Positions 1-64,000 of a stretch of 64,000 nt of DNA are shown here, one piece after another. The notes under the pieces were generated by a model. That model ran no database searches and was not told the origin of the DNA. It saw only the letters and a list, made by a program, of their open reading frames with translations. The DNA is from Ureibacillus massiliensis 4400831 = CIP 108448 = CCUG 49529 (GTDB taxonomy: Bacteria > Bacillota > Bacilli > Bacillales_A > Planococcaceae), in NCBI RefSeq assembly GCF_000772965.1, contig NZ_JPVQ01000017.1:1-64000 (forward strand), in the 5' to 3' direction. The translations under genes and the position numbers were made by a program. Within the stretch, counting starts at the first letter, position 1. Each line of letters begins with the position of its first letter.

Positions 1-56
1 AAAGAAAAACTATTTTCGTGTCTAAATATTTAAGGGGGCTAAAAAGAAATGTATCG

Positions 57-187
57 ATATGGACACAAAATAGGGCGATATGGACACAAAATGTATCGAT
101 TCAGACACAAAACAGGGCGATAACAAGATCGCGAAACGAGCATAAGAGCGTGGATGGTGATATGGACACAAAACAGAGCGATAAAAA
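57..187. repeat. Short degenerate repeat with GGACACAAAA core
   Basis: A GACACAAAA core occurs at 62, 83 and 104, exactly 21 bp apart, and again near 175. It is joined by variants of a (g/t)cgata segment. The copies are degenerate and no ORF covers them. The spacing and core resemble the array at 3577-3940, suggesting one repeat family (inference). Confidence 0.6.
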
Positions 188-322
188 GTAACCTCATTTA
201 ACTTAATTCATCACGAACTTAATTATTCAAAAACTGCAACGATATTGTCACAATTGGGTTCGATATTCTCCAATATATGACCATATTATAGAATTAAAGA
301 ATCCCCCTTGATTCATATAAAT

Positions 323-361
323 GCACCTGGTCCCCATCCCCAGAACCAGGTGCGATTTTTT
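323..361 (+). terminator. Rho-independent terminator
   Basis: A perfect 9-bp stem GCACCTGGT/ACCAGGTGC with a 13-nt loop is followed by a T-rich run. It probably ends a transcript entering from the left edge (hpf precedes secA in B. subtilis, but it is not in this window). Confidence 0.6.
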
Positions 362-892
362 ATTCATTTCTTAATATAAATGGATCTATCTTCATCATCA
401 TGCCAACAACCGCTTTTCCCAGAAAACATGTATTTGACCTTCATATCATTCCACTCCCGCCATCTACCAGTGGATATTTTATTGATGGGTTTTATAATTC
501 CATTTAATTCTAATTACTCTATCCCTTGTTTCTAAGTGTATATTATTCTCATTCCACTCAGGTCATCTCCCGGTACATATTTTTTTCTGTTCCTTCATTT
601 CATTAAAACCTTTTTCTTCACCATCATTACTTAGCCTCTAATCATCGCTTTGACAGCTCATTCATCTTATTTCTGAATTCTTTCCTTCTCATTTTCTCTT
701 CATTTACATAAATTCCCTAAAGTTCCTCCTTCACGTCTTGTAATCATTTTCGTCAATTCACAACATAAATTTGCAAATTCATGATTCTTCCCTCACATTT
801 GTCGAATCTTATTTAAACTTCAACAATCATTGTCGTATTCTAGCGGAGGCAGACCATTTTCATTCGTCATAATCTAACAAAAATAGGTTAAA
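362..892. other. Gene-free stretch upstream of secA
   Basis: About 530 bp that are T/C-rich on the plus strand. I see no ORF with a ribosome binding site, no RNA-gene signature and no clear repeat. Confidence 0.5.
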
Positions 893-908
893 AACTACAA
901 TTGTAGTT
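893..908. promoter_or_regulatory. 16-bp perfect palindrome upstream of secA
   Basis: AACTACAATTGTAGTT is a perfect palindrome about 130 bp before the secA start, in the region where its promoter should lie. It could be an operator; no known regulator is recognised. Confidence 0.3.
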
Positions 909-1035
909 ACAATAGAATAAAGCAATAGGTGATCATAATAAACGAATGCAAAAAACAAAAGGAACGGTCATTTGCACCGACTGTATACTATTTGTTAAAA
1001 TGGAGAATGAGACTATATGGGAAGTGAAAAATTTC

Positions 1036-3543
1036 ATGGCGAACATATTAAGTAAAATCTTTGATCCAAATAAAAAAGAAATTAAAAAACTAGAAAAAGT
1101 CGCAGATCGAATTGAGGCTTTTGCATCCCAAATGGAGCAATTGTCAGATGATGCGTTAAAAGAAAAAACAAATGAATTCAAAAAACGTTTCCAAGATGGG
1201 GAATCCCTTGATTCTATGCTACCTGAAGCTTTTGCAGTTTGTCGCGAAGCAGCTAAGCGTGTTTTAGGCATGTATCCTTACCGTGTTCAATTAATGGGGG
1301 CTGCTACACTTCATGACGGAAATATCGCAGAAATGAAGACCGGGGAAGGGAAAACATTAACTTCTACAATGGCTGTTTATTTAAATGCCATCACTGGTAA
1401 TGGTGTACACGTTGTTACTGTCAATGAATACCTTGCAAGTCGTGACGCGAATGAAATGGGTCAGCTTTACAATTTCTTAGGTTTAACAGTTGGTTTAAAC
1501 TTAAATAGTTTGTCGAAAGAAGAAAAACGACAAGCCTATGCAGCAGATATTACATATAGTACGAACAATGAATTAGGATTCGACTATTTACGTGATAATA
1601 TGGTGCTTTATAAAGAAGACCGTGTTCAACGTCCGTTGTATTTTGCAGTAATTGACGAAGTTGACTCCATCTTAATCGATGAAGCCCGTACGCCACTTAT
1701 TATTTCTGGACAAGCAGGACGTTCTGCAAAGCTTTATGTGCAATCAAATGCTTTTGTACGAATGCTGAAGGCAGAAGAAGATTACACATATGAAGAAACA
1801 ACTAAAGGTGTTACGTTAACAGAAAGCGGCATTTCAAAAGCGGAGCGCGCATTTGGAATCGACAATTTATTCGACTTAACACATGTTCGCCTGCTTCATT
1901 CAATTAATCAATCATTAAAAGCGCATGTTTCTATGCATCGCGATGTGGACTATGTTGTACAAGATGGAGAAATCGTTATTGTTGATAGCTTCACTGGTCG
2001 TTTAATGAAAGGTCGCCGCTATTCTGATGGTTTACACCAAGCAATTGAAGCAAAAGAAGGCGTTGAAATTCAAAACGAATCCATGACGATGGCAACGATT
2101 ACGTTCCAAAATTACTTCCGTATGTATGAAAAACTGTCTGGTATGACAGGTACAGCAAAAACAGAGGAAGAAGAATTCCGTAATATTTACAACATGCAGG
2201 TAGTTGTTATTCCAACGAATCGACCGATTGCCCGTGAAGACCGCCCAGATTTAATCTTTGCGACTATGGAAGGGAAATTTAAGGCGGTTGCTGCTGACAT
2301 TGCCGAACGTCATAAAAAAGGTCAACCTGTTTTAGTTGGTACAGTTGCCATTGAAACATCAGAGATTATTTCTAATTTATTGGATAAACATAAAATTCCA
2401 CATAACGTTTTAAATGCCAAAAACCATGAGCATGAAGCGGAAATTATTGCAGATGCAGGTAAAAAAGGTTCTGTAACGATTGCGACAAACATGGCAGGTC
2501 GTGGTACGGACATTAAACTTGGAGAAGGTGTCCTAGAACTTGGTGGTTTAGCGGTTATCGGTACGGAACGACATGAATCACGCCGTATCGACAATCAGTT
2601 ACGTGGGCGTTCTGGTCGTCAAGGTGACCCAGGTATTACTCAATTCTATCTTTCACTTGAAGATGAATTAATGCGTCGTTTCGGTTCTGATAAGATGAAG
2701 GCGATGATGATGCGTCTTGGTATGGATGATTCACAACCAATTCAATCCGGAATGGTATCAAAAGCGGTAGAATCTGCTCAAAAACGTGTTGAAGGAAATA
2801 ACTTTGATGCTCGTAAACGCTTATTACAATACGATGATGTATTACGTCAACAACGTGAAATTATTTACCAAGAGCGTCTCCAAGTATTAGAATCTGAAAA
2901 TATGCGTGAGCTTGTTGAGTCTATGATTCAAGAATCCATTGAAAATATTGTAGGAATTCATACACAAGGTCCTACAGAAGAATGGAATCTAAAAGCAATT
3001 GAAGACTATGTTCATGGCAACCTTTTAGATGAAGGTGTTGTGAAGGCTAGTGATTTAGAAGGTAAATCACCTGAAGAAATCATTGATCACATCTATGAAG
3101 AAGTACAGAAAAAATATGACGCTAAAGAAGAAGAGCTTACGCCTGAACGTATGCGTGAGTTTGAGAAGGTTATTTTACTTCGTTCAATTGATACGAAATG
3201 GATTGACCATATTGATGCAATGGATCAATTGCGTCAAGGGATTCATTTACGTGCTTATGGACAAACTGATCCATTACGCGAGTATCAAAAAGAAGGATTT
3301 GCTATGTTTGAAGAGATGGTCGCTTCCATTCGCGAAGATGTTACAAAATATGCGATGAAAGCACAAATTCGCAATAATTTAGAACGTGAAGAAGTAGCGA
3401 AAGGCCAAGCAGTTAATCCAAAAGAAGAAGCTGCACCTAAGAAAAAACAACCAGTTCGTAAAGCTGAAAATATCGGTCGTAACGATCCTTGTCCATGCGG
3501 TAGCGGCAAGAAATATAAAAATTGCCATGGTGCTGGGCAGTAA
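1036..3543 (+). CDS. secA: Preprotein translocase ATPase SecA
   Basis: SecA is the peripheral motor ATPase that pushes preproteins through SecYEG. From the chosen ATG the product is 835 aa, normal for Bacillus SecA. Visible are Walker A (TGEGKT, about residue 102), the [11 protein letters not shown] helicase segment, the second motor domain with the RGTDI motif, and a C-terminal zinc/SecB-type tail [14 protein letters not shown]. The frame is open 30 codons further upstream, but family proteins begin at the [10 protein letters not shown]-like segment and GGAAGTG precedes this ATG, so 1036 is preferred. prfB follows, as in B. subtilis, although the gap here holds a repeat array. Confidence 0.97.
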
Positions 3544-3576
3544 TTAGTCAGTGAATAATTTTATGGATGGCGTGCG

Positions 3577-3940
3577 TGTTTTGTCCATTCAGACGAGCAT
3601 TTAGTCCAGTGAACGGCAACTTTTGTCCACTCAGGCGAAGATTTAGTCCAGTGAACGATTTTATGTCCAGTATATGGCACGTTTTGTCCATTCAGGCGAG
3701 CATTTAGTCCATTCAACGGCAACTTTTGTCCACTCAGGCGAAGATTTAGTCCAGTGAACGATTTTATGTCCAGAAACGGGTGTGTTTTGTCCATTCAGAC
3801 GAGTATTTAGTCCGTTGAACGGCGGCTTTTGTCCACTGGGGCATAGGTTTTGTCCAGTGAACAATCTTATGTCTAGAAATTGGTACGTTTTGTCCATTCA
3901 GACGAGCATTTAGTCCGTTCACGACAAATTTTTCTCCACT
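3577..3940. repeat. Nested tandem array: 21-bp monomers in 103-bp higher-order units
   Basis: GTCC cores fall at 3583, 3604, 3625, 3646, 3665, 3686, 3707, 3728, 3749, 3768, 3789, 3810, 3831, 3852, 3871 (GTCT), 3892 and 3913. A decayed copy follows near 3934. Spacing is 21, 21, 21, 19, 21 and so on, giving an exact 103-bp superperiod (3583, 3686, 3789, 3892). Monomers alternate between TTTTGTCCA and ATTTAGTCC forms. Because 103 is 1 mod 3, the minus strand shows related WTK-rich peptides in all three frames. None has a credible ribosome binding site, so I treat the array as non-coding. Confidence 0.9.
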
Positions 3941-4021
3941 CAGCCGTTTTCGAAGTAAATTGTCTCGAAATGCTGTGTATATTTTACAGATTAAATAACT
4001 ATCTTTACGTAACACAATTTC

Positions 4022-4055
4022 CGAACCGTTGCCATTTTCAATCAATGGCACGGTT
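4022..4055. other. Imperfect hairpin upstream of prfB
   Basis: GAACCGTTGCCATT and AATGGCACGGTTC form a 13-bp stem with one bulged T and a 7-nt loop. No T-run follows, so a simple terminator is unlikely. It lies about 40 nt before the prfB start and could be a leader structure or a terminator remnant. Confidence 0.4.
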
Positions 4056-4093
4056 CTATCAATTTCAATAACTAGTACGGAGGATTTCATTTT

Positions 4094-5195
4094 ATGATTG
4101 AATTAGCAGATGTAAGAAATACATTGGAAACTACAGCCAAGAAATTGGCGGATTTCAGGGGGTCTCTTTGACTTAGAAAACAAAGAGGCAAGGATTCAAG
4201 AGCTTGATGAGATGATGTTAATGCCAGACTTTTGGAATGACCAAGAAGGTGCGCAAAAAGTCATTAATGAAGCAAATGGGTTAAAAGCGGTTGTGAATGA
4301 ATACAATGATCTTGTTTCAACTCAAGAAAACTTAGAAATGACGTTGGAGCTTTTAAAAGAAGAACCCGATGAAGAGTTGCAAAATGAACTCGCTGAAGAA
4401 TTGCAAGAATTCGAGGGGAAAATGGATGGCTTTGAGCTTCAATTGCTTTTAAGCGAACCTTACGATAAAAACAATGCAATCCTCGAGCTTCATCCTGGTG
4501 CAGGCGGTACAGAATCACAAGACTGGGGTTCCATGTTACTTCGCATGTATACACGCTGGGCTGAAAAGCATGGCTTTAAAGTCGAAACGATGGATTATTT
4601 ACCTGGTGACGAGGCCGGAATTAAATCGGTGACGTTATTAATTCAAGGGCACAATGCTTATGGCTATTTGAAAGCAGAAAAAGGTGTTCATCGTTTAGTT
4701 CGTATTTCGCCCTTTGATTCGGCTGGTCGTCGTCATACATCGTTCGTTTCCTGTGATGTTATGCCTGAGTTTAATAATGAAATTGAAATCGAAGTACGTA
4801 CTGAAGATTTAAAGGTAGATACTTACCGTGCAACAGGAGCAGGTGGTCAGCATATTAATACAACGGACTCAGCTGTTCGTATCACCCACATTCCGACAGG
4901 TGTTGTCGTTTCGTGTCAGGCTGAGCGTTCTCAAATTAAGAACCGTGAGAAAGCGATGAGCATGTTAAAAGCAAAACTTTATCAATTAGAAATTGAGAAG
5001 CAACAGGCTGAGCTTGATGCCATTCGTGGTGAACAAAAGGAAATTGGTTGGGGCTCTCAAATTCGTTCATATGTATTCCATCCATATTCAATGGTAAAAG
5101 ATCACCGTACTAATTTTGAAACTGGTAATGTCCATGCCGTTATGGATGGGGATTTAGATGGATTTATTAACGCTTATTTACGTTCTCGTATTTAA
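4094..5195 (+). CDS. prfB: Peptide chain release factor 2 (programmed +1 frameshift)
   Basis: RF2 releases peptides at UGA and UAA. Translation starts at ATG 4094 behind CGGAGG, runs 25 codons to an in-frame TGA at 4169-4171, and shifts +1 at CTT-T to continue from GAC 4170. The coding sequence is therefore join(4094..4168,4170..5195), 366 aa. In the merged protein the SPF recognition motif falls at about 205-207 and the GGQ catalytic motif at about 250-252, the same numbers as in E. coli RF2. A frame-only gene caller would start this gene at 4212 and lose the N-terminus. A terminator follows. Confidence 0.96.
4157..4172 (+). promoter_or_regulatory. RF2 programmed frameshift signal
   Basis: An internal Shine-Dalgarno-like AGGGGG lies just before CTT TGA C, the classic RF2 autoregulatory slip site. 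When RF2 is scarce the ribosome pauses at UGA and moves +1. The arrangement is directly visible; the function is well established for this family. Confidence 0.95.
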
Positions 5196-5212
5196 TTTTA
5201 AGTAATAAAAAT

Positions 5213-5252
5213 AGCATCCTATTGACCAAATTGGTGATGGGATGCTGTTTTT
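5213..5252 (+). terminator. Terminator after prfB
   Basis: An AGCATCC/GGATGCT stem closes a partly paired loop and is followed by GTTTTTTGTTTTTG. Confidence 0.8.
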
Positions 5253-5289
5253 TGTTTTTGTAGCATAATCCGAGAATCTTTACTTGTGA

Positions 5290-5676
5290 TTAAACATCAA
5301 ACATTCCCGTTGCTTTTTTTAACATACGTACATCTGCTTTTGTGTCAACTGAATCGTATGCTAAAATTCCTATCTTTTCATTTATTCGATTAATTTTACC
5401 TATTAATTCACTGTGATTTTCACTTGAACTCTCTTCAAGAGAATCCATTCGTATCACGAGTGAGTCCATTCTCTCTTCAAGAGAATCCATTCGTACCTCG
5501 AGTGAGCCCATTCTCTCTTCAAGAGAATCCATTCGTGCTTCGAGGGAGTCCATTCTCTTTTCAAGAGATGCCATTCTTGCCTCAAGAGAGTCCATTCTTT
5601 GTGATAAAGAGTGAAAATGCTCGTCCATTTTGTTTGAAAGCTCTAAAATGGCTTGCAAAACTTGATCCATATTCAT
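5290..5676 (-). CDS. Heptad-repeat coiled-coil protein, function unknown
   Basis: The chosen start (ATG at 5676) has AAAGGAGG a few bases upstream; a longer in-frame start at 5724 lacks this. The product is 128 aa: a 26-residue head, eight near-identical RMDSLEx heptads (about residues 27-82), then a polar segment and a tail ending in GMFDV. The heptads predict an extended parallel coiled coil. At the DNA level they form 21-bp tandem repeats, so copy number may vary between strains. No membrane segment or signal peptide is seen. I do not recognise a function; small orphan coiled-coil proteins of this kind are common in Bacillales. Confidence 0.6.
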   Translation of the reverse strand: MNMDQVLQAILELSNKMDEHFHSLSQRMDSLEARMASLEKRMDSLEARMDSLEERMGSLEVRMDSLEERMDSLVIRMDSLEESSSENHSELIGKINRINEKIGILAYDSVDTKADVRMLKKATGMFDV

Positions 5677-5946
5677 TATTCCTCCTTTATATTTTATTGC
5701 ATTACATTCGCTCGAATCTATCAATTAGTAATATATATTATAATTAAATAATTGAAATTCGACAATCAGCAAAAAATGTCATTAGAAAATTGAAAGCTAA
5801 CTGCTAATCAATCCTTATAATTAAAGTATTGAAAACTCTAAAAAATCCCAAAATCTCCACTAAATTTTTCTTGTCTCCGATTTGCATTTTTCGTTTTATG
5901 TTGTAAAATATAAGAACAAACGTTCTGTATTTAGGAGGGATATTTA

Positions 5947-6333
5947 GTGGCTCATATTCCCATTGAAGCTGTCCCGTATTTAGAATCGGCTATATACTTA
6001 CCGATGTTGCTCATCGTTTTGGATAAGGATCACGCACAAATTGAAGCGGGGCAGTTTAAACTTAAACGGCCGTATTTTCATTTAATAGAAGAGGCACGAA
6101 AAATTGCTCATGAGGACCTAAAAAAAACGAAGGCGTATTTAACACATCGTAATTTAAGAGTCGAACGTGGAAACAGTGATGAAATGTTTACAGAGTATTA
6201 TTTCTATTTTCAACAGGCAATGGAAATTAGAAGATACTCCAATATACGCCTTCGAAATAAAGTGGAAAGTTTGCTTGATCTATATTTCAAAAAAGCTTCC
6301 CAAGTAATTAAAGAAGTAAGTCATTTTGAATAA
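5947..6333 (+). CDS. YhjD-like conserved protein, function unknown
   Basis: 128 aa from a GTG start preceded by TAGGAGGGA. The protein is soluble, helical and charged, with a conserved-looking N-terminus (PYLESAIYLPMLLIVLDKD). It resembles my recollection of B. subtilis YhjD, and in B. subtilis yhjD lies a few genes from comK, matching the neighbour here. Its 3' end overlaps that of the convergent comK by 26 bp. The role is unknown. The assignment rests on memory of the family plus context, so it is tentative. Confidence 0.65.
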   Translation: MAHIPIEAVPYLESAIYLPMLLIVLDKDHAQIEAGQFKLKRPYFHLIEEARKIAHEDLKKTKAYLTHRNLRVERGNSDEMFTEYYFYFQQAMEIRRYSNIRLRNKVESLLDLYFKKASQVIKEVSHFE

Positions 6334-6811
6334 TTAGTCGTTGATTTGATCCGTATTTTTGTAGCATAGTTGCACATACGTATTGTGTACAAAATGATGT
6401 ATAGTGCACTTGCAGTTTAATTTCTCGATCATCTTTTAATGTAATTAGTGTACAATCATCAGCTTTTTGTATATTTACGATACTATGTAGCGCCACCCAA
6501 ACATTATTTGGAGATGCTGGTGATAAAATTGGGAAGAACACCAATGGAATTCCATAGTCGTATGCAATAATGATTGGTAACTTATGTTTTTCTTTACCAA
6601 AAAAGCTTTTTGATACTTCTCGTGCAGCTGTGTAGCTTGTCCCCATTAAAATACATGATTTTCGAATAATGTAAAGCGGTTTTCTGCTGACAATCACTTC
6701 ACCGCTTTTATCGTAAACGCATGAATAAAGTTTTTCTCCTTTTTTTATGGGTTTGATTAAATACGAATTAAATGACAGATGATAAGAATCGACAATTGTT
6801 TCAGACTGCAT
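6308..6811 (-). CDS. comK: Competence transcription factor ComK (short form)
   Basis: ComK activates DNA-uptake genes by binding AT-boxes. The 167-aa product (GAAAGGAG upstream of ATG 6811) matches the ComK core: a KPLYIIRKSC segment, GTSYTAAREV, the PIIIAYDYGIPLVFFPILSP block, and the SFCTQ region. B. subtilis ComK is 192 aa and ends with a tail carrying the FMLYP motif that MecA recognises. Here the protein stops soon after the core (ending NDLLL) and no FMLYP is visible, including in the other frames just past the stop. It may be a ComK2-type paralogue. The 3' end overlaps the convergent gene. Confidence 0.85.
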   Translation of the reverse strand: MQSETIVDSYHLSFNSYLIKPIKKGEKLYSCVYDKSGEVIVSRKPLYIIRKSCILMGTSYTAAREVSKSFFGKEKHKLPIIIAYDYGIPLVFFPILSPASPNNVWVALHSIVNIQKADDCTLITLKDDREIKLQVHYTSFCTQYVCATMLQKYGSNQRLIIQNDLLL

Positions 6812-7024
6812 TACATTATTCTCCTTTCTGTTGTTAATTTATGGAACTTGCGTGATCCAAGAACATCATAATATGATTTTCGATTAAGTTCAACATCGAA
6901 TTAGTAAAATTAAACAAAAATTAGAAAAAATTCACAAATTGTTAAGAGAATCTATTTTTCAGAATATATTGCAAATTGATACTCGATTTTTTATAATAGA
7001 AAAAAGGGAATCGGGGTGATATCG

Positions 7025-7264
7025 ATGGATAAATATTATTCATACACAGATTTTCTTAAGGCAGTTGGACACTATCAACATGCAAATGAATCTGAGAAGT
7101 TGTTGAATGACATTTATTTGGACTTGTTTTTAAACCGTATTCAAAGATTACAACGTATTGAAGAGTTAAAAGATCTCATCGATACAGCGTTAGATGAAAG
7201 AAACAAAGAAGCCTTTTATGCCTATGCCACGGAATTAAGTGAATTACAAGAATCGATGAATTAA
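7025..7264 (+). CDS. IDEAL-domain small protein (YhzC-like)
   Basis: 79 aa from ATG 7025, which is well spaced from GGGGTGAT; an in-frame GTG at 7016 lies inside that ribosome binding site. The C-terminal half (DLIDTALDERNKEAFYAYATEL) fits the short IDEAL domain found in small Bacillales proteins of unclear function. B. subtilis encodes a similar protein, YhzC, beside comK, so context supports the link. A terminator follows. The molecular role is unknown. Confidence 0.75.
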   Translation: MDKYYSYTDFLKAVGHYQHANESEKLLNDIYLDLFLNRIQRLQRIEELKDLIDTALDERNKEAFYAYATELSELQESMN

Positions 7265-7270
7265 AATATA

Positions 7271-7341
7271 AAGCCGTCTTGTGAAAGTGAATTTTTCCCA
7301 TATAAATGGGGTAAGTTCAATTTATAAGGCGGCTTTTGTTC
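7271..7341 (+). terminator. Terminator after the IDEAL-domain gene
   Basis: AAGCCGTCTT pairs with AAGGCGGCTT across a 45-nt, partly structured loop, followed by TTTTGTT. Confidence 0.7.
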
Positions 7342-7460
7342 ATTGTAGGTGCTAAATAATATGAAGCTCCTAACTACTATAGAATTAAAAATAGTACCAA
7401 ACAAATCTCAACAAAGGGTTCAGTCTTAAGACAATCATGAAAAAAATTGCTAAACAAATT

Positions 7461-7474
7461 AGAATATACGTTCG
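7461..7474 (+). promoter_or_regulatory. Candidate LexA (SOS) box upstream of uvrBA
   Basis: AGAATATACGTTCG fits the Bacillus SOS box CGAACRNRYGTTYC at most positions, with a good right half-site and a weaker left. It lies about 75 bp before uvrB, which is LexA-regulated in B. subtilis. Confidence 0.5.
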
Positions 7475-7547
7475 CTTATTTGTCGATTTTTTCAAAGTGA
7501 TATGCTAAAATTATTGTTAGATAAATGGGTGAAAGGACGGCCGATCA

Positions 7548-9524
7548 ATGACATTTGAATTGCAATCCCCATACCAACCAAGTGGTGATCAACCAGAAGC
7601 TATAAAACAACTAGTACAAGGTGTTAAAGAAGGAAAACGGCATCAAACATTACTTGGAGCAACAGGTACAGGAAAAACATTTACCATTTCCAACGTTATA
7701 AAAGAAGTAAATAAACCTACGCTTGTAATCGCACATAATAAAACACTTGCTGGTCAATTGTATAGCGAATTTAAACAATTTTTTCCAAATAATGCTGTTG
7801 AATATTTCGTTAGTTATTACGATTACTACCAACCAGAAGCCTATGTACCACAAACGGATACATATATAGAGAAAGATTCTAGTATTAACGATGAAATCGA
7901 TAAACTAAGACACTCTGCAACGAGTGCTCTATTTGAAAGAGACGATGTTATTATCATTGCATCTGTGTCATGTATTTATGGTTTAGGGAATCCAGAAGAA
8001 TATCGAGAAATGGTCGTATCCATCCGAACAGGGATGGAAATTGAACGCAACCAATTATTACGTAAGCTAGTCGATGTTCAATATGAACGCAATGATATTA
8101 ACTTCCAACGGGGAACATTCCGTGTTCGTGGTGATGTGGTTGAAATTTTCCCGGCATCCCGTGACGAGCATTGTATCCGTGTGGAGTTTTTTGGAGATGA
8201 AATTGATCGTATCCGTGAAGTCGATGCCCTAACAGGAGAAATTTTAGGTGATCGTGATCATGTTGCAATTTTCCCAGCATCTCACTTCGTAACTCGTGAA
8301 GAGAAAATGAAAATCGCCATTGAAAATATTAAAAAAGAATTGGAAGAACAGCTAGAAAAATTCCGTTCAGAAGATAAGTTACTTGAAGCGCAACGACTTG
8401 AGCAAAGAACAAATTATGATTTAGAAATGATGAGTGAGATGGGCTTCTGTTCAGGCATTGAAAACTATTCGCGTCATTTAACATTGAGAGAGCCAGGTGT
8501 CACACCATATACGTTACTCGACTATTTCCCAAAAGATTTTTTACTTGTAGTAGACGAAAGCCATGTAACATTACCACAAGTAAGAGGAATGTATAATGGA
8601 GACCAGGCAAGGAAGCAAGTGTTAGTAGAACATGGATTCCGTCTACCATCTGCTTTAGACAACAGACCTTTAAAATTTGAAGAATTTGAAGAGCATTTAC
8701 ATCAAGCTATATATGTATCAGCAACACCTGGACCATATGAATTGGAGCACACACCAGAAATGGTAGAACAAATTATTCGTCCAACAGGGTTGCTTGATCC
8801 AACAATTGATGTCCGACCAATTGAAGGGCAAATTGATGATTTAATCGATGAAATTCAAAATCGTATAAAACGTAATGAGCGTGTGTTAATCACGACATTA
8901 ACGAAGAAAATGTCTGAAGATTTAACGGACTATTTAAAAGAAATGGGCATGAAGGTCGAATATCTTCACTCTGAAATAAAAACACTTGAACGAATTGAAA
9001 TCATTCGAGAGCTTCGAAAAGGAACGTATGATGTGCTTGTAGGGATTAACTTACTACGAGAAGGCCTTGATATACCAGAAGTATCTTTAGTAGCAATTCT
9101 TGATGCGGATAAAGAAGGATTTTTACGTTCTGAGCGTTCATTGATCCAAACAATCGGAAGGGCTGCCCGTAATGCCAATGGACATGTCATTATGTACGCA
9201 GACAAAATGACTGATTCAATGAAAAAGGCAATTGATGAAACGAAACGCCGTCGTTCTATTCAAGCGGCATATAACAAAGAGCACGGCATTACGCCAAAAA
9301 CAATTCAGAAAAAAATCCCGGATTTAATTCGTGCAACACAAGCGGCAGAAGAGGAAGAAACATACGTTACAAAGGTGACAAAGGGCAAAAAATTAACGAA
9401 GTCCGAAATAAAAGCGTTAATTGCAAAATTAGAACTAGAAATGAAAGAAGCAGCAAAAGCGCTTGACTTCGAACGTGCTGCTGAACTACGAGATACAATA
9501 TTCGAACTGAAGGTAGAAGGGTGA
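7548..9524 (+). CDS. uvrB: Excinuclease ABC subunit B
   Basis: UvrB is the damage-verifying helicase of nucleotide excision repair, handing DNA from UvrA to UvrC. The 658-aa product has Walker A (GATGTGKT, about residue 37), the beta-hairpin tyrosine segment [10 protein letters not shown], helicase motifs (DESH, then [10 protein letters not shown]), and a C-terminal UVR motif for UvrC contact (AAELRD region). ATG 7548 follows GAAAGGACGG. Its stop overlaps the uvrA GTG, so the two form one operon with a candidate SOS box upstream. Confidence 0.98.
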
Positions 9525-12397
9525 CCAAAGTGAAAAATACAGAAATTGTTGTCCAAGGGGCACGTTCTAATAATTTAAAAAATGTTACGATTAAAATCCC
9601 TCGCGATAAGCTTGTTGTTATAACAGGCTTATCAGGCTCTGGGAAATCTTCTCTTGCATTTGATACGATTTATGCAGAAGGGCAACGTAGATATGTAGAA
9701 TCCTTATCTGCCTACGCTCGCCAATTTTTAGGAAATGTCGATAAGCCAGATGTAGATTCTATAGAAGGATTATCACCTGCAATTGCTATCGATCAAAAAA
9801 CGACAAGCCGCAACCCGCGTTCTACAGTTGGGACAGTAACTGAAATATATGATTATTTACGTCTTTTATTTGCACGTATTGGAAAGCCAATTTGTCCAAA
9901 CCACGGCATTGAAATTACATCTCAAACGATACAACAAATGGTTGATCGCCTAATGGAATATCCTGAAAGAACGAAAATGCAGCTTCTTGCACCGATTGTT
10001 TCAGGTAAAAAAGGGACACATGTCAAGCTATTAGAAGATTTGAGAAAACAAGGTTATGTTCGTGTCCGTGTTGACGGAGAGATTCGTGATTTAGACGATT
10101 CAATCGAACTAGACAAAAACAAAAAACATGATATTGAAGTCATTATTGACCGTGTAGTAGTAAAAGAAGGGGTAGAAGTCCGATTAAGTGATTCTCTTGA
10201 AACGGCGTGTAGATTAGCGGAGGGTCGTGTTTTAGTCGATGTGATCGATCACGAAGAATTATTATTCAGTGAGCACCATGCTTGTCCAATATGTGGTTTT
10301 TCCATTGGAGAATTAGAGCCGCGAATGTTTTCATTTAACAGTCCATTTGGGGCATGTCCTTCTTGTGATGGATTGGGTTTTAAACAAGAAGTAGATCTTG
10401 ATTTACTAATTCCTGATTGGAGCAAGACTCTTGAAGAACATGCTATTGCTGCCTGGGAGCCGACAAGTTCTCAATACTATCCACAGCTTTTAAAGTCAGT
10501 TTGTGATCATTATAAAATTCCGATGGATGTTCCTGTTTCAGAGCTACCAAAGGATCAGATGGATAAAATTCTTTATGGATCTAATGGGGAACTTATTTAT
10601 TTCTATTATGAAAGCGATTATGGAAGTGTTCATAATAAAAAAATTGAGTTTGAAGGGGTTGTTCGAAATGTTGAACGTCGCTTCCGCGAATCTTCTTCTG
10701 ACTATACTCGTGAACAAATGAGTAAATATATGACGGAGCAACCATGTCCAACATGTAAAGGACATCGCTTAAAACCAGAATCATTAGCAGTAAAAGTTGA
10801 AGGATTAAATATTTCAGAAGCTACAAAGCATTCTATTTCTGAAATGTACGGATTTTTCTCTACATTGACTTTGTCAGAAAAAGATATGCAAATTGCTCGA
10901 TTAATTATTCGCGAAATTACAGAAAGATTGAGCTTTTTAATCAATGTGGGCTTAGATTATTTAACACTTTCGAGATCAGCAGGGACATTATCTGGTGGAG
11001 AAGCGCAGCGAATTCGGCTTGCAACTCAAATAGGATCCCGTTTAACTGGCGTACTTTATATTTTGGACGAGCCTTCCATTGGACTTCATCAACGTGATAA
11101 CGATCGTCTCATTTCGACATTAAAAGAGATGCGGGATTTAGGAAATACATTGATTGTCGTTGAACACGATGAAGATACGATGATTGCTGCGGATTATTTA
11201 GTAGATGTTGGCCCAGGAGCAGGTGTACATGGTGGTGAAATAGTTTCATCTGGAACACCCGCTGAGGTAATGAAAGATGACCGCTCAATTACAGGCCAGT
11301 ATTTAAGTGGTAAGAAATTTATACCATTACCAATCGAACGTAGAAAATCAGATGGGCGTAAGCTGAAAATAAAAGGTGCGAAAGAAAACAATCTGAAAAA
11401 TGTCACAGTCGATATTCCACTTGGACAATTTATCGCTGTAACTGGTGTATCAGGTTCTGGAAAATCTACATTAATTAATGAGATTTTATATAAATCTTTA
11501 GCGCATCATTTAAATCGAGCAAAAGTAAAACCAGGCACTCATAAAGAAATATTAGGCATTGAGCAGCTGGATAAAGTTATCGATATTGACCAATCACCAA
11601 TTGGAAGAACTCCGAGATCAAATCCGGCTACTTATACAGGTGTATTTGATGATATCCGTGATTTATTTGCCTCTACTAATGAAGCAAAAATCCGTGGCTA
11701 TAAAAAAGGGAGATTCAGCTTTAATACAAAAGGTGGCCGTTGTGAAGCTTGTAGTGGTGACGGTATTATAAAAATAGAAATGCACTTCTTACCAGATGTA
11801 TATGTTCCATGTGAAGTATGTGATGGAAAGCGATATAACCGTGAAACATTAGAGGTTCGTTATAAAGAGAAGAATATTTCAGAAGTATTAAACATGACCA
11901 TTGAAGATGCAGTTAAATTCTTTGAAAATGTACCGAAAATTCAACGTAAGCTTCAGACCATTGTGGATGTAGGTCTAGGTTATATGAAACTAGGACAACC
12001 AGCCACTACTTTATCAGGCGGTGAAGCACAACGAGTGAAGCTAGCATCGGAACTGCATAGACGTTCAACAGGTAAGTCCTTCTATATTTTAGATGAGCCA
12101 ACAACTGGCTTACATGTTCATGATATTGCGCGACTTCTTGAAGTTCTTCAACGACTTGTTGAAAACGGAGATACGGTGCTGGTAATTGAACATAATCTTG
12201 ACGTTATTAAAACAGCCGATTATATCATTGATCTTGGTCCAGAAGGTGGCGACAATGGTGGGACTATTATTGCAACAGGGACACCGGAAGAGGTTGCAAA
12301 GGTCGAAGGTTCATATACTGGTCGTTATTTAAAACCTATTTTAGAACGTGATCGAAAACGGATGGAACAAGTACTTTTAGAAGCAAGTAAAAAATAA
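9521..12397 (+). CDS. uvrA: Excinuclease ABC subunit A
   Basis: UvrA is the ABC-type damage sensor of nucleotide excision repair. 958 aa, normal length. There are two ATPase modules: Walker A at about residue 38 (GLSGSGKSS) and 645 (GVSGSGKST), each with its own signature (LSGGEAQR) later in the protein. Zinc-binding cysteines are visible (CPICGF with CPSCDG, then CEACSGDG with CEVCDG). The GTG start overlaps the uvrB stop by 4 bp; a second GTG nine bases downstream is possible. No strong terminator is obvious before the next promoter. Confidence 0.98.
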
Positions 12398-12488
12398 TTG
12401 ATTAGTATTTTGGATTTGCAATTATATTTTGAAGATTTGACATGATTCACCAAAAGCAACACAATATTCGTGATTTTTTTATACGAGT

Positions 12489-12515
12489 TGAAACTTTTTC
12501 TCCTCCCTTGACGTA
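12489..12515 (+). promoter_or_regulatory. SigW-type (ECF) promoter for the YvlB-like gene
   Basis: TGAAAC at 12489 and CGTA at 12512, separated by 17 bp, match the SigW consensus TGAAAC-N16/17-CGTA. The B. subtilis yvlABCD operon is a known SigW target, so sequence and gene agree. A perfect 10-bp palindrome GGTATATACC (12521-12530) lies at the expected transcription start. Confidence 0.75.
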
Positions 12516-12552
12516 TACTTGGTATATACCTTAGAGGGAGGATTTTTAATTC

Positions 12553-13779
12553 ATGGAAAACGAGCGAAAACGCATTATACAATTAGTTGAAAATGGAACA
12601 ATTTCATCGGAAGAGGCTATTGTTTTACTAGAAGCGTTGTCAAAGGAAAAAGAATCCACTCAAGAAAAAGCTTCCACTCCACTATCTGTAACAAACGAAG
12701 AAGAAAAAACAACGGATTATAGTAAAGCTGAAGAACCAAAATTCGAAAAAATAAATAACGATAAAAAGTCAAAGAACAGTTTTGAAGAAATGTTTAACAA
12801 TATGTTCAATAATAAAGATACGAATAATAAAATGAATGAATTCTTTAATGACTTAAAACAAGATTTGTCTCATTTTAGCCATAAAGTGATGGACTTAATG
12901 AATTCTACGTATACGAAAGTAAAGGATTTCGACTTTGAATTTCCTTTTGGTGACAAGGTTGAATTTGAAAAAACTTATGAATTTAATAGCGAAGAAGTAA
13001 GAGGATTTGAAATCGAATTGCCAAGTGGGAAAATTGATGTTGCCAAAGGTGAATCTGATAAAATTTTCGTCGAAGCTCACGTGAAAACAGTACTTGTAAA
13101 TAAAGATGAAGAAAAAACAAAAGCAGACTTCGAACAAAAATTTGTTACATTGAAGGATGGAAAACTAGATATCACAACACCTTCAAAAATGTCTCAAGTA
13201 TCATTGCGCCTTGTTTTACCAGAAAAACAATACGATCTACTTATGCTACGCCTCTTAAACGGTAGTATTACTATTTCAAATATTGATACAAAAATAGTAA
13301 AGATTAAATCATATAATGGTGCTGTAAAAGTTCAGCATACAACATTTGAAACAGCAACAATAAATGGTGGCAATGGAGCAATTGAGTTACGTCATGTAAC
13401 AGGTGATGAGCTAGAAGCTGAAACGGTAAATGGTCGAATTTATATCGATGGAAACCTACAAGAAATTGAAGCAGAATCCGTAAATGGAGCAGTTGTTGTG
13501 ACAACAACATCCAATACAGCACGCAAAATGAAGGCCACTACTGTTGCGGGAGCTGTTGAAATATATATTCCTAAAACTGTCTCGCTCAATGGACAAGTGT
13601 CCACAAACTTCGGAAAGGCAGATATTGGCTTAGCAGATGTAACAATTCGTTCTGAAGAAGAGCAATTTTTAAGTAAAACACAGTTTTTTGAAAAAATTAT
13701 AGAGGATGCTTCAACATTAAGATTACTTGGGGAATCTCGTACCGGTAGCATAATTGTACGCTACACACTCCAGTCATAA
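12553..13779 (+). CDS. yvlB: YvlB-like DUF4097 family protein (envelope stress)
   Basis: 408 aa from ATG 12553 behind GGGAGG. The N-terminus (residues 1-35, with GTISSEEAIVLLEAL) is the short helical module common to this family. A charged Lys/Asp/Asn-rich linker follows. From about residue 135 there is a DUF4097 beta-helix-like region with repeated turns such as SYNGAVKV, GGNGAIEL, TVNGRIYI and SVNGAVVV. No signal peptide or membrane span is seen. B. subtilis YvlB belongs to the SigW cell-envelope stress regulon, and a SigW-like promoter sits directly upstream here. The precise function is unknown. Confidence 0.8.
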   Translation: MENERKRIIQLVENGTISSEEAIVLLEALSKEKESTQEKASTPLSVTNEEEKTTDYSKAEEPKFEKINNDKKSKNSFEEMFNNMFNNKDTNNKMNEFFNDLKQDLSHFSHKVMDLMNSTYTKVKDFDFEFPFGDKVEFEKTYEFNSEEVRGFEIELPSGKIDVAKGESDKIFVEAHVKTVLVNKDEEKTKADFEQKFVTLKDGKLDITTPSKMSQVSLRLVLPEKQYDLLMLRLLNGSITISNIDTKIVKIKSYNGAVKVQHTTFETATINGGNGAIELRHVTGDELEAETVNGRIYIDGNLQEIEAESVNGAVVVTTTSNTARKMKATTVAGAVEIYIPKTVSLNGQVSTNFGKADIGLADVTIRSEEEQFLSKTQFFEKIIEDASTLRLLGESRTGSIIVRYTLQS

Positions 13780-13806
13780 CGAAAACTAAAGGTGATTATA
13801 AATCAA

Positions 13807-13848
13807 AGAGTGAATCGCTTTCGATGTAAAGTGATTCATTCTTTTTTT
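13807..13848 (+). terminator. Terminator after the YvlB-like gene
   Basis: AGAGTGAATCGCTTT pairs with AAAGTGATTCATTCT (two wobbles) around a 6-nt loop, followed by TTTTTTT. The rest of the gap to ftsE (13849-14116) is AT-rich, with nothing else recognised. Confidence 0.85.
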
Positions 13849-14116
13849 GTTCATTACTCAATCAATTCTAGTAAAATATATCCCCGCAACTTCTTACATA
13901 CTTACTTTTTTTCCTCATAATAAAACAATTGGAATGAAAATCAACTCTAAAGAAAAAAATCGAATTATAGCAATCTATGTTAAAAAAGTTAATAAAAAAT
14001 AGGTATTGATTACGAAATTCGGCGATATTGAAATAAAAATGTAATAGTATAAGAATGACATAGAATGATATAATCAATGTTGAGATTGTAAAAAATCAGA
14101 GAATTAAGGTGAATCC

Positions 14117-14803
14117 ATGATTTCGATGAGAGATGTCTATAAAAAATACCCGAACGGTGTCGTTGCTGCGAATGGCATTAATGTCGATATCCGTCAAGGG
14201 GAATTCGTATATGTAGTTGGTCCTAGTGGTGCTGGGAAATCGACTTTTATAAAAATGATGTATAGTGAAGAAAAGCCAACATCTGGTGATGTTATTATAA
14301 ATGGTAAAAATGTAGGGAAAATGAAAAATAAACAAATTCCAGCATTAAGAAGACAGCTTGGGATTGTGTTCCAAGATTTTAAACTTTTACCAAAGCTAAA
14401 TGTTTATGAAAACGTTGCTTTTGCTTTAGAAGTAATCGAAGAGCATCCGAAGCTGATAAAAAAACGTGTGATGGATGTACTAGATTTAGTAGGTCTAAAA
14501 CACAAAATGCGTATGCTGCCAAGTGAATTGTCAGGTGGGGAGCAACAACGAGTTTCAATTGCTCGCTCAATCGTCAATATTCCGAAAATTGTTATAGCGG
14601 ACGAGCCTACAGGAAACCTTGACCCAGAAAACTCATGGGAGATTATGAAAATCTTCGAGGAGATTAATACTCGTGGAACAACGGTTGTTATGGCTACGCA
14701 TAACCGAGAAATTGTGAACTCAATTCGTAAACGTGTAATCGCTATTGAAGGCGGCATGATTGTTCGAGATGCTGATGGGGGTGACTACGGTTATGAAGGG
14801 TAG
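14117..14803 (+). CDS. ftsE: Cell-division ABC ATPase FtsE
   Basis: FtsE is the cytosolic ATPase of FtsEX, which controls peptidoglycan hydrolases at the wall. 228 aa, normal. Walker A is GPSGAGKST (about residues 35-43), the signature LSGGEQQR (about 138), and Walker B VIADEPT. The start follows AAGGTGA. ftsX overlaps the last 11 bp, showing translational coupling. In B. subtilis the cccB gene sits between prfB and ftsE; it is absent here. Confidence 0.96.
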   Translation: MISMRDVYKKYPNGVVAANGINVDIRQGEFVYVVGPSGAGKSTFIKMMYSEEKPTSGDVIINGKNVGKMKNKQIPALRRQLGIVFQDFKLLPKLNVYENVAFALEVIEEHPKLIKKRVMDVLDLVGLKHKMRMLPSELSGGEQQRVSIARSIVNIPKIVIADEPTGNLDPENSWEIMKIFEEINTRGTTVVMATHNREIVNSIRKRVIAIEGGMIVRDADGGDYGYEG

Positions 14804-15689
14804 AACTTTACGTAGACACATTCGTGAAAGCATAAAGTCATTAGGACGAAATAGATGGATGACCTTTGCGTCAATCAGTGCAGTGACGGTAACCCTTGTA
14901 CTTGTAGGTATATTTACTGTCATCATGATGAATTTAAACAACATTGCCAATACCCTCGAAAATGATGTAGAGATAAAAGTACTTATTGATATCATTGAAG
15001 ACGATGAAGAGGGAAAAGCTGCAGAGGATGAACTTATTGATCAAGTCACAAAGCTATCTGGTGTAGCAGAAGTGGAGTACTCTTCTAAGGATCAGGAGCT
15101 AGAATTATTAATTCAAAGCCATGGTGAAGAATTTAAATTATATGAACAAAGTAATCCGTTAAGAAATGTACTTTACGTAAAAGCAGAGGATCCATTAGAA
15201 ACAGCAAACATCGCAAAAAAAATCGAGAAATTTGATAATGTACATAGCGTAGTGTATGGAGAAGGTAAAGTAGAAAAACTCTTTAGTGTCTTAGAAACTA
15301 GTAGAAATATAGGATTAGTTTTAATTTTAGGATTACTATTTACAGTTATTTTCTTAATCTCCAATACGATTCGAATCACAATTATTGCTAGAAAAGATGA
15401 AATTGAGATTATGAAATTAGTAGGTGCAACAAATTCCTTTGTACGAATTCCATTTTTATTAGAGGGCATGTGGCTAGGATTATGTGGCGCAATTATTCCA
15501 ATGGCGCTTGTATCCTTTGTCTACTACAACATATATGACGCATATGCGCCAAAATTAGAAGGTCAATTGATTCAAATGCTTGAAGTAACACCTTTAATTT
15601 GGCAAGTAAATGGATTAATCGTTGTACTAGGGATTTTCATAGGTGTATGGGGAAGCTTTATGTCCGTACGTAAGTTTTTAAAGGTCTAG
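14793..15689 (+). CDS. ftsX: Cell-division protein FtsX
   Basis: FtsX is the membrane subunit of FtsEX. 298 aa from ATG 14793 (behind GGGGGTGA); an upstream TTG at 14760 would extend into ftsE without support. The layout is typical: a cytoplasmic N-terminus (GRTLRRHIRESIKSLGRN), TM1 at about 25-45, a large extracellular domain, then three TM segments in the last 130 residues. The next gene encodes an M23 coiled-coil endopeptidase, the type of hydrolase or activator FtsEX typically regulates. Confidence 0.95.
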   Translation: MKGRTLRRHIRESIKSLGRNRWMTFASISAVTVTLVLVGIFTVIMMNLNNIANTLENDVEIKVLIDIIEDDEEGKAAEDELIDQVTKLSGVAEVEYSSKDQELELLIQSHGEEFKLYEQSNPLRNVLYVKAEDPLETANIAKKIEKFDNVHSVVYGEGKVEKLFSVLETSRNIGLVLILGLLFTVIFLISNTIRITIIARKDEIEIMKLVGATNSFVRIPFLLEGMWLGLCGAIIPMALVSFVYYNIYDAYAPKLEGQLIQMLEVTPLIWQVNGLIVVLGIFIGVWGSFMSVRKFLKV

Positions 15690-15709
15690 TCGAAGGGAGT
15701 ATAGTTTGA

Positions 15710-16948
15710 ATGAAAAAAAGTAAAAGAAATCGAATTCAGCTTTTCGTCGCAATTGTAGCGATACTACTAATAGTTCAAGTACCTATTACATATGCGACTA
15801 GTTTATCAGATTTGAAAAATGAGAAAAGCGAAATTGACCAACAAAAGAACGAAATAAACTCTGAAATTAAAAACAAAAGCAACGAGATTAATTCCATCGA
15901 AGGGAAAATGGAACAGTTAATAGCTCAGATTGAAACATTAAGTAAAAAAATAACGGATACAAATAAGCAAATCTCAACTACAAACGAAGAGATTGAAGTA
16001 GCAAATAATAATATTAAAGCTTTAGAAGAAGAAATTACAGTTTTACAAGATAAAATAAATCAGCGTGATGAATTATTACGTGATCGTGCCCGTGCTATAC
16101 AAGAAAGTGGAACAGTCAATTATTTAGATGTATTACTTGGAGCAAATAGTTTTGTAGATTTTATAGACCGTTTCTCTGCAGTCAATACATTAATAGAAGC
16201 TGACCGCCAAATTATGCGTGAGCAACAGGAAGATCAGAAAAAATTAGAAGAACAAAAGCTTGTATTGGAAAATACAAAAAAAGAGCTTGAAGATAAGAAA
16301 GATGAATTACAAAGATTAAAAGATTCATTGAGTACACAAAAATCCGAAAAAGATAAATATATAGACGAACTAGAAGCAGAACAAGAAAAACTAAAAAGTG
16401 AAAAAGCACTATTAGAGGAAGAATATTCAGAATATCTAGATTTAAGTAAAGAGCTTGAACAAAAAATTATTCAAGAGCAACAACGTCAATTAGAAGCATT
16501 AAAAAACCAAAATGGTGGGTCAATTCCTAATACTTCTGATGGTACATTTATGAAACCGACAAATGGCGTTTTAACAAGTCCTTGGGGTTGGCGTAATCTT
16601 GGTTATGGACCGGAATTCCACTATGGTATTGACTTAGCAAACAGCACTGGTACACCTATCCTAGCAGCTGCAGGTGGTATTATTACTTACGCTGCACCTT
16701 TATCAACATATGGTAACTGTATCATTGTCACGCATTCTATTAACGGTGAAATTTATACAACAGTATATGCACATTTAAGTTCAATTCAAGTGAGTACAGG
16801 ACAAACTGTTGAAAAAGGTCAACAAATTGGTTTAATGGGTAGTACAGGCCGTTCAACAGGACCTCACTTACACTTTGAAATTCATACGGGATCTTGGCAA
16901 GGACAAAAAGCTGGTAATGTAAATCCATTACGTTATATTTCCTTATAA
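15710..16948 (+). CDS. Secreted coiled-coil M23 peptidoglycan endopeptidase (EnvC/PcsB-like architecture)
   Basis: 412 aa. A signal peptide (residues 1-29, KKSKRNR then a hydrophobic core, cleavage near TYA-TS) is followed by a long coiled coil (about 30-265) and a C-terminal M23 (LytM) domain (about 285-410). The zinc-site residues HYGID and HLHFEIH are intact, so the enzyme is probably active rather than only an activator. It follows ftsX by 20 bp. EnvC, PcsB and CwlO-type partners of FtsEX have the same coiled-coil plus hydrolase layout, so control by FtsEX is a reasonable inference. A strong terminator follows. Confidence 0.88.
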   Translation: MKKSKRNRIQLFVAIVAILLIVQVPITYATSLSDLKNEKSEIDQQKNEINSEIKNKSNEINSIEGKMEQLIAQIETLSKKITDTNKQISTTNEEIEVANNNIKALEEEITVLQDKINQRDELLRDRARAIQESGTVNYLDVLLGANSFVDFIDRFSAVNTLIEADRQIMREQQEDQKKLEEQKLVLENTKKELEDKKDELQRLKDSLSTQKSEKDKYIDELEAEQEKLKSEKALLEEEYSEYLDLSKELEQKIIQEQQRQLEALKNQNGGSIPNTSDGTFMKPTNGVLTSPWGWRNLGYGPEFHYGIDLANSTGTPILAAAGGIITYAAPLSTYGNCIIVTHSINGEIYTTVYAHLSSIQVSTGQTVEKGQQIGLMGSTGRSTGPHLHFEIHTGSWQGQKAGNVNPLRYISL

Positions 16949-16957
16949 TACCGATAT

Positions 16958-17000
16958 AAATGACTCAAAAGGTACGAGATGCCTTTTGGGTCATTTTTTA
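16958..17000 (+). terminator. Terminator after the ftsEX-M23 operon
   Basis: ATGACTCAAAAGG pairs with CCTTTTGGGTCAT around a 9-nt loop, then TTTTTTA. Confidence 0.9.
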
Positions 17001-17133
17001 GATTCGCAAAATTTAATCTAAAAAATGACAGCTAAGTGAAAAGTGATAACGATTTCAGAAAAATATGTTATTCTATTGAAAAAACGAACGAATTTCTTAT
17101 GAATGAATTGTTAGCATAACCGGAGGGCTGGCT

Positions 17134-17721
17134 TTGAAAAAATCAATGATTGGTGTTGTAGTTGTATTAGCACTTATTGCCATCATGCTTGGTGGATATA
17201 TAAAAAAACAGATAGAGGCAAGTGAAGACGTTGCGGAGCAATCCAAAATTAAAGGATATGAAGTTGATCTTGTAAATGCTGAATTTGGAATTCAAAAAGG
17301 TCAAATGGCGCCTGATTTTACATTAGAAACGATTACGGGAGAAACGATCACCTTATCACAATTAAAAGGGAAAAAAGTTTTGTTAAATTTTTGGGCAACA
17401 TGGTGTCCTCCATGTAAAGAGGAGATGCCTGATTTGCAAAATTACTATGATCGGTATGCAAAGGAAGAAAATGTAGAAATCGTTGCGGTTAATTTAACTT
17501 TTAGACAAAACTCAATTGAAGATGTACGTTTATTCGCTAAAAGCTATGATCTAACTTTCCCAATTCCTTTACTGCATAAAGAAGCCCTTAGTTTAGAGAA
17601 ATATAAAGTTTTAACGATTCCTTCTTCATTTATGATTGATACAGAAGGAAGAATTCAAAGACAAATTATTGGACCATTAAATGAAGAAACAATTCAGCAA
17701 TATCTTAGCGAAATAAACTAG
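17134..17721 (+). CDS. Membrane-anchored TlpA/ResA-like thiol-disulfide oxidoreductase
   Basis: 195 aa from a TTG start behind GGAGGG. An N-terminal membrane anchor (about residues 5-22) leads into an extracytoplasmic thioredoxin fold. The active site is WCPPC (about residues 91-95) within NFWATWCPPCKEEMP. A cis-Pro is visible in LTIPSSFMID. The family reduces or oxidises disulfides of exported proteins, for example apocytochrome c for ResA. There is no cytochrome biogenesis gene nearby, so the substrate is unknown. It stands alone before ctpB. Confidence 0.88.
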   Translation: MKKSMIGVVVVLALIAIMLGGYIKKQIEASEDVAEQSKIKGYEVDLVNAEFGIQKGQMAPDFTLETITGETITLSQLKGKKVLLNFWATWCPPCKEEMPDLQNYYDRYAKEENVEIVAVNLTFRQNSIEDVRLFAKSYDLTFPIPLLHKEALSLEKYKVLTIPSSFMIDTEGRIQRQIIGPLNEETIQQYLSEIN

Positions 17722-17832
17722 TGAAATTGGACAATAAATAAGAATTATTTAAATATGACAAAAGAAATTCGGCCTATGCATGTGTTAGGAAATCTTTTTC
17801 GTTCATAGATTGAACGAGAGGAGGTTTAGTTT

Positions 17833-19272
17833 TTGCGAAAAGGTCGAATTTTTTTATTGCTAGGAACGATATGTTTAGTGATTGCATTCATACTTATTTG
17901 GCAAAAATGGAACGGTTCAAATAAGGAAGAAGAACTCTCCAACATGCCTGTAATTGATGAAGTTTATTCATTGATTAATGAAAAATCAGTTTATAGTGTT
18001 AGTGGGGAAGTGCTGGTAGAAGGAGCACTTCGTGGTATGACAAGTGCACTGGAAGATCCATATAGCACGTACTATACAGAAAAAGAGGCAGTTCTTCATA
18101 AACAATCGTTAGCTGGCCAAAGGGTAGGAATAGGGATCGAAATTACGGAGAAAAATGGACGATTTGTTGTTGTTGCACCTGTGAAATCGTCACCAGCTGA
18201 GAAAGCTGGCATTCGACCATTTGATGAAATTGTACAAGTTGATGAACAAAGACTTGACGGAAAAACAATGGGAGAATTGCTTGAAATGATTCAAGGTGAA
18301 GCAGGAGAAGAAGTGACACTTGTGTTATATCGTCCTAGTGCAGAAAGACATATCACAGTTACTTTAAAAAGAATGGAAATAAAAAATGATACTGTGGAAT
18401 CTGAAATTATAGAAGTGGAAGATGCAAAGATAGGATATATCTCCATCTCGATGTTTGGGGAAAAGACTGCAGATGAGTGGTTTGAAGCTACTAGTGATCT
18501 AATTTCAAAAAATGTAGATGGCTTTGTGGTGGACTTGCGTGATAATCCAGGGGGATATTTACATAGCGTTGCGGCCATTGTAAGCAGTCTTCATAAAGAA
18601 GGTGAAGTGTTTGCTTATATGCAAAATGGTGAAGGAGCTATGGAACCACTTCAAACGTCGAATATTGAAGGCGACGAAGAATATTTAAAACAAATGGGAA
18701 AAATCCCGGTTATTGTTCTTCAAAATGAAGGTAGTGCTTCTGCAAGTGAGGTAATGGCAGGCGCAGTTCAAAGCTGGAATCGCGCTACGATTATTGGTAT
18801 GCAAAGCTTCGGAAAAGGGACTGTACAAGAAACGTGGGCACTTCAAAATGGCGGAGAATTAAAGCTATCTACTAATAAGTGGCTGACGCCAAAACGAGAA
18901 TGGATTCATGGAAAAGGCATACCGGCAGATATCGAGGTTGAGCAGCATCCACTATTTTTACTTGAAGTAATCCCATTAACTGGAGAATATAAAGAGGGCG
19001 ACTTTAGTGAGGAAGTAGCTTATGTTCAAAAAGTGTTAAATGGACTAGGCTATACAGTGACAAGAACAGATGGATTCTTCGATTCTGAAACAGCAGAAGC
19101 AGTTGAATTATATCGGGAGAAAAATAATTTGATTGAAGGTCGCAATATGACTGAGGATTTATTTGAAAGTATTCGAGAACAAGTAACGCTTTATAAAGAA
19201 GCGCAAGAGCATGATTTACAACTTCAAATGGGGCTTAGTGTTATGGTGCATATTCTTGAGGGTGAGTTTTAA
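17833..19272 (+). CDS. ctpB: Carboxy-terminal processing serine protease CtpB
   Basis: S41 family protease, exported; in B. subtilis CtpB cleaves SpoIVFA to trigger sigma-K activation. 479 aa (B. subtilis 480). Order: membrane anchor (7-24), cap helices, PDZ (about 95-180), S41 core with the catalytic Ser in GSASASE (about 300-306) and Lys in FGKGT (328), then a C-terminal peptidoglycan-binding-type helical domain (about 395-445). The TTG start follows GAGGAGG. Its position next to minJ matches B. subtilis gene order. By inference the host may be a spore-former. Confidence 0.92.
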   Translation: MRKGRIFLLLGTICLVIAFILIWQKWNGSNKEEELSNMPVIDEVYSLINEKSVYSVSGEVLVEGALRGMTSALEDPYSTYYTEKEAVLHKQSLAGQRVGIGIEITEKNGRFVVVAPVKSSPAEKAGIRPFDEIVQVDEQRLDGKTMGELLEMIQGEAGEEVTLVLYRPSAERHITVTLKRMEIKNDTVESEIIEVEDAKIGYISISMFGEKTADEWFEATSDLISKNVDGFVVDLRDNPGGYLHSVAAIVSSLHKEGEVFAYMQNGEGAMEPLQTSNIEGDEEYLKQMGKIPVIVLQNEGSASASEVMAGAVQSWNRATIIGMQSFGKGTVQETWALQNGGELKLSTNKWLTPKREWIHGKGIPADIEVEQHPLFLLEVIPLTGEYKEGDFSEEVAYVQKVLNGLGYTVTRTDGFFDSETAEAVELYREKNNLIEGRNMTEDLFESIREQVTLYKEAQEHDLQLQMGLSVMVHILEGEF

Positions 19273-19444
19273 TCTTCGTGAACATCGATTTAGTTGATAG
19301 AAAGTATAAGATTGGTAGATAAGAATTGCCTTAAAATAGGTATTTTGATTTTATTTACTAGATTTAATTCTTTTGATACTACGCAACTGTTTGCTTCAAT
19401 GTTACAATGACTGTAGTAGTGATAGCAAACGGTAGGTGTAGTAT

Positions 19445-20611
19445 ATGGTAGATATATTAATAGAGTTTGGTCTTGGAATTACAAGACTATTTATAAATCC
19501 GTTATTTTATATAGCGATTGCGATGTCTGTTTATTTAGGATATCGACGAGTAAAGAGAGAGAGAAGAAATTTTCATATCCGAATTTTATCGGGATGGTCG
19601 GAACTTTCCGGTCTTTTTAAGGAAGGACTTTTATTATCTCTTTCAATTTCACTGCTTTCTTTAGCCATTGGTTTAACTGTTCCTATTCAGTTGCTTTTCA
19701 TGGTGACAATTATTAGTGTCGTAGCACTAGTAACTTATTTCTTTCATCTGCTTTCACCCATTATTTACATTACCATTAGTATAGGGTTATTAATGGTAAT
19801 GGGAATGCAAAATTGGTCCTTTAACTTGTTTGGGCTGGAGTTTATGGGGGTAAATGTGGAAGAAGGAGCAGCTGTTACGATATCGATTCTCGTCGGATTG
19901 CTGTTAATTGCTGAAGGAATATTAATTCGTCAAAATGGGGCTCTTTATGCATCTCCAATTGTTGAGAAAACGAAACGCGGAATGAAAGCTGTTGCGTTTT
20001 TAAGTAAAAAGGTTTGGGTTTTACCAATATTTTTGGTGATTCCTGGTGATGCTATTCAAGCTTATTTCCCATTTTGGCCACAGTTTTCCCTTGGTACTAA
20101 TGAGTTTTCTATCGTATTATTTCCTATTGTAATTGGATTCCAGCAAATGGCTCGACATTCGTTACCTATCAATTTCTATCAAAGATTAGGGCGATCTGTT
20201 TTAGTCCTTGGAGAAATTGTTGTAATCGGTGGATTAATTTCTTACTTTGAACCGTTAGTCGGATTAGTAGTGTTACTTGTTGGGTTTGTATGGCGCATTA
20301 TTCTATCGATTGTTTATCGAAGTACAGAAAGTAACGGTATGTACGCTGTATCTCCGAAAGCAGATGGCGTTATGATTGCTGCTGTATTACCCGATTCACC
20401 AGCAGAAAAAATGGGGTTAGTAGCTGGAGAAGTAATCCGTAAAGTGAATGGTGTTGAAGTTCATACTGTACGTGAACTTTATGAAGCATTACAAAAGAAT
20501 GCTGCACATTGCCGTATTGAAGTAATCGATCAGAAAAATGAATTACGATTAACACAGCACGTTGTTCATAGTAAGGACCATCATCAGGTAGGTTTATTAT
20601 TAGTGGAGTAA
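19445..20611 (+). CDS. minJ: Division topological determinant MinJ
   Basis: MinJ bridges DivIVA and MinD at poles and septa. 388 aa with about seven transmembrane segments in residues 10-300, then a soluble C-terminal PDZ domain (about 305-385, with MIAAVLPDSPAEKMGLVAGEVI). B. subtilis MinJ is 397 aa with the same layout, and the neighbour ctpB agrees. Start ATG 19445 after GGTAGGTG. Confidence 0.9.
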   Translation: MVDILIEFGLGITRLFINPLFYIAIAMSVYLGYRRVKRERRNFHIRILSGWSELSGLFKEGLLLSLSISLLSLAIGLTVPIQLLFMVTIISVVALVTYFFHLLSPIIYITISIGLLMVMGMQNWSFNLFGLEFMGVNVEEGAAVTISILVGLLLIAEGILIRQNGALYASPIVEKTKRGMKAVAFLSKKVWVLPIFLVIPGDAIQAYFPFWPQFSLGTNEFSIVLFPIVIGFQQMARHSLPINFYQRLGRSVLVLGEIVVIGGLISYFEPLVGLVVLLVGFVWRIILSIVYRSTESNGMYAVSPKADGVMIAAVLPDSPAEKMGLVAGEVIRKVNGVEVHTVRELYEALQKNAAHCRIEVIDQKNELRLTQHVVHSKDHHQVGLLLVE

Positions 20612-20664
20612 GTCTTTCATTAATAAATGGGAAAGTTGTAATTGGTTAGATAAATAGAGGTGCA

Positions 20665-20910
20665 ATGGTGGATTCAATCGTAGAAAAGTTATTGCTCGCG
20701 CTTTTTTTACCAGGATTATTAGTCATTCTTTTTACTCGCATCACTTATAATCACATTGTGGCGCTTTTATTGTCGATTGCATTAATTGCTGCATCGGTTT
20801 ATGCAGGATACTCAACACCAGCCATTGTTTTTGTAGCGGATGCATTTTCCCTAACAATTGGATTCTGGTTTGCGACGAGAATGAGGAAACAAAGTAAGAA
20901 AGAAGATTGA
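20665..20910 (+). CDS. csbA: CsbA family (DUF2198) small membrane protein
   Basis: 81 aa with two to three membrane spans (residues 8-25, 29-48 and 52-68) and a basic tail (ATRMRKQSKKED). LFLPGLLVILFTR and DAFSLTIGF fit the CsbA/DUF2198 family. In B. subtilis csbA lies just before uvrB; here it is downstream of minJ. ATG 20665 is close to AGAGGTG, and GTG 20668 is better spaced, so the start is uncertain by one codon. Function unknown. Confidence 0.78.
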   Translation: MVDSIVEKLLLALFLPGLLVILFTRITYNHIVALLLSIALIAASVYAGYSTPAIVFVADAFSLTIGFWFATRMRKQSKKED

Positions 20911-20924
20911 ATAAAATATAATGA

Positions 20925-20963
20925 AGAGTGCGGACTATATTAAACAGTTCGCACTCTTTTTAT
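20925..20963 (+). terminator. Terminator between csbA and azlD
   Basis: AGAGTGCGGACT pairs with AGTTCGCACTCT around a 9-nt loop, followed by TTTTTATAT. It lies between convergent genes and may act in both directions. Confidence 0.85.
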
Positions 20964-20995
20964 ATACAATGACGACTATAGTTGATAATCCTTTG

Positions 20996-21322
20996 TTAAA
21001 TAAGAACGTATCTTAAAATAGCCATTGTGACAACGCCTGCGACTACTGTTTGAGATAAGCTTTTCGTAATTATAGCTACTAATGCAGTTGGAACGAAAGC
21101 GATGACATTGAGCCAATCAAAAGTTACGATTGGGCCTTCTGCATTCAAAAGTGATTCAACTACGAGGGCACTTAAAATACAGACAGGGATATATTGCAGC
21201 CAACGTAATACAACCTGTGGCAATTGAATATTCCGAACTAATATAAAGGGGGTAATTCTTGGAATCCATGTAACAATGGCACAAGCTAGTATGACTAGTA
21301 CCATCGTAAGTGTCGTAGTCAT
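20996..21322 (-). CDS. azlD: AzlD family branched-chain amino acid exporter subunit
   Basis: 108 aa with about four hydrophobic spans and the AzlD hallmark WIPRITPF near residue 19. AzlD is the small partner of AzlC, which exports branched-chain amino acids or analogues such as 4-azaleucine. Its ATG overlaps the azlC stop by 4 bp, so the pair is translationally coupled. Confidence 0.92.
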   Translation of the reverse strand: MTTTLTMVLVILACAIVTWIPRITPFILVRNIQLPQVVLRWLQYIPVCILSALVVESLLNAEGPIVTFDWLNVIAFVPTALVAIITKSLSQTVVAGVVTMAILRYVLI

Positions 21323-22044
21323 TTTTCAGTCACCACCCCGATGGTTGCAACAATAACTGTTGAAAATAAAACTGCTAAATGGCCAGGTAAAAAATAAGAA
21401 AAAGCATACATGAATAGAGCGATACAGCCAATTAATTTTAAGTAATGAAAAAGCTTTGTCTTTCCTACGTCCACTAGATTCAATACAAGGAGTGCCACAA
21501 ACATAGCTACAAGAGCAAAATCTAAACCTAAGCTCTCGGCATTGGGAAGCCATTTACCAACAATTCCTCCGATTGTACAGGAAGCAATCCATGTTAAATA
21601 AGCTGTTATATTTAAACCATCCATCCATCTACCGCCAAGATGGTTTTCTTTCATTAACTTAGTCACTGCAACGCCAAAAGTTTCGTCTGTTAATAATGAC
21701 CCAAAGCCGATATTGCGGAGGGATGAATATCGAGTTAGATGTGGTGCTACCGTTAGAGACATTAAAAAATGACGTAAGTTAACAATAAAAGTTGTGATAA
21801 TGATGATAGAAATCGGTGCACCTGCAACATATAGCGCACAAAAGATAAACTGCGCAGATCCAGCATAAACAAAAACGGATAATAAAAAGATTTCAAGTAT
21901 GGATAAGTTTGAAGTAATACCAATTACCCCGAAAGCAAGGCCGATACTGATATAGCCAAGTAATGTTGGTATACAGTCTCTAATCCCCTGATAAAATGAA
22001 TCGGTTGTAATGGATTGCTGATTAAATTCTGTTTGCGTAACCAA
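21319..22044 (-). CDS. azlC: AzlC family branched-chain amino acid exporter subunit
   Basis: 241 aa integral membrane protein. The AzlC hallmarks are visible: GIRDCIPTLLGYISIGLAFG near the N-terminus, VYAGSAQF, NLRHFLMS, and LTDETFGV. It forms the exporter with AzlD. A divergent XRE-cupin gene starts about 265 bp away and is the likely regulator; in B. subtilis the azl operon is instead controlled by the Lrp-type AzlB. Confidence 0.93.
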   Translation of the reverse strand: MVTQTEFNQQSITTDSFYQGIRDCIPTLLGYISIGLAFGVIGITSNLSILEIFLLSVFVYAGSAQFIFCALYVAGAPISIIIITTFIVNLRHFLMSLTVAPHLTRYSSLRNIGFGSLLTDETFGVAVTKLMKENHLGGRWMDGLNITAYLTWIASCTIGGIVGKWLPNAESLGLDFALVAMFVALLVLNLVDVGKTKLFHYLKLIGCIALFMYAFSYFLPGHLAVLFSTVIVATIGVVTEK

Positions 22045-22266
22045 GTCAAATCAAACCCCTTAAAATAGAATTATCTTAAACTCTTTCAATTTAAATAGGT
22101 TTCTAATATAGTAAAACTACATGTCAAAAAATGTATTTGGAACCAATGTCATTTTAACACGTTCATGTTATGTAGTATAGCAGTTTAAAAAGGCTCCGCC
22201 ATTGCTTTGCACCGTATTACTATATTAAAATTAAATAATCAAAAAAATCAAAATGTTTATTATAGT

Positions 22267-22278
22267 ATACATATGTAT
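22267..22278. promoter_or_regulatory. Candidate operator between azlC and its divergent regulator
   Basis: ATACATATGTAT is a perfect 12-bp palindrome about 30 bp before the XRE-cupin start, with an AT-rich surround. It is plausible as the autoregulatory site of that protein; no consensus was recognised. Confidence 0.3.
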
Positions 22279-22309
22279 TTTATAAAAGACAATGGGGCGG
22301 TGGAGATTG

Positions 22310-22861
22310 ATGGAGCAAATGAGTAAAAATATTGGGTTTCAGCTAAAAAGGTTCCGCAGTTTAAGAGGTTTAAGTTTGGATGATGTTGCCAAAGCTACAG
22401 GTGTAAGCAAGGCACAGCTTGCCCAAATTGAAAAAGGTGAAGCAAATCCTACTGTATCAACGATTTGGAAAATAGCAACGGGTTTGAAAGTTTCCTTTTC
22501 TACTTTAATGCAGCCTTCAAAAGAATATTTTCAAAAATATGGGGCAAATTCAGAGTCCCCAGCTGTAGAAGAAGATGGAAAGTACCGCGTCTATTCAATC
22601 GTTCCTTATGATCCAAAGAGAGGATGGGAATTATTTAAGGTTGAGATTGATCCTGGTGTCATACATAAAAGTGAAGCCCATCCTGAAGGGGTAGAGGAAA
22701 CGATAACGGTTATTAAAGGACAAGCTGTAATCCAATGTGGTGATATGAAAGAAGTGTTGAACGAAGGAGAAACACTGATTTTTTCAGGACATCAGTCACA
22801 TCAATATGAAAACCTAACTAATGACATTACAATGTTATACTTAATTATTCAATATCAATAG
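22310..22861 (+). CDS. XRE-family HTH regulator with C-terminal cupin
   Basis: 183 aa from ATG 22310, which sits correctly behind GGTGGAG; an ATG at 22292 lies inside that signal. Residues 5-62 form an XRE helix-turn-helix (SLDDVAKATGVSKAQLAQIEKG). Residues 105-180 form a single cupin barrel, probably the ligand sensor (HPEGVEETITVIKG). This architecture typifies small-molecule-responsive repressors of transport operons. Divergence from azlCD points to that pair as the target (inference). Confidence 0.88.
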   Translation: MEQMSKNIGFQLKRFRSLRGLSLDDVAKATGVSKAQLAQIEKGEANPTVSTIWKIATGLKVSFSTLMQPSKEYFQKYGANSESPAVEEDGKYRVYSIVPYDPKRGWELFKVEIDPGVIHKSEAHPEGVEETITVIKGQAVIQCGDMKEVLNEGETLIFSGHQSHQYENLTNDITMLYLIIQYQ

Positions 22862-22872
22862 AGGTGGTACTA

Positions 22873-23490
22873 GTGAGCGAATGGTTTACCGTTGAAAACA
22901 TCGAAACACTAGCTGCACAATATCGTACACTTGGACCGCTAATTGGCATTTTGCTTCCCTTTCTTGAAGCATTATTACCCTTTTTGCCCCTTGTTGTCAT
23001 TGTCGTAGCAAATGCAAGCTCCTATGGCTTGTGGATTGGGTTTTTATTATCATGGATTGGAACGGTTTTAGGATCCTATGTTGTCTTTTTAATCGTTCGG
23101 AAATTCGGGAAACATCCTAAATTAAAACGTTTCATTCAAAAAGAAAATGTTCAAAAATTAATAAAATGGGTAGATATGAGAGGGTTAAGTCCGTTATTTA
23201 TATTACTATGTTTTCCATTCACACCTTCTGTTTTAGTGAATATTGTTGCTGGGCTTTCCCACATTAAAAAGAAATATTATTTCATCGTATTATTGGCTGG
23301 TAAGTTTGTCATGATTTTAAGCATGAGCGTATTAGGATATGATGTGGGCTCATTCATTAAAAATCCTTTAAAGCTTATACTTGTCGTTATTGCCGTTATT
23401 CTATTATGGATAATTAGTAAAGTAGTGGAAAGACGCTTAAATAAACGAGTTGAGGAAGATTTAAAAAGCTCCTTTCAAAAAGAAAATTAA
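22873..23490 (+). CDS. TVP38/TMEM64 family membrane protein (YhjE-like)
   Basis: 205 aa from GTG 22873, well spaced from AGAGGTGG; the upstream in-frame GTG at 22864 lies within it. About five membrane segments. The family (VTT/DedA-related) signature is seen in FLEALLPFLPLVV, the glycine-rich GFLLSWIGTVLGSYV, and FPFTPSVLVNIVAGLS. Related eukaryotic proteins are lipid scramblases; bacterial roles are less clear. B. subtilis yhjE lies between comK and addB, so context supports orthology. A terminator follows. Confidence 0.85.
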   Translation: MSEWFTVENIETLAAQYRTLGPLIGILLPFLEALLPFLPLVVIVVANASSYGLWIGFLLSWIGTVLGSYVVFLIVRKFGKHPKLKRFIQKENVQKLIKWVDMRGLSPLFILLCFPFTPSVLVNIVAGLSHIKKKYYFIVLLAGKFVMILSMSVLGYDVGSFIKNPLKLILVVIAVILLWIISKVVERRLNKRVEEDLKSSFQKEN

Positions 23491-23507
23491 AAATGTATTT
23501 TGCCCTC

Positions 23508-23547
23508 GAGTGGTTTACAATTGGATTTTGTGTAAACCGCTCTTTTA
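23508..23547 (+). terminator. Terminator before addB
   Basis: GAGTGGTTTACA pairs with TGTAAACCGCTC around a 10-nt loop, then TTTTATG. Confidence 0.85.
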
Positions 23548-23652
23548 TGTGTTTAGGTGGTTTTTCATGTAAAATAGATGAGAGCAAGTTACTCATAACG
23601 ATAAAAGAAATTTTTAATAGATAAATATTATTCAAAAAAGGGGGCTATCCAA

Positions 23653-26600
23653 TTGTCTATAAGAATCATAAGTGGACGAGCTGGTTCTGGGAAATCTACT
23701 CTTATTCAAAATGAAATCGTTACAGAACTAAAAAGAGATCCATTAGGTACGCCGATTTACGTCATTGTTCCTGATCAGATGTCCTTCTCGACAGAGTACG
23801 AATTGACAAATCATTATGACATTCGAGGGATGATTCGTGCACAGGTAATGACCTTTAAACGACTTGCCTGGTATGTGCTACAGGAAACTGGTGGTATTGC
23901 AAAGGAAAAAATCGATAAAATCGGATATCGCATGCTTATACGAAGACTTTTAATGGAACATAAGGATGAGTTCTCATTATTTCGTCAAGCTGCAGATAAG
24001 CGTGGCTTTACAGAGGAAGTAGAGCAATTGATTAAAGAATTTAGTCAATACAATATTAACAGTGAAGCATTACATGAAGTGATAGGTAAATTAGAGGGAA
24101 CACAAGCACCTCATACTTTAATTTCCAAAACGAAAGATTTACAACTCATTTTACAAGAGTTAGAGCAGCAGTTGGGGGACACCTATGTTGATGGAGATAG
24201 CTTCTTTCCAGTATTAGTGGAGCAATTACCTAACTCTGAGAAAATAAAACAAGCCCATATTTATATCGATGGTTTTACTGCCTTTACAGTGCGTGAATTT
24301 GATATCGTGAAGCAATTAATCGCTTTAGCTGAAAGAGTGACAATTGTTCTTCCTTTTGAAAATGAGCAGGATAAAGATGATGATCAGGCACTATTTTATC
24401 GTTCTGCAGTCATGTATGACAAATTGATGGATGAAGCAAAACAGTTACAGATTGAAGTTGAACCAAGAGTTCATTTAACAGGCAATTATCGTTTTCTAAA
24501 TAACGATTTAAGACAAATAGAAGCAAATTTTCATGAGCCTATTGTAAAACCAGTTAAATCTGATGGTTTTGTTCGAGTTTTAGAAGGGGCAAATCGTCGT
24601 GCGGAAGTTCATGGGATTGCCCGGGAAATATGCCGGTTAGTGAAAGAGGAAAAGGTAAGATATCAGGATATTGGGATTATGTACCGACAAGCCGATGTGT
24701 ACGATCCATTAATATTAACGATATTTCCTCAATATGACATTCCAGTTTTTACAAATGAGAAAAAGGCGATGTTACATCATCCTTTAATTGAGTTTAGTCG
24801 TTCAATTTTAGAAGTTGTTACTTCAAAATGGCAATATGAACCTGTATTTAGAAGTGTTAAAACAGACTTGTTTTTCCCGTTAAAAAGTAATTTAACGGAG
24901 ATGCGTGAAAAAGCAGATCAATTTGAGAATTTTGTCATCGCCCAAGGTATATATGGTTATCGATGGTTTGAAGAGTCACGTTGGTTTTATAAGAAATATC
25001 GTGGTTTAGAATTTTTAACAAAGCGTCAAACGGATGAAGAATTGGCCATACAACGAACGATTGATGAAATGAGGTCTTTGATTTCAGAGCCTTTAATGGA
25101 GCTGCAAAAGAATTTAGAAGATTCGGAGACTGGTCGCGATATCGCTCTAGCACTTTATCAATGTATAGAAAATCTTCAAGTATATGAAAAATTACAAGCG
25201 TTAAAAGATGAAGAATTAGAAAAAAATCTACTTATTAGTGCAGCTGAGCATGATCAAGCTTGGAACCGGTGGATAAATGTGCTAGATCAGTTTGTCATTA
25301 TGTTTGGTGATCAAAAAATGACAGTTGAAGAGGCTGCGAAGATTTTGGATGAAGGGTATGACACACTTCAATTTTCTAGCATTCCCCCTGCTGTCGATGA
25401 AGTAACAGTAGCAACAGTGGAATATTCTCGTTTTGATAATATGAAGGTAGTTTTCGTGATTGGCGTAAATGACGGGGTATATCCAATGCGCATGGATTAT
25501 GAAGGACTCATAACAGATGTGGAAAGAGAATGGTTTTCTGCAGTTGATACAGAATTATCACCAACCTCTAAGCATCGATTGTTACAGGAAGCATTTTTAA
25601 TATATCGTGCATTTTCTTCACCAACAGAAAGACTTTATGTGACCTTTGCAAGTGCAGATGAGGAAAGTAAGTCTTTACTTCCATCACTTTATATCAATCG
25701 ATTGCATAAATTGTTTGAGATAAATGGGGAAAAAACGTTACCACATGAACGAATCCTTATTGATCCAATTGAAGAGCTCGATAAAAGCAATGTTCTTTCT
25801 TATCTACAGCATCCGGCTACAGCTATTGCCTATTTGATGATGCAGCTAAGACAAGCTCAATATACAAATGAATTAGCCCCTGAATGGGTAGCGTTAAAAA
25901 CCTATTACGAACAAGATATAAAATGGAAATCAACGCTTCAATCCATAATGGGTCCGTTAGAAAAGAAAAATGAAGCAGAAAGATTGACTCAAGATATTAC
26001 AGATGAACTTTACGGAACAGAGCTTACATCAAGTGTTTCGAGGGTAGAGAAATTTTACAGCTGTCCATTTGCCCATTTTACAACATATGGATTAGGTCTT
26101 GAAGAAAGAGCCCAATACAAATTAGAAAATTTTGCGATGGGGGATTTATTCCACGAAGCATTAAAATGGATTTCCATCGAAACAGAGAAGAAAAAAATAG
26201 CTTGGAATAAATTATCAAAAGAGCAGTGTGCATTGCTTGCTAGATCTGCAGTGGAGCATATCGTTCCGGTATTTTCTCATCAAATATTACTAAGCAGTGC
26301 GAGGTACCGATATATTCAGCATAAATTAATCCGTATCGTAGAAAGAACGATGATTGCACTATCACAGCAGGCAAAATCCTCACATTTCAGACCAATTGCT
26401 ATAGAGGCTTCCTTTGGTCCAGGAAAAGAGATGCTACCGCCACTAGAAATTGATTTAAATGGTGGTAGAAAGATGAAGCTGCGCGGTCGAATTGACCGTA
26501 TTGATAGTGCTGAAGTTGACCAAAAAGCGTTTTTGCGTGTCATTGACTATAAATCTTCCAGTCGTGATTTAGATTTAAATGAAGTGTATTATGGATTATC

Positions 26601-27177
26601 CTTGCAGCTTTTAACCTATTTAAATGTTGCTGTAGATAATGCGAGTCATTGGATTACAGGTGAGGCGAAACCAGCAGGTGTTTTATATGTTCATGTCCAT
26701 AATCCGATTTTAAAAATAGAAGAAGAACTCGACGAAGCAACTCTTGAGATGGAACGTTTACGAAAATTCCGCATGAAAGGTTTATTAGCTGAAGATATAG
26801 ATTCATTGGTATTAATGGATGAGGAGCTTCAAGAAAGTGGAAAATCTAAAATCATACCAGTGCAATTGAAAAAGGATGGCTCTGTTTATCAGCGTAATTC
26901 TCGTGTAGTCATTCCATTTGAAATGGATCATTTGCAGCAATATGTACGCAGTAAGCATAAGCAAGCTGGTGATGGTATTTTAAGCGGGGAAACATCGATT
27001 GGACCATATAAATTAAAAAATAAAACAGCCTGCGATTTCTGTTCATTTAAATCGGTTTGTCAATTTGATCCTACTGATAACATGCAAAACTACCATCAAT
27101 TACAGGCAGAACAATCGGAAAATATACTTCACAAAATCAAAGAGGAGTTGAACAGTGATGCGAGCGATACCTTCTAA
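23653..27177 (+). CDS. addB: Helicase-exonuclease subunit AddB
   Basis: AddAB is the RecBCD counterpart that resects double-strand breaks and recognises Chi. 1174 aa from a TTG behind AAAGGGGGC. Residues 1-20 carry a Walker A (GRAGSGKST). The C-terminal nuclease domain has FRVIDYKSS-type residues (here LRVIDYKSS, about 965). The Fe-S staple cysteines fall at about 804, 1127, 1130 and 1136, close to the B. subtilis positions. The end overlaps addA by about 20 bp, so the pair is one operon. Confidence 0.97.
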   Translation: MSIRIISGRAGSGKSTLIQNEIVTELKRDPLGTPIYVIVPDQMSFSTEYELTNHYDIRGMIRAQVMTFKRLAWYVLQETGGIAKEKIDKIGYRMLIRRLLMEHKDEFSLFRQAADKRGFTEEVEQLIKEFSQYNINSEALHEVIGKLEGTQAPHTLISKTKDLQLILQELEQQLGDTYVDGDSFFPVLVEQLPNSEKIKQAHIYIDGFTAFTVREFDIVKQLIALAERVTIVLPFENEQDKDDDQALFYRSAVMYDKLMDEAKQLQIEVEPRVHLTGNYRFLNNDLRQIEANFHEPIVKPVKSDGFVRVLEGANRRAEVHGIAREICRLVKEEKVRYQDIGIMYRQADVYDPLILTIFPQYDIPVFTNEKKAMLHHPLIEFSRSILEVVTSKWQYEPVFRSVKTDLFFPLKSNLTEMREKADQFENFVIAQGIYGYRWFEESRWFYKKYRGLEFLTKRQTDEELAIQRTIDEMRSLISEPLMELQKNLEDSETGRDIALALYQCIENLQVYEKLQALKDEELEKNLLISAAEHDQAWNRWINVLDQFVIMFGDQKMTVEEAAKILDEGYDTLQFSSIPPAVDEVTVATVEYSRFDNMKVVFVIGVNDGVYPMRMDYEGLITDVEREWFSAVDTELSPTSKHRLLQEAFLIYRAFSSPTERLYVTFASADEESKSLLPSLYINRLHKLFEINGEKTLPHERILIDPIEELDKSNVLSYLQHPATAIAYLMMQLRQAQYTNELAPEWVALKTYYEQDIKWKSTLQSIMGPLEKKNEAERLTQDITDELYGTELTSSVSRVEKFYSCPFAHFTTYGLGLEERAQYKLENFAMGDLFHEALKWISIETEKKKIAWNKLSKEQCALLARSAVEHIVPVFSHQILLSSARYRYIQHKLIRIVERTMIALSQQAKSSHFRPIAIEASFGPGKEMLPPLEIDLNGGRKMKLRGRIDRIDSAEVDQKAFLRVIDYKSSSRDLDLNEVYYGLSLQLLTYLNVAVDNASHWITGEAKPAGVLYVHVHNPILKIEEELDEATLEMERLRKFRMKGLLAEDIDSLVLMDEELQESGKSKIIPVQLKKDGSVYQRNSRVVIPFEMDHLQQYVRSKHKQAGDGILSGETSIGPYKLKNKTACDFCSFKSVCQFDPTDNMQNYHQLQAEQSENILHKIKEELNSDASDTF

Positions 27178-30100
27178 AGGGCCAGATGTAACATGGACGG
27201 ACGAGCAATGGAAAGCAATATGGGCTACAGGACAAGATACGCTTGTATCAGCTGCTGCTGGCTCTGGAAAAACAGCAGTTCTGATTAATCGTATGATTGA
27301 AAAAGTTATTGCAAATGAAAATCCTATTGATGTAGATGAATTGCTTGTTGTGACCTTTACAAATGCATCTGCAGCGGAAATGCGCCATCGTTTGAGTGAG
27401 GCTTTAGAAAAAGAAATAGCGAAAGACCCACGTAATCAGCATTTACGTCGTCAATTAAGCTTAGTAAATAAAGCGCAAATCTCCACTTTGCATTCATTCT
27501 GTTTATCCATAGTACGTCAGTATGCCTATTTACTTGATATTGATCCCGGATTCCGTATTGCAAATGAAGGGGAATCATCATTATTAAGAGATGATGTTTT
27601 AGCAGAAGTATTGGAAGAAGCTTACGATAATAAGGATGAAGCAAAAGTAAATGCCGTGTATCGTTTGGTAGATAGCTTCACATCAGATAGGGACGATCAA
27701 GCTATTGAGACATTGATTGATCGACTTTACGAGACTTCTCGCGTTCATCCTAAGCCGTCTGAATGGTTAAAATCTTTACCTAAACAATACAAGCTACCAG
27801 CTGATGCAACAATTGATCAATTACCTTACATTGATCATGTAAAAAATGCAGTGAAGTTTAGTTTGCAAGAGGCCTTTGCTTATATTGTAGATATGCGTGA
27901 GCTTGCATTAAAGCCAGATGGTCCTGCTCCTTATGGCGAAACTGCTGAATTGGATTTTATACTGATTCAAGAGGGAATCCGCAGAGTTACTAATGGTACA
28001 TGGCAGGAATTATATGATTATTTCGCTTCTTTAAAATGGTCAACTCTTGCAAGAGTAAAAAAAGATAGCTGTGATCCAGATTTACAAGATTTAGCAAAGA
28101 AAAAAAGAGATCATGCTAAAAAGATAATGACTCAAATAAAAGATTCATTTTTTACGAGAACACCTGCGAGATTGTTAGAAGAAATTCGTCTAATGGCACC
28201 GTTAATCGAAACGTTAGTAGAGTTAACTGAAAACTACGGTAAAAAGTTTCGAGCAGCAAAGCTTGAGCGCGGATTAGTCGATTTTTCTGATTTGGAGCAT
28301 TATGCTCTTCAAATATTAGCTGACGTTGAAAATGGTGAACTTCAGCCATCTGAAGTAGCGAAGGAATTTCAACAAAAATTTAAAGAAGTACTAGTGGATG
28401 AATACCAAGATACGAATATGCTGCAAGAAACGATATTACAGCTTGTGAAAAGCGGAGATGAAGCAACGGGTAATTTATTTATGGTAGGGGATGTAAAGCA
28501 ATCCATCTATCGATTCCGATTAGCTGAACCAATGCTTTTCTTAAACAAATACTTAACATTTGAAGACGATCCAAAGAATACTGGGTTAAAAATTGATTTA
28601 AATGCAAACTTCCGAAGTCGTAAAGAAGTACTACATGGGACAAACTATGTTTTCCAACAAATTATGGGGAAGGCTGTTGGGGAAATAGATTACGATGAAA
28701 AAGCGGAGTTAAAGCCTGGAGCGCCCTATGATGATATTGAAACACCAGTGGAATTTGTTGTTTTGTATGAAGAACAAGAAGAAGAGACTTCAAGCAACGA
28801 AAATGAAACGACTGAAGTAGATATTGTAACGGAAGAGGAAATTGCAAAATCTCAACAAGAGGCTCGCTATATTATAAGTAGAATTAAAGAGCTAATCGAA
28901 AGTGGCGCAACGGTTTACAACGCGAAAGAAAAAGATCCGGCAAAACGAATGAGACCTATACGATATAGTGACATTGTCATTTTAATGCGTTCTATGACTT
29001 GGTCTGCAGATTTAGTAGAAGAATTTAAGTCAGCGGGTATACCTCTTTATGCAGAATCTTCAAAGGGATACTTTGAGGCATTAGAAGTGATGGTCATGCT
29101 AAACGTATTAAAAATTGTAGATAATCCATATCAGGATATCCCATTAGCCTCTGCATTGCGAGCGCCCTTTGTTGGTTTGACGGAAAATGAGCTAGCAACA
29201 ATTCGACTAGCAAAAAAGAATGTTCCTTTTTATGAATCAGTAAAAACATTTGTCCGGGAGGAACGCTCAGGTTTAAATGGAAATACAGCTGAGAAGCTAC
29301 ATCAATTTCTAATTCAATTAGAAGAATGGCGGAATATGGCTCGTCGTGGATCGTTATCAGATCTAATTTGGAGAATATATTTAGATACGAATTATTATGA
29401 AATGGTCGGTGCGATGGCCAATGGAAAACAAAGACAAGCAAACTTACGTACATTACATGACCGCGCATTAATGTATGAGAAATCATCATTCCGAGGATTA
29501 TTCCGTTTCCTACGATTTATTGATCGAATGCGTTTGAGAGGGGATGATTTAGGAGTCGCTAAATCCATTGGTGAGAAGGATGATGTCGTTCGATTAGAAA
29601 CGATTCACTCATCAAAAGGGCTAGAATATCCTGTTGTATTTGTAGCAGGGCTTGGTCGTAGCTTTAACCAAATGGACTTTTCCAATACTTATTTGTTTGA
29701 TCAGCAATATGGACTTGCTGTAAAAGCAATAGATCCTGACAATCGTATCATCTATACTTCCCTGCCATTTTTAGCAATGAAAGAAAAGAAAATTTTAGAA
29801 ATGAAAGCGGAGGAAATGCGAATTTTATACGTGGCAATGACACGTGCAAAGGAAAGACTCATTTTAGTTGGTTCAGTGAAAAATTGGGAGAAAACAAGAG
29901 ATGAATGGTGTGAGATTGGACATCTTTCAGAGCAATCAATGCTCCCAGAATATTTGAGAGCTCGTGCGAAAAATTATTTAGATTGGATTGGACCAGCAGT
30001 TGCTCGCCATGAATGTTTCGCATCCTTCCATAATGGAAAGTACAATGTGATCTCACATCCTTCAAAATGGATGATTTCGGCTATTCCTAATGAAACTTTT

Positions 30101-30895
30101 TTAAATACATTTTCTCAAAAGGATGATTCTATATTAGATGATACAAGTCAACAGCCAGTAGATGAAAATATTTTATATGAATTGAAAAAACGTTTTACTG
30201 CTAAATATCCATTTGAGCATTCGACAAAGAAAAAATCTAAAACAAGTGTTACTGAGATTAAACGTATTGAGAATCTACAGCGCGAAGAAGAGCAGGATGA
30301 ATGGATTCCGGAAAGTCATGAGTCGAATCAACAGAAAAATACTACTGTTATTAAAAGGCCTATGTTTTTACAGCAAAAATCTTTATCTAGTACAGAAATG
30401 GGGACAGCTGTTCATACAGTGATGCAGCATGTACCAAAAGAAGGGTTCCAAAGCCTTGAAGAAATCAATCGATTCCTTCTAGGACTAGTAGATAAGCAGC
30501 TTCTTACGGAAGAAGAGCTTCGTGTAATTGAACCTGATAAAATTATCCAGTTTTTTGAATCGCCGATTGGCAGAAGGTTTATTCATGCAAAACAATTACA
30601 TCGTGAGGTACCATTCACTTTATCGAGAACAGATGATGAAGGGGATCCCCAAATTGTCCAAGGGATTATTGACTGTTTATTCCTTGATGAAGAAAATAAG
30701 TGGGTATTGCTTGATTATAAGACGGATAAAATTCTTCCGAAATTTAAAGATGAGCCAGCCTTAATAAAAGAAATGACTAATAGATACGGTGTACAGCTAC
30801 GTATTTACAGTGAGGCAGTTCAAGCGGTGCTCGATGTAGATGTAGATGAAAAAGTGATTTATTTATACAATGCGCAAAAGGAAATTCAACTTTAA
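27158..30895 (+). CDS. addA: Helicase-exonuclease subunit AddA
   Basis: UvrD-type helicase plus nuclease of AddAB. About 1245 aa. Walker A is AAAGSGKTAVL (about residues 33-43), helicase motif II is VDEYQDTN (about 416), and the later motifs include TIHSSKGLEYPVVF and VAMTRAKE. The RecB-family nuclease near the C-terminus carries LLDYKTD. ATG 27158 and GTG 27155 are both possible behind AGAGGAG. It overlaps addB. sbcDC, which follows in B. subtilis, is absent here. Confidence 0.97.
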   Translation: MRAIPSKGPDVTWTDEQWKAIWATGQDTLVSAAAGSGKTAVLINRMIEKVIANENPIDVDELLVVTFTNASAAEMRHRLSEALEKEIAKDPRNQHLRRQLSLVNKAQISTLHSFCLSIVRQYAYLLDIDPGFRIANEGESSLLRDDVLAEVLEEAYDNKDEAKVNAVYRLVDSFTSDRDDQAIETLIDRLYETSRVHPKPSEWLKSLPKQYKLPADATIDQLPYIDHVKNAVKFSLQEAFAYIVDMRELALKPDGPAPYGETAELDFILIQEGIRRVTNGTWQELYDYFASLKWSTLARVKKDSCDPDLQDLAKKKRDHAKKIMTQIKDSFFTRTPARLLEEIRLMAPLIETLVELTENYGKKFRAAKLERGLVDFSDLEHYALQILADVENGELQPSEVAKEFQQKFKEVLVDEYQDTNMLQETILQLVKSGDEATGNLFMVGDVKQSIYRFRLAEPMLFLNKYLTFEDDPKNTGLKIDLNANFRSRKEVLHGTNYVFQQIMGKAVGEIDYDEKAELKPGAPYDDIETPVEFVVLYEEQEEETSSNENETTEVDIVTEEEIAKSQQEARYIISRIKELIESGATVYNAKEKDPAKRMRPIRYSDIVILMRSMTWSADLVEEFKSAGIPLYAESSKGYFEALEVMVMLNVLKIVDNPYQDIPLASALRAPFVGLTENELATIRLAKKNVPFYESVKTFVREERSGLNGNTAEKLHQFLIQLEEWRNMARRGSLSDLIWRIYLDTNYYEMVGAMANGKQRQANLRTLHDRALMYEKSSFRGLFRFLRFIDRMRLRGDDLGVAKSIGEKDDVVRLETIHSSKGLEYPVVFVAGLGRSFNQMDFSNTYLFDQQYGLAVKAIDPDNRIIYTSLPFLAMKEKKILEMKAEEMRILYVAMTRAKERLILVGSVKNWEKTRDEWCEIGHLSEQSMLPEYLRARAKNYLDWIGPAVARHECFASFHNGKYNVISHPSKWMISAIPNETFLNTFSQKDDSILDDTSQQPVDENILYELKKRFTAKYPFEHSTKKKSKTSVTEIKRIENLQREEEQDEWIPESHESNQQKNTTVIKRPMFLQQKSLSSTEMGTAVHTVMQHVPKEGFQSLEEINRFLLGLVDKQLLTEEELRVIEPDKIIQFFESPIGRRFIHAKQLHREVPFTLSRTDDEGDPQIVQGIIDCLFLDEENKWVLLDYKTDKILPKFKDEPALIKEMTNRYGVQLRIYSEAVQAVLDVDVDEKVIYLYNAQKEIQL

Positions 30896-30963
30896 ATATA
30901 AAATTTCACATGTAAGAAACGTGATAAAAACTGCGGCAATTAGATGTAGAAAGGGGCCGAATT

Positions 30964-32124
30964 GTGGGCTTTCAACCAACAACATTAAACGAAAGAATTG
31001 AATCATTAGATATTATAAGAGGCTTCAGTTTGCTTGGGATTTTAATAGTAAATGTTTTTGCATTCTATTTACCGATGCCACATATCGATTTGCAAGCTTG
31101 GTTTGTGGAAGCGAAGGATGTTATATGGTATCAGCTAGTGGAAATTTACGCAACAAGCAGTTTTTATCCATTATTTTCAATGCTATTTGGATATGGACTT
31201 GCGATGCAGTTTTTGAAAGCAGAGCGTACTGAAACGTCATTTTATCCCTTCGTATCAAAACGATTAGTCATATTGCTTATCCTTGGAATGCTACATGCCG
31301 TATTCATTTGGTGGGGAGATATTTTATCTACCTATGCCTTTTGTGGCTTTTTCCTATTAATGTTTATCCGCTTTACTCCTAAAGTTCTTATTACAATAGG
31401 ACTTGCAATATATGGCTTAATGCAATTCATGATTTTATTCATTTACAGTGTGACGGGAATTGTGAATAGAGAAATCGAGGGAATCCCGGTAGATATTGAG
31501 ATGGTTGAACATGCGATTACTTCATATGGTATAGGAAATTGGATGGATGCTTTTTATCAACGATTAATTGATTTAACGGTCCAAATGCAGCCTGCAATGT
31601 GGCTTTTATCATTATTTACAATTTTACCTTATATGATGATTGGTGCTGCATTTGCGAAGTGGCGTCTAATAGAGCGAGCTAAGGGTTTAAAGCCTTTTTG
31701 GATTGTCCTTGCAGTTGTAGGTATAGCAATCGGACTAACGATTAAAAGTGCACCCTTTATGTTTACACATACGTATTTGTTAGATTATTTACAGGTGTAC
31801 GTAGGTGGGCCAGTATTAGCAATCGGCTATATGGCACTAATCGTATGTATTTGCATGGTTCCGTTTATTAAAAAGATTCTTCACCCAATTGGGCTAGCTG
31901 GTAGAATGTCCTTAACCATTTATCTTATGCAATCAATTATCTGCTCTGTATTATTTTATAATTATGGCTTTGGTTTATATGGTCAAATAAATGTACAAAT
32001 GGGCGTATTAATTGCCATTGTAATTTTTATTGTCCAAATCATGTTTGCAATCCTATGGTTTAGTAAATTTAAGCAAGGACCCCTTGAAGTAGCAATGAAA
32101 AAAATAATTTATCGCAAAATTTAG
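30964..32124 (+). CDS. DUF418 family membrane protein
   Basis: 386 aa from GTG 30964 behind AAAGGGG. About nine to ten membrane spans. The N-terminal RIESLDIIRGFSLLGIL and the SMLFGYGLA motif, plus a C-terminal block with GLAGRMSLTIYLMQSI, are characteristic of the YeiB/DUF418 family, distantly related to membrane acyltransferases. Substrate and role are unknown. It stands alone between addA and yisK. Confidence 0.88.
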   Translation: MGFQPTTLNERIESLDIIRGFSLLGILIVNVFAFYLPMPHIDLQAWFVEAKDVIWYQLVEIYATSSFYPLFSMLFGYGLAMQFLKAERTETSFYPFVSKRLVILLILGMLHAVFIWWGDILSTYAFCGFFLLMFIRFTPKVLITIGLAIYGLMQFMILFIYSVTGIVNREIEGIPVDIEMVEHAITSYGIGNWMDAFYQRLIDLTVQMQPAMWLLSLFTILPYMMIGAAFAKWRLIERAKGLKPFWIVLAVVGIAIGLTIKSAPFMFTHTYLLDYLQVYVGGPVLAIGYMALIVCICMVPFIKKILHPIGLAGRMSLTIYLMQSIICSVLFYNYGFGLYGQINVQMGVLIAIVIFIVQIMFAILWFSKFKQGPLEVAMKKIIYRKI

Positions 32125-32169
32125 TGAAAAGTAAGCAAATTGAAAAAATTTGATGTATGATGTTATCAA

Positions 32170-32208
32170 ATCATAAAATTTCATGTGATGTACAAAAGAT
32201 TTTATGAT
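32170..32208. other. Inverted repeat upstream of yisK
   Basis: ATCATAAAAT and ATTTTATGAT are perfect 10-bp arms 19 nt apart. No T-run follows. It may be a weak transcript end for the DUF418 gene or an operator; it is low-complexity, so chance is possible. Confidence 0.3.
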
Positions 32209-32305
32209 GTAATAGCATGATAGTAGATAAGGTTATATTTTGAGATATTCATAATTTAACAGGCTACTATTAATTGACGAATAAACATAAGGAGCGCTTT
32301 TTACG

Positions 32306-33208
32306 ATGAAGATTTTGTCTTTTAAATTGAATGGTGAAGTGAAGTTTGGACCGAAAGTCAAAAAAGAAGAAGCTGTCTGGGACGTAGTTGCTATTCAGCG
32401 AGATTTAAATGTTTTACCAACTTTTTCTACAAATATTATCGATGGAATTGCTCTTGGTTTCGACTTTGTTGAACAAATTAGAAAACTTGTTGAAGCAGCA
32501 GAACAATCTACTTCGACTGAACAATATAAACTATCATTTTCTGAGATAGAATGGTTATCTCCTGTTCCAAGAACACCTAAAAATATTATTTGTATCGGAA
32601 AAAATTATGATGAACATGCAAAGGAAATGGGTGCAGAAGCAGCTCCAAAGAACTTATTAGTGTTCACAAAGGCAGCAACTTCGATTGCAGCAGATGAACA
32701 GGTATTGCCAATCCATGCAACAAAAACAGATTCTTTGGATTACGAAGGAGAGCTTGCTGTTGTTATTGGAAAATTAGGAAGAGATATTCCTAAAAACCAA
32801 GCCTATGATTATATCTTTGGGTATACAATTGCAAATGATATTACAGCACGTGATTTACAACAACGTCATGTTCAATTCTTTTTAGGTAAAACATTAGATG
32901 GTACTTGTCCAATGGGTCCTTATTTAGTTACAAAAGATGAAATACCAGATCCACAAAAATTAACAATCGTAACTAAAGTGAATGGGGAGATTCGTCAAAA
33001 TGGCTCAACAAAAGATATGATGTTCCCAGTTGATGAATTAATCTCGACCTTATCGAAATATGTCACATTGGAGCCTGGTGATGTGATTTTAACAGGTACA
33101 CCTGAAGGAGTCGGAAAAGGCATGAAGCCACCAACTTTCTTAAAAGCTGGCGATGAAGTGAAAATTTCCATCGAAGGAATTGGTACATTATCTAATCGCT
33201 TTGAATAA
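32306..33208 (+). CDS. yisK: Fumarylacetoacetate hydrolase family protein YisK
   Basis: 300 aa, closely matching my recollection of B. subtilis YisK (301 aa): NIICIGKNYDEHAKEMG, LDYEGELAVVIG, NDITARDLQ and LTGTPEGVGKG. The metal-binding acidic residues of the FAH fold (E and D in the YEGELAVV and NDITARD regions) are present. B. subtilis YisK has oxaloacetate decarboxylase activity and associates with Mbl in the lateral wall. Downstream yisL keeps the B. subtilis adjacency. The N-terminal 90 residues form the small YisK-type domain. Confidence 0.85.
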   Translation: MKILSFKLNGEVKFGPKVKKEEAVWDVVAIQRDLNVLPTFSTNIIDGIALGFDFVEQIRKLVEAAEQSTSTEQYKLSFSEIEWLSPVPRTPKNIICIGKNYDEHAKEMGAEAAPKNLLVFTKAATSIAADEQVLPIHATKTDSLDYEGELAVVIGKLGRDIPKNQAYDYIFGYTIANDITARDLQQRHVQFFLGKTLDGTCPMGPYLVTKDEIPDPQKLTIVTKVNGEIRQNGSTKDMMFPVDELISTLSKYVTLEPGDVILTGTPEGVGKGMKPPTFLKAGDEVKISIEGIGTLSNRFE

Positions 33209-33307
33209 TTCATATTTTAGACACTATTAAAGAAACTATAATGTTTGAAGCCACACCTTCTATCATGGTAGGATATGTATTGAAATGATAAAAAAGGTGG
33301 GGAAATA

Positions 33308-33664
33308 ATGGGTTTTTTAACTGACTCAACACATTTACACATTACAACATGGGTAATCGGTTTAATACTATTTTTCATAGCAGCTACAGGTATCTCTAAA
33401 TCTAAAGGGATCCACATGGTATTAAGATTATTTTATATTTTAATTTTAATAAGCGGTGGCGCATTGTTCTTCAAATGGCGAGTAAACTTTGAGTATGATA
33501 TTAAATTTTTATTAGGTATTCTGTTAATAGCGATGATGGAAATGATTTTAGTCCGTCAAGCGAAAAACAAATCTACTAATGTATTCTGGGTATTATTCTT
33601 TATCTTCCTATTTGCAACACTATTCTATGGATTAAAACTTCAAATGGGATTCGATTTATTCTAA
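33308..33664 (+). CDS. yisL: YisL family (UPF0344) membrane protein
   Basis: 118 aa, the same length as B. subtilis YisL, with four membrane spans. Shared features are THLHITTWV near the start, VLRLFYILILISGG, ILLIAMMEM and a terminal GFDLF. Start ATG 33308 after AAGGTGGGG. Function unknown. A terminator follows. Confidence 0.9.
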   Translation: MGFLTDSTHLHITTWVIGLILFFIAATGISKSKGIHMVLRLFYILILISGGALFFKWRVNFEYDIKFLLGILLIAMMEMILVRQAKNKSTNVFWVLFFIFLFATLFYGLKLQMGFDLF

Positions 33665-33669
33665 ACATG

Positions 33670-33698
33670 ACGCAAAGCTTTATGCTTTGCGTTTTTAT
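33670..33698 (+). terminator. Terminator after yisL
   Basis: Perfect stem ACGCAAAGC/GCTTTGCGT with a 5-nt loop, then TTTTTATTTT. Confidence 0.9.
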
Positions 33699-33894
33699 TT
33701 TGCTTATTTCCTTATATATTCCAATTATTAGATTAAATTTAAATAAGTAGAGGAAAGCTATAAATAATTTGAAATAATTGTCACTTTTTTGTCGCAATTT
33801 ATCATTGCATTTAACTCATTTCATCTGAAAAGATAGCGCTTTATCTTATTTGTTTGATAAAATGACGATGGGTTGTTTTAAAGGAGAGATAAAA

Positions 33895-35364
33895 TTGAAA
33901 TTTAATAAATGGATTAGCGTATTAGCAACAACTGTACTTGCAACATCCTTAACGATAACGCCTGTTGCAAAAGCTGAAAATACGAAAACAATAGCAGACG
34001 AAAGTATATATGATCTATTAGTTGACCGTTATTTTAATGGAACAGATAAAAATGATTTAAATGTAAATGCACAAGACCCAAGTCAATTTGCTGGTGGAGA
34101 TTTTAATGGTATTTTACAAAAACTATCTTTAATTAAAGATATGGGATTTACGATTGTTTCATTAGGTCCAGTATTTGCAACGGAAAAATATGATGGAACT
34201 CTTACAACAAGCTATTCTGAATTTGAACCTCATTTTGGTACAGCAGAGGAATTCACAAATTTAGTAACCACTTTAAAGCAAAAGAATATGCGTGTGATGA
34301 TTGATTTCCCGTTAACTAACGTCAGTGAAAATCATGAATGGACACAAGATCCAGAAAAAGTAGATTGGATTGTTGGGACATCTAATGGTTTAGTGCGTTG
34401 GGACTTGAAAAATCAAGAGGTTCAGCAAGCACTTATTAATGCTATTGTGGAATTTGTAAGTACATATCATGTAGGTGGTGTTCGTTTAACGAACCTTGAT
34501 ATTGCAGATGCACAATTTTTAAATGACATGATTTCAGCAATTAAAGAAGTTGATGAATCAATCTACATCATTTCAGATGAAGAAAGTGATGCAAATTTCG
34601 ATGCAACTTATTTTAATGATACGAATGAAATTTTCCGTTCCATATATATAAATGTAGATCAAGATTCTTCTGAGCAGTTGAAATACATTGAACCATTTGT
34701 AAATGGTGAAACGAAGCCTACTCAAATTATGTTTGATAATATCAATACAGATCGCTTTATCATGGATGTAGAAGCATATCCACCTACTCGTTTAAAGATG
34801 GCGATTGCTTCCATGTTATTGCTACCAGGTCTTCCAGTTATGCAATATGGTACCGAAATTGCAATGAATGGTGCAGTTGGACCTGAATCACATCAATTAT
34901 ATAATTTCAGAACTGATGAAGAACTAGTGGACTTTATCGAAAATATTCAAATGTTAAAGAATAGTTCGGATACACTTCGTGGTGGAGAGTTTAAATTGCT
35001 AAAAAATGAAAATGGACTTTTAGCATTTATGCGCTCATCTGAAGACGAAAAATGGATTGTCGTAATAAATAATACAAGTAAAACGAAAAGAATCGACATT
35101 CCAAAGGATTTAGTTGGGGAAGGTAAAGAGATTCAAGCGATGTTAGATAGTGAAGTTGTGCGAGTGAACAATGAAAATGTTTACCCACTTGCGTTAGATC
35201 GAGAAGTTGTAGAGATTTACCAAGTGGTCGATGAGAGAGGCATTAATATTCCATATCTAATTGCATTAGGATTTGTTTATCTCATATTTATCTCATTTAT
35301 CGTTGCATTAATGAGAAGATCAAAACGAAATCGAAAAAATGAAACTACTGAAAATACAAACTAA
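33895..35364 (+). CDS. Membrane-anchored GH13 alpha-amylase-like pseudoenzyme
   Basis: 489 aa from TTG 33895 behind AAAGGAGAG. Signal peptide (about 1-27, ending VAKA), GH13 barrel (DESIYDLLVDRYFNG onward), a beta domain (about 375-445), and one C-terminal membrane helix (about 452-474) with a basic tail. The overall fold matches the TM-anchored Bacillaceae alpha-amylases, but the catalytic regions are altered. The region II nucleophile Asp is Thr (VRLTNLD, about T199). The region III acid/base Glu aligns with Asp (IISDEES, about D228). In region IV, NHD reads NIN (about N284), and region I NH reads TN (about 141-142). Hydrolysis is therefore unlikely; a binding or structural role is inferred. 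Alignment was by eye. Confidence 0.85.
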   Translation: MKFNKWISVLATTVLATSLTITPVAKAENTKTIADESIYDLLVDRYFNGTDKNDLNVNAQDPSQFAGGDFNGILQKLSLIKDMGFTIVSLGPVFATEKYDGTLTTSYSEFEPHFGTAEEFTNLVTTLKQKNMRVMIDFPLTNVSENHEWTQDPEKVDWIVGTSNGLVRWDLKNQEVQQALINAIVEFVSTYHVGGVRLTNLDIADAQFLNDMISAIKEVDESIYIISDEESDANFDATYFNDTNEIFRSIYINVDQDSSEQLKYIEPFVNGETKPTQIMFDNINTDRFIMDVEAYPPTRLKMAIASMLLLPGLPVMQYGTEIAMNGAVGPESHQLYNFRTDEELVDFIENIQMLKNSSDTLRGGEFKLLKNENGLLAFMRSSEDEKWIVVINNTSKTKRIDIPKDLVGEGKEIQAMLDSEVVRVNNENVYPLALDREVVEIYQVVDERGINIPYLIALGFVYLIFISFIVALMRRSKRNRKNETTENTN

Positions 35365-35373
35365 TATAGAAAC

Positions 35374-35411
35374 GAGGCAAAATCTCATAATTGGGATTTT
35401 GTCTTTTTTAT
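35374..35411 (+). terminator. Terminator after the pseudo-amylase gene
   Basis: GAGGCAAAATCTCA pairs with TGGGATTTTGTCTT (wobbles) around a short loop, then TTTTTTATTTTTT. Confidence 0.85.
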
Positions 35412-35602
35412 TTTTTAATATTTGCTAATCAGTTCTATTACTAGTGCAAGGCAATATTCTACTTAGTTAATTAATAATTAGCAAATTTTCATCATATAAT
35501 GATTGGAATTGTTAACTAAATCGACAAAAGGCGCCAGGACATAAATCACTGAAGAGTCCAATACTACCACTTTAGCTAAACCTAGGTATAAGGAGGAGCT
35601 AG

Positions 35603-36592
35603 TTGAAAACGGGTAATGAGCTTTTAAGGATAAAAGATTTACATACTGGTTTTCGAATTCAAGATACTTATTATGATGCAGTTGATCATGTATCTTTAAC
35701 TCTTCGGAAAAATGAAGTGCTTGCAATCGTTGGAGAATCTGGTTGCGGGAAAAGCACCTTAGCTAGTTCTATTATTGGACTGCATGATCATGAAAAAGTA
35801 CGAATACAAGGTGAAATCCTATATAACGATAAAAATATAGCTACTATGTCAGAGGATGAGTTAAATAAAATACGCGGTGTAGAAATTAGTATGATTTTTC
35901 AGGATCCTTTGTCAGCATTAAATCCATTGATGCGTATCGGTGACCAAATCGAAGAGGGGTTAACGTATCATACTAACTTAACGAAGTCTGAAGGAAAGAA
36001 ATATGTACTTGAATTATTACATCAAGTTGGAATAACCGATTCAAAAAGAGTTGCAAAACAATTTCCTCATCAGCTTTCAGGTGGCATGAGACAAAGAGTA
36101 ATGATAGCCATTGCGATTGCTTGTAAACCTCAAATAATTATAGCGGACGAACCAACAACTGCATTGGACGTGACGATTCAATCACAAATTTTAGATTTAC
36201 TATTAAGTTTAAAAAACGAAACGAACTCAGGAATATTACTTATTACTCATGACTTAGGGGTAGTGGCTGAGGTAGCTGATCGAGTTGCAGTCATGTATGC
36301 AGGTGAAATTATTGAGGAAGCACCTGTAGAAAAATTGTTTAAAAATCCAAAACATCCATATACACGTTCATTATTTCATTCAGTTCCACAAATGAATAGT
36401 CATAATGGCAGGTTAAATGTAATTCAAGGGATTGTTCCATCATTGATTCATCTTCCGAGAAATGGATGTCGCTTTGCATCAAGAATTCCTTGGATACCAG
36501 AAGAAGCTCATGAAGAAAATCCAGTACTACATGAGATTTCACCAGGACATTTTGTTCGATGTACTTGTTGGAAGCATTTTTATCTTAGTTAA
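35603..36592 (+). CDS. Oligopeptide ABC transporter ATPase, OppD/AppD type
   Basis: 329 aa from TTG 35603 behind AAGGAGGAG. Walker A is GESGCGKST (about residues 47-55), the Q-loop MIFQDPLSALNP, the signature LSGGMRQR, Walker B IIADEPTTALD, and the C-terminal OppD/F extension (HPYTRSL with a later cysteine-rich FVRCTCW). It energises peptide uptake with its OppF-type partner. That partner lies 1.27 kb downstream because a 52-bp tandem array fills the gap. Gene order D-F-B-C-A most resembles the app/dpp class (inference). Confidence 0.92.
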   Translation: MKTGNELLRIKDLHTGFRIQDTYYDAVDHVSLTLRKNEVLAIVGESGCGKSTLASSIIGLHDHEKVRIQGEILYNDKNIATMSEDELNKIRGVEISMIFQDPLSALNPLMRIGDQIEEGLTYHTNLTKSEGKKYVLELLHQVGITDSKRVAKQFPHQLSGGMRQRVMIAIAIACKPQIIIADEPTTALDVTIQSQILDLLLSLKNETNSGILLITHDLGVVAEVADRVAVMYAGEIIEEAPVEKLFKNPKHPYTRSLFHSVPQMNSHNGRLNVIQGIVPSLIHLPRNGCRFASRIPWIPEEAHEENPVLHEISPGHFVRCTCWKHFYLS

Positions 36593-36654
36593 ATAAATGT
36601 AAACTGATGAGGTGTTTTAAATATTTAAATGCTTATAGGGGTGATGATATTACC

Positions 36655-37715
36655 TCTCGGGGACAAAATTCTTATTGCGAAGGTAGGGAATGTCTTACGA
36701 ACTAGCTACTCAAGGACAAAATAATGCTTGCAAGTGTGTGAAATGTCTTCGAGAACGCCTCTCGAGGACAAAATACTGCTTGTGTGCGTGTGAAATGTCT
36801 TCGAGAACTTCTTTCGAGGACAAAACTCTGCGTTGGAGCGTGTGAAATGTCTTCGAGAGCGCCTCTCGCGGACAAAATGCTGCTTATGGGCATGTGAAAT
36901 GTCTTCGAGAACGCCTCTCGAGGACAAAATGCTGCTTATGAGCGTGTGAAATGTCTTCGAGAACACCTCTCGAGGACAAAATGCTGCTTATGAGTGTGTG
37001 AAATGTCTTCGAGAACGCCTCTCGCGGACAAAATGCTGCTTATGAGTGTGTGAAATGTCTTCGAGAACGCCTCTCGAGGACAAAATGCTGCTTGTTTGCG
37101 TGTGAAATGTCTTCGAGAACACCTCTCGAGGACAAAATACTGCTTATGAGTGTATGAAATGTCTTCGAGAACGCCTCTCGAGGACAAAATAATGCTTGCA
37201 AGTGTGTGAAATGTCTTCGAGAACGCTACTCGCGGACAAAATGCTGCTTGTGTGCGTGTGAAATGTCTTCGAGAACGCCTCTCGAGGACAAAATAATGCT
37301 TGCGAGTGTGTGAAATGTCTTCGAGAATGCCTCTCGAGGACAAAATGCTGCTTATGAGCGTGTGAAATGTCTTCGAGAACGCCTCTCGCGGACAAAATGC
37401 TGCTTATGAGTGTGTGAAATGTCTTCGAGAACGCCTCTCGCGGACAAAATGCTGCTTATGAGTGTGTGAAATGTCTTCGAGAACGCCTCTCGCGGACAAA
37501 ATGCTGCTTATGAGTGTGTGAAATGTCTTCGAGAACGCCTCTCGCGGACAAAATGCTGCTTATGAGTGTGTGAAATGTCTTCGAGAACGCCTCTCGCGGA
37601 CAAAATGCTGCTTATGAGTGTGTGAAATGTCTTCGAGAACGCCTCTCGCGGACAAAATGCTGCTTATGAGCGTGTGAAATGTCTTCGAGAGCGCCTCTCG
37701 CGGACAAAATGCTGA
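36655..37715. repeat. 52-bp tandem array, about 20 units, inside an ABC transporter operon
   Basis: GACAAAA cores occur at 36662, 36715 and then every 52 bp without exception to 37703. The unit contains GGACAAAATGCTGC, a TGTGTGAAATG segment, and an inverted repeat TGTCTTCGAGA-ACGCC-TCTCGAGGACA that would form a stem in RNA (one G-U pair). Early units are diverged, while five consecutive units from 37391 are identical, suggesting recent expansion. There are no unique spacers and no credible ORF. It shares the GGACAAAA core with the array at 3577-3940 (opposite strand). Confidence 0.95.
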
Positions 37716-37863
37716 CGTGAAGAATAGGAATTGTCATAAAAAAACAAGCATATGGAACATCAAATCCCTTAATGTTCCCGAATAAAGAGTCAAGGAAAAG
37801 GGAACATACATCAACAAACTTAAAAAAATTTAACGTTTTTGTTAGATTGGAGGATTGAACAGC

Positions 37864-38793
37864 ATGTTTATGAAGATTGAACGATTAAAAGTTTACTATC
37901 CTATTCGAGGTGGGTTTTTTAATAGAGTAATTGATCATATATATGCTGTTGATGGAATAAGTATGGAATTTGAGAGAGGAAAAACCTATGGGCTTGTGGG
38001 AGAATCTGGATGCGGAAAATCTACGACTGGTAAAGCAATCATGGGATTGGAAAAAGTAACTTCTGGGAAAATCTACTATGAAGGTGAAGATGTCACAAAC
38101 AAGCGTCGTGATAGAAAGTCTTCCTATTGTAAGGATGTTCAAATGATATTTCAAGACTCTCAATCAAGCTTAAATCCAAAAAAGAGAGTTTATGAGATTT
38201 TGGCTGAACCAATACGAAATTTTTTAAAGCTAACTCCAACAGAAGAGAGACGAAAAATTTACGAGCTCCTTACTATTGTCGGCATGCCAGAAGACTCTCA
38301 ATTTAAATATCCACATGAATTTTCAGGAGGGCAAAAACAGCGTCTCGGCATTGCAAGAGCCATTGCGACGAATCCTAAAATAATCATTGCTGATGAGCCG
38401 GTTTCTGCTCTTGATCTATCTGTTCAAGCACAAGTACTGAACTTTATGAAGGATATTCAGAACGAGTATGGTTTAAGCTATATTTTTATTTCTCATGATT
38501 TAGGTGTTGTCAAACATATGTGTGATTACATTGCCATAATGTACAAAGGTCGTTTTGTAGAAACAGGTACAAAAAAGGATATTTATAACAATCCTCAACA
38601 TATCTATACAAAAAGGTTACTCTCTGCAATTCCAGAAGCTTCACCAGTTGGAAGAGAAAAAAGAAAACGTGAAAGAATTGTACTAGAACATACCTATCAA
38701 AAAATACGTAATCAAAGTTTTGATGAGAAAGGACGCGTCTTTGATTTAGTTCCAATCACCAAAACCCATTTTGTAGCAGCATCTCCCTATTAA
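37864..38793 (+). CDS. Oligopeptide ABC transporter ATPase, OppF/AppF type
   Basis: 309 aa from ATG 37864, 10 nt after TTGGAGG; an in-frame TTG at 37855 is too close to it. Walker A is GESGCGKSTTG, the Q-loop MIFQDSQSSLNP, the signature FSGGQKQR, Walker B IIADEPVSALD, and an OppF-type C-terminus (HIYTKRLL, AIPEASP). It pairs with the OppD-type ATPase. The region immediately upstream is the tandem array, so it may be made from a read-through or a separate transcript. Confidence 0.92.
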   Translation: MFMKIERLKVYYPIRGGFFNRVIDHIYAVDGISMEFERGKTYGLVGESGCGKSTTGKAIMGLEKVTSGKIYYEGEDVTNKRRDRKSSYCKDVQMIFQDSQSSLNPKKRVYEILAEPIRNFLKLTPTEERRKIYELLTIVGMPEDSQFKYPHEFSGGQKQRLGIARAIATNPKIIIADEPVSALDLSVQAQVLNFMKDIQNEYGLSYIFISHDLGVVKHMCDYIAIMYKGRFVETGTKKDIYNNPQHIYTKRLLSAIPEASPVGREKRKRERIVLEHTYQKIRNQSFDEKGRVFDLVPITKTHFVAASPY

Positions 38794-38807
38794 GGAGGTC
38801 ATCTAAT

Positions 38808-39770
38808 ATGTGGAAAACAATTATAAGAAGAATCATCATCATGATTCCTCAACTTTTTCTATTAAGTATTCTCGTGTTTATATTAGCAAAATTTATGCCT
38901 GGGGACCCCTTTACCGGATTAATAACTCCGCAAACGGATCCGAATAGACTTGAAGAATTAAGAGAAGAAGCAGGATTAAATGATCCATTGCATATTCAAT
39001 ATATTCGATGGATTTCCAATGCTATTAAAGGGGATTTAGGTAGTAGCTATACTTATCAACGAGATGTTGGAGATCTCATTGGAGAAAGGGCATTGAATAC
39101 ATTTTGGCTTTCCTTTTTAAGTGTTATTCTCCTATATGCTATTGCCATACCTCTTGGAATTTTAGCTGGACGCTATCAAAATTCCAGAATAGATAAAACG
39201 ATTATTTTATATAGTTTTGTCACCTATGCCATTCCAACCTTTGTATTAGCATTATTATTTTTATATTTATTTGGCTATACGCTCGATTGGTTTCCAACGA
39301 GTGGAAGTGTCGATATCGAGCAGGAGGAAGGGACAATTGAATTTTTTTGGAGTAAATTTTACCATCTTATTCTTCCAGCTATCACCTATGCACTTCTAGG
39401 GACAACGGGCATCATTCAATATTTACGTTCAGAAATAATCGATGCAAAGTCAATGGACTATGTTCGCACGGCAAGAAGTAAAGGAATTCCGATGAGAAAG
39501 GTTTACTCAAAGCATATATTCCGAAATTCATTGCTTCCAATTGCGGCTTTTTTTGGTTTTACGATCACTGGATTATTAGGAGGTTCCATTTTTATTGAAA
39601 CAATTTTTGGCTATCCAGGAATGGGACAACTCTTTATTTCGTCTATCACTTCAAGGGACTATAGCGTAATTACTGCACTTGTAATGCTATATGGCTTTTT
39701 AACTTTATTAGGAAGTCTTCTGTCAGATATTATAATGAGCATCGTAGATCCACGGATTAGAATCGAATAA
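38808..39770 (+). CDS. Oligopeptide ABC transporter permease, OppB type
   Basis: 320 aa with six membrane spans. The BPD_transp_1 domain includes the EAA loop (DYVRTARSKGIPMRKVYSKH). The N-terminus (RRIIIMIPQLFLLSIL and a PGDPF motif) is typical of OppB/DppB. It follows the OppF gene by 14 bp behind AAGGAGG. Confidence 0.93.
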   Translation: MWKTIIRRIIIMIPQLFLLSILVFILAKFMPGDPFTGLITPQTDPNRLEELREEAGLNDPLHIQYIRWISNAIKGDLGSSYTYQRDVGDLIGERALNTFWLSFLSVILLYAIAIPLGILAGRYQNSRIDKTIILYSFVTYAIPTFVLALLFLYLFGYTLDWFPTSGSVDIEQEEGTIEFFWSKFYHLILPAITYALLGTTGIIQYLRSEIIDAKSMDYVRTARSKGIPMRKVYSKHIFRNSLLPIAAFFGFTITGLLGGSIFIETIFGYPGMGQLFISSITSRDYSVITALVMLYGFLTLLGSLLSDIIMSIVDPRIRIE

Positions 39771-39799
39771 CGTCCATTCCATTAAAAGAAGGTGAAAAC

Positions 39800-40708
39800 A
39801 TGGTAAGTATAACAAATAGACAAAAGGATAATGCTGATGTTATAAACTCAACTCCTACAGGAATGGAAGTCATTATGAGAGAGTTTAAGAAAGATAGGCT
39901 TGCATTATTCTCATTAATTGCAATGATTGTGGTGATTTCAGTTGTATTTGTGTGGTCACTCTTTATTGATCAAGAATCGTTAATGCGGGTTAGTTTAAAG
40001 GATCGATTTGCACCACCAGGGGAAAACTTTCTCCTTGGTGCTGATTCAGGGGGACGAGATATACTTGGACAACTGATTATCGGTGCTAGAAATTCGTTAG
40101 GAATTGCGATTGCTATTACGTTTATAACGGGCTGCTTCGGGGTAATTATAGGGCTCGTTTGTGGGTATTTCGGTGGTTGGATCGATCAAATCGTCATGAG
40201 AATTATTGATTTCTTTGTCACGATTCCATCCCTAATGTTAATCATTGTGTTCATTACAATCATCCCTAAGTACACGATTTTCTCTTTTATCTTGATTATG
40301 AGCTTATTTTTATGGACAGGCACTGCAAGGGTTGTCCGTTCAAAGGCTTTGTCTGAAAGTAAACGAGATTACGTTTTAGCTTCAAAAACCCTTGGCACAA
40401 ATGACTTAATCATTATTTTTCGTGAAATTGTACCAAATTTAAGTTCAATTTTAATCGTTGAACTTACTTTAAATTTTGCAGGAAATGTTGGTATTGAGAC
40501 TGGTCTAACCTATTTAGGATTTGGTCTTCCGCCAACAACACCGTCACTCGGAACTTTGGTCAGCTATGCCAATAACCCGTTAATCATTCAAGAATATTGG
40601 TGGCTTTGGTTGCCAGCATCTTTATTTATATTATTTATGATGCTCGGGATTAACTATGTTGGACAAGCGCTTAGACGTTCGGCTGACGCTCAACAACGCT
40701 TAGGCTAA
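39800..40708 (+). CDS. Oligopeptide ABC transporter permease, OppC type
   Basis: 302 aa with a cytoplasmic N-terminus (about 1-35), TM1 at about 36-56, the OppC_N-type segment, and a BPD_transp_1 domain with five further spans. The EAA loop is DYVLASKTLGTNDLIIIFREIVP. The ligand-gate motifs ADSGGRDILGQ and LTYLGFGLPP match OppC/DppC. It forms the pore with the OppB-type subunit. Confidence 0.93.
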   Translation: MVSITNRQKDNADVINSTPTGMEVIMREFKKDRLALFSLIAMIVVISVVFVWSLFIDQESLMRVSLKDRFAPPGENFLLGADSGGRDILGQLIIGARNSLGIAIAITFITGCFGVIIGLVCGYFGGWIDQIVMRIIDFFVTIPSLMLIIVFITIIPKYTIFSFILIMSLFLWTGTARVVRSKALSESKRDYVLASKTLGTNDLIIIFREIVPNLSSILIVELTLNFAGNVGIETGLTYLGFGLPPTTPSLGTLVSYANNPLIIQEYWWLWLPASLFILFMMLGINYVGQALRRSADAQQRLG

Positions 40709-40844
40709 ACAATATATATTTCCTTCACATGATGAGAAACCATTTTTAATCTACTTTTGTACTTAAAACTAGTAAAAATGTTAATGCTAATAAAGAGAAG
40801 ATTAGAAACTGTTCAATCATTCATGAAATTATTGGAGGAATGTT

Positions 40845-42683
40845 ATGAAAAAACATAGTAGGTTCGTATTTTTCATATTATCCCTATTATTAGTTTTAGC
40901 AGGCTGTAATGGGACAACGTTAACTGCTGAGGTTGACGAAATGGTTCCTGTTGTAAAAGAAAATAATGAGCCATTGAAAAATGCAAAAGCAGAGAAAGAG
41001 GAAAATACTTTATTTGATTTATCTGTATCAAACGAAGGTACACCGATTAAAGGTGGAATGTTAAAAGTTGCCCTAGTTAAGGACGAGCCTTTTAAAGGAG
41101 TATTTTTAGCTGAGCTAAATGAAGATGGTTTTGATTCAGATATTATGAGCTTTGCTTCAAATTCTATTTTTGAAGTAAGTGGAGATTTTCTAATAACGAA
41201 TGATGGAATTGCTTCCATGGTTGTTGACCAGGTAAATAATAAAGTAACGATTAAAATTCGTGAAGAGGTAAAGTGGTCTGATGGTGAGCCGTTGAAAATT
41301 GAAGACCTTATTTTACCGTATGAGATTATTGGCCATCAGGATTATACAGGAGTCCGGTATAACTCAGCCTTTAAAAACATTGTTGGTGCTGAGGATTATC
41401 ATGATGGACTTGCCGATAAAATTTCTGGTATTAAAAAAATAGATGAACATACAATGGAAATCCATTTTCATCAATTATCACCTGCCATTTTTTCCGGTGG
41501 TGATGGTTTATGGACATATGCGGTTCCTTCTCATCAAATAGGCGATATTCCTGTAAAGGATTTAATGGAATCTGATGCTGTTAGAAAAAATCCTGTGACA
41601 CTTGGACCTTTTAAATTTGATAAAATTGTGCCAGGTGAATCCGTTCAATTTGTGAAAAATGAGCACTATTGGAAAGGCGAGCCAAAGCTTGATGGGGTTA
41701 TTGTGCAGGTTGTACCTTCAAGCACTATTTCTGTTGCAATTGGATCAGGAGAATTTGACATTGTCTTTCATTTCAATGCAACGAAAATGCCTGAAATAAA
41801 GGATTATGAAAATATAACCGTTCTTGGTAGATCTGAGCTGTATTATTCTTACCTTGGATTTAAAGTAGGTACATTTGATTCTACAAAAAATTCTGTAGTT
41901 ACAGATTTAGAGGGATCAAAAATGGGCGATAAACGATTGCGACAGGCAATGGCATATGCGTTAGATATAGAGGGTGTCTCGGAAGTGTTTTATGACAATT
42001 TAAGAGAACGAGCAAACTCATTAATACCACCAATATTTTCATCCTTCCATGATTCGTCATTGAGAGGATATTACTATAATCCGAAAAAAGCAAATGCATT
42101 ATTAGACTCTGCAGGATATATTGATGTCGACGGTGATGGTATGAGGGAAGATCGAGAAGGCAATCAATTAGAAATAAAGCTCGCTGCCATGTCTGGTGAT
42201 ACGACTCAGGAAGATATTATCTCTTATTATTTACAGAACTGGAGAGATGTCGGTTTAAACGTTACATTATCAACGGATCGATTAATCGAATTTAATTCCT
42301 TCTATGAAAAAATTGAAGCAGATGATCCTGAAATTGATATGTTTATGGGAGCATGGGGAACGGGAACTAATCCTTCACCAGCTGGATTATATGGAGCGAG
42401 TGACCCATATAATTTAACTCGATTTACGTCAGAATTTTTAGAGAATACAATAAAAAATATCGATTCACCTCAAGCATTTAACCCAGTTTATAGAGCACAG
42501 CAATTTGGTGCATTTCAGGAATACATGGAGGATATGGCAGTCGTCATTCCAATGCAATTCCGTTATGAAATTGTACCTGTTAATAAAAGAGTGAAAAATT
42601 ATAGTATCGACTATGGTAATGGGACAGGATTACATGAAATAGAACTCATATCAGAAAAACCTATTGCACATAAGAAAAAATAA
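40845..42683 (+). CDS. Oligopeptide-binding lipoprotein, OppA/AppA type
   Basis: 612 aa. A lipoprotein signal with lipobox LVLAGC (Cys21) is followed by a short acidic linker (about 22-60) and an SBP_bac_5 domain (about 70-600). Family motifs are visible (VKWSDGEPLKIEDL, LGPFKFDKI, RLRQAMAYALDIEGV). It captures peptides outside the membrane for the adjacent permeases. It comes last in the operon and is followed by a strong terminator. Confidence 0.93.
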   Translation: MKKHSRFVFFILSLLLVLAGCNGTTLTAEVDEMVPVVKENNEPLKNAKAEKEENTLFDLSVSNEGTPIKGGMLKVALVKDEPFKGVFLAELNEDGFDSDIMSFASNSIFEVSGDFLITNDGIASMVVDQVNNKVTIKIREEVKWSDGEPLKIEDLILPYEIIGHQDYTGVRYNSAFKNIVGAEDYHDGLADKISGIKKIDEHTMEIHFHQLSPAIFSGGDGLWTYAVPSHQIGDIPVKDLMESDAVRKNPVTLGPFKFDKIVPGESVQFVKNEHYWKGEPKLDGVIVQVVPSSTISVAIGSGEFDIVFHFNATKMPEIKDYENITVLGRSELYYSYLGFKVGTFDSTKNSVVTDLEGSKMGDKRLRQAMAYALDIEGVSEVFYDNLRERANSLIPPIFSSFHDSSLRGYYYNPKKANALLDSAGYIDVDGDGMREDREGNQLEIKLAAMSGDTTQEDIISYYLQNWRDVGLNVTLSTDRLIEFNSFYEKIEADDPEIDMFMGAWGTGTNPSPAGLYGASDPYNLTRFTSEFLENTIKNIDSPQAFNPVYRAQQFGAFQEYMEDMAVVIPMQFRYEIVPVNKRVKNYSIDYGNGTGLHEIELISEKPIAHKKK

Positions 42684-42685
42684 TA

Positions 42686-42747
42686 AAAAGAGTTGTCCTT
42701 AGTATGATCCACTCTAAAATGGGTCATTTCGGACAACTCTTTTTTAT
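42686..42747 (+). terminator. Terminator after the peptide transporter operon
   Basis: AAAAGAGTTGTCC pairs with GGACAACTCTTTT, with a second inner stem (ATGATCCA/GGGTCAT), then TTTTT. It overlaps the 3' end of the convergent degV-like gene and may serve both. Confidence 0.88.
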
Positions 42748-43604
42748 TGTTGCTGATATTCTCGATCAGGGAAGAAAATTGCAATTGTACCCGGACCAGC
42801 ATGTGCGCCAATCGATGAACCGATTAAAGTAATATCAAATGCTTTTGGATGTAACTTTTCTTCGATCAAAGATTTAACTTCCTCAGCAAATGCTAAGTCA
42901 TCTCCATGACTGATTCCGACTATTTTATTTGAAAAATCGCCACCGCGTTCTTCCATTAATTCAATAATACGATGTATTGCTTTTTTGCGACCTCGTATTT
43001 TTTCAAGTGGAATCAGCTTTCCATCCTCTACATGTAAAATCGGTTTAATACTTAATAATCCACCGATGAAAGCACTAGATTTTGAAATTCGACCACCCGC
43101 TGCTAAATAATCAAGTTTTTCAACAGTAAATAAATGTGTCATATGCTTCGCTAAATACTCAATACGTGATGTAATCTCATCAAGTGATAATCCTTGATCA
43201 CGTAAAGATACAGCTTCTTTTACTAGTAATCCATATCCTAATGAAGCACATTTTGAATCAATAATTTTTAACTTAAAATCTGGATATTGTTCTTTAAGCT
43301 GTGTTGCAATCATGACGGCAGTGCTGTATGTACCAGACAAGTTTGAAGAGAAGGCGATATAAAGTCCTTCTTCATTGTCTTTGGCAAGTTGTTCGAATGC
43401 TTTTAAAAAATCTTCTGGCGATACTTGGGATGTCTTTGGTGATACGCCGTTCCGCATTGCATCATATACTTTAATTGAGTCGATATCTAAAATGTCTCGG
43501 TATTGTTCGTCATTTAGATTTACACGTAATGTCAAAAGCTCGACTTCATGATCTTCAAAATATTTCTTTGGTAAATCACTAGCACTATCTGCAAAAATTT
43601 TCAA
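42744..43604 (-). CDS. DegV family fatty-acid-binding protein
   Basis: 286 aa, standard for the FakB/DegV fold. MKIFADSASDLP at the N-terminus, the TSQVSPEDF loop and SSNLSGTYSTA carry the conserved serine/threonine lipid-binding residues. The C-terminus has GAHAGPGTIAIFF. Such proteins carry fatty acids for FakA kinase. B. subtilis YitS is a DegV protein near yitU and yitW, which matches the next two genes. fakA is not in this window. Confidence 0.92.
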   Translation of the reverse strand: MKIFADSASDLPKKYFEDHEVELLTLRVNLNDEQYRDILDIDSIKVYDAMRNGVSPKTSQVSPEDFLKAFEQLAKDNEEGLYIAFSSNLSGTYSTAVMIATQLKEQYPDFKLKIIDSKCASLGYGLLVKEAVSLRDQGLSLDEITSRIEYLAKHMTHLFTVEKLDYLAAGGRISKSSAFIGGLLSIKPILHVEDGKLIPLEKIRGRKKAIHRIIELMEERGGDFSNKIVGISHGDDLAFAEEVKSLIEEKLHPKAFDITLIGSSIGAHAGPGTIAIFFPDREYQQQ

Positions 43605-43703
43605 AAGTATGACCCCCTTTATATGTTGTTTTTAAATTCAATGGCTTTTTTGATAGTTTATGTTGTTTAAATAAGAAATACTAGTATTTTCCTATCCTTT
43701 TTA

Positions 43704-44513
43704 CTAGTTCAATTTTAATCTTTCTATAAGTACATTTGCAATGCCATCTTCGTTATTACTTAATGTTACTTCATTGGCGATGCTTTTTAACTGATCGATG
43801 CCATTTGCCATTGCAACGCCAATACCAGCGTAGTCGATCATTTCTAAATCATTATCTTCATCACCAAAAGCGATAATACGATCTCGTGGGATGTTTAATT
43901 CCTTTGCAACAAGTGAAATACCAACCGCTTTATTTAGACCTTTTTTTACAATTTCAACAATATGGAATGGTGCCCCCCAACGACGATGATCGATTAGTTC
44001 TGCATGGACATCTTCTAAATGTTTACGTATACTTGGAACATTTTCTTCATTCGCATGAATAAGTAAGCTCGTTGGGTCTTCATTTAAATTTCCTCTTAAA
44101 TTCCCAATTGTTACATCTGGATCACCCATTTTAAAAATATTCATCATTGATTGATCTTCTGTATGAATAAAAACATTATCCATTACTTCTGCGATTAAAT
44201 TTTTATATTGAAATTTGTCAACAGAATCAACAACATCATGCACAACACCAATATCCATTGGCGAATGAACGAGTTTAAAGGATTTATTTTTAGGATGGTG
44301 TACAAGTGCACCATTGAAGTTGACAATCGGTGTAGTTAACATGAGCTCGTTATAGTAAAGCTGGCTTGCTCGGAATGGTCTACCTGTTGCAATCATCACC
44401 TGGTGACCTGCTTCCTTTGCCTTCATAATCGTTTGCTTTGTTTTTTCAGAAATCGTCTGTGTATCTGTCAACAAAGTACCGTCTAAATCTAACACAATTA
44501 AATGTTTCTCCAT
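43704..44513 (-). CDS. Cof-type HAD-IIB phosphatase (YitU-like)
   Basis: 269 aa. HAD motif I is LDLDGTLL (residues 7-14), motif II ATGRP, and motif IV AFGDEDNDLEMI, with the C2B cap between. The family dephosphorylates sugar phosphates, FMN and similar metabolites. The position between a DegV gene and a YitW-like gene recalls B. subtilis YitU, a flavin-pathway phosphatase, but specificity cannot be read from sequence. Confidence 0.9.
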   Translation of the reverse strand: MEKHLIVLDLDGTLLTDTQTISEKTKQTIMKAKEAGHQVMIATGRPFRASQLYYNELMLTTPIVNFNGALVHHPKNKSFKLVHSPMDIGVVHDVVDSVDKFQYKNLIAEVMDNVFIHTEDQSMMNIFKMGDPDVTIGNLRGNLNEDPTSLLIHANEENVPSIRKHLEDVHAELIDHRRWGAPFHIVEIVKKGLNKAVGISLVAKELNIPRDRIIAFGDEDNDLEMIDYAGIGVAMANGIDQLKSIANEVTLSNNEDGIANVLIERLKLN

Positions 44514-44718
44514 AAAGGAAAACTCCTTTCTGTATTCTTTAAATTTTATATCTAAATGGAAACTTTAGTCAAAGTATTTACTATAAGGAATATTTCAAAC
44601 GTTGTCACGGTATGTTTAAGTAAACATAATGAACAGATATATTATGTGCTTCCTGAATATAATATAACTAAAAAGAAGTATTGAAGAATCGTGGTTTTTG
44701 AAATTGTTTTCCATGTCA

Positions 44719-44741
44719 TGTATCATTTTTAATATGATACA
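44719..44741. promoter_or_regulatory. Operator-like inverted repeat upstream of the YitW-like gene
   Basis: TGTATCAT-N7-ATGATACA has perfect 8-bp arms and ends on a TACAAT -10-like hexamer (44738-44743), about 30 bp before the start codon. The geometry suggests a repressor site; no known regulator is recognised. Confidence 0.4.
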
Positions 44742-44771
44742 ATAAACACTATAAGGAAAGGGGAAACTGAT

Positions 44772-45086
44772 ATGGCAATTGATCAAGATTTAAAAGATAG
44801 CATTTTAGGTGCTTTAGAAAATGTAATTGACCCTGAATTAGGGATTGATATAGTGAACTTAGGGTTAGTATATGATGTCGATTTAGATGAAGAGGGTCTA
44901 TGTACTGTTACGATGACATTAACTTCCATGGGATGTCCACTTGGCCCAGTCATTGTGGATCAAGTAAACACTGCTCTTAGTGACTTACCAGAAGTAAAAA
45001 AAGTGGACGTTAACATCGTTTGGCAACCAGTTTGGAATAAAGATATGATGTCAAGATATGCAAAAATGGCTCTAGGGATTCGATAA
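44772..45086 (+). CDS. yitW: MIP18/DUF59 family Fe-S assembly factor (YitW-like)
   Basis: 104 aa. VIDPELGIDIVNLGLVYDV and the reactive-cysteine segment TSMGCPLGP mark the DUF59 (SufT/PaaD-like) family, which helps mature iron-sulfur proteins. B. subtilis YitW has the same size, and its neighbours yitS and yitU match the two upstream genes here. Start ATG 44772 after GAAAGGGG. A terminator follows. Confidence 0.88.
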   Translation: MAIDQDLKDSILGALENVIDPELGIDIVNLGLVYDVDLDEEGLCTVTMTLTSMGCPLGPVIVDQVNTALSDLPEVKKVDVNIVWQPVWNKDMMSRYAKMALGIR

Positions 45087-45108
45087 TCTCTATAATTAAT
45101 TTAAGAAA

Positions 45109-45149
45109 AGGTTAGCCCAATAGGATTCTTTTGGGTTAGCCTCTTTTTA
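45109..45149 (+). terminator. Terminator after the YitW-like gene
   Basis: AGGTTAGCCCAA pairs with TTGGGTTAGCCT with wobbles, then CTTTTTAT. Confidence 0.8.
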
Positions 45150-45237
45150 TATTTTAGTTGCAATTAAAAGTGAGGGTACGTTGATAAGGAATTTTATTTG
45201 GTGGTTGTAAAAGTACTTGAATGAAAAACTAGTTTTA

Positions 45238-45272
45238 TGAAAAGAGCACTTTCGATAGGGAAAGTGCTCCAA
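45238..45272 (-). terminator. Second terminator downstream of fnr
   Basis: Perfect 10-bp stem GAGCACTTTC/GAAAGTGCTC with a 6-nt loop. The T-run (TTTT) lies on the minus strand side, so it serves leftward transcription. Confidence 0.65.
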
Positions 45273-45338
45273 AAATATGTTTTGTGAGAATGGTCACTTT
45301 CTGTTACGAAGGTTCACCTATGATAAAATTTCCACAAG

Positions 45339-45370
45339 AAAAAAGGAACTTTCCCTAGAAAAAGTTCCAA
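45339..45370 (-). terminator. Terminator after fnr
   Basis: Stem GGAACTTT/AAAGTTCC followed on the minus strand by TTTTTTCTTG, about 60 bp beyond the fnr stop. Confidence 0.75.
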
Positions 45371-45427
45371 ATTATATATTTCATAAGCTCAAATCACTTT
45401 CTTAGCTTAAATCTCCAAAAACTAAAC

Positions 45428-46123
45428 TTAATCAATCCTACAAATTTCAATTGGACAATTATCACAGCATATTTCAGTTTTTAAATAGTTCAAATCATGA
45501 ATTGTAATATATCCCTTATCGATTGAAAGTACGTTTTGTTTTCTTAAATCGTTTAACATACGATTGACCATTTCACGACTTGTCGAGCAGAGGTTAGCAA
45601 GTTCAGTGTTTGTTAGATTAAAATTAATGAAAATTTTATTATCATCCGTTATTTCACCGTAAGTATTGGACAAACGAATTAAAGTTGAATAAAGTGCACC
45701 TTTTTTTCCGTTCATTACCAAATCACGAATCAAACTTTGGTTTTTAATGTTCTCATTTTGAAGCCACTTTAAATATTCGATGAGTAAAGCGGGTTGTTCT
45801 GTTAACAACAACTCTAAATCACTTTTACTTAATGAGAAAATTTCAGTTTGGCTTAATGCGATAGCAGATGTTGAATGGGAGCCAATTTGACTAAATAATG
45901 TAGTTTCTCCAAGAATGCTGCCTTTGCCACAAATCCGAATTGTTAATTCCTTACCGCTTTCTTGTTCTTTACTAATTTGAACTTTGCCCTCTTTAATTAA
46001 AAAAATATCATGAGCCATTTCGCCTTCTTGAAATATATGATTCCCTTTATCAACTTTAAAAAATTGCCCGTTATTTTCGAATAAACGATGGAAATTCAAT
46101 GGGGAATTATCTAAAACGACCAA
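45428..46123 (-). CDS. fnr: Anaerobic regulator Fnr (Bacillus type, C-terminal Fe-S cluster)
   Basis: Crp/Fnr regulator: cyclic-nucleotide-fold domain (about 10-125), dimer helix, and winged HTH (about 160-210, LANLCSTSREMVNRMLNDL). The C-terminus carries C-X2-C-X4-C (CDNCPIEIC). In B. subtilis Fnr these three cysteines plus Asp141 hold a [4Fe-4S] cluster. Here an Asp in SLIRDLVMNGKKG lies exactly 86 residues before the first of them, the same spacing. TTG 46123 is preferred because AAGGAAGTGAT sits 8 nt upstream; a GTG at 46132 is too close to it. Length 231 aa. Two terminators follow. Confidence 0.88.
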   Translation of the reverse strand: MVVLDNSPLNFHRLFENNGQFFKVDKGNHIFQEGEMAHDIFLIKEGKVQISKEQESGKELTIRICGKGSILGETTLFSQIGSHSTSAIALSQTEIFSLSKSDLELLLTEQPALLIEYLKWLQNENIKNQSLIRDLVMNGKKGALYSTLIRLSNTYGEITDDNKIFINFNLTNTELANLCSTSREMVNRMLNDLRKQNVLSIDKGYITIHDLNYLKTEICCDNCPIEICRID

Positions 46124-46386
46124 ATGTATCACTTCCTTAAATTGCTTATGAATAAATTAAAATCGTCATCAAAAAAATAATAAAAAGAACACGAACTAAA
46201 TGATATATATAAAATACTACATTGCAATGATAACATAAACGTCTAATGTATATGTGAAAAATTTAATGGTTAATTTCGCCACTCTACGTTGATATTGTAT
46301 AACCTTTATGTTTGAATTTAAGAGGAAATATGTGACATATTGGTGATTTTTTACAGTGAAATAAAATAAAATCACATGGCAATTTC

Positions 46387-46438
46387 TTGAAGTATCCAAT
46401 GATTCAACCTATAATGGGAATAGTCAATAAAGGTCAAA
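46387..46438 (+). promoter_or_regulatory. SigA promoter with CtsR operator for clpB
   Basis: TTGAAG (46387) and TATAAT (46410) are spaced 17 bp. AGTCAATAAAGGTCAAA (46422-46438) follows directly. This is a tandem heptad with 3-bp spacing, one mismatch from the CtsR consensus RGTCAAANANRGTCAAA. A repressor bound there would block initiation, as at other clp genes. Confidence 0.82.
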
Positions 46439-46481
46439 TTTTCATGGGATATAATTTAGATATAAAATTGAGGTGAAAAAA

Positions 46482-48599
46482 ATGCAATTTCAACAACAAG
46501 ATAATCGAAAACCATTGGAGCAATTTGGTCGTAATTTAATAGAAGAAGTTAAAAAAGGAAAGATGGATCCGGTCATAGGACGTGATGAAGAAATCCGCAA
46601 TGTGATACGAATTTTATCTAGAAAAACAAAAAATAATCCGGTTTTAATTGGTGAGCCTGGTGTAGGAAAAACAGCCATTGTAGAAGGATTAGCTCAGCGA
46701 ATTGTACGAAAAGACGTCCCAGAAGGCTTAAAGGATTGCGTACTATACGAACTAGACATGAGTGCATTAATTGCTGGTGCCAGCTACCGTGGACAATTTG
46801 AAGAACGTTTAAAAGGTGTATTAAAAGAAGTGAAGGAATCAGAAGGTCGTATTATTTTATTTATTGATGAAATTCATACAATCGTAGGAGCTGGAAAAAC
46901 TGACGGTGCTATGGACGCTGGGAATATGTTAAAGCCGATGTTAGCACGTGGAGAGCTTCATTGTATTGGAGCGACTACACTGGACGAATACCGTATGTAT
47001 ATTGAAAAAGATCCCGCTTTAGAACGTCGATTCCAACAAGTATTAGTTCGTGAGCCATCAATAGAAGATACTGTTTCGATTTTACGTGGTTTAAAAGAGC
47101 GATTTGAATTACATCATGGTGTTCGTATACACGACCGGGCAATTATCGCAGCTGCCCAGCTTTCAAATCGGTATATAACAGATCGCTTCTTACCTGATAA
47201 AGCTATTGATTTAATAGACGAAGCCTGTGCCATGATTCGAACAGAAATCGATTCTATGCCACAGGAATTGGATATGGTGACAAGACGAGTGATGCAACTA
47301 GAAATAGAAGAGCAAGCATTAACGAAAGAGAAGGATGATGCGAGCAAAAAACGTCTAGAAGCATTAAAAGAAGAATTGCAATCATTAAAATCTAAACAGC
47401 AAACAATGAAAGAACAATGGGAGTTTGAAAAACAAGGATTACAAACGATTCAACATAAGCGTGAGCAATTGGATCGATACCGTAGAGAATTAGAGGATGC
47501 TGAAAGTAAATATGACTTAAATAAAGCAGCTGAATTACGTCATGGTAAAATTCCCGCATTAGAAAAGGAACTAGCAACCTTAGAAGAAGAAATGAAACAA
47601 GGCTCTGAAACAAGAATATTGCGTGAAGAAGTAACGGCTGATGAAATTGCTTCCATTATTTCAAGATGGACTGGCATACCGGTGACAAAACTTGTTGAAG
47701 GTGAGAGGGAGAAGCTATTAAGACTAAAGGATACTCTTCATGAGCGTGTTGTTGGTCAGGATACAGCTGTTCAGCTTGTTACTGAAGCAGTTTGGCGTGC
47801 TCGAGCAGGAATTCAAGATCCAAATCGGCCAATCGGATCATTTATCTTCTTAGGACCTACAGGGGTAGGGAAAACAGAGCTTGCTAAGGCATTAGCCGCC
47901 CAATTATTTGATTCAGAAGAGCACTTCATACGAATTGATATGAGTGAGTATATGGAAAAACATAGTGTTTCAAGACTTGTTGGTGCGCCACCAGGTTACA
48001 TCGGTTATGAAGAAGGTGGACAATTAACAGAAAGTGTAAGAAGAAACCCTTACTCTGTGATTTTACTTGATGAAATTGAAAAGGCTCATCCAGATGTGGC
48101 TAATATTCTATTGCAAATTTTAGATGATGGTCGAATTACAGATAGCCAAGGAAGACTTGTAAACTTTTCAAATACGGTAATTATTATGACGTCTAATATT
48201 GGCTCACAATATTTGCTTGAACAAAAAGATACAGCTGAAGAATTAGTCATGACAGAATTGCGCCTTCACTTCAAACCAGAATTATTAAACCGAGTTGATG
48301 ATATTATTATGTTCCATGCATTAAGTTCCGATCATTTTACAGCGATCACATGGAAGTATATTGAGCAATTAAAAACACGTATTGCAGAACAAGAGATTGA
48401 GCTGAAGGTTGACGAATCTGTCGTAGAATGGGTCGTGGAACATGGTGTTGATCCGCAATTTGGTGCAAGACCTTTAAAGAGATTTATTCAAAGACATGTT
48501 GAAACAGCAGTTGCAAGAGAGTTGTTAAAGGGAGATGTCGTTCCTGGGGATACATTAAACGTTACAATGAAAAATCAGGAATTACTTGTGACTAAATAA
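46482..48599 (+). CDS. clpB: ClpB disaggregase lacking the N-terminal domain
   Basis: 705 aa from ATG 46482, correctly spaced from GAGGTGA; ClpB is usually about 860 aa. Present are AAA1 (GEPGVGKT near residue 57, [11 protein letters not shown]), the long ClpB middle coiled coil (about 265-375), and AAA2 (GPTGVGKT near 466, [15 protein letters not shown]). Missing is the Clp_N double repeat of about 150 residues. The promoter lies only about 65-95 bp upstream, so the short form is the designed product, not a decayed long one. There is no ClpP-binding IGF loop in the expected place, supporting a chaperone role over ClpC or ClpE. Confidence 0.9.
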
Positions 48600-48616
48600 T
48601 TTTTTTCATTAATAGA

Positions 48617-48658
48617 ACAACGCACAAATGCTAAAGATTACATTTGTGCGTTGTTTTT
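48617..48658 (+). terminator. Terminator after clpB
   Basis: AACGCACAAATG pairs perfectly with CATTTGTGCGTT around a 10-nt loop, then GTTTTT. Confidence 0.9.
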
Positions 48659-48670
48659 AGTAGTCCAAAG

Positions 48671-48700
48671 AAAAAATCCCGCACTGCTATAGCGCGGGAA
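48671..48700 (-). terminator. Terminator after the DUF2929 gene
   Basis: TCCCGC pairs with GCGGGA around a short loop, with the T-run (TTTTTT) on the minus strand. Confidence 0.75.
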
Positions 48701-48719
48701 TTAATTATTGTACTTATAA

Positions 48720-48914
48720 TTAGTGATGTTCTGCATCTGGAGTTGGTTCATTTGGAATAATTGCAGTCATGATTAAAATTATGATAGAGAACACAACTGA
48801 GATAATTGCACCAGTTACAAAATCAAAGTGAGCACCTAATACTGAACTAACAACATAGTTCAACATTGTTACTAATAGGAATGACCAGATAAATGTCATG
48901 ATATATTGCATCAT
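48720..48914 (-). CDS. YjzD-like DUF2929 small membrane protein
   Basis: 64 aa from ATG 48914 behind GAGGTGA; a GTG at 48920 overlaps that signal. Two membrane helices (MTFIWSFLLVTMLNYVVSSVLG and a second at about 33-52) and a short tail ending in AEHH. It fits the DUF2929 family, whose B. subtilis member YjzD lies near fabHA, as I recall. Function unknown. Confidence 0.7.
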   Translation of the reverse strand: MMQYIMTFIWSFLLVTMLNYVVSSVLGAHFDFVTGAIISVVFSIIILIMTAIIPNEPTPDAEHH

Positions 48915-49028
48915 TTTCACCTCTAACGAACATTATTAGATATATTATTTCTATTTTACCCTAAAATATCATACCACACGACACAAATAAATAACAATAC
49001 GCATTTTACATTTTAACAAATATTACAG

Positions 49029-49074
49029 TTGTAGTTATAAAAAATGTGAGCTATAATTATGACCAAGTACTAAA
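49029..49074 (+). promoter_or_regulatory. fabHF promoter with FapR-like operator
   Basis: TTGTAG (49029) and TATAAT (49052) are spaced 17 bp. TTATGACCAAGTACTAAA (49057-49074) overlaps the start region and resembles the FapR inverted repeat (TTAGTACC and GGTACTAA halves, 6/8 and 7/8 by eye). FapR represses fabHA-fabF in B. subtilis and releases on malonyl-CoA. Confidence 0.72.
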
Positions 49075-49117
49075 TGCAAGTCATAAAGGAATGGTTTTAA
49101 TTTAAGGGGGAAAGTAA

Positions 49118-50053
49118 ATGAACGCAGGAATAATTAGCATTTCTAAATACGTTCCAGATAAAGTAATCACAAATTTTGATCTAGAAAAAACAATAGATAC
49201 AAATGATGAATGGATACGTACGAGAACAGGTATTGAAGAAAGAAGAATTGCAGAAGGTGAAGAAACTTCTGATTTAGCATATAAAGCAGCTCAAAAAGCT
49301 TTAAAATCAGCTGAAATAACAGCAGATCAGGTGGGGTTAATACTAGTAGCAACAGTGACTCCTGACCGTGCATTTCCAAGTGTAGCATGTCAAATCCAAG
49401 AAAAACTTGAAGCGAAAAATGCTGCTGCAATGGACGTTTCTGCTGCTTGCTCTGGTTTTATTTATGCCCTTGCAACTGCTAAACAATTTGTTGAAAGTAA
49501 TGCTTATGATTATGTATTAATTGTTGGTGTTGAAAAGCTTTCAAAAGTAACGGATTGGAATGACCGTAATACTGCAGTATTGTTTGGAGATGGAGCTACT
49601 GCAGCAGTTATCGGTAAAGTATCTGAAGGTCGCGGTATATTATCCTTTGAATTAGGTGCTGACGGTACTGGTGGCAAACATTTATTTTTAAATGACGATC
49701 GTTACATTAGTATGAATGGACGTGAAGTATTTAAATTCGCAGTTCGTCAAATGGGAGAATCTGCAGTATCAGTAATTGAAAAAGCAGGCTTAACAAAAGA
49801 AGATGTTGACTTCTTAGTTCCACATCAAGCGAATATACGTATTATGGAAGCTTCTCGTGAACGTTTAGAATTACCTGAGGAAAAATTATCGAAACGTATT
49901 CATAAATATGGAAATACATCAAGTGCTTCTATTGGTATAGCATTATCCGATGAATTAGAAGCTGGTAAAATTAAAGAAGACGATATTGTTGTATTAGTAG
50001 GCTTTGGCGGTGGTCTAACTTGGGGCGCAGCTGTCATAAAATGGGGAAAATAA
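49118..50053 (+). CDS. fabH: 3-oxoacyl-ACP synthase III (FabH)
   Basis: FabH condenses acyl-CoA primers with malonyl-ACP to start type II fatty acid synthesis. 311 aa, normal. Catalytic Cys in DVSAACSGF (about 112), His in [10 protein letters not shown] (about 237), and Asn in [10 protein letters not shown] (about 267). Start ATG 49118 after AAGGGGG. fabF follows by 66 bp in the same direction. Confidence 0.97.
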
Positions 50054-50119
50054 TTGATTTAATAGAAACAAATATAGTAATTTAAAATTAATGTAAAATA
50101 TTTAGGGGGAAAATAGATT

Positions 50120-51358
50120 ATGAAACGTAGAGTAGTCATAACTGGTGTTGGCGCAGTTACACCTCTAGGTAATTCAGCGGAAGAAACGTGGGCAAACGTG
50201 AAAGCTGGTAAATCTGGAGTAGGGCCCTTAACAAGAATTGACGCTGAAAAGTTCCCAGCAAAAGTAGCTGCGGAAGTTAAAGATTTTGATATTGAACAGT
50301 ATATAGAACGCAAAGAAGCAAGAAAAATGGACCGCTTTACACATTATGCCCTTGCTTCAGCTATGATGGCAGTGAAGGATGCTAATTTAGAAATTACAGA
50401 AGCAAATGCAAACCGTATAGGTGTATGGATTGGTTCAGGTATTGGTGGTATGGAAACATATGAAAATCAATTTGTAACCTTCCAAGAACGTGGAGCACGC
50501 CGAGTAAGTCCTTTCTTCGTTCCGATGATGATTCCAGATATGGCGTCAGGTCAAGTATCGATTTATTTAGGGGCAAAAGGTATTAATTCATGTACGGTTA
50601 CTGCTTGTGCCTCAGGAACAAACTCTATTGGTGATGCATTTAAAGTAATTCAACGTGGGGATGCAGACGCTATGATTACTGGTGGAGCAGAAGCACCAAT
50701 TGTGAATATGGCTGTTGCAGGTTTTTGCTCAAGTACTGCATTATCTCTAAATCAAGACCCAGCAACTGCTTCACGTCCATTTGATGCAAATCGTGATGGT
50801 TTCGTTATCGGAGAAGGTGCCGGCGTATTAGTTATTGAAGAATATGAATTTGCTAAAGCGCGCGGTGCAAAAATCTATGCTGAAATCGTTGGTTACGGTT
50901 CAACAGGTGATGCATATCATATTACTGCTCCAGCTCCAAACGGTGAAGGTGCAGCACGTGCTATCCAACAAGCATTAAATGATGGTGGTGTTGATCCATC
51001 TTTAGTAGGGTATATTAATGCTCACGGTACTAGTACACCGTATAATGATTTATATGAAACACAAGCAGTTAAATCCGTTTTTGGAGACCATGCATACAAG
51101 TTAGCAATGAGTTCAACAAAATCGATGACAGGCCATCTACTAGGTGCTGCCGGTGGTGTCGAAGCAATCTTTACAGCATTAGCACTAAAAGAAAGTATTT
51201 TACCTCCAACAACAAATCTTACTAATCCAGATCCTGAATGTGATCTTGATTACGTACCTGGTGTTGCTCGTGAAGCAAGTATTGAGTATGCAATGAGCAA
51301 TTCATTAGGCTTTGGTGGTCATAACGCTAGCTTATTAATGAAAAAATTTGAAGAATAA
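50120..51358 (+). CDS. fabF: 3-oxoacyl-ACP synthase II (FabF)
   Basis: FabF elongates acyl-ACP chains with malonyl-ACP. 412 aa, normal. Catalytic Cys in [13 protein letters not shown] (about 163), His in [11 protein letters not shown] (about 303) and [12 protein letters not shown] (about 340). Probably cotranscribed with fabH and ended by a strong terminator. Confidence 0.98.
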
Positions 51359-51378
51359 AATTTTTATAAATATTGTTT

Positions 51379-51413
51379 AAAAAGCCTTTAGCATAACGCT
51401 AAAGGCTTTTTTA
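51379..51413 (+). terminator. Terminator after fabF
   Basis: AAAAGCCTTTAGC pairs perfectly with GCTAAAGGCTTTT around ATAAC, then TTTATATG. Confidence 0.92.
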
Positions 51414-51500
51414 TATGATAGATTAAGGAACTTTTTCTTTTTGTTTAAAAATGAGTCAAGCTTTTCTCAATGCTTTAGACGAACCTATACATAGTAAAGG

Positions 51501-52960
<1,460 letters not shown>

Positions 52961-52974
52961 TTATATTAAAAATA

Positions 52975-53375
52975 AAAATTCATTGCAAATACATTTTCTT
53001 TTTAAATTGGAATGAAATATTAAAAGATTGGGCAATCTTTTATCGTGTAATACATTTATTGCAAATAGCTATTTCAATTGTAAAAATTAACAGAATCTTA
53101 TGATATTTCTCGATTAATTTAATCTAATTGAGAAAATGTATGAAATTAATTTCATGTTTTGTCGTAGACAATTACGGGTATAAGTATATATAGATAATAC
53201 ATGAAAAAATAAAAATTTTGAATAAATGAGCAAAAATGAAGCTATTTTATTAATTAGGTGATACATTTTTTTACAAGATACTATATCCAAAAGGCAATTA
53301 ATGTTGTATAATGAAGTCAATAATCTAATTTATATTAATTCTAAAGTGATAAAAATTTAATATAGATATTCAATT
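52975..53375. other. AT-rich gap before spx
   Basis: About 400 bp, very AT-rich. A TATAAT at 53307 may be an spx -10 element, but no matching -35 is clear. No ORF, repeat or RNA gene is recognised. Confidence 0.4.
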
Positions 53376-53394
53376 GAAAGGAAGTGTCTTAGAC

Positions 53395-53793
53395 GTGATT
53401 GTAACACTATTTACATCACCTAGCTGCACATCATGTAGAAAAGCTAAAGCGTGGTTAGAAGAACACGAAATTCCATATAGAGAACGAAATATTTTTTCTG
53501 AGCCTTTAACGATCGGTGAAATAAAAGAAATTTTAAGAATGACCGAGGACGGAACAGATGAAATTATTTCTACGCGATCAAAAATATTCCAAAAATTAAA
53601 TGTGGACGTAGAAAGTTTACCACTGCAACAACTATACGAGTTAATTCAAGAATACCCAGGTCTTTTACGTAGACCTATTATTATTGATGAGAAACGTTTA
53701 CAGGTTGGATACAATGAAGATGAGATTCGTCGATTCCTTCCAAGAAAGGTTCGTGCCTTTCAATTACTTGAAGCTCAACGTATGGTTAACTAA
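53395..53793 (+). CDS. spx: Thiol-stress regulator Spx
   Basis: Spx binds the RNA polymerase alpha subunit and redirects transcription under disulfide stress. 132 aa from GTG 53395, 8 nt after GAAAGGAAGTG; this gives the canonical [12 protein letters not shown]-terminus. The redox switch is CTSC (residues 11-14), with the conserved helix [13 protein letters not shown] and the polymerase-contact segment [20 protein letters not shown]. subtilis Spx is 131 aa. Its proteolysis adaptor SpxH is encoded 5 kb downstream. Confidence 0.97.
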
Positions 53794-53814
53794 TTAATAA
53801 AGGAAATGGATGGT

Positions 53815-53853
53815 CGGTAAAATCCTCTTGCAGGGATTTTATCGATTTTTTCT
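53815..53853 (+). terminator. Terminator after spx
   Basis: CGGTAAAATCC pairs with GGATTTTATCG around an 8-nt loop, then ATTTTTTC. The rest of the gap to mecA (53854-54183) is AT-rich with nothing recognised. Confidence 0.82.
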
Positions 53854-54183
53854 ATCTATGATGAATGTCGAAAAATAGATATATTTTTGTCTGTAAATTC
53901 TAAAGAATCCAATAAAAAATTGCTTGATTTCAGTTGAATAGTCAACTACAATTTCAATATTCAAATAATTTTATGTTGTAGATGTTTTTCCTTTTCATTT
54001 TATGTTCAAACATCATACAATAGAGTTATAGAATGTAGCATAACCAAATTAAATATTTTTCTTTTAAAACTGATTTGGTGTGTGACATCTTTTGAATTGT
54101 TTACTAATAAAAGTGAACATTTCAAGCATACTAATAACGCTTTCCGTGTTTTTCAACGAAGACTAGAAGGGAGTTGAAGTTAT

Positions 54184-54834
54184 ATGGACATCGAACGCGT
54201 GAATGAAAATACACTAAAACTCTTTATATCTTATCGTGATATTGAAGATCGTGGGTATAGTAAGGAAGAAATTTGGTACAACAGAGCAAAAGGCGAGGAA
54301 CTTTTTTGGGATATGATTGGCGAAATAAACACTGAAGAGTACTTTGATCTTGAAGGGCCAATTTGGATACATGTAAATGCCTCTGAACAAGGCCTAGAAG
54401 TTATTGTTACCCGTGCCAATTTTAATAGCGATGGCGAATCAAGTCTACTCTCAGGCTTTGATGAAAATCGAGATGGTGCAGAACATAAGCTAAAAGATTC
54501 AATGTTTGATTCAGTTGATGAAGATACGATGAATGGAAATCATTCAGTACAAAATATCGTCACTTACAAGTTTAAAGATTTTGATGAAGTAATTCCAGTT
54601 GCTAAACGTCTCGTTTCTTTCGATATACCTTCTTCTTTATATAAATATGACAATATTTACTATGTTGCAGTAGATTTCACTGATGTCGAAGAAAAATCTA
54701 AACGCCAAAATATTAAGGCGATATTGAACGAGTTTTTAACTAGCTCAAAAATGACGATTTATCGACTTCAAGAGTATGGTGAAGAAATTATGCAAGATCG
54801 CTGCTTTGAAACTGTCATTCAATATTTCGATTAG
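54184..54834 (+). CDS. mecA: Adaptor protein MecA
   Basis: MecA delivers substrates such as ComK to ClpCP and promotes ClpC hexamer assembly. 216 aa (B. subtilis 218). The N-terminal substrate-binding domain starts MDIERVNENTLKLFISY and contains RGYSKEEIWYNR. A short acidic linker (about 85-115) is followed by the ClpC-binding C-terminal domain (VTYKFKDFDEVI onward). ATG 54184 after GGGAGTTG. Its classical target ComK is in this window but lacks the FMLYP degron. Confidence 0.95.
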   Translation: MDIERVNENTLKLFISYRDIEDRGYSKEEIWYNRAKGEELFWDMIGEINTEEYFDLEGPIWIHVNASEQGLEVIVTRANFNSDGESSLLSGFDENRDGAEHKLKDSMFDSVDEDTMNGNHSVQNIVTYKFKDFDEVIPVAKRLVSFDIPSSLYKYDNIYYVAVDFTDVEEKSKRQNIKAILNEFLTSSKMTIYRLQEYGEEIMQDRCFETVIQYFD

Positions 54835-54839
54835 ATTTT

Positions 54840-54877
54840 AAGCCAAAATTCTAAAATGGATTTTGGCTTTATTTTTT
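54840..54877 (+). terminator. Terminator after mecA
   Basis: AAGCCAAAAT pairs perfectly with ATTTTGGCTT around a 10-nt loop, then TATTTTTTT. Confidence 0.9.
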
Positions 54878-54982
54878 TAATTACTTGGTAAAAGCCCTCA
54901 AAATAAAAATTCCCGCTATTTTCAAGTTTTCGGTTGCACATATACTAAACTCTTTTTAAAATGAATTTGAAGGAGGGCATTT

Positions 54983-56122
54983 ATGCTTGTAGCCATAACA
55001 GATCAAAATGAACGATTTGTTATATGTTCGAGCACGCCTAAAGCGATATATAAAAAGATTCGTGAAGAGAGAACCTTTTTTTGTCCTCAATGTAAACAAC
55101 CGGTTCAATTTAAAATTGGATCTGTAAAAATTCCTCATTTTTCACATTTATCCAATAATGATTGTGATTTGCGATTTTCAGAAGGTGAGTCAGAGGCGCA
55201 TTTATTAGGTAAACAGCAATTGTACGAATTATTTCAATCACTTCAGTTGAATGTGGAATTAGAAAGTTATTTACCTTTCATTAAACAAAGGCCTGATTTA
55301 TTAGTAAAAACGAGTAAAGACAATACCTTTGCTATTGAATTTCAATGTAGTACCATTTCAAAAGAAAAATACCTATATAGAAGCAAGGGCTATCTAGATA
55401 ATAATATTATTCCGATATGGATCCCTTATACACCAGAAGTGAAGTATTTTGAAAGTGGTATTACTAAAATTTCCTTAAACGAACAACTTCGTCAGTTTAT
55501 CCAAACCACTAAAACCCAGCTTTTTTTAATTACCTACCATCCTTACAAGAAGCAATTTGTATATTTTTCAAACCTACTACATGTGAAAGATAATCGTTAT
55601 ATCACTAGAGTCCAAACCCTTGATTTAAATCAACAATTATTTCCATTCTATTTACCAAAGAAGTTGACGAAACTTGAATTTAAACAATATTTCAAGACAT
55701 ATGTTGATACTAAGAAGCAATTTTTAAAATATCGTCTCCATTTCAGTAGGAAAGGAGTAAACGATCTCTTTTTAAGAAGTCTTTACGAGCTACGTTTAAC
55801 ATTGAGCTCACTTCCAAATTTTATAGGTGTTCCCCTTAGAGGGAATGAAAGTATGAAGGGGTTTGCAGTTGAATGGCAAGCGGCGCTATTTTATTTTATG
55901 CAGTTGAGCGGGTCCGTGTATGGATCTATTGAAAAACAAGATATTCTTCACTTTTTAAAATGGGCAGGGATTGACCAATCAGATAGAACTATCGCTACAG
56001 TCCATGAATATTGCAATCTGATAAAAAAACTTTCCATTCATCATGTACAGGATTCTGTAGATGATGGGCAACTCATTGACGTGTTATACGACCAATTTCT
56101 TGCATTAAATAATGGAAATTGA
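54983..56122 (+). CDS. coiA: Competence protein CoiA
   Basis: CoiA acts on incoming DNA during transformation; in B. subtilis coiA (yjbF) belongs to the ComK regulon. 379 aa from ATG 54983 behind GAAGGAGGGC. N-terminal zinc-finger-like cysteines (FFCPQCKQPV, about 33-42, with HFSHLS and a later Cys) lead into a restriction-endonuclease-like core with QRPDLLV and AIEFQCS (about 105-130), and then a helical C-terminus. The mecA-coiA-pepF order matches B. subtilis. I found no convincing ComK box upstream. Confidence 0.92.
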   Translation: MLVAITDQNERFVICSSTPKAIYKKIREERTFFCPQCKQPVQFKIGSVKIPHFSHLSNNDCDLRFSEGESEAHLLGKQQLYELFQSLQLNVELESYLPFIKQRPDLLVKTSKDNTFAIEFQCSTISKEKYLYRSKGYLDNNIIPIWIPYTPEVKYFESGITKISLNEQLRQFIQTTKTQLFLITYHPYKKQFVYFSNLLHVKDNRYITRVQTLDLNQQLFPFYLPKKLTKLEFKQYFKTYVDTKKQFLKYRLHFSRKGVNDLFLRSLYELRLTLSSLPNFIGVPLRGNESMKGFAVEWQAALFYFMQLSGSVYGSIEKQDILHFLKWAGIDQSDRTIATVHEYCNLIKKLSIHHVQDSVDDGQLIDVLYDQFLALNNGN

Positions 56123-56166
56123 GAAAATATTTAAGAATTGAAATTTACTGTATCGGAGGCTATTTT

Positions 56167-57972
56167 ATGGCGAAAAAGGTTTTAACACGTGATGAAGTAC
56201 CCGTTGAATTAACATGGGACTTATCAACAATTTTTTCTTCTGATGATGAATGGGAACAAGAATTTAAAGAAATTGAAAAATTAGTGCCAGAGTCTGAAAA
56301 ATTTAAAGGGAAAGTAACAAAAAGTGCAAAAAGCTTATATGAAACATTACAATTTAGTGATAAATTATCAGAACGCTTTGGCAGACTTTATGTTTATAGT
56401 CACTTAAAGCATGATCAAGATACGACAAACAGTAAATACCAAGCAATGGATGGAAGAGTACGATCATTAGGTGCGAAACTAGCTGCAGCATGGTCATTTA
56501 CAACACCAGAAATACTATCTGTGGATGAGGAAACTATTAACAGTTACTTAAAAGAATATGAACCATTACAATTATATGCACAAATGTTAAAAGAGTTAAA
56601 CCTACAGAGACCACATGTTTTAAGCGCTGATAAAGAAGAAATGTTAGCACAGTTTTCAGAAGTTACAAGTGCTTCTGGTGGAACGTTTAGTGCATTAAAT
56701 AATGCGGATCTTCAATTTCCAGTGATAAAAAATGATGAAGGCGAAGATGTTGAATTAACACATGGGAATTATATTTCATTTTTAGAAAGCTACAACCGTG
56801 ATGTTAGACGTGATGCATTCAAAGCAATGTATGAGACATATGGTCAGTTTAAAAATACATTTGCATCAACACTTTCCGGTAATGTAAAAGCACATAATGT
56901 AAACGCTCGTATTCGAAAGTATACTTCAGCTAGACATGCAGCAATGAGCAATAATCATATTCCTGAAAAAGTGTATGACCAATTAATTTCCACAATTCAT
57001 GAATTTTTACCAGTACTACATCGATATATAGCCCTTCGTAAAAAAGTGTTAGGTGTAGATGAGCTTCATATGTATGATTTATTCGTACCTTTAGTAAAAG
57101 AAATGAAAATTGAAATGCCTTATGAAAAGGCGAAAGAGACAATGGTAAAAAGCTTTGAGCCACTAGGTGATGAATATCAATCCATTGTTCAAAAAGGTTT
57201 AGAAAGCCGCTGGGTAGATGTTCTTGAGAATAAAGGGAAAAGAAGTGGTGCATACTCCTCAGGAACGTATGGTACAAACCCATATGTATTAATGAATTGG
57301 CAGGATAATTTAAATAATTTATTTACTTTAGCTCATGAATTTGGGCATAGTATGCACAGTTATTTCACAACGGAAAATCAACCATTCCCATATGCAGATT
57401 ACTCGATCTTTGTTGCAGAAGTAGCTTCTACTTGCAACGAAGAGCTACTATTCGATTATTTGCTAAAAACGACTGAAGATGAGCAACTGAAAATTTATTT
57501 GTTAAATCATTGGTTAGATGGATTTAGAAGTACGGTGTTCCGTCAAACGATGTTTGCAGAATTTGAACATATTGTTCATGAAATGGATGCACGTGGTGAA
57601 GCTATTACTGCAGAAGGTTTAACGACGATTTATTACGATTTAAATAAGCAATATTTTGGTGATGAAATTACAATAGACGAAGAAATTGGTTTAGAATGGG
57701 CTCGTATTCCACATTTCTATTATAATTACTATGTATATCAATATGCTACAGGACAAAGTGCAGCAACTGCATTAAGTAAGCAAATTTTAAAAGAGGGTAA
57801 ACCCGCTGTAGATCGATATATTAACAACTTCTTAAAAGCAGGATGCTCTGATTTCCCAATAGAAGTATTAAAAGCTGCTGGGGTCGATATGGAATCTCCA
57901 CAACCAATTTCAGAAGCATGTAAAGTATTTGAAGAAAAATTAGCAGAGCTTGAATCGTTATTATTGAAATAG
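56167..57972 (+). CDS. pepF: Oligoendopeptidase F
   Basis: Cytosolic M3B zinc peptidase that cleaves oligopeptides. 601 aa from ATG 56167 behind CGGAGG; the frame extends to 56119 but that start overlaps coiA and lacks a signal. The HEFGHSMHS motif (about residue 388) supplies the HEXXH zinc ligands, with a downstream Glu in VAEVASTCNEELL as third ligand. A terminator and then the RoxS gene follow, the same neighbourhood as in B. subtilis. Confidence 0.96.
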   Translation: MAKKVLTRDEVPVELTWDLSTIFSSDDEWEQEFKEIEKLVPESEKFKGKVTKSAKSLYETLQFSDKLSERFGRLYVYSHLKHDQDTTNSKYQAMDGRVRSLGAKLAAAWSFTTPEILSVDEETINSYLKEYEPLQLYAQMLKELNLQRPHVLSADKEEMLAQFSEVTSASGGTFSALNNADLQFPVIKNDEGEDVELTHGNYISFLESYNRDVRRDAFKAMYETYGQFKNTFASTLSGNVKAHNVNARIRKYTSARHAAMSNNHIPEKVYDQLISTIHEFLPVLHRYIALRKKVLGVDELHMYDLFVPLVKEMKIEMPYEKAKETMVKSFEPLGDEYQSIVQKGLESRWVDVLENKGKRSGAYSSGTYGTNPYVLMNWQDNLNNLFTLAHEFGHSMHSYFTTENQPFPYADYSIFVAEVASTCNEELLFDYLLKTTEDEQLKIYLLNHWLDGFRSTVFRQTMFAEFEHIVHEMDARGEAITAEGLTTIYYDLNKQYFGDEITIDEEIGLEWARIPHFYYNYYVYQYATGQSAATALSKQILKEGKPAVDRYINNFLKAGCSDFPIEVLKAAGVDMESPQPISEACKVFEEKLAELESLLLK

Positions 57973-57979
57973 GACTATT

Positions 57980-58013
57980 AGGCTACAGATTCGATTTTCT
58001 GTAGCCTTTTTTC
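57980..58013 (+). terminator. Terminator after pepF
   Basis: AGGCTACAGA pairs perfectly with TCTGTAGCCT around an 8-nt loop, then TTTTTTC. Confidence 0.92.
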
Positions 58014-58148
58014 TTTGGTTTTAAAAGCTTTAATTTAAGAAAAAAATTTCGTAAACGCCTTCATTTCGTTGTAATCGCTTACTATTTGACGAATTTGTGA
58101 AATAATTGTCGAACGGTTGCGAAATGCTATAAATCTATGATAAATTTA

Positions 58149-58268
58149 ATTCGTGAAATAAATCACAAAACAAACATACACCCCTTTGTTTGAACGTGAA
58201 CATTTCTCCCATCCCCTTTGTGAAAAGGACCGTCACTATTATACAGAATAGTGACGGTCCTTTTATTA
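58149..58268 (+). ncRNA. roxS: RoxS/RsaE small regulatory RNA
   Basis: No ORF lies here, yet a very strong terminator (17-18 bp perfect stem, 58224-58265, ending in TTTT) follows an unpaired C-rich leader. The leader has ACACCCCTTTG, TTTCTCCCATCCCC and repeated CCCCTTTG boxes. This matches RsaE/RoxS as I remember it: C-rich, Shine-Dalgarno-pairing loops ahead of a terminator stem. The B. subtilis gene lies beside yizD/yjbH, just past pepF, which agrees. The start is inferred from TATGAT at 58137, giving about 118 nt (B. subtilis about 115). It represses central-metabolism and redox mRNAs in its known hosts. Confidence 0.85.
58152..58169. promoter_or_regulatory. Rex-like (or Fnr-like) operator at the roxS start
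   Basis: TCGTGAAATAAATCACAA has arms TCGTGA and TCACAA around 6 bp, one mismatch from the Rex site TTGTGA-N6-TCACAA. It is also one mismatch from the Fnr site TGTGA-N6-TCACA. It covers the predicted transcript start. A half-site TTGTGAAATAAT lies upstream (58096-58107). B. subtilis roxS is controlled by Rex and ResD. Confidence 0.65.
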
Positions 58269-58455
58269 TACCTATGTTTTTATTAATACTTTAATTTTAG
58301 TGAAAAGGCTGTTTTTTAATCTTTTTCATGCAAAAAAAATTGACTACTTTACTCAATTCAAAATGATGGTTTTAATATCAATAAATAGCATAGTATAATA
58401 ATAAATGATAATACTGTATAAAATTAACAAAAATAAAGAATCAGGGGGTAACGTT

Positions 58456-58593
58456 ATGAGGAGAAATAGAGATAACAAGGATTTTAATTATGTCCCGGAA
58501 AGAAATGGAGTAACAGGATTTACTTTAACCGGATTTTTATTATTTATAGGATTAATTATTATAATAAGCGTTATAAATTATTTTTTCTTCTAA
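58456..58593 (+). CDS. 45-aa single-pass membrane protein, function unknown
   Basis: ATG 58456 follows AGGGGGT. The first 18 residues are charged (RRNRDNKDFNYVPERNG), then one hydrophobic helix runs almost to the end (GFLLFIGLIIIISVINYFFF). The good ribosome binding site and the terminator right after favour a real gene. It occupies the position of B. subtilis yizD between roxS and yjbH, but I cannot claim homology. Confidence 0.6.
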   Translation: MRRNRDNKDFNYVPERNGVTGFTLTGFLLFIGLIIIISVINYFFF

Positions 58594-58596
58594 ATA

Positions 58597-58635
58597 AGAA
58601 CCTTAATTTTAACTAACAATAAGGTTTTCCTTTTT
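58597..58635 (+). terminator. Terminator after the 45-aa gene
   Basis: AACCTTA pairs with TAAGGTT around a 14-nt loop, then TTCCTTTTT. Confidence 0.6.
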
Positions 58636-58651
58636 GAACCGTAGAATCCAT

Positions 58652-58690
58652 CAAAAAAAGAAAAGCCTGACCATATCGGCCAGACTAAAA
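58652..58690 (-). terminator. Terminator after spxH
   Basis: On the minus strand AGTCTGGCC pairs with GGTCAGGCT around a 5-nt loop, then TTTTCTTTTTTT. Confidence 0.8.
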
Positions 58691-58707
58691 GTATGTGTAT
58701 AAGTGCA

Positions 58708-59517
58708 TTAAATTTTTAATCGCCAAAGCGAAATTTTATCATTACATAGTCGTTCTATTTTCTGCTGGAGCATTCTCTTCTTTAACTCGCGCTCTGCGTC
58801 TTGGTCAGTAATTGAATAAATATCAGCAACTTCTTGCGTTGTTAATGTGTGGAAACGATTAAATAATTCTTCGTAAGTAGGTAAAGGTTTTTTAATCAGT
58901 TCATCATTTAATAATTCTTGTAAAATATGAACATAGACATCATAACTATACAGTCCACTTACTTTTAAACCTTCATCTTCAATACATTCATTAAAGAATA
59001 CAATACTTGGAAATTCATCAATCTCCATCTCATGAGCAATATATAAATCACATTGAAAAGCACGGGCTGTTTCCTTTGAACCGAAATCCGCAGCAAACTC
59101 ATCAATGTCTAAATTTGCTTCCTTCGCGATTTCTATCAACGTAGAATAATACTGCACATCTTTTGTGTTTAAAATTGTATGTTCTTGAAGCTTCTGAATA
59201 AAGCGAAATGCTGCACGTTTTCCTTGGAGCTCAGCTGCTTTAATTGCGATAGAAGGAAAGGCAGGGTGTGAAATATCCAGTTGGGCACCTGAAAAGCAAC
59301 CTTTTGTACGACGACCTAAGCTGTTTAGTGATGAAAGCTGTGTACTAATTACATATCGCCAACTAAAATAATGATCGTATTCCACTAATAATTTTCTTAT
59401 GATCGATTGTATTTGTATTGCTCTAGGACAAAATGGATCAATGAAAATATATAATTCTATTGGCTTAGTAATATTTGGAGGTGCAATAGGTTCAGTTAAT
59501 AATTGGATATTATTCAC
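58708..59517 (-). CDS. spxH: ClpXP adaptor SpxH (YjbH) with altered CXXC
   Basis: SpxH presents Spx to ClpXP; it has a DsbA/thioredoxin-like fold. 269 aa from GTG 59517 behind GGAGGAA. Family features are LYIFIDPFCP near residue 30, FKAAELQG-type IKAAELQGKRA, and the EDEGLKVSGLYSYDVY block. The usual CPEC of B. subtilis YjbH reads CPRA here, so only one of the two active-site cysteines remains. The His/Cys-rich zinc segment at the B. subtilis N-terminus is also not visible. The start overlaps the globin stop by one base. Confidence 0.92.
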   Translation of the reverse strand: MNNIQLLTEPIAPPNITKPIELYIFIDPFCPRAIQIQSIIRKLLVEYDHYFSWRYVISTQLSSLNSLGRRTKGCFSGAQLDISHPAFPSIAIKAAELQGKRAAFRFIQKLQEHTILNTKDVQYYSTLIEIAKEANLDIDEFAADFGSKETARAFQCDLYIAHEMEIDEFPSIVFFNECIEDEGLKVSGLYSYDVYVHILQELLNDELIKKPLPTYEELFNRFHTLTTQEVADIYSITDQDAERELKKRMLQQKIERLCNDKISLWRLKI

Positions 59518-59915
59518 TAAAATTCCTCCTCATGTTCATTTGGTGTATTAACCATGTGATGGGCAGTCATAGCCAGTCGCTTGAAGTATACTTCTCTAAA
59601 CTTTCCTTCAAGCCCTACTTCATCCATTGCTTCACTCATACATTCGAGCCAAGCCTGTGCGTGATCAGGCGTAATTTTAAAGGGCATATGACGAGCTTTC
59701 ATCATTGGATGACCATGCTCTTCTGTGTATAGATTAGGTCCACCTAAGTATTGAGTCTGAAATTGGATCTGTTTACGTGCAGTTTCTGACAAATCTTCCG
59801 GAAAGAGTGGTCGTAACAATGGATGCTTGTCGACACGTTTGTAAAAAGCATGTATCAGCTCTTTTAGCTTATCAGCACCAAGTTCCTCGTAAGGAATCGT
59901 ATATTTTCGATTCAT
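59517..59915 (-). CDS. yjbI: Group II truncated hemoglobin (YjbI)
   Basis: 132 aa from ATG 59915, which has GAAGGAG 8 nt upstream; an upstream start at 59945 lacks one. The length equals B. subtilis YjbI. Typical group II features: YxxLG near the start (IPYEELGADKLKELIHAFYKRV), the PLFPEDL turn, QTQYLGGP, and proximal-His region HPMMKARHMPF. Such trHbO proteins bind O2 and thiol-reactive ligands. It is coupled to spxH, as in B. subtilis. Confidence 0.95.
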   Translation of the reverse strand: MNRKYTIPYEELGADKLKELIHAFYKRVDKHPLLRPLFPEDLSETARKQIQFQTQYLGGPNLYTEEHGHPMMKARHMPFKITPDHAQAWLECMSEAMDEVGLEGKFREVYFKRLAMTAHHMVNTPNEHEEEF

Positions 59916-59945
59916 AGGTGTAACTCCTTCTTTCGTAATAAGCAA

Positions 59946-60262
59946 AAATACATATGTATGGATGCAAAGATATGTTACTTTTAATGAATGATTTGTTTAA
60001 GTGTTATATTCATTCTAACAACGTAGACTTCAATTCTCAAATAAATCGCATAAAGAATTGTTTACATAATAGGTTAGAATTACATAATAAGAAAAAAGTT
60101 TTACTCTGTGAAACGACTTTATTGATTTCGTTTCAGGCAGAATGCCTCATTTTCTCCCTTAGGTAAGCTCCACTTTGCATCGAAATAAAGTGACAAATGC
60201 CCTCGCTTAACAGCTATAAACAACTTATTTTTGCAAATTAACATTAAAATAATAGAGTTAAA
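59946..60262. other. Gap between the globin gene and yjbJ
   Basis: AT-rich. It contains a 70-codon plus-strand frame (59954-60166) with no ribosome binding site, a composition unlike neighbours, and no recognisable family. It also has a weak GAAACGA/TCGTTTC pair without a T-run. I annotate no gene here. Confidence 0.4.
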
Positions 60263-60273
60263 ATATTCAATAA

Positions 60274-60978
60274 TTATGCCTGATAAGAGTTTAATATTTT
60301 CTGTACGTAATTTTGTGTTTCAGCAAAAGGTGGGATTCCGCCATATTTCTTTACATTACCTGGTCCTGCATTATAAGCAGCCAATGCAAGCTCAATATTA
60401 TTATCAAATTGATGTAACATTTCGCTTAAATATTTTGTTCCACCCATTATATTTTGTTCAGGGTCAGTTGGGTCCATAACACCTAAATATTTTGCAGTTC
60501 CAGGCATGAGTTGCATTAAACCCTTTGCACCTGCTGAGCTAACAGCGAGAGGATTAAAATTTGATTCTTGTTTAATGACCGATGTAATCAGTTTCTCAGG
60601 TACACCATATGTAGCGGATGCTTTTGATATTAATTCTTGAAAAATATTGCTACTTCCCATAACCGTATTATTTTCATTTAATTCATTACTTTTAAGTAAT
60701 GTGTCATAATAAGATGCAGGTATGTATGATGAATTTTCATTATTTAAAAATAAATTATTATATGCGTTAGATGCTTTATTAGAATCTAAAGTAAAGCTTT
60801 CGATAAGATCAGATGCATTTGATGATAAATTACTAGATGAATCCTCAACGAATTGGTCTAGTAATTGAGAAAAAACCGAATTATCATTACTTAATGCATT
60901 TATACTATTTGATGATGAAGAACCGATGGATTGTAACGCTTGTATTTCAAGTAGTAATTTCATTGAAGATACGTCCAT
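60274..60978 (-). CDS. yjbJ: Lytic transglycosylase, SLT domain (YjbJ-like)
   Basis: 234 aa from ATG 60978 behind GAAAGGATGATC. The first 120 residues are Ser/Asn-rich, probably disordered. The SLT domain (about 125-230) has the catalytic Glu in SVIKQESNFNP, plus SSAGAKGLMQLMPGTA and ALAAYNAGPGNVKKYGG. No obvious signal peptide is seen, which is unusual for a wall enzyme, though some spore or phage-related SLT proteins share this. It follows yjbK by 4 bp. Confidence 0.9.
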   Translation of the reverse strand: MDVSSMKLLLEIQALQSIGSSSSNSINALSNDNSVFSQLLDQFVEDSSSNLSSNASDLIESFTLDSNKASNAYNNLFLNNENSSYIPASYYDTLLKSNELNENNTVMGSSNIFQELISKASATYGVPEKLITSVIKQESNFNPLAVSSAGAKGLMQLMPGTAKYLGVMDPTDPEQNIMGGTKYLSEMLHQFDNNIELALAAYNAGPGNVKKYGGIPPFAETQNYVQKILNSYQA

Positions 60979-60982
60979 ATGA

Positions 60983-61570
60983 TCATCCTTTCTTAGCATT
61001 TAGTGCTTTCATAAAACGAGCAATTTTTTTATCGGTTGCACGTTTTTCTATTTGGAAGTCCGTTAAAAATTTATTAAAAATCTCTGCACCTGTATTTTCA
61101 TCATCTGCTTCATATTCTACCTCATAATCATCACAGTTTAAATAGAATGAGTGATCTAAAACAAGTATACCACCTTTATAAGGCAATTCCACCCGATCCG
61201 TTGTTAGGGAACCAAAGACTTTCAGTTCATCGATAGGGACATTTAAATTTAATAATTTTCTATGAACAGATGGGGCATCGAAGTGCTGGCCATTTAACAT
61301 CATTTCGGCTTCATTAGATGACAAAGAATCCGTTGTTTCCAAATGTGTATTTTCTGCTGTTTTTTCTTTTAATGTACAGACAATAGATGACTTCGTTTCT
61401 CTTATTCTTAAACCTGCATGTAACGTTTTTAAATGCCACTCAGGGGTATCAAAATAATGATTTGTTTGACGAATGATTTTAGAATCATCAATTTTAAATT
61501 CTTTTAATAACATTTCGTATTGCTCTTTAGTAAGCAAATTTTTAAATTCGATCTCTATTTCCTGAGTCAT
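60983..61570 (-). CDS. yjbK: CYTH domain protein YjbK
   Basis: 195 aa. The N-terminal EIEIEFK signature is the CYTH (triphosphate tunnel metalloenzyme) hallmark, followed by alternating charged beta strands (HAGLRIRET, SIVCTLKEK, DDYEVEYEADD) that line the tunnel. These enzymes act on tripolyphosphate or nucleotide triphosphates. The B. subtilis neighbourhood yjbI-yjbJ-yjbK-yjbL-yjbM is kept. Confidence 0.92.
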   Translation of the reverse strand: MTQEIEIEFKNLLTKEQYEMLLKEFKIDDSKIIRQTNHYFDTPEWHLKTLHAGLRIRETKSSIVCTLKEKTAENTHLETTDSLSSNEAEMMLNGQHFDAPSVHRKLLNLNVPIDELKVFGSLTTDRVELPYKGGILVLDHSFYLNCDDYEVEYEADDENTGAEIFNKFLTDFQIEKRATDKKIARFMKALNAKKG

Positions 61571-61685
61571 GAATTTCTTCCTTTCTTCGTAAAAAACATA
61601 TGTGGTTTTTCATTATTCTTTTTCTCGAAAGTATGTACTATGTTAAAATATGAAATGAATAGTGCTGCGAAGGGATGTAAGAACA

Positions 61686-62078
61686 TTGCGTAATATTTAC
61701 CGCGTAGAAAAATTTCAATTTATACATAATGAACTTCATTTTAGTTTAAACGAAAATGATAAGAAAATAAAATTTCAACCTGCTCATCAAGTACTTGCAG
61801 ATTCAGATGGTCAAGCTTTTATATATTTAGTTGAAGAGGGAGATAATTTAAGTTATGTAAGCTTCCCAAAGAATGTGTGGCCGCAACTACTTGAAATCGT
61901 AAAGCGAGAAAAAAATCCGCATTTACAAATCGGAGGAAAATCGATTGAGTTAGAAAACTTTTATGAGGAGCTTCTCGCACTCATCTACAATATCGAAGGT
62001 AATGATAACTATGGAGAAGATTTTGTAAAAGCAGTGGAAGAAACTTTTCATGAAATTTTAGTAGAAGAAACAGAGTAG
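61686..62078 (+). CDS. yjbL: UPF0738 family protein YjbL
   Basis: 130 aa from TTG 61686, 8 nt after AAGGGATG; a GTG at 61662 has no signal. Features shared with the UPF0738 family as I recall it: LADSDGQAFIYLVEEG, SFPKNVWPQL, and the IELENFYEELLALIYNIEGNDNYG block. Soluble, function unknown. Divergent from yjbK and upstream of relQ, as in B. subtilis. Confidence 0.85.
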   Translation: MRNIYRVEKFQFIHNELHFSLNENDKKIKFQPAHQVLADSDGQAFIYLVEEGDNLSYVSFPKNVWPQLLEIVKREKNPHLQIGGKSIELENFYEELLALIYNIEGNDNYGEDFVKAVEETFHEILVEETE

Positions 62079-62172
62079 TCTTTCATCTTCAATTCATTAA
62101 ATAGCAATTTGGGGAAATTGTTATTTTCATCAAGCTTCTTGATGTACTGTTTTAGGCAGGGAGGAATTTACT

Positions 62173-62838
62173 ATGGGACAATGGGATGTTTTTTTAAGTC
62201 CATACAAACAAGCTGTAGATGAATTAAAAATAAAGCTAAAAGGCATGCGTTCTCAGTTTGGAATTCAGGGGAATACATCACCTATTGAGTTTGTGACAGG
62301 AAGAGTAAAACCTTTGGCAAGTATATATGATAAATCTCTAGAAAAAGGAATCCCTTTTGAGCCATCCGAACGGTTGGCAGAAGAAATGCAAGATATTGCA
62401 GGATTACGCATTATGTGTCAGTTTGTAGATGATATTACAACAGTCACGAATCTAATAAGACAAAGAGATGACCTACGAGTTGTTGAAGAAATTGATTATA
62501 TCGCACATAAAAAACCAAGTGGCTATCGTTCATATCACTTGATAGTTGCTTATCCTGTTGAAACGATTAATGGAAAAAGAGAAGTTTTAGCTGAAATACA
62601 AATTCGAACATTAGCCATGAACTTCTGGGCATCAATTGAACATTCATTAAATTATAAATATAAAGGGGTATTTCCAGAAGAAATTAAAAATCGACTACAA
62701 AGTGCTGCAGAGGCAGCATTCCGTTTAGATGAAGAAATGTCATCCATTCGAAGTGAAATTCAAGAGGCCCAAGCATATTTTAGCGAAGTAAAAGAAGCAA
62801 CCAATCCAACGATTCCTACGAAAAAGGAAAAGGAGTGA
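62173..62838 (+). CDS. relQ: Small alarmone synthetase RelQ (SasB)
   Basis: Synthesises (p)ppGpp from ATP and GDP/GTP; forms a tetramer in B. subtilis. 221 aa from ATG 62173 behind GGGAGG. The synthetase domain has [27 protein letters not shown], and [23 protein letters not shown], with a helical C-terminal tail. No hydrolase domain is present. NAD kinase follows almost directly. Confidence 0.95.
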
Positions 62839-62843
62839 GTGAT

Positions 62844-63638
62844 TTGAAATTCTCTATCCAATCACGTAGAGACGATCAATCAAATGAATTAAGAGACCTT
62901 GCAAAAACATATCTACAGGATTTTGGTCTAACATTTGATGAAGAGGAGCCAGAAATTGTTATTTCCATTGGCGGTGATGGTACATTATTACACGCCTTTC
63001 ATCGGCATACCCACCGACTTGATAAAGTAGCTTTTGTCGGTATTCATACTGGTCATTTGGGTTTTTATGCGGATTGGAAACCTTCTGAATTAGAAAAACT
63101 TGTTTTATCGATTGCTAAGAAGGAATATAACGTTGTTGAATATCCACTCCTACAAGTAAGAGTGCAACATAATAATGCAGAAACAAATACGTATTTAGCA
63201 TTAAATGAAATAACTGTGAAGTCTCCGGATGTAACACTAGTTATGGATATTGAATTAAATGGGACCCATTTTGAACGATTTAGAGGAGATGGATTGTGTG
63301 TATCTACTCCTTCTGGAAGTACAGCTTATAATAAAGCATTAGGTGGAGCAATTATTCATCCAACATTACAAGCATTTCAAATAACAGAAATGGCATCGAT
63401 TAACAATCGTGTTTTCCGTACGGTAGGTTCTTCGTTAGTATTACCTGCTCATCATCATTGTGTTTTAAAGCCGGTTACAAATCAAAAATTTACGATGACG
63501 ATTGATCATATTCATTTAGAACAAACGGATTTGAAGTCAATTACATTTAATGTGGCATCTCAAAAAGTGCGTTTTGCAAGATTTAGACCGTTTCCTTTTT
63601 GGGAGAGAGTACACGATTCGTTTGTATCAAATGACTAG
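62844..63638 (+). CDS. ppnK: NAD kinase
   Basis: Phosphorylates NAD to NADP. 264 aa from TTG 62844, spaced from AAAAGGAG; a GTG at 62835 falls inside that signal. The chosen start gives MKFSIQSRR, like the B. subtilis enzyme. Motifs: [11 protein letters not shown] (the GGDG site), ALNEITVKS, and [15 protein letters not shown]. It is within 6 bp of relQ and 9 bp of the next gene, so relQ-ppnK-rluA type genes form one operon. Confidence 0.96.
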
Positions 63639-63646
63639 GAGTTTCG

Positions 63647-64000
63647 ATGGACAATAGATTTCAAATAACATTTTATGCAAATCGAGATGGTGAGCTTCTT
63701 CGTGAAGCAATTGAAGCCGAGGGAATATCAAAACGAGCCTTAACATCCATTAAATTTAATGGAGGAAACATCTTAGTAAATGGTGATGAGAAAACAGTTC
63801 GGTACTCATTAAATAAAGGCGATGAAATTACGATTTTCTTTCCTTTAGAGGAAGTAAGTGATGGTCTTGTAATTGAACATGGAAAATTAAACATAGTTTA
63901 TGAAGATGAAGCACTTCTCATTATTGAAAAACCACCATTTATGAATACAATTCCTTCAAGAGAGCATCCAACGGGAAGTATAGCAAATTATGTATGTGGT
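63647..64000 (+). CDS. RluA/RluD family pseudouridine synthase (partial, YjbO-like)
   Basis: 118 codons of the N-terminus are present, cut by the window end. ATG 63647 follows AGGAG. An S4-like segment (AIEAEGISKRALTSIKFNGGNILVNG-type, about 25-50) precedes the catalytic domain start (IVYEDEALLIIEKPPFMNT and HPTGSIANYV). The catalytic Asp motif (GRLD) lies beyond the window. B. subtilis yjbO occupies the same place after NAD kinase. Confidence 0.9.
   Translation, partial: MDNRFQITFYANRDGELLREAIEAEGISKRALTSIKFNGGNILVNGDEKTVRYSLNKGDEITIFFPLEEVSDGLVIEHGKLNIVYEDEALLIIEKPPFMNTIPSREHPTGSIANYVCG

Follow-up and report, generated by a model that had tools for sequence, protein, structure and literature searches.

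The best-characterized relatives of the protein analyzed here are the GH13_45 alpha-amylases ASKA, GTA and BaqA (PDB 5a2a-c, 4e2o), which have an intact catalytic triad (D213/E242/D310 in ASKA, whose numbering is used here; PMC4791539), the LPDIx motif, all substrate contacts and mostly a Trp pair. BmaN1 of Bacillus megaterium, the triad of which is aberrant, is reported to act on starch (PMC5347038, PMC11448133). The available part of Sarian et al. (2017; PMC5347038) also lists seven homologues of BmaN1, called intermediates, in which the triad is substituted throughout; these form its group (ii), sequences 28-34, and are irregularly substituted at each of the three catalytic positions. That part of the text does not discuss where the group (ii) genes lie, how they are distributed, whether they are under selection or what they do. 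In animals, the GH13 proteins rBAT and 4F2hc (SLC3A1/SLC3A2) are non-enzymatic membrane scaffolds (PMC8537225, PMC11239784), and their ectodomains are ancillary transporter subunits without proven glucosidase function (PMC8537225). Given these animal scaffolds and the seven triad-less sequences in the available part of Sarian et al. (2017), a role outside hydrolysis would not be new for this family, contrary to the preliminary description.

The window, i.e., the whole 64,000-nucleotide stretch of DNA that was analyzed, contains a GH13_45-type gene that we call the pseudo-amylase gene. The gene and its flanking signals are as follows.

33895..35364, forward strand: pseudo-amylase gene, GH13_45-type, 489 aa, TTG start (open reading frame list, Pfam, structure search, AF2 and Foldseek)
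33895..33975, forward strand: predicted signal peptide, aa 1-27, ...PVAKA/EN (read from the sequence by eye and from aligned signal peptides of relatives)
35248..35316, forward strand: predicted C-terminal transmembrane (TM) helix, approximately aa 452-474, with conserved Y454, F465 and F468, and a basic tail to 35361
33669..33693, forward strand: putative terminator of the upstream yisL-type gene, parting the transcription units
35374..35405, forward strand: putative intrinsic terminator, 3' of the pseudo-amylase gene

The frame opens with TTG at 33895, ends with a stop codon at 35364, has zero internal stops and is directly preceded by a good Shine-Dalgarno sequence, AAAGGAGAG. Its full length and its good flanking signals, both previously noted, were thus recovered, and because a terminator lies on either side, the sequence suggests that the pseudo-amylase gene is a transcription unit by itself.

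The fold of the product is that of an amylase. Pfam recognized an Alpha-amylase domain (85.8 bits) and an Alpha-amylase_C_2 domain (69.8 bits), and the closest solved structures were those of ASKA and GTA (5a2a/5a2b, 4e2o; E ~1e-63 to 1e-70). The AF2 model, built from a 42-sequence alignment (pLDDT 85.4, pTM 0.81), consists of a TIM barrel, a C domain and, starting at aa 452, a C-terminal helix, and its top Foldseek match was 5a2c with a target TM-score of 0.86. The TIM-barrel domain A and the C domain are therefore present by AF2, Foldseek and Pfam, in agreement with the preliminary description of an intact GH13 scaffold, and the closest relatives of the product fall in GH13_45 whether judged by sequence, structure or tree. 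ASKA, GTA and BaqA, the top sequence and structure match, share with the window protein the fold, the domain order, the signal peptide and a C-terminal TM segment with conserved aromatics. The proposed secretion and anchoring are likewise borne out by the signal peptide predicted by eye and by the C-terminal helix, which is also found in the AF2 model; the tail of the product, read by eye, follows the positive-inside pattern. Y454, F465 and F468 of the TM segment are near-invariant and are partly common to active enzymes, and the C-terminal pattern GxN-x2-Y ... VY-x2-F-x2-F is common to the family sequences and to intact GH13_45 members. The C-terminal anchor is thus not special to the window protein, because active GH13_45 enzymes carry the same. 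The signal peptide and TM helix are retained throughout the Planococcaceae homologues.

In contrast to its fold, the active site of the window protein differs from that of the GH13_45 amylases. The reference for the alignment consisted of the solved GH13_45 amylases and 18 intact GH13_45 sequences; the 11 active-site positions scored were the contacts named in PMC4791539 and the region I His, and the family set comprised 128 distinct Planococcaceae sequences. The alignment placed the following residues at the catalytic positions.

34315..34320, forward strand: region I, Thr141-Asn142 replacing Asn-His
34489..34491, forward strand: Thr199 at the nucleophile position (Asp213 of ASKA)
34576..34578, forward strand: Asp228 at the acid/base position (Glu242 of ASKA)
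34741..34746, forward strand: Ile283-Asn284 replacing His-Asp (H309-D310 of ASKA; stabilizer)

Relative to ASKA, the substitutions are D213 to T199, E242 to D228, D310 to N284 and H309 to I283. Ten of the 11 positions are changed in the window protein and R197 alone is retained; the mean number kept is 10.5 in intact homologues vs. 1.05 in the 128 family sequences. Neither the nucleophile Asp nor the acid/base Glu is kept in any of the 128 family sequences, while 18/18 intact homologues keep them, a difference beyond chance. The nucleophile column reads Thr in 110, Gln in 12 and Ser in six of the family sequences, the acid/base column is never Glu, and the stabilizer column, with Asp in 9/128, is otherwise freely variable. 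The LPDlx motif in CSR-V (0/128 vs. 18/18 intact) and one further GH13_45 membership feature (0/128 vs. 14/18) are also missing, and the window protein has neither Trp pair nor LPD motif and retains domain B only in part. A misaligned triad was ruled out by phmmer, by MAFFT (166 sequences) and by one-residue windows: shifting the nucleophile and stabilizer positions by one residue revealed no carboxylate in the window protein and did not restore the triad. The motifs quoted in the preliminary description are all present, its claim that all three catalytic acids are lost holds at T199/D228/N284 against both solved and intact GH13_45 sequences, and the structure-based comparison it had called for showed no intact triad in the active site.

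These losses bear on what the protein could bind. Because nearly all of the glucan contacts, the Trp pair and the LPD motif are lost, the sequence makes binding of alpha-glucan in the ancestral groove unlikely. Of the two roles suggested previously, glycan binding is therefore disfavored, at least in the old groove, where one of 11 active-site positions is left, and a scaffold role fits better.

Whether the protein could still be an enzyme was considered in the light of BmaN1. A search for the published BmaN1 tail found no match in the family of genome G361; the wider order search found one genome 100% identical to it, with YVKDIDQ, IGEING and DDVHSTRF corresponding to K202/D203/E231/H294. The BmaN1 sequence falls inside the degenerate clade of the tree described below, and its close relatives lie a few genes from DUF418 and yisL. 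BmaN1 thus resembles the window protein in clade, aberrant triad and TM anchor. It is published as active with K202/D203/E231/H294, so an eroded triad need not mean inactivity, and this activity is the strongest argument against the whole clade being inactive. As has been claimed for BmaN1, residues shifted along the chain might then allow glycoside chemistry that is weak or of another kind, and a Glu directly follows the acid/base position in 88/128 family sequences. However, Glu231 and the shifted Asp203, which are retained in BmaN1 and proposed to serve there, are both missing from the window protein: the positions corresponding to the shifted Asp203, kept Glu231 and His294 are N200, D228 and N284. 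In the window protein no carboxylate lies at or next to the nucleophile or stabilizer position, all three one-residue windows are acidic in just 3/128 family sequences, and the acid/base Glu of BmaN1 occurs in 0/128. We therefore consider residual enzymatic activity improbable.

Homologues (E <= 1e-60) were found in 192 of 200 Planococcaceae genomes, covering all 19 genera sampled and including Ureibacillus, Lysinibacillus, Solibacillus, Sporosarcina, Bhargavaea, Planococcus, Paenisporosarcina and Viridibacillus; the search found no match in the other eight. Four of these eight (G075, G091, G114 and G123) belong to one genus (g10), other species of which carry a copy, so the gene can be lost. 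By the Nei-Gojobori method, median omega was 0.08 (range 0.04-0.18) over 220 pairs that are not independent of one another; the window gene and its nearest relative (94% identical) gave 0.09, and two active-enzyme pairs gave ~0.05. The earlier suggestion that selection keeps this frame is borne out by the low omega, by the presence in 192/200 genomes and by fixed synteny, and this selection is both stronger and older than could be known from the window. That the gene is decaying on its way to loss would fit the catalytic residues lost without fixed replacement at several positions and the eight matchless genomes. Against this stand the open frames, the omega of ~0.08, the distribution, the conserved upstream region and the kept signal peptide and TM helix. 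Selection and distribution effectively refute decay, to which we give very little credence.

Among 25 Ureibacillus genomes searched with the PF00128 profile, the pseudo-amylase gene was the only GH13 locus in 23; one genome had two copies, both of the pseudo-amylase kind, and one fragmented assembly had none. A second, equally degenerate copy lies elsewhere in the genome of Ureibacillus xyleni (L056, also G017:C28). Glycogen synthase (PF08323) was found in 0/25 Ureibacillus genomes, and the control was positive in 12/14. Given that almost every species of the family keeps this eroded protein, its work is very probably something other than digestion. An alpha-amylase annotation, which is likely across the whole family, would mislead, because the Ureibacillus genomes searched have neither a GH13 protein of another kind nor a glycogen synthase.

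The gene occupies a syntenic slot in Planococcaceae, addB-addA-DUF418-FAH-yisL-[pseudo-amylase gene]. Among 92 loci examined, 90-91 contain addA, DUF418 and FAH genes and 79 contain the yisL-type gene, with constant order; the genes 3' of the pseudo-amylase gene differ by genus. In the window, the upstream neighbors, named here by similarity, are as follows.

27155..33664, forward strand: conserved upstream neighbors, addA to YisL-type
27155..30895, forward strand: presumably addA
30964..32124, forward strand: presumably a DUF418-type membrane protein gene
32306..33208, forward strand: presumably FAH/YisK-type
33308..33664, forward strand: presumably YisL-type

These neighbors are conserved genome backbone and suggest no functional link to the pseudo-amylase. 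An opp-type peptide-transporter operon (35603-40708 and onward) lies directly 3' only in some genera (e.g., Ureibacillus and Metasolibacillus), and in genera without it DegV, HAD or FAD-oxidoreductase genes take that place. The opp genes were considered as a constant functional partner and rejected, because most other genera have other genes downstream. Between two of the opp ABC-transporter ATPase genes, a tandem array of a 52-bp unit (36709-37714; 19.3 copies, 91% match) interrupts an operon that is compact in relatives.

The region upstream of the pseudo-amylase gene contains two conserved blocks.

33778..33800, forward strand: conserved upstream block TTGTCACTTTTTTGTCGCAATTT
33853..33864, forward strand: conserved -10-like block TTTGATAAAATG (TTTGGTAAAATG in relatives)

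The pattern TTGTCAC..TTTTGTCG, followed by TTTGgTAAAATGacg 5' of the Shine-Dalgarno sequence, is conserved across genera. The stretch 33778-33864 is deeply conserved and includes TTGTC repeats at 11-bp spacing and a TTTGgTAAAAT element. A search of the source genome with the upstream block returned its own site and one match with 3 mismatches, and a reversed-pattern control gave as many; the block is thus essentially unique to the pseudo-amylase gene and reveals no regulon or co-regulated genes.

Two kinds of locus for GH13_45 genes were found in Bacillaceae-type families. Intact GH13_45 genes mostly adjoin another GH13 gene and three further genes, a locus that we read as a putative maltodextrin operon; unlike these intact homologues, the window gene is not in a sugar-transport-type locus. 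The addA/DUF418/FAH/yisL slot in other Bacillales families holds triad-eroded orthologues, and the slot genes of families f9, f29, f41 and f42 are all triad-degenerate. In a tree of 82 rows, 62 degenerate sequences formed one clade nested among intact ones with an SH-aLRT support of 99 (SH-aLRT being the branch support used in all trees). Two of the 62 (L215 and L220) lie outside the slot on long branches. When 41 active-site columns were removed, the degenerate group still fell on one side of a branch, with support reduced to 69. Given this drop, a single origin of the degenerate clade is favored, not proven; synteny lends it independent support. The window protein fits the description of group (ii) in the available part of Sarian et al. 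(2017), which is likely the same clade. Outside the addA/yisL slot, L205 (G309:C2) has His at the nucleophile position (DGYRLHAVNH) with acid/base and NHD intact, and its sequence is compatible with a possible independent loss.

The clade also has conserved residues of its own, three of which map to the following positions of the window.

34012..34014, forward strand: Asp40 at the end of strand 1, where 97% of the clade has Asp and intact enzymes have Phe
34192..34194, forward strand: Asp100, where 94% of the clade has Asp and intact enzymes have His
34891..34893, forward strand: His333, where 124/128 of the clade have His and ASKA has Arg362, a maltose contact

Together with S89 (98%), G91 (100%) and P139 (98%), the residues D40 (97%), D100 (94%) and H333 (97%) lie on the catalytic face, at strand ends and in loops. 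In L032, L152, L230 and L220 most of domain B is deleted and the anchored remainder of the protein is retained; 15-21 residues separate regions I and II in these lineages vs. 64 otherwise. By eye, the clade-specific residues are also present in such domain-B-less forms. Their conservation keeps in play a remodelled pocket, in which the old active-site face would bind another ligand (wall polymer, teichoic-acid sugar, peptide or signal) and the protein would act as a surface receptor or lectin. Yet all known maltose contacts but one are lost, the former triad positions vary freely and domain B is shortened or missing. In CGTase and TAKA-amylase structures, the positions of D100 and H333 adjoin each other at subsite -2, so that their joint change may, by analogy, be structural, e.g., a salt bridge. 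A receptor for a new ligand is accordingly rated as unlikely, if less so than a residual enzyme.

The reading that we rank first, at about an even chance, is that of an ancient, selected, membrane-anchored pseudo-amylase that serves as structural scaffold for another envelope protein. A GH13_45 alpha-amylase would have given rise to the copy at the addA-DUF418-FAH-yisL slot; this copy would have lost its catalytic and sugar-binding residues and been retained as a secreted ectodomain that the C-terminal TM helix anchors on the outside of the membrane. In the Planococcaceae form hydrolysis would be gone and old-groove binding of alpha-glucan probably gone, and the barrel/C-domain ectodomain with its TM helix would hold or stabilize another membrane or cell-envelope protein, a structural partner much as the heavy chains 4F2hc and rBAT are in animals. 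Supporting this scaffold are the absence of the triad in 128/128, the 192/200 genomes, the fixed slot, the omega of 0.08, the sole-GH13 status, the kept fold and the domain-B-deleted lineages that still keep the anchored protein. Counted against it are the new catalytic-face residues, which a pure scaffold would not need, and the backbone neighbors, which suggest no functional link; the report on BmaN1 counts against its inactivity part. For the window protein itself we infer inactivity, topology and scaffold role.

The literature on Lysinibacillus secretomes yielded nothing on the pseudo-amylase gene. Triad-substituted BmaN1 homologues (the available part of Sarian et al., 2017; PMC5347038) and animal non-enzymatic GH13 scaffolds were already known; within the literature searched, what is new is that the gene is retained across the family, in synteny and under selection, that it is the sole GH13 locus in most Ureibacillus genomes, that slot copies differ from intact copies and that BmaN1 belongs to this lineage. 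With intact, intermediate (BmaN1) and fully eroded members and a traceable locus, the loss of catalysis becomes directly testable, as does the debated activity of aberrant-triad amylases. The results also draw attention to a conserved, unstudied protein on the cell surface of Planococcaceae.

Like rBAT and 4F2hc, the window protein has a GH13 ectodomain that is membrane-anchored, and it shares with the SLC3 proteins an anchored GH13 ectodomain without catalytic triad, the anchor being predicted. Unlike it, rBAT and 4F2hc are animal proteins of another GH13 branch, with an N-terminal TM segment and a covalently linked known partner. By analogy, and only tentatively, the pseudo-amylase might be a bacterial counterpart of 4F2hc/rBAT, in which one ancient loss of catalysis would have produced a non-enzymatic, near-universal Planococcaceae envelope protein that stabilizes a membrane or wall-building complex, with BmaN1 as a half-way form.
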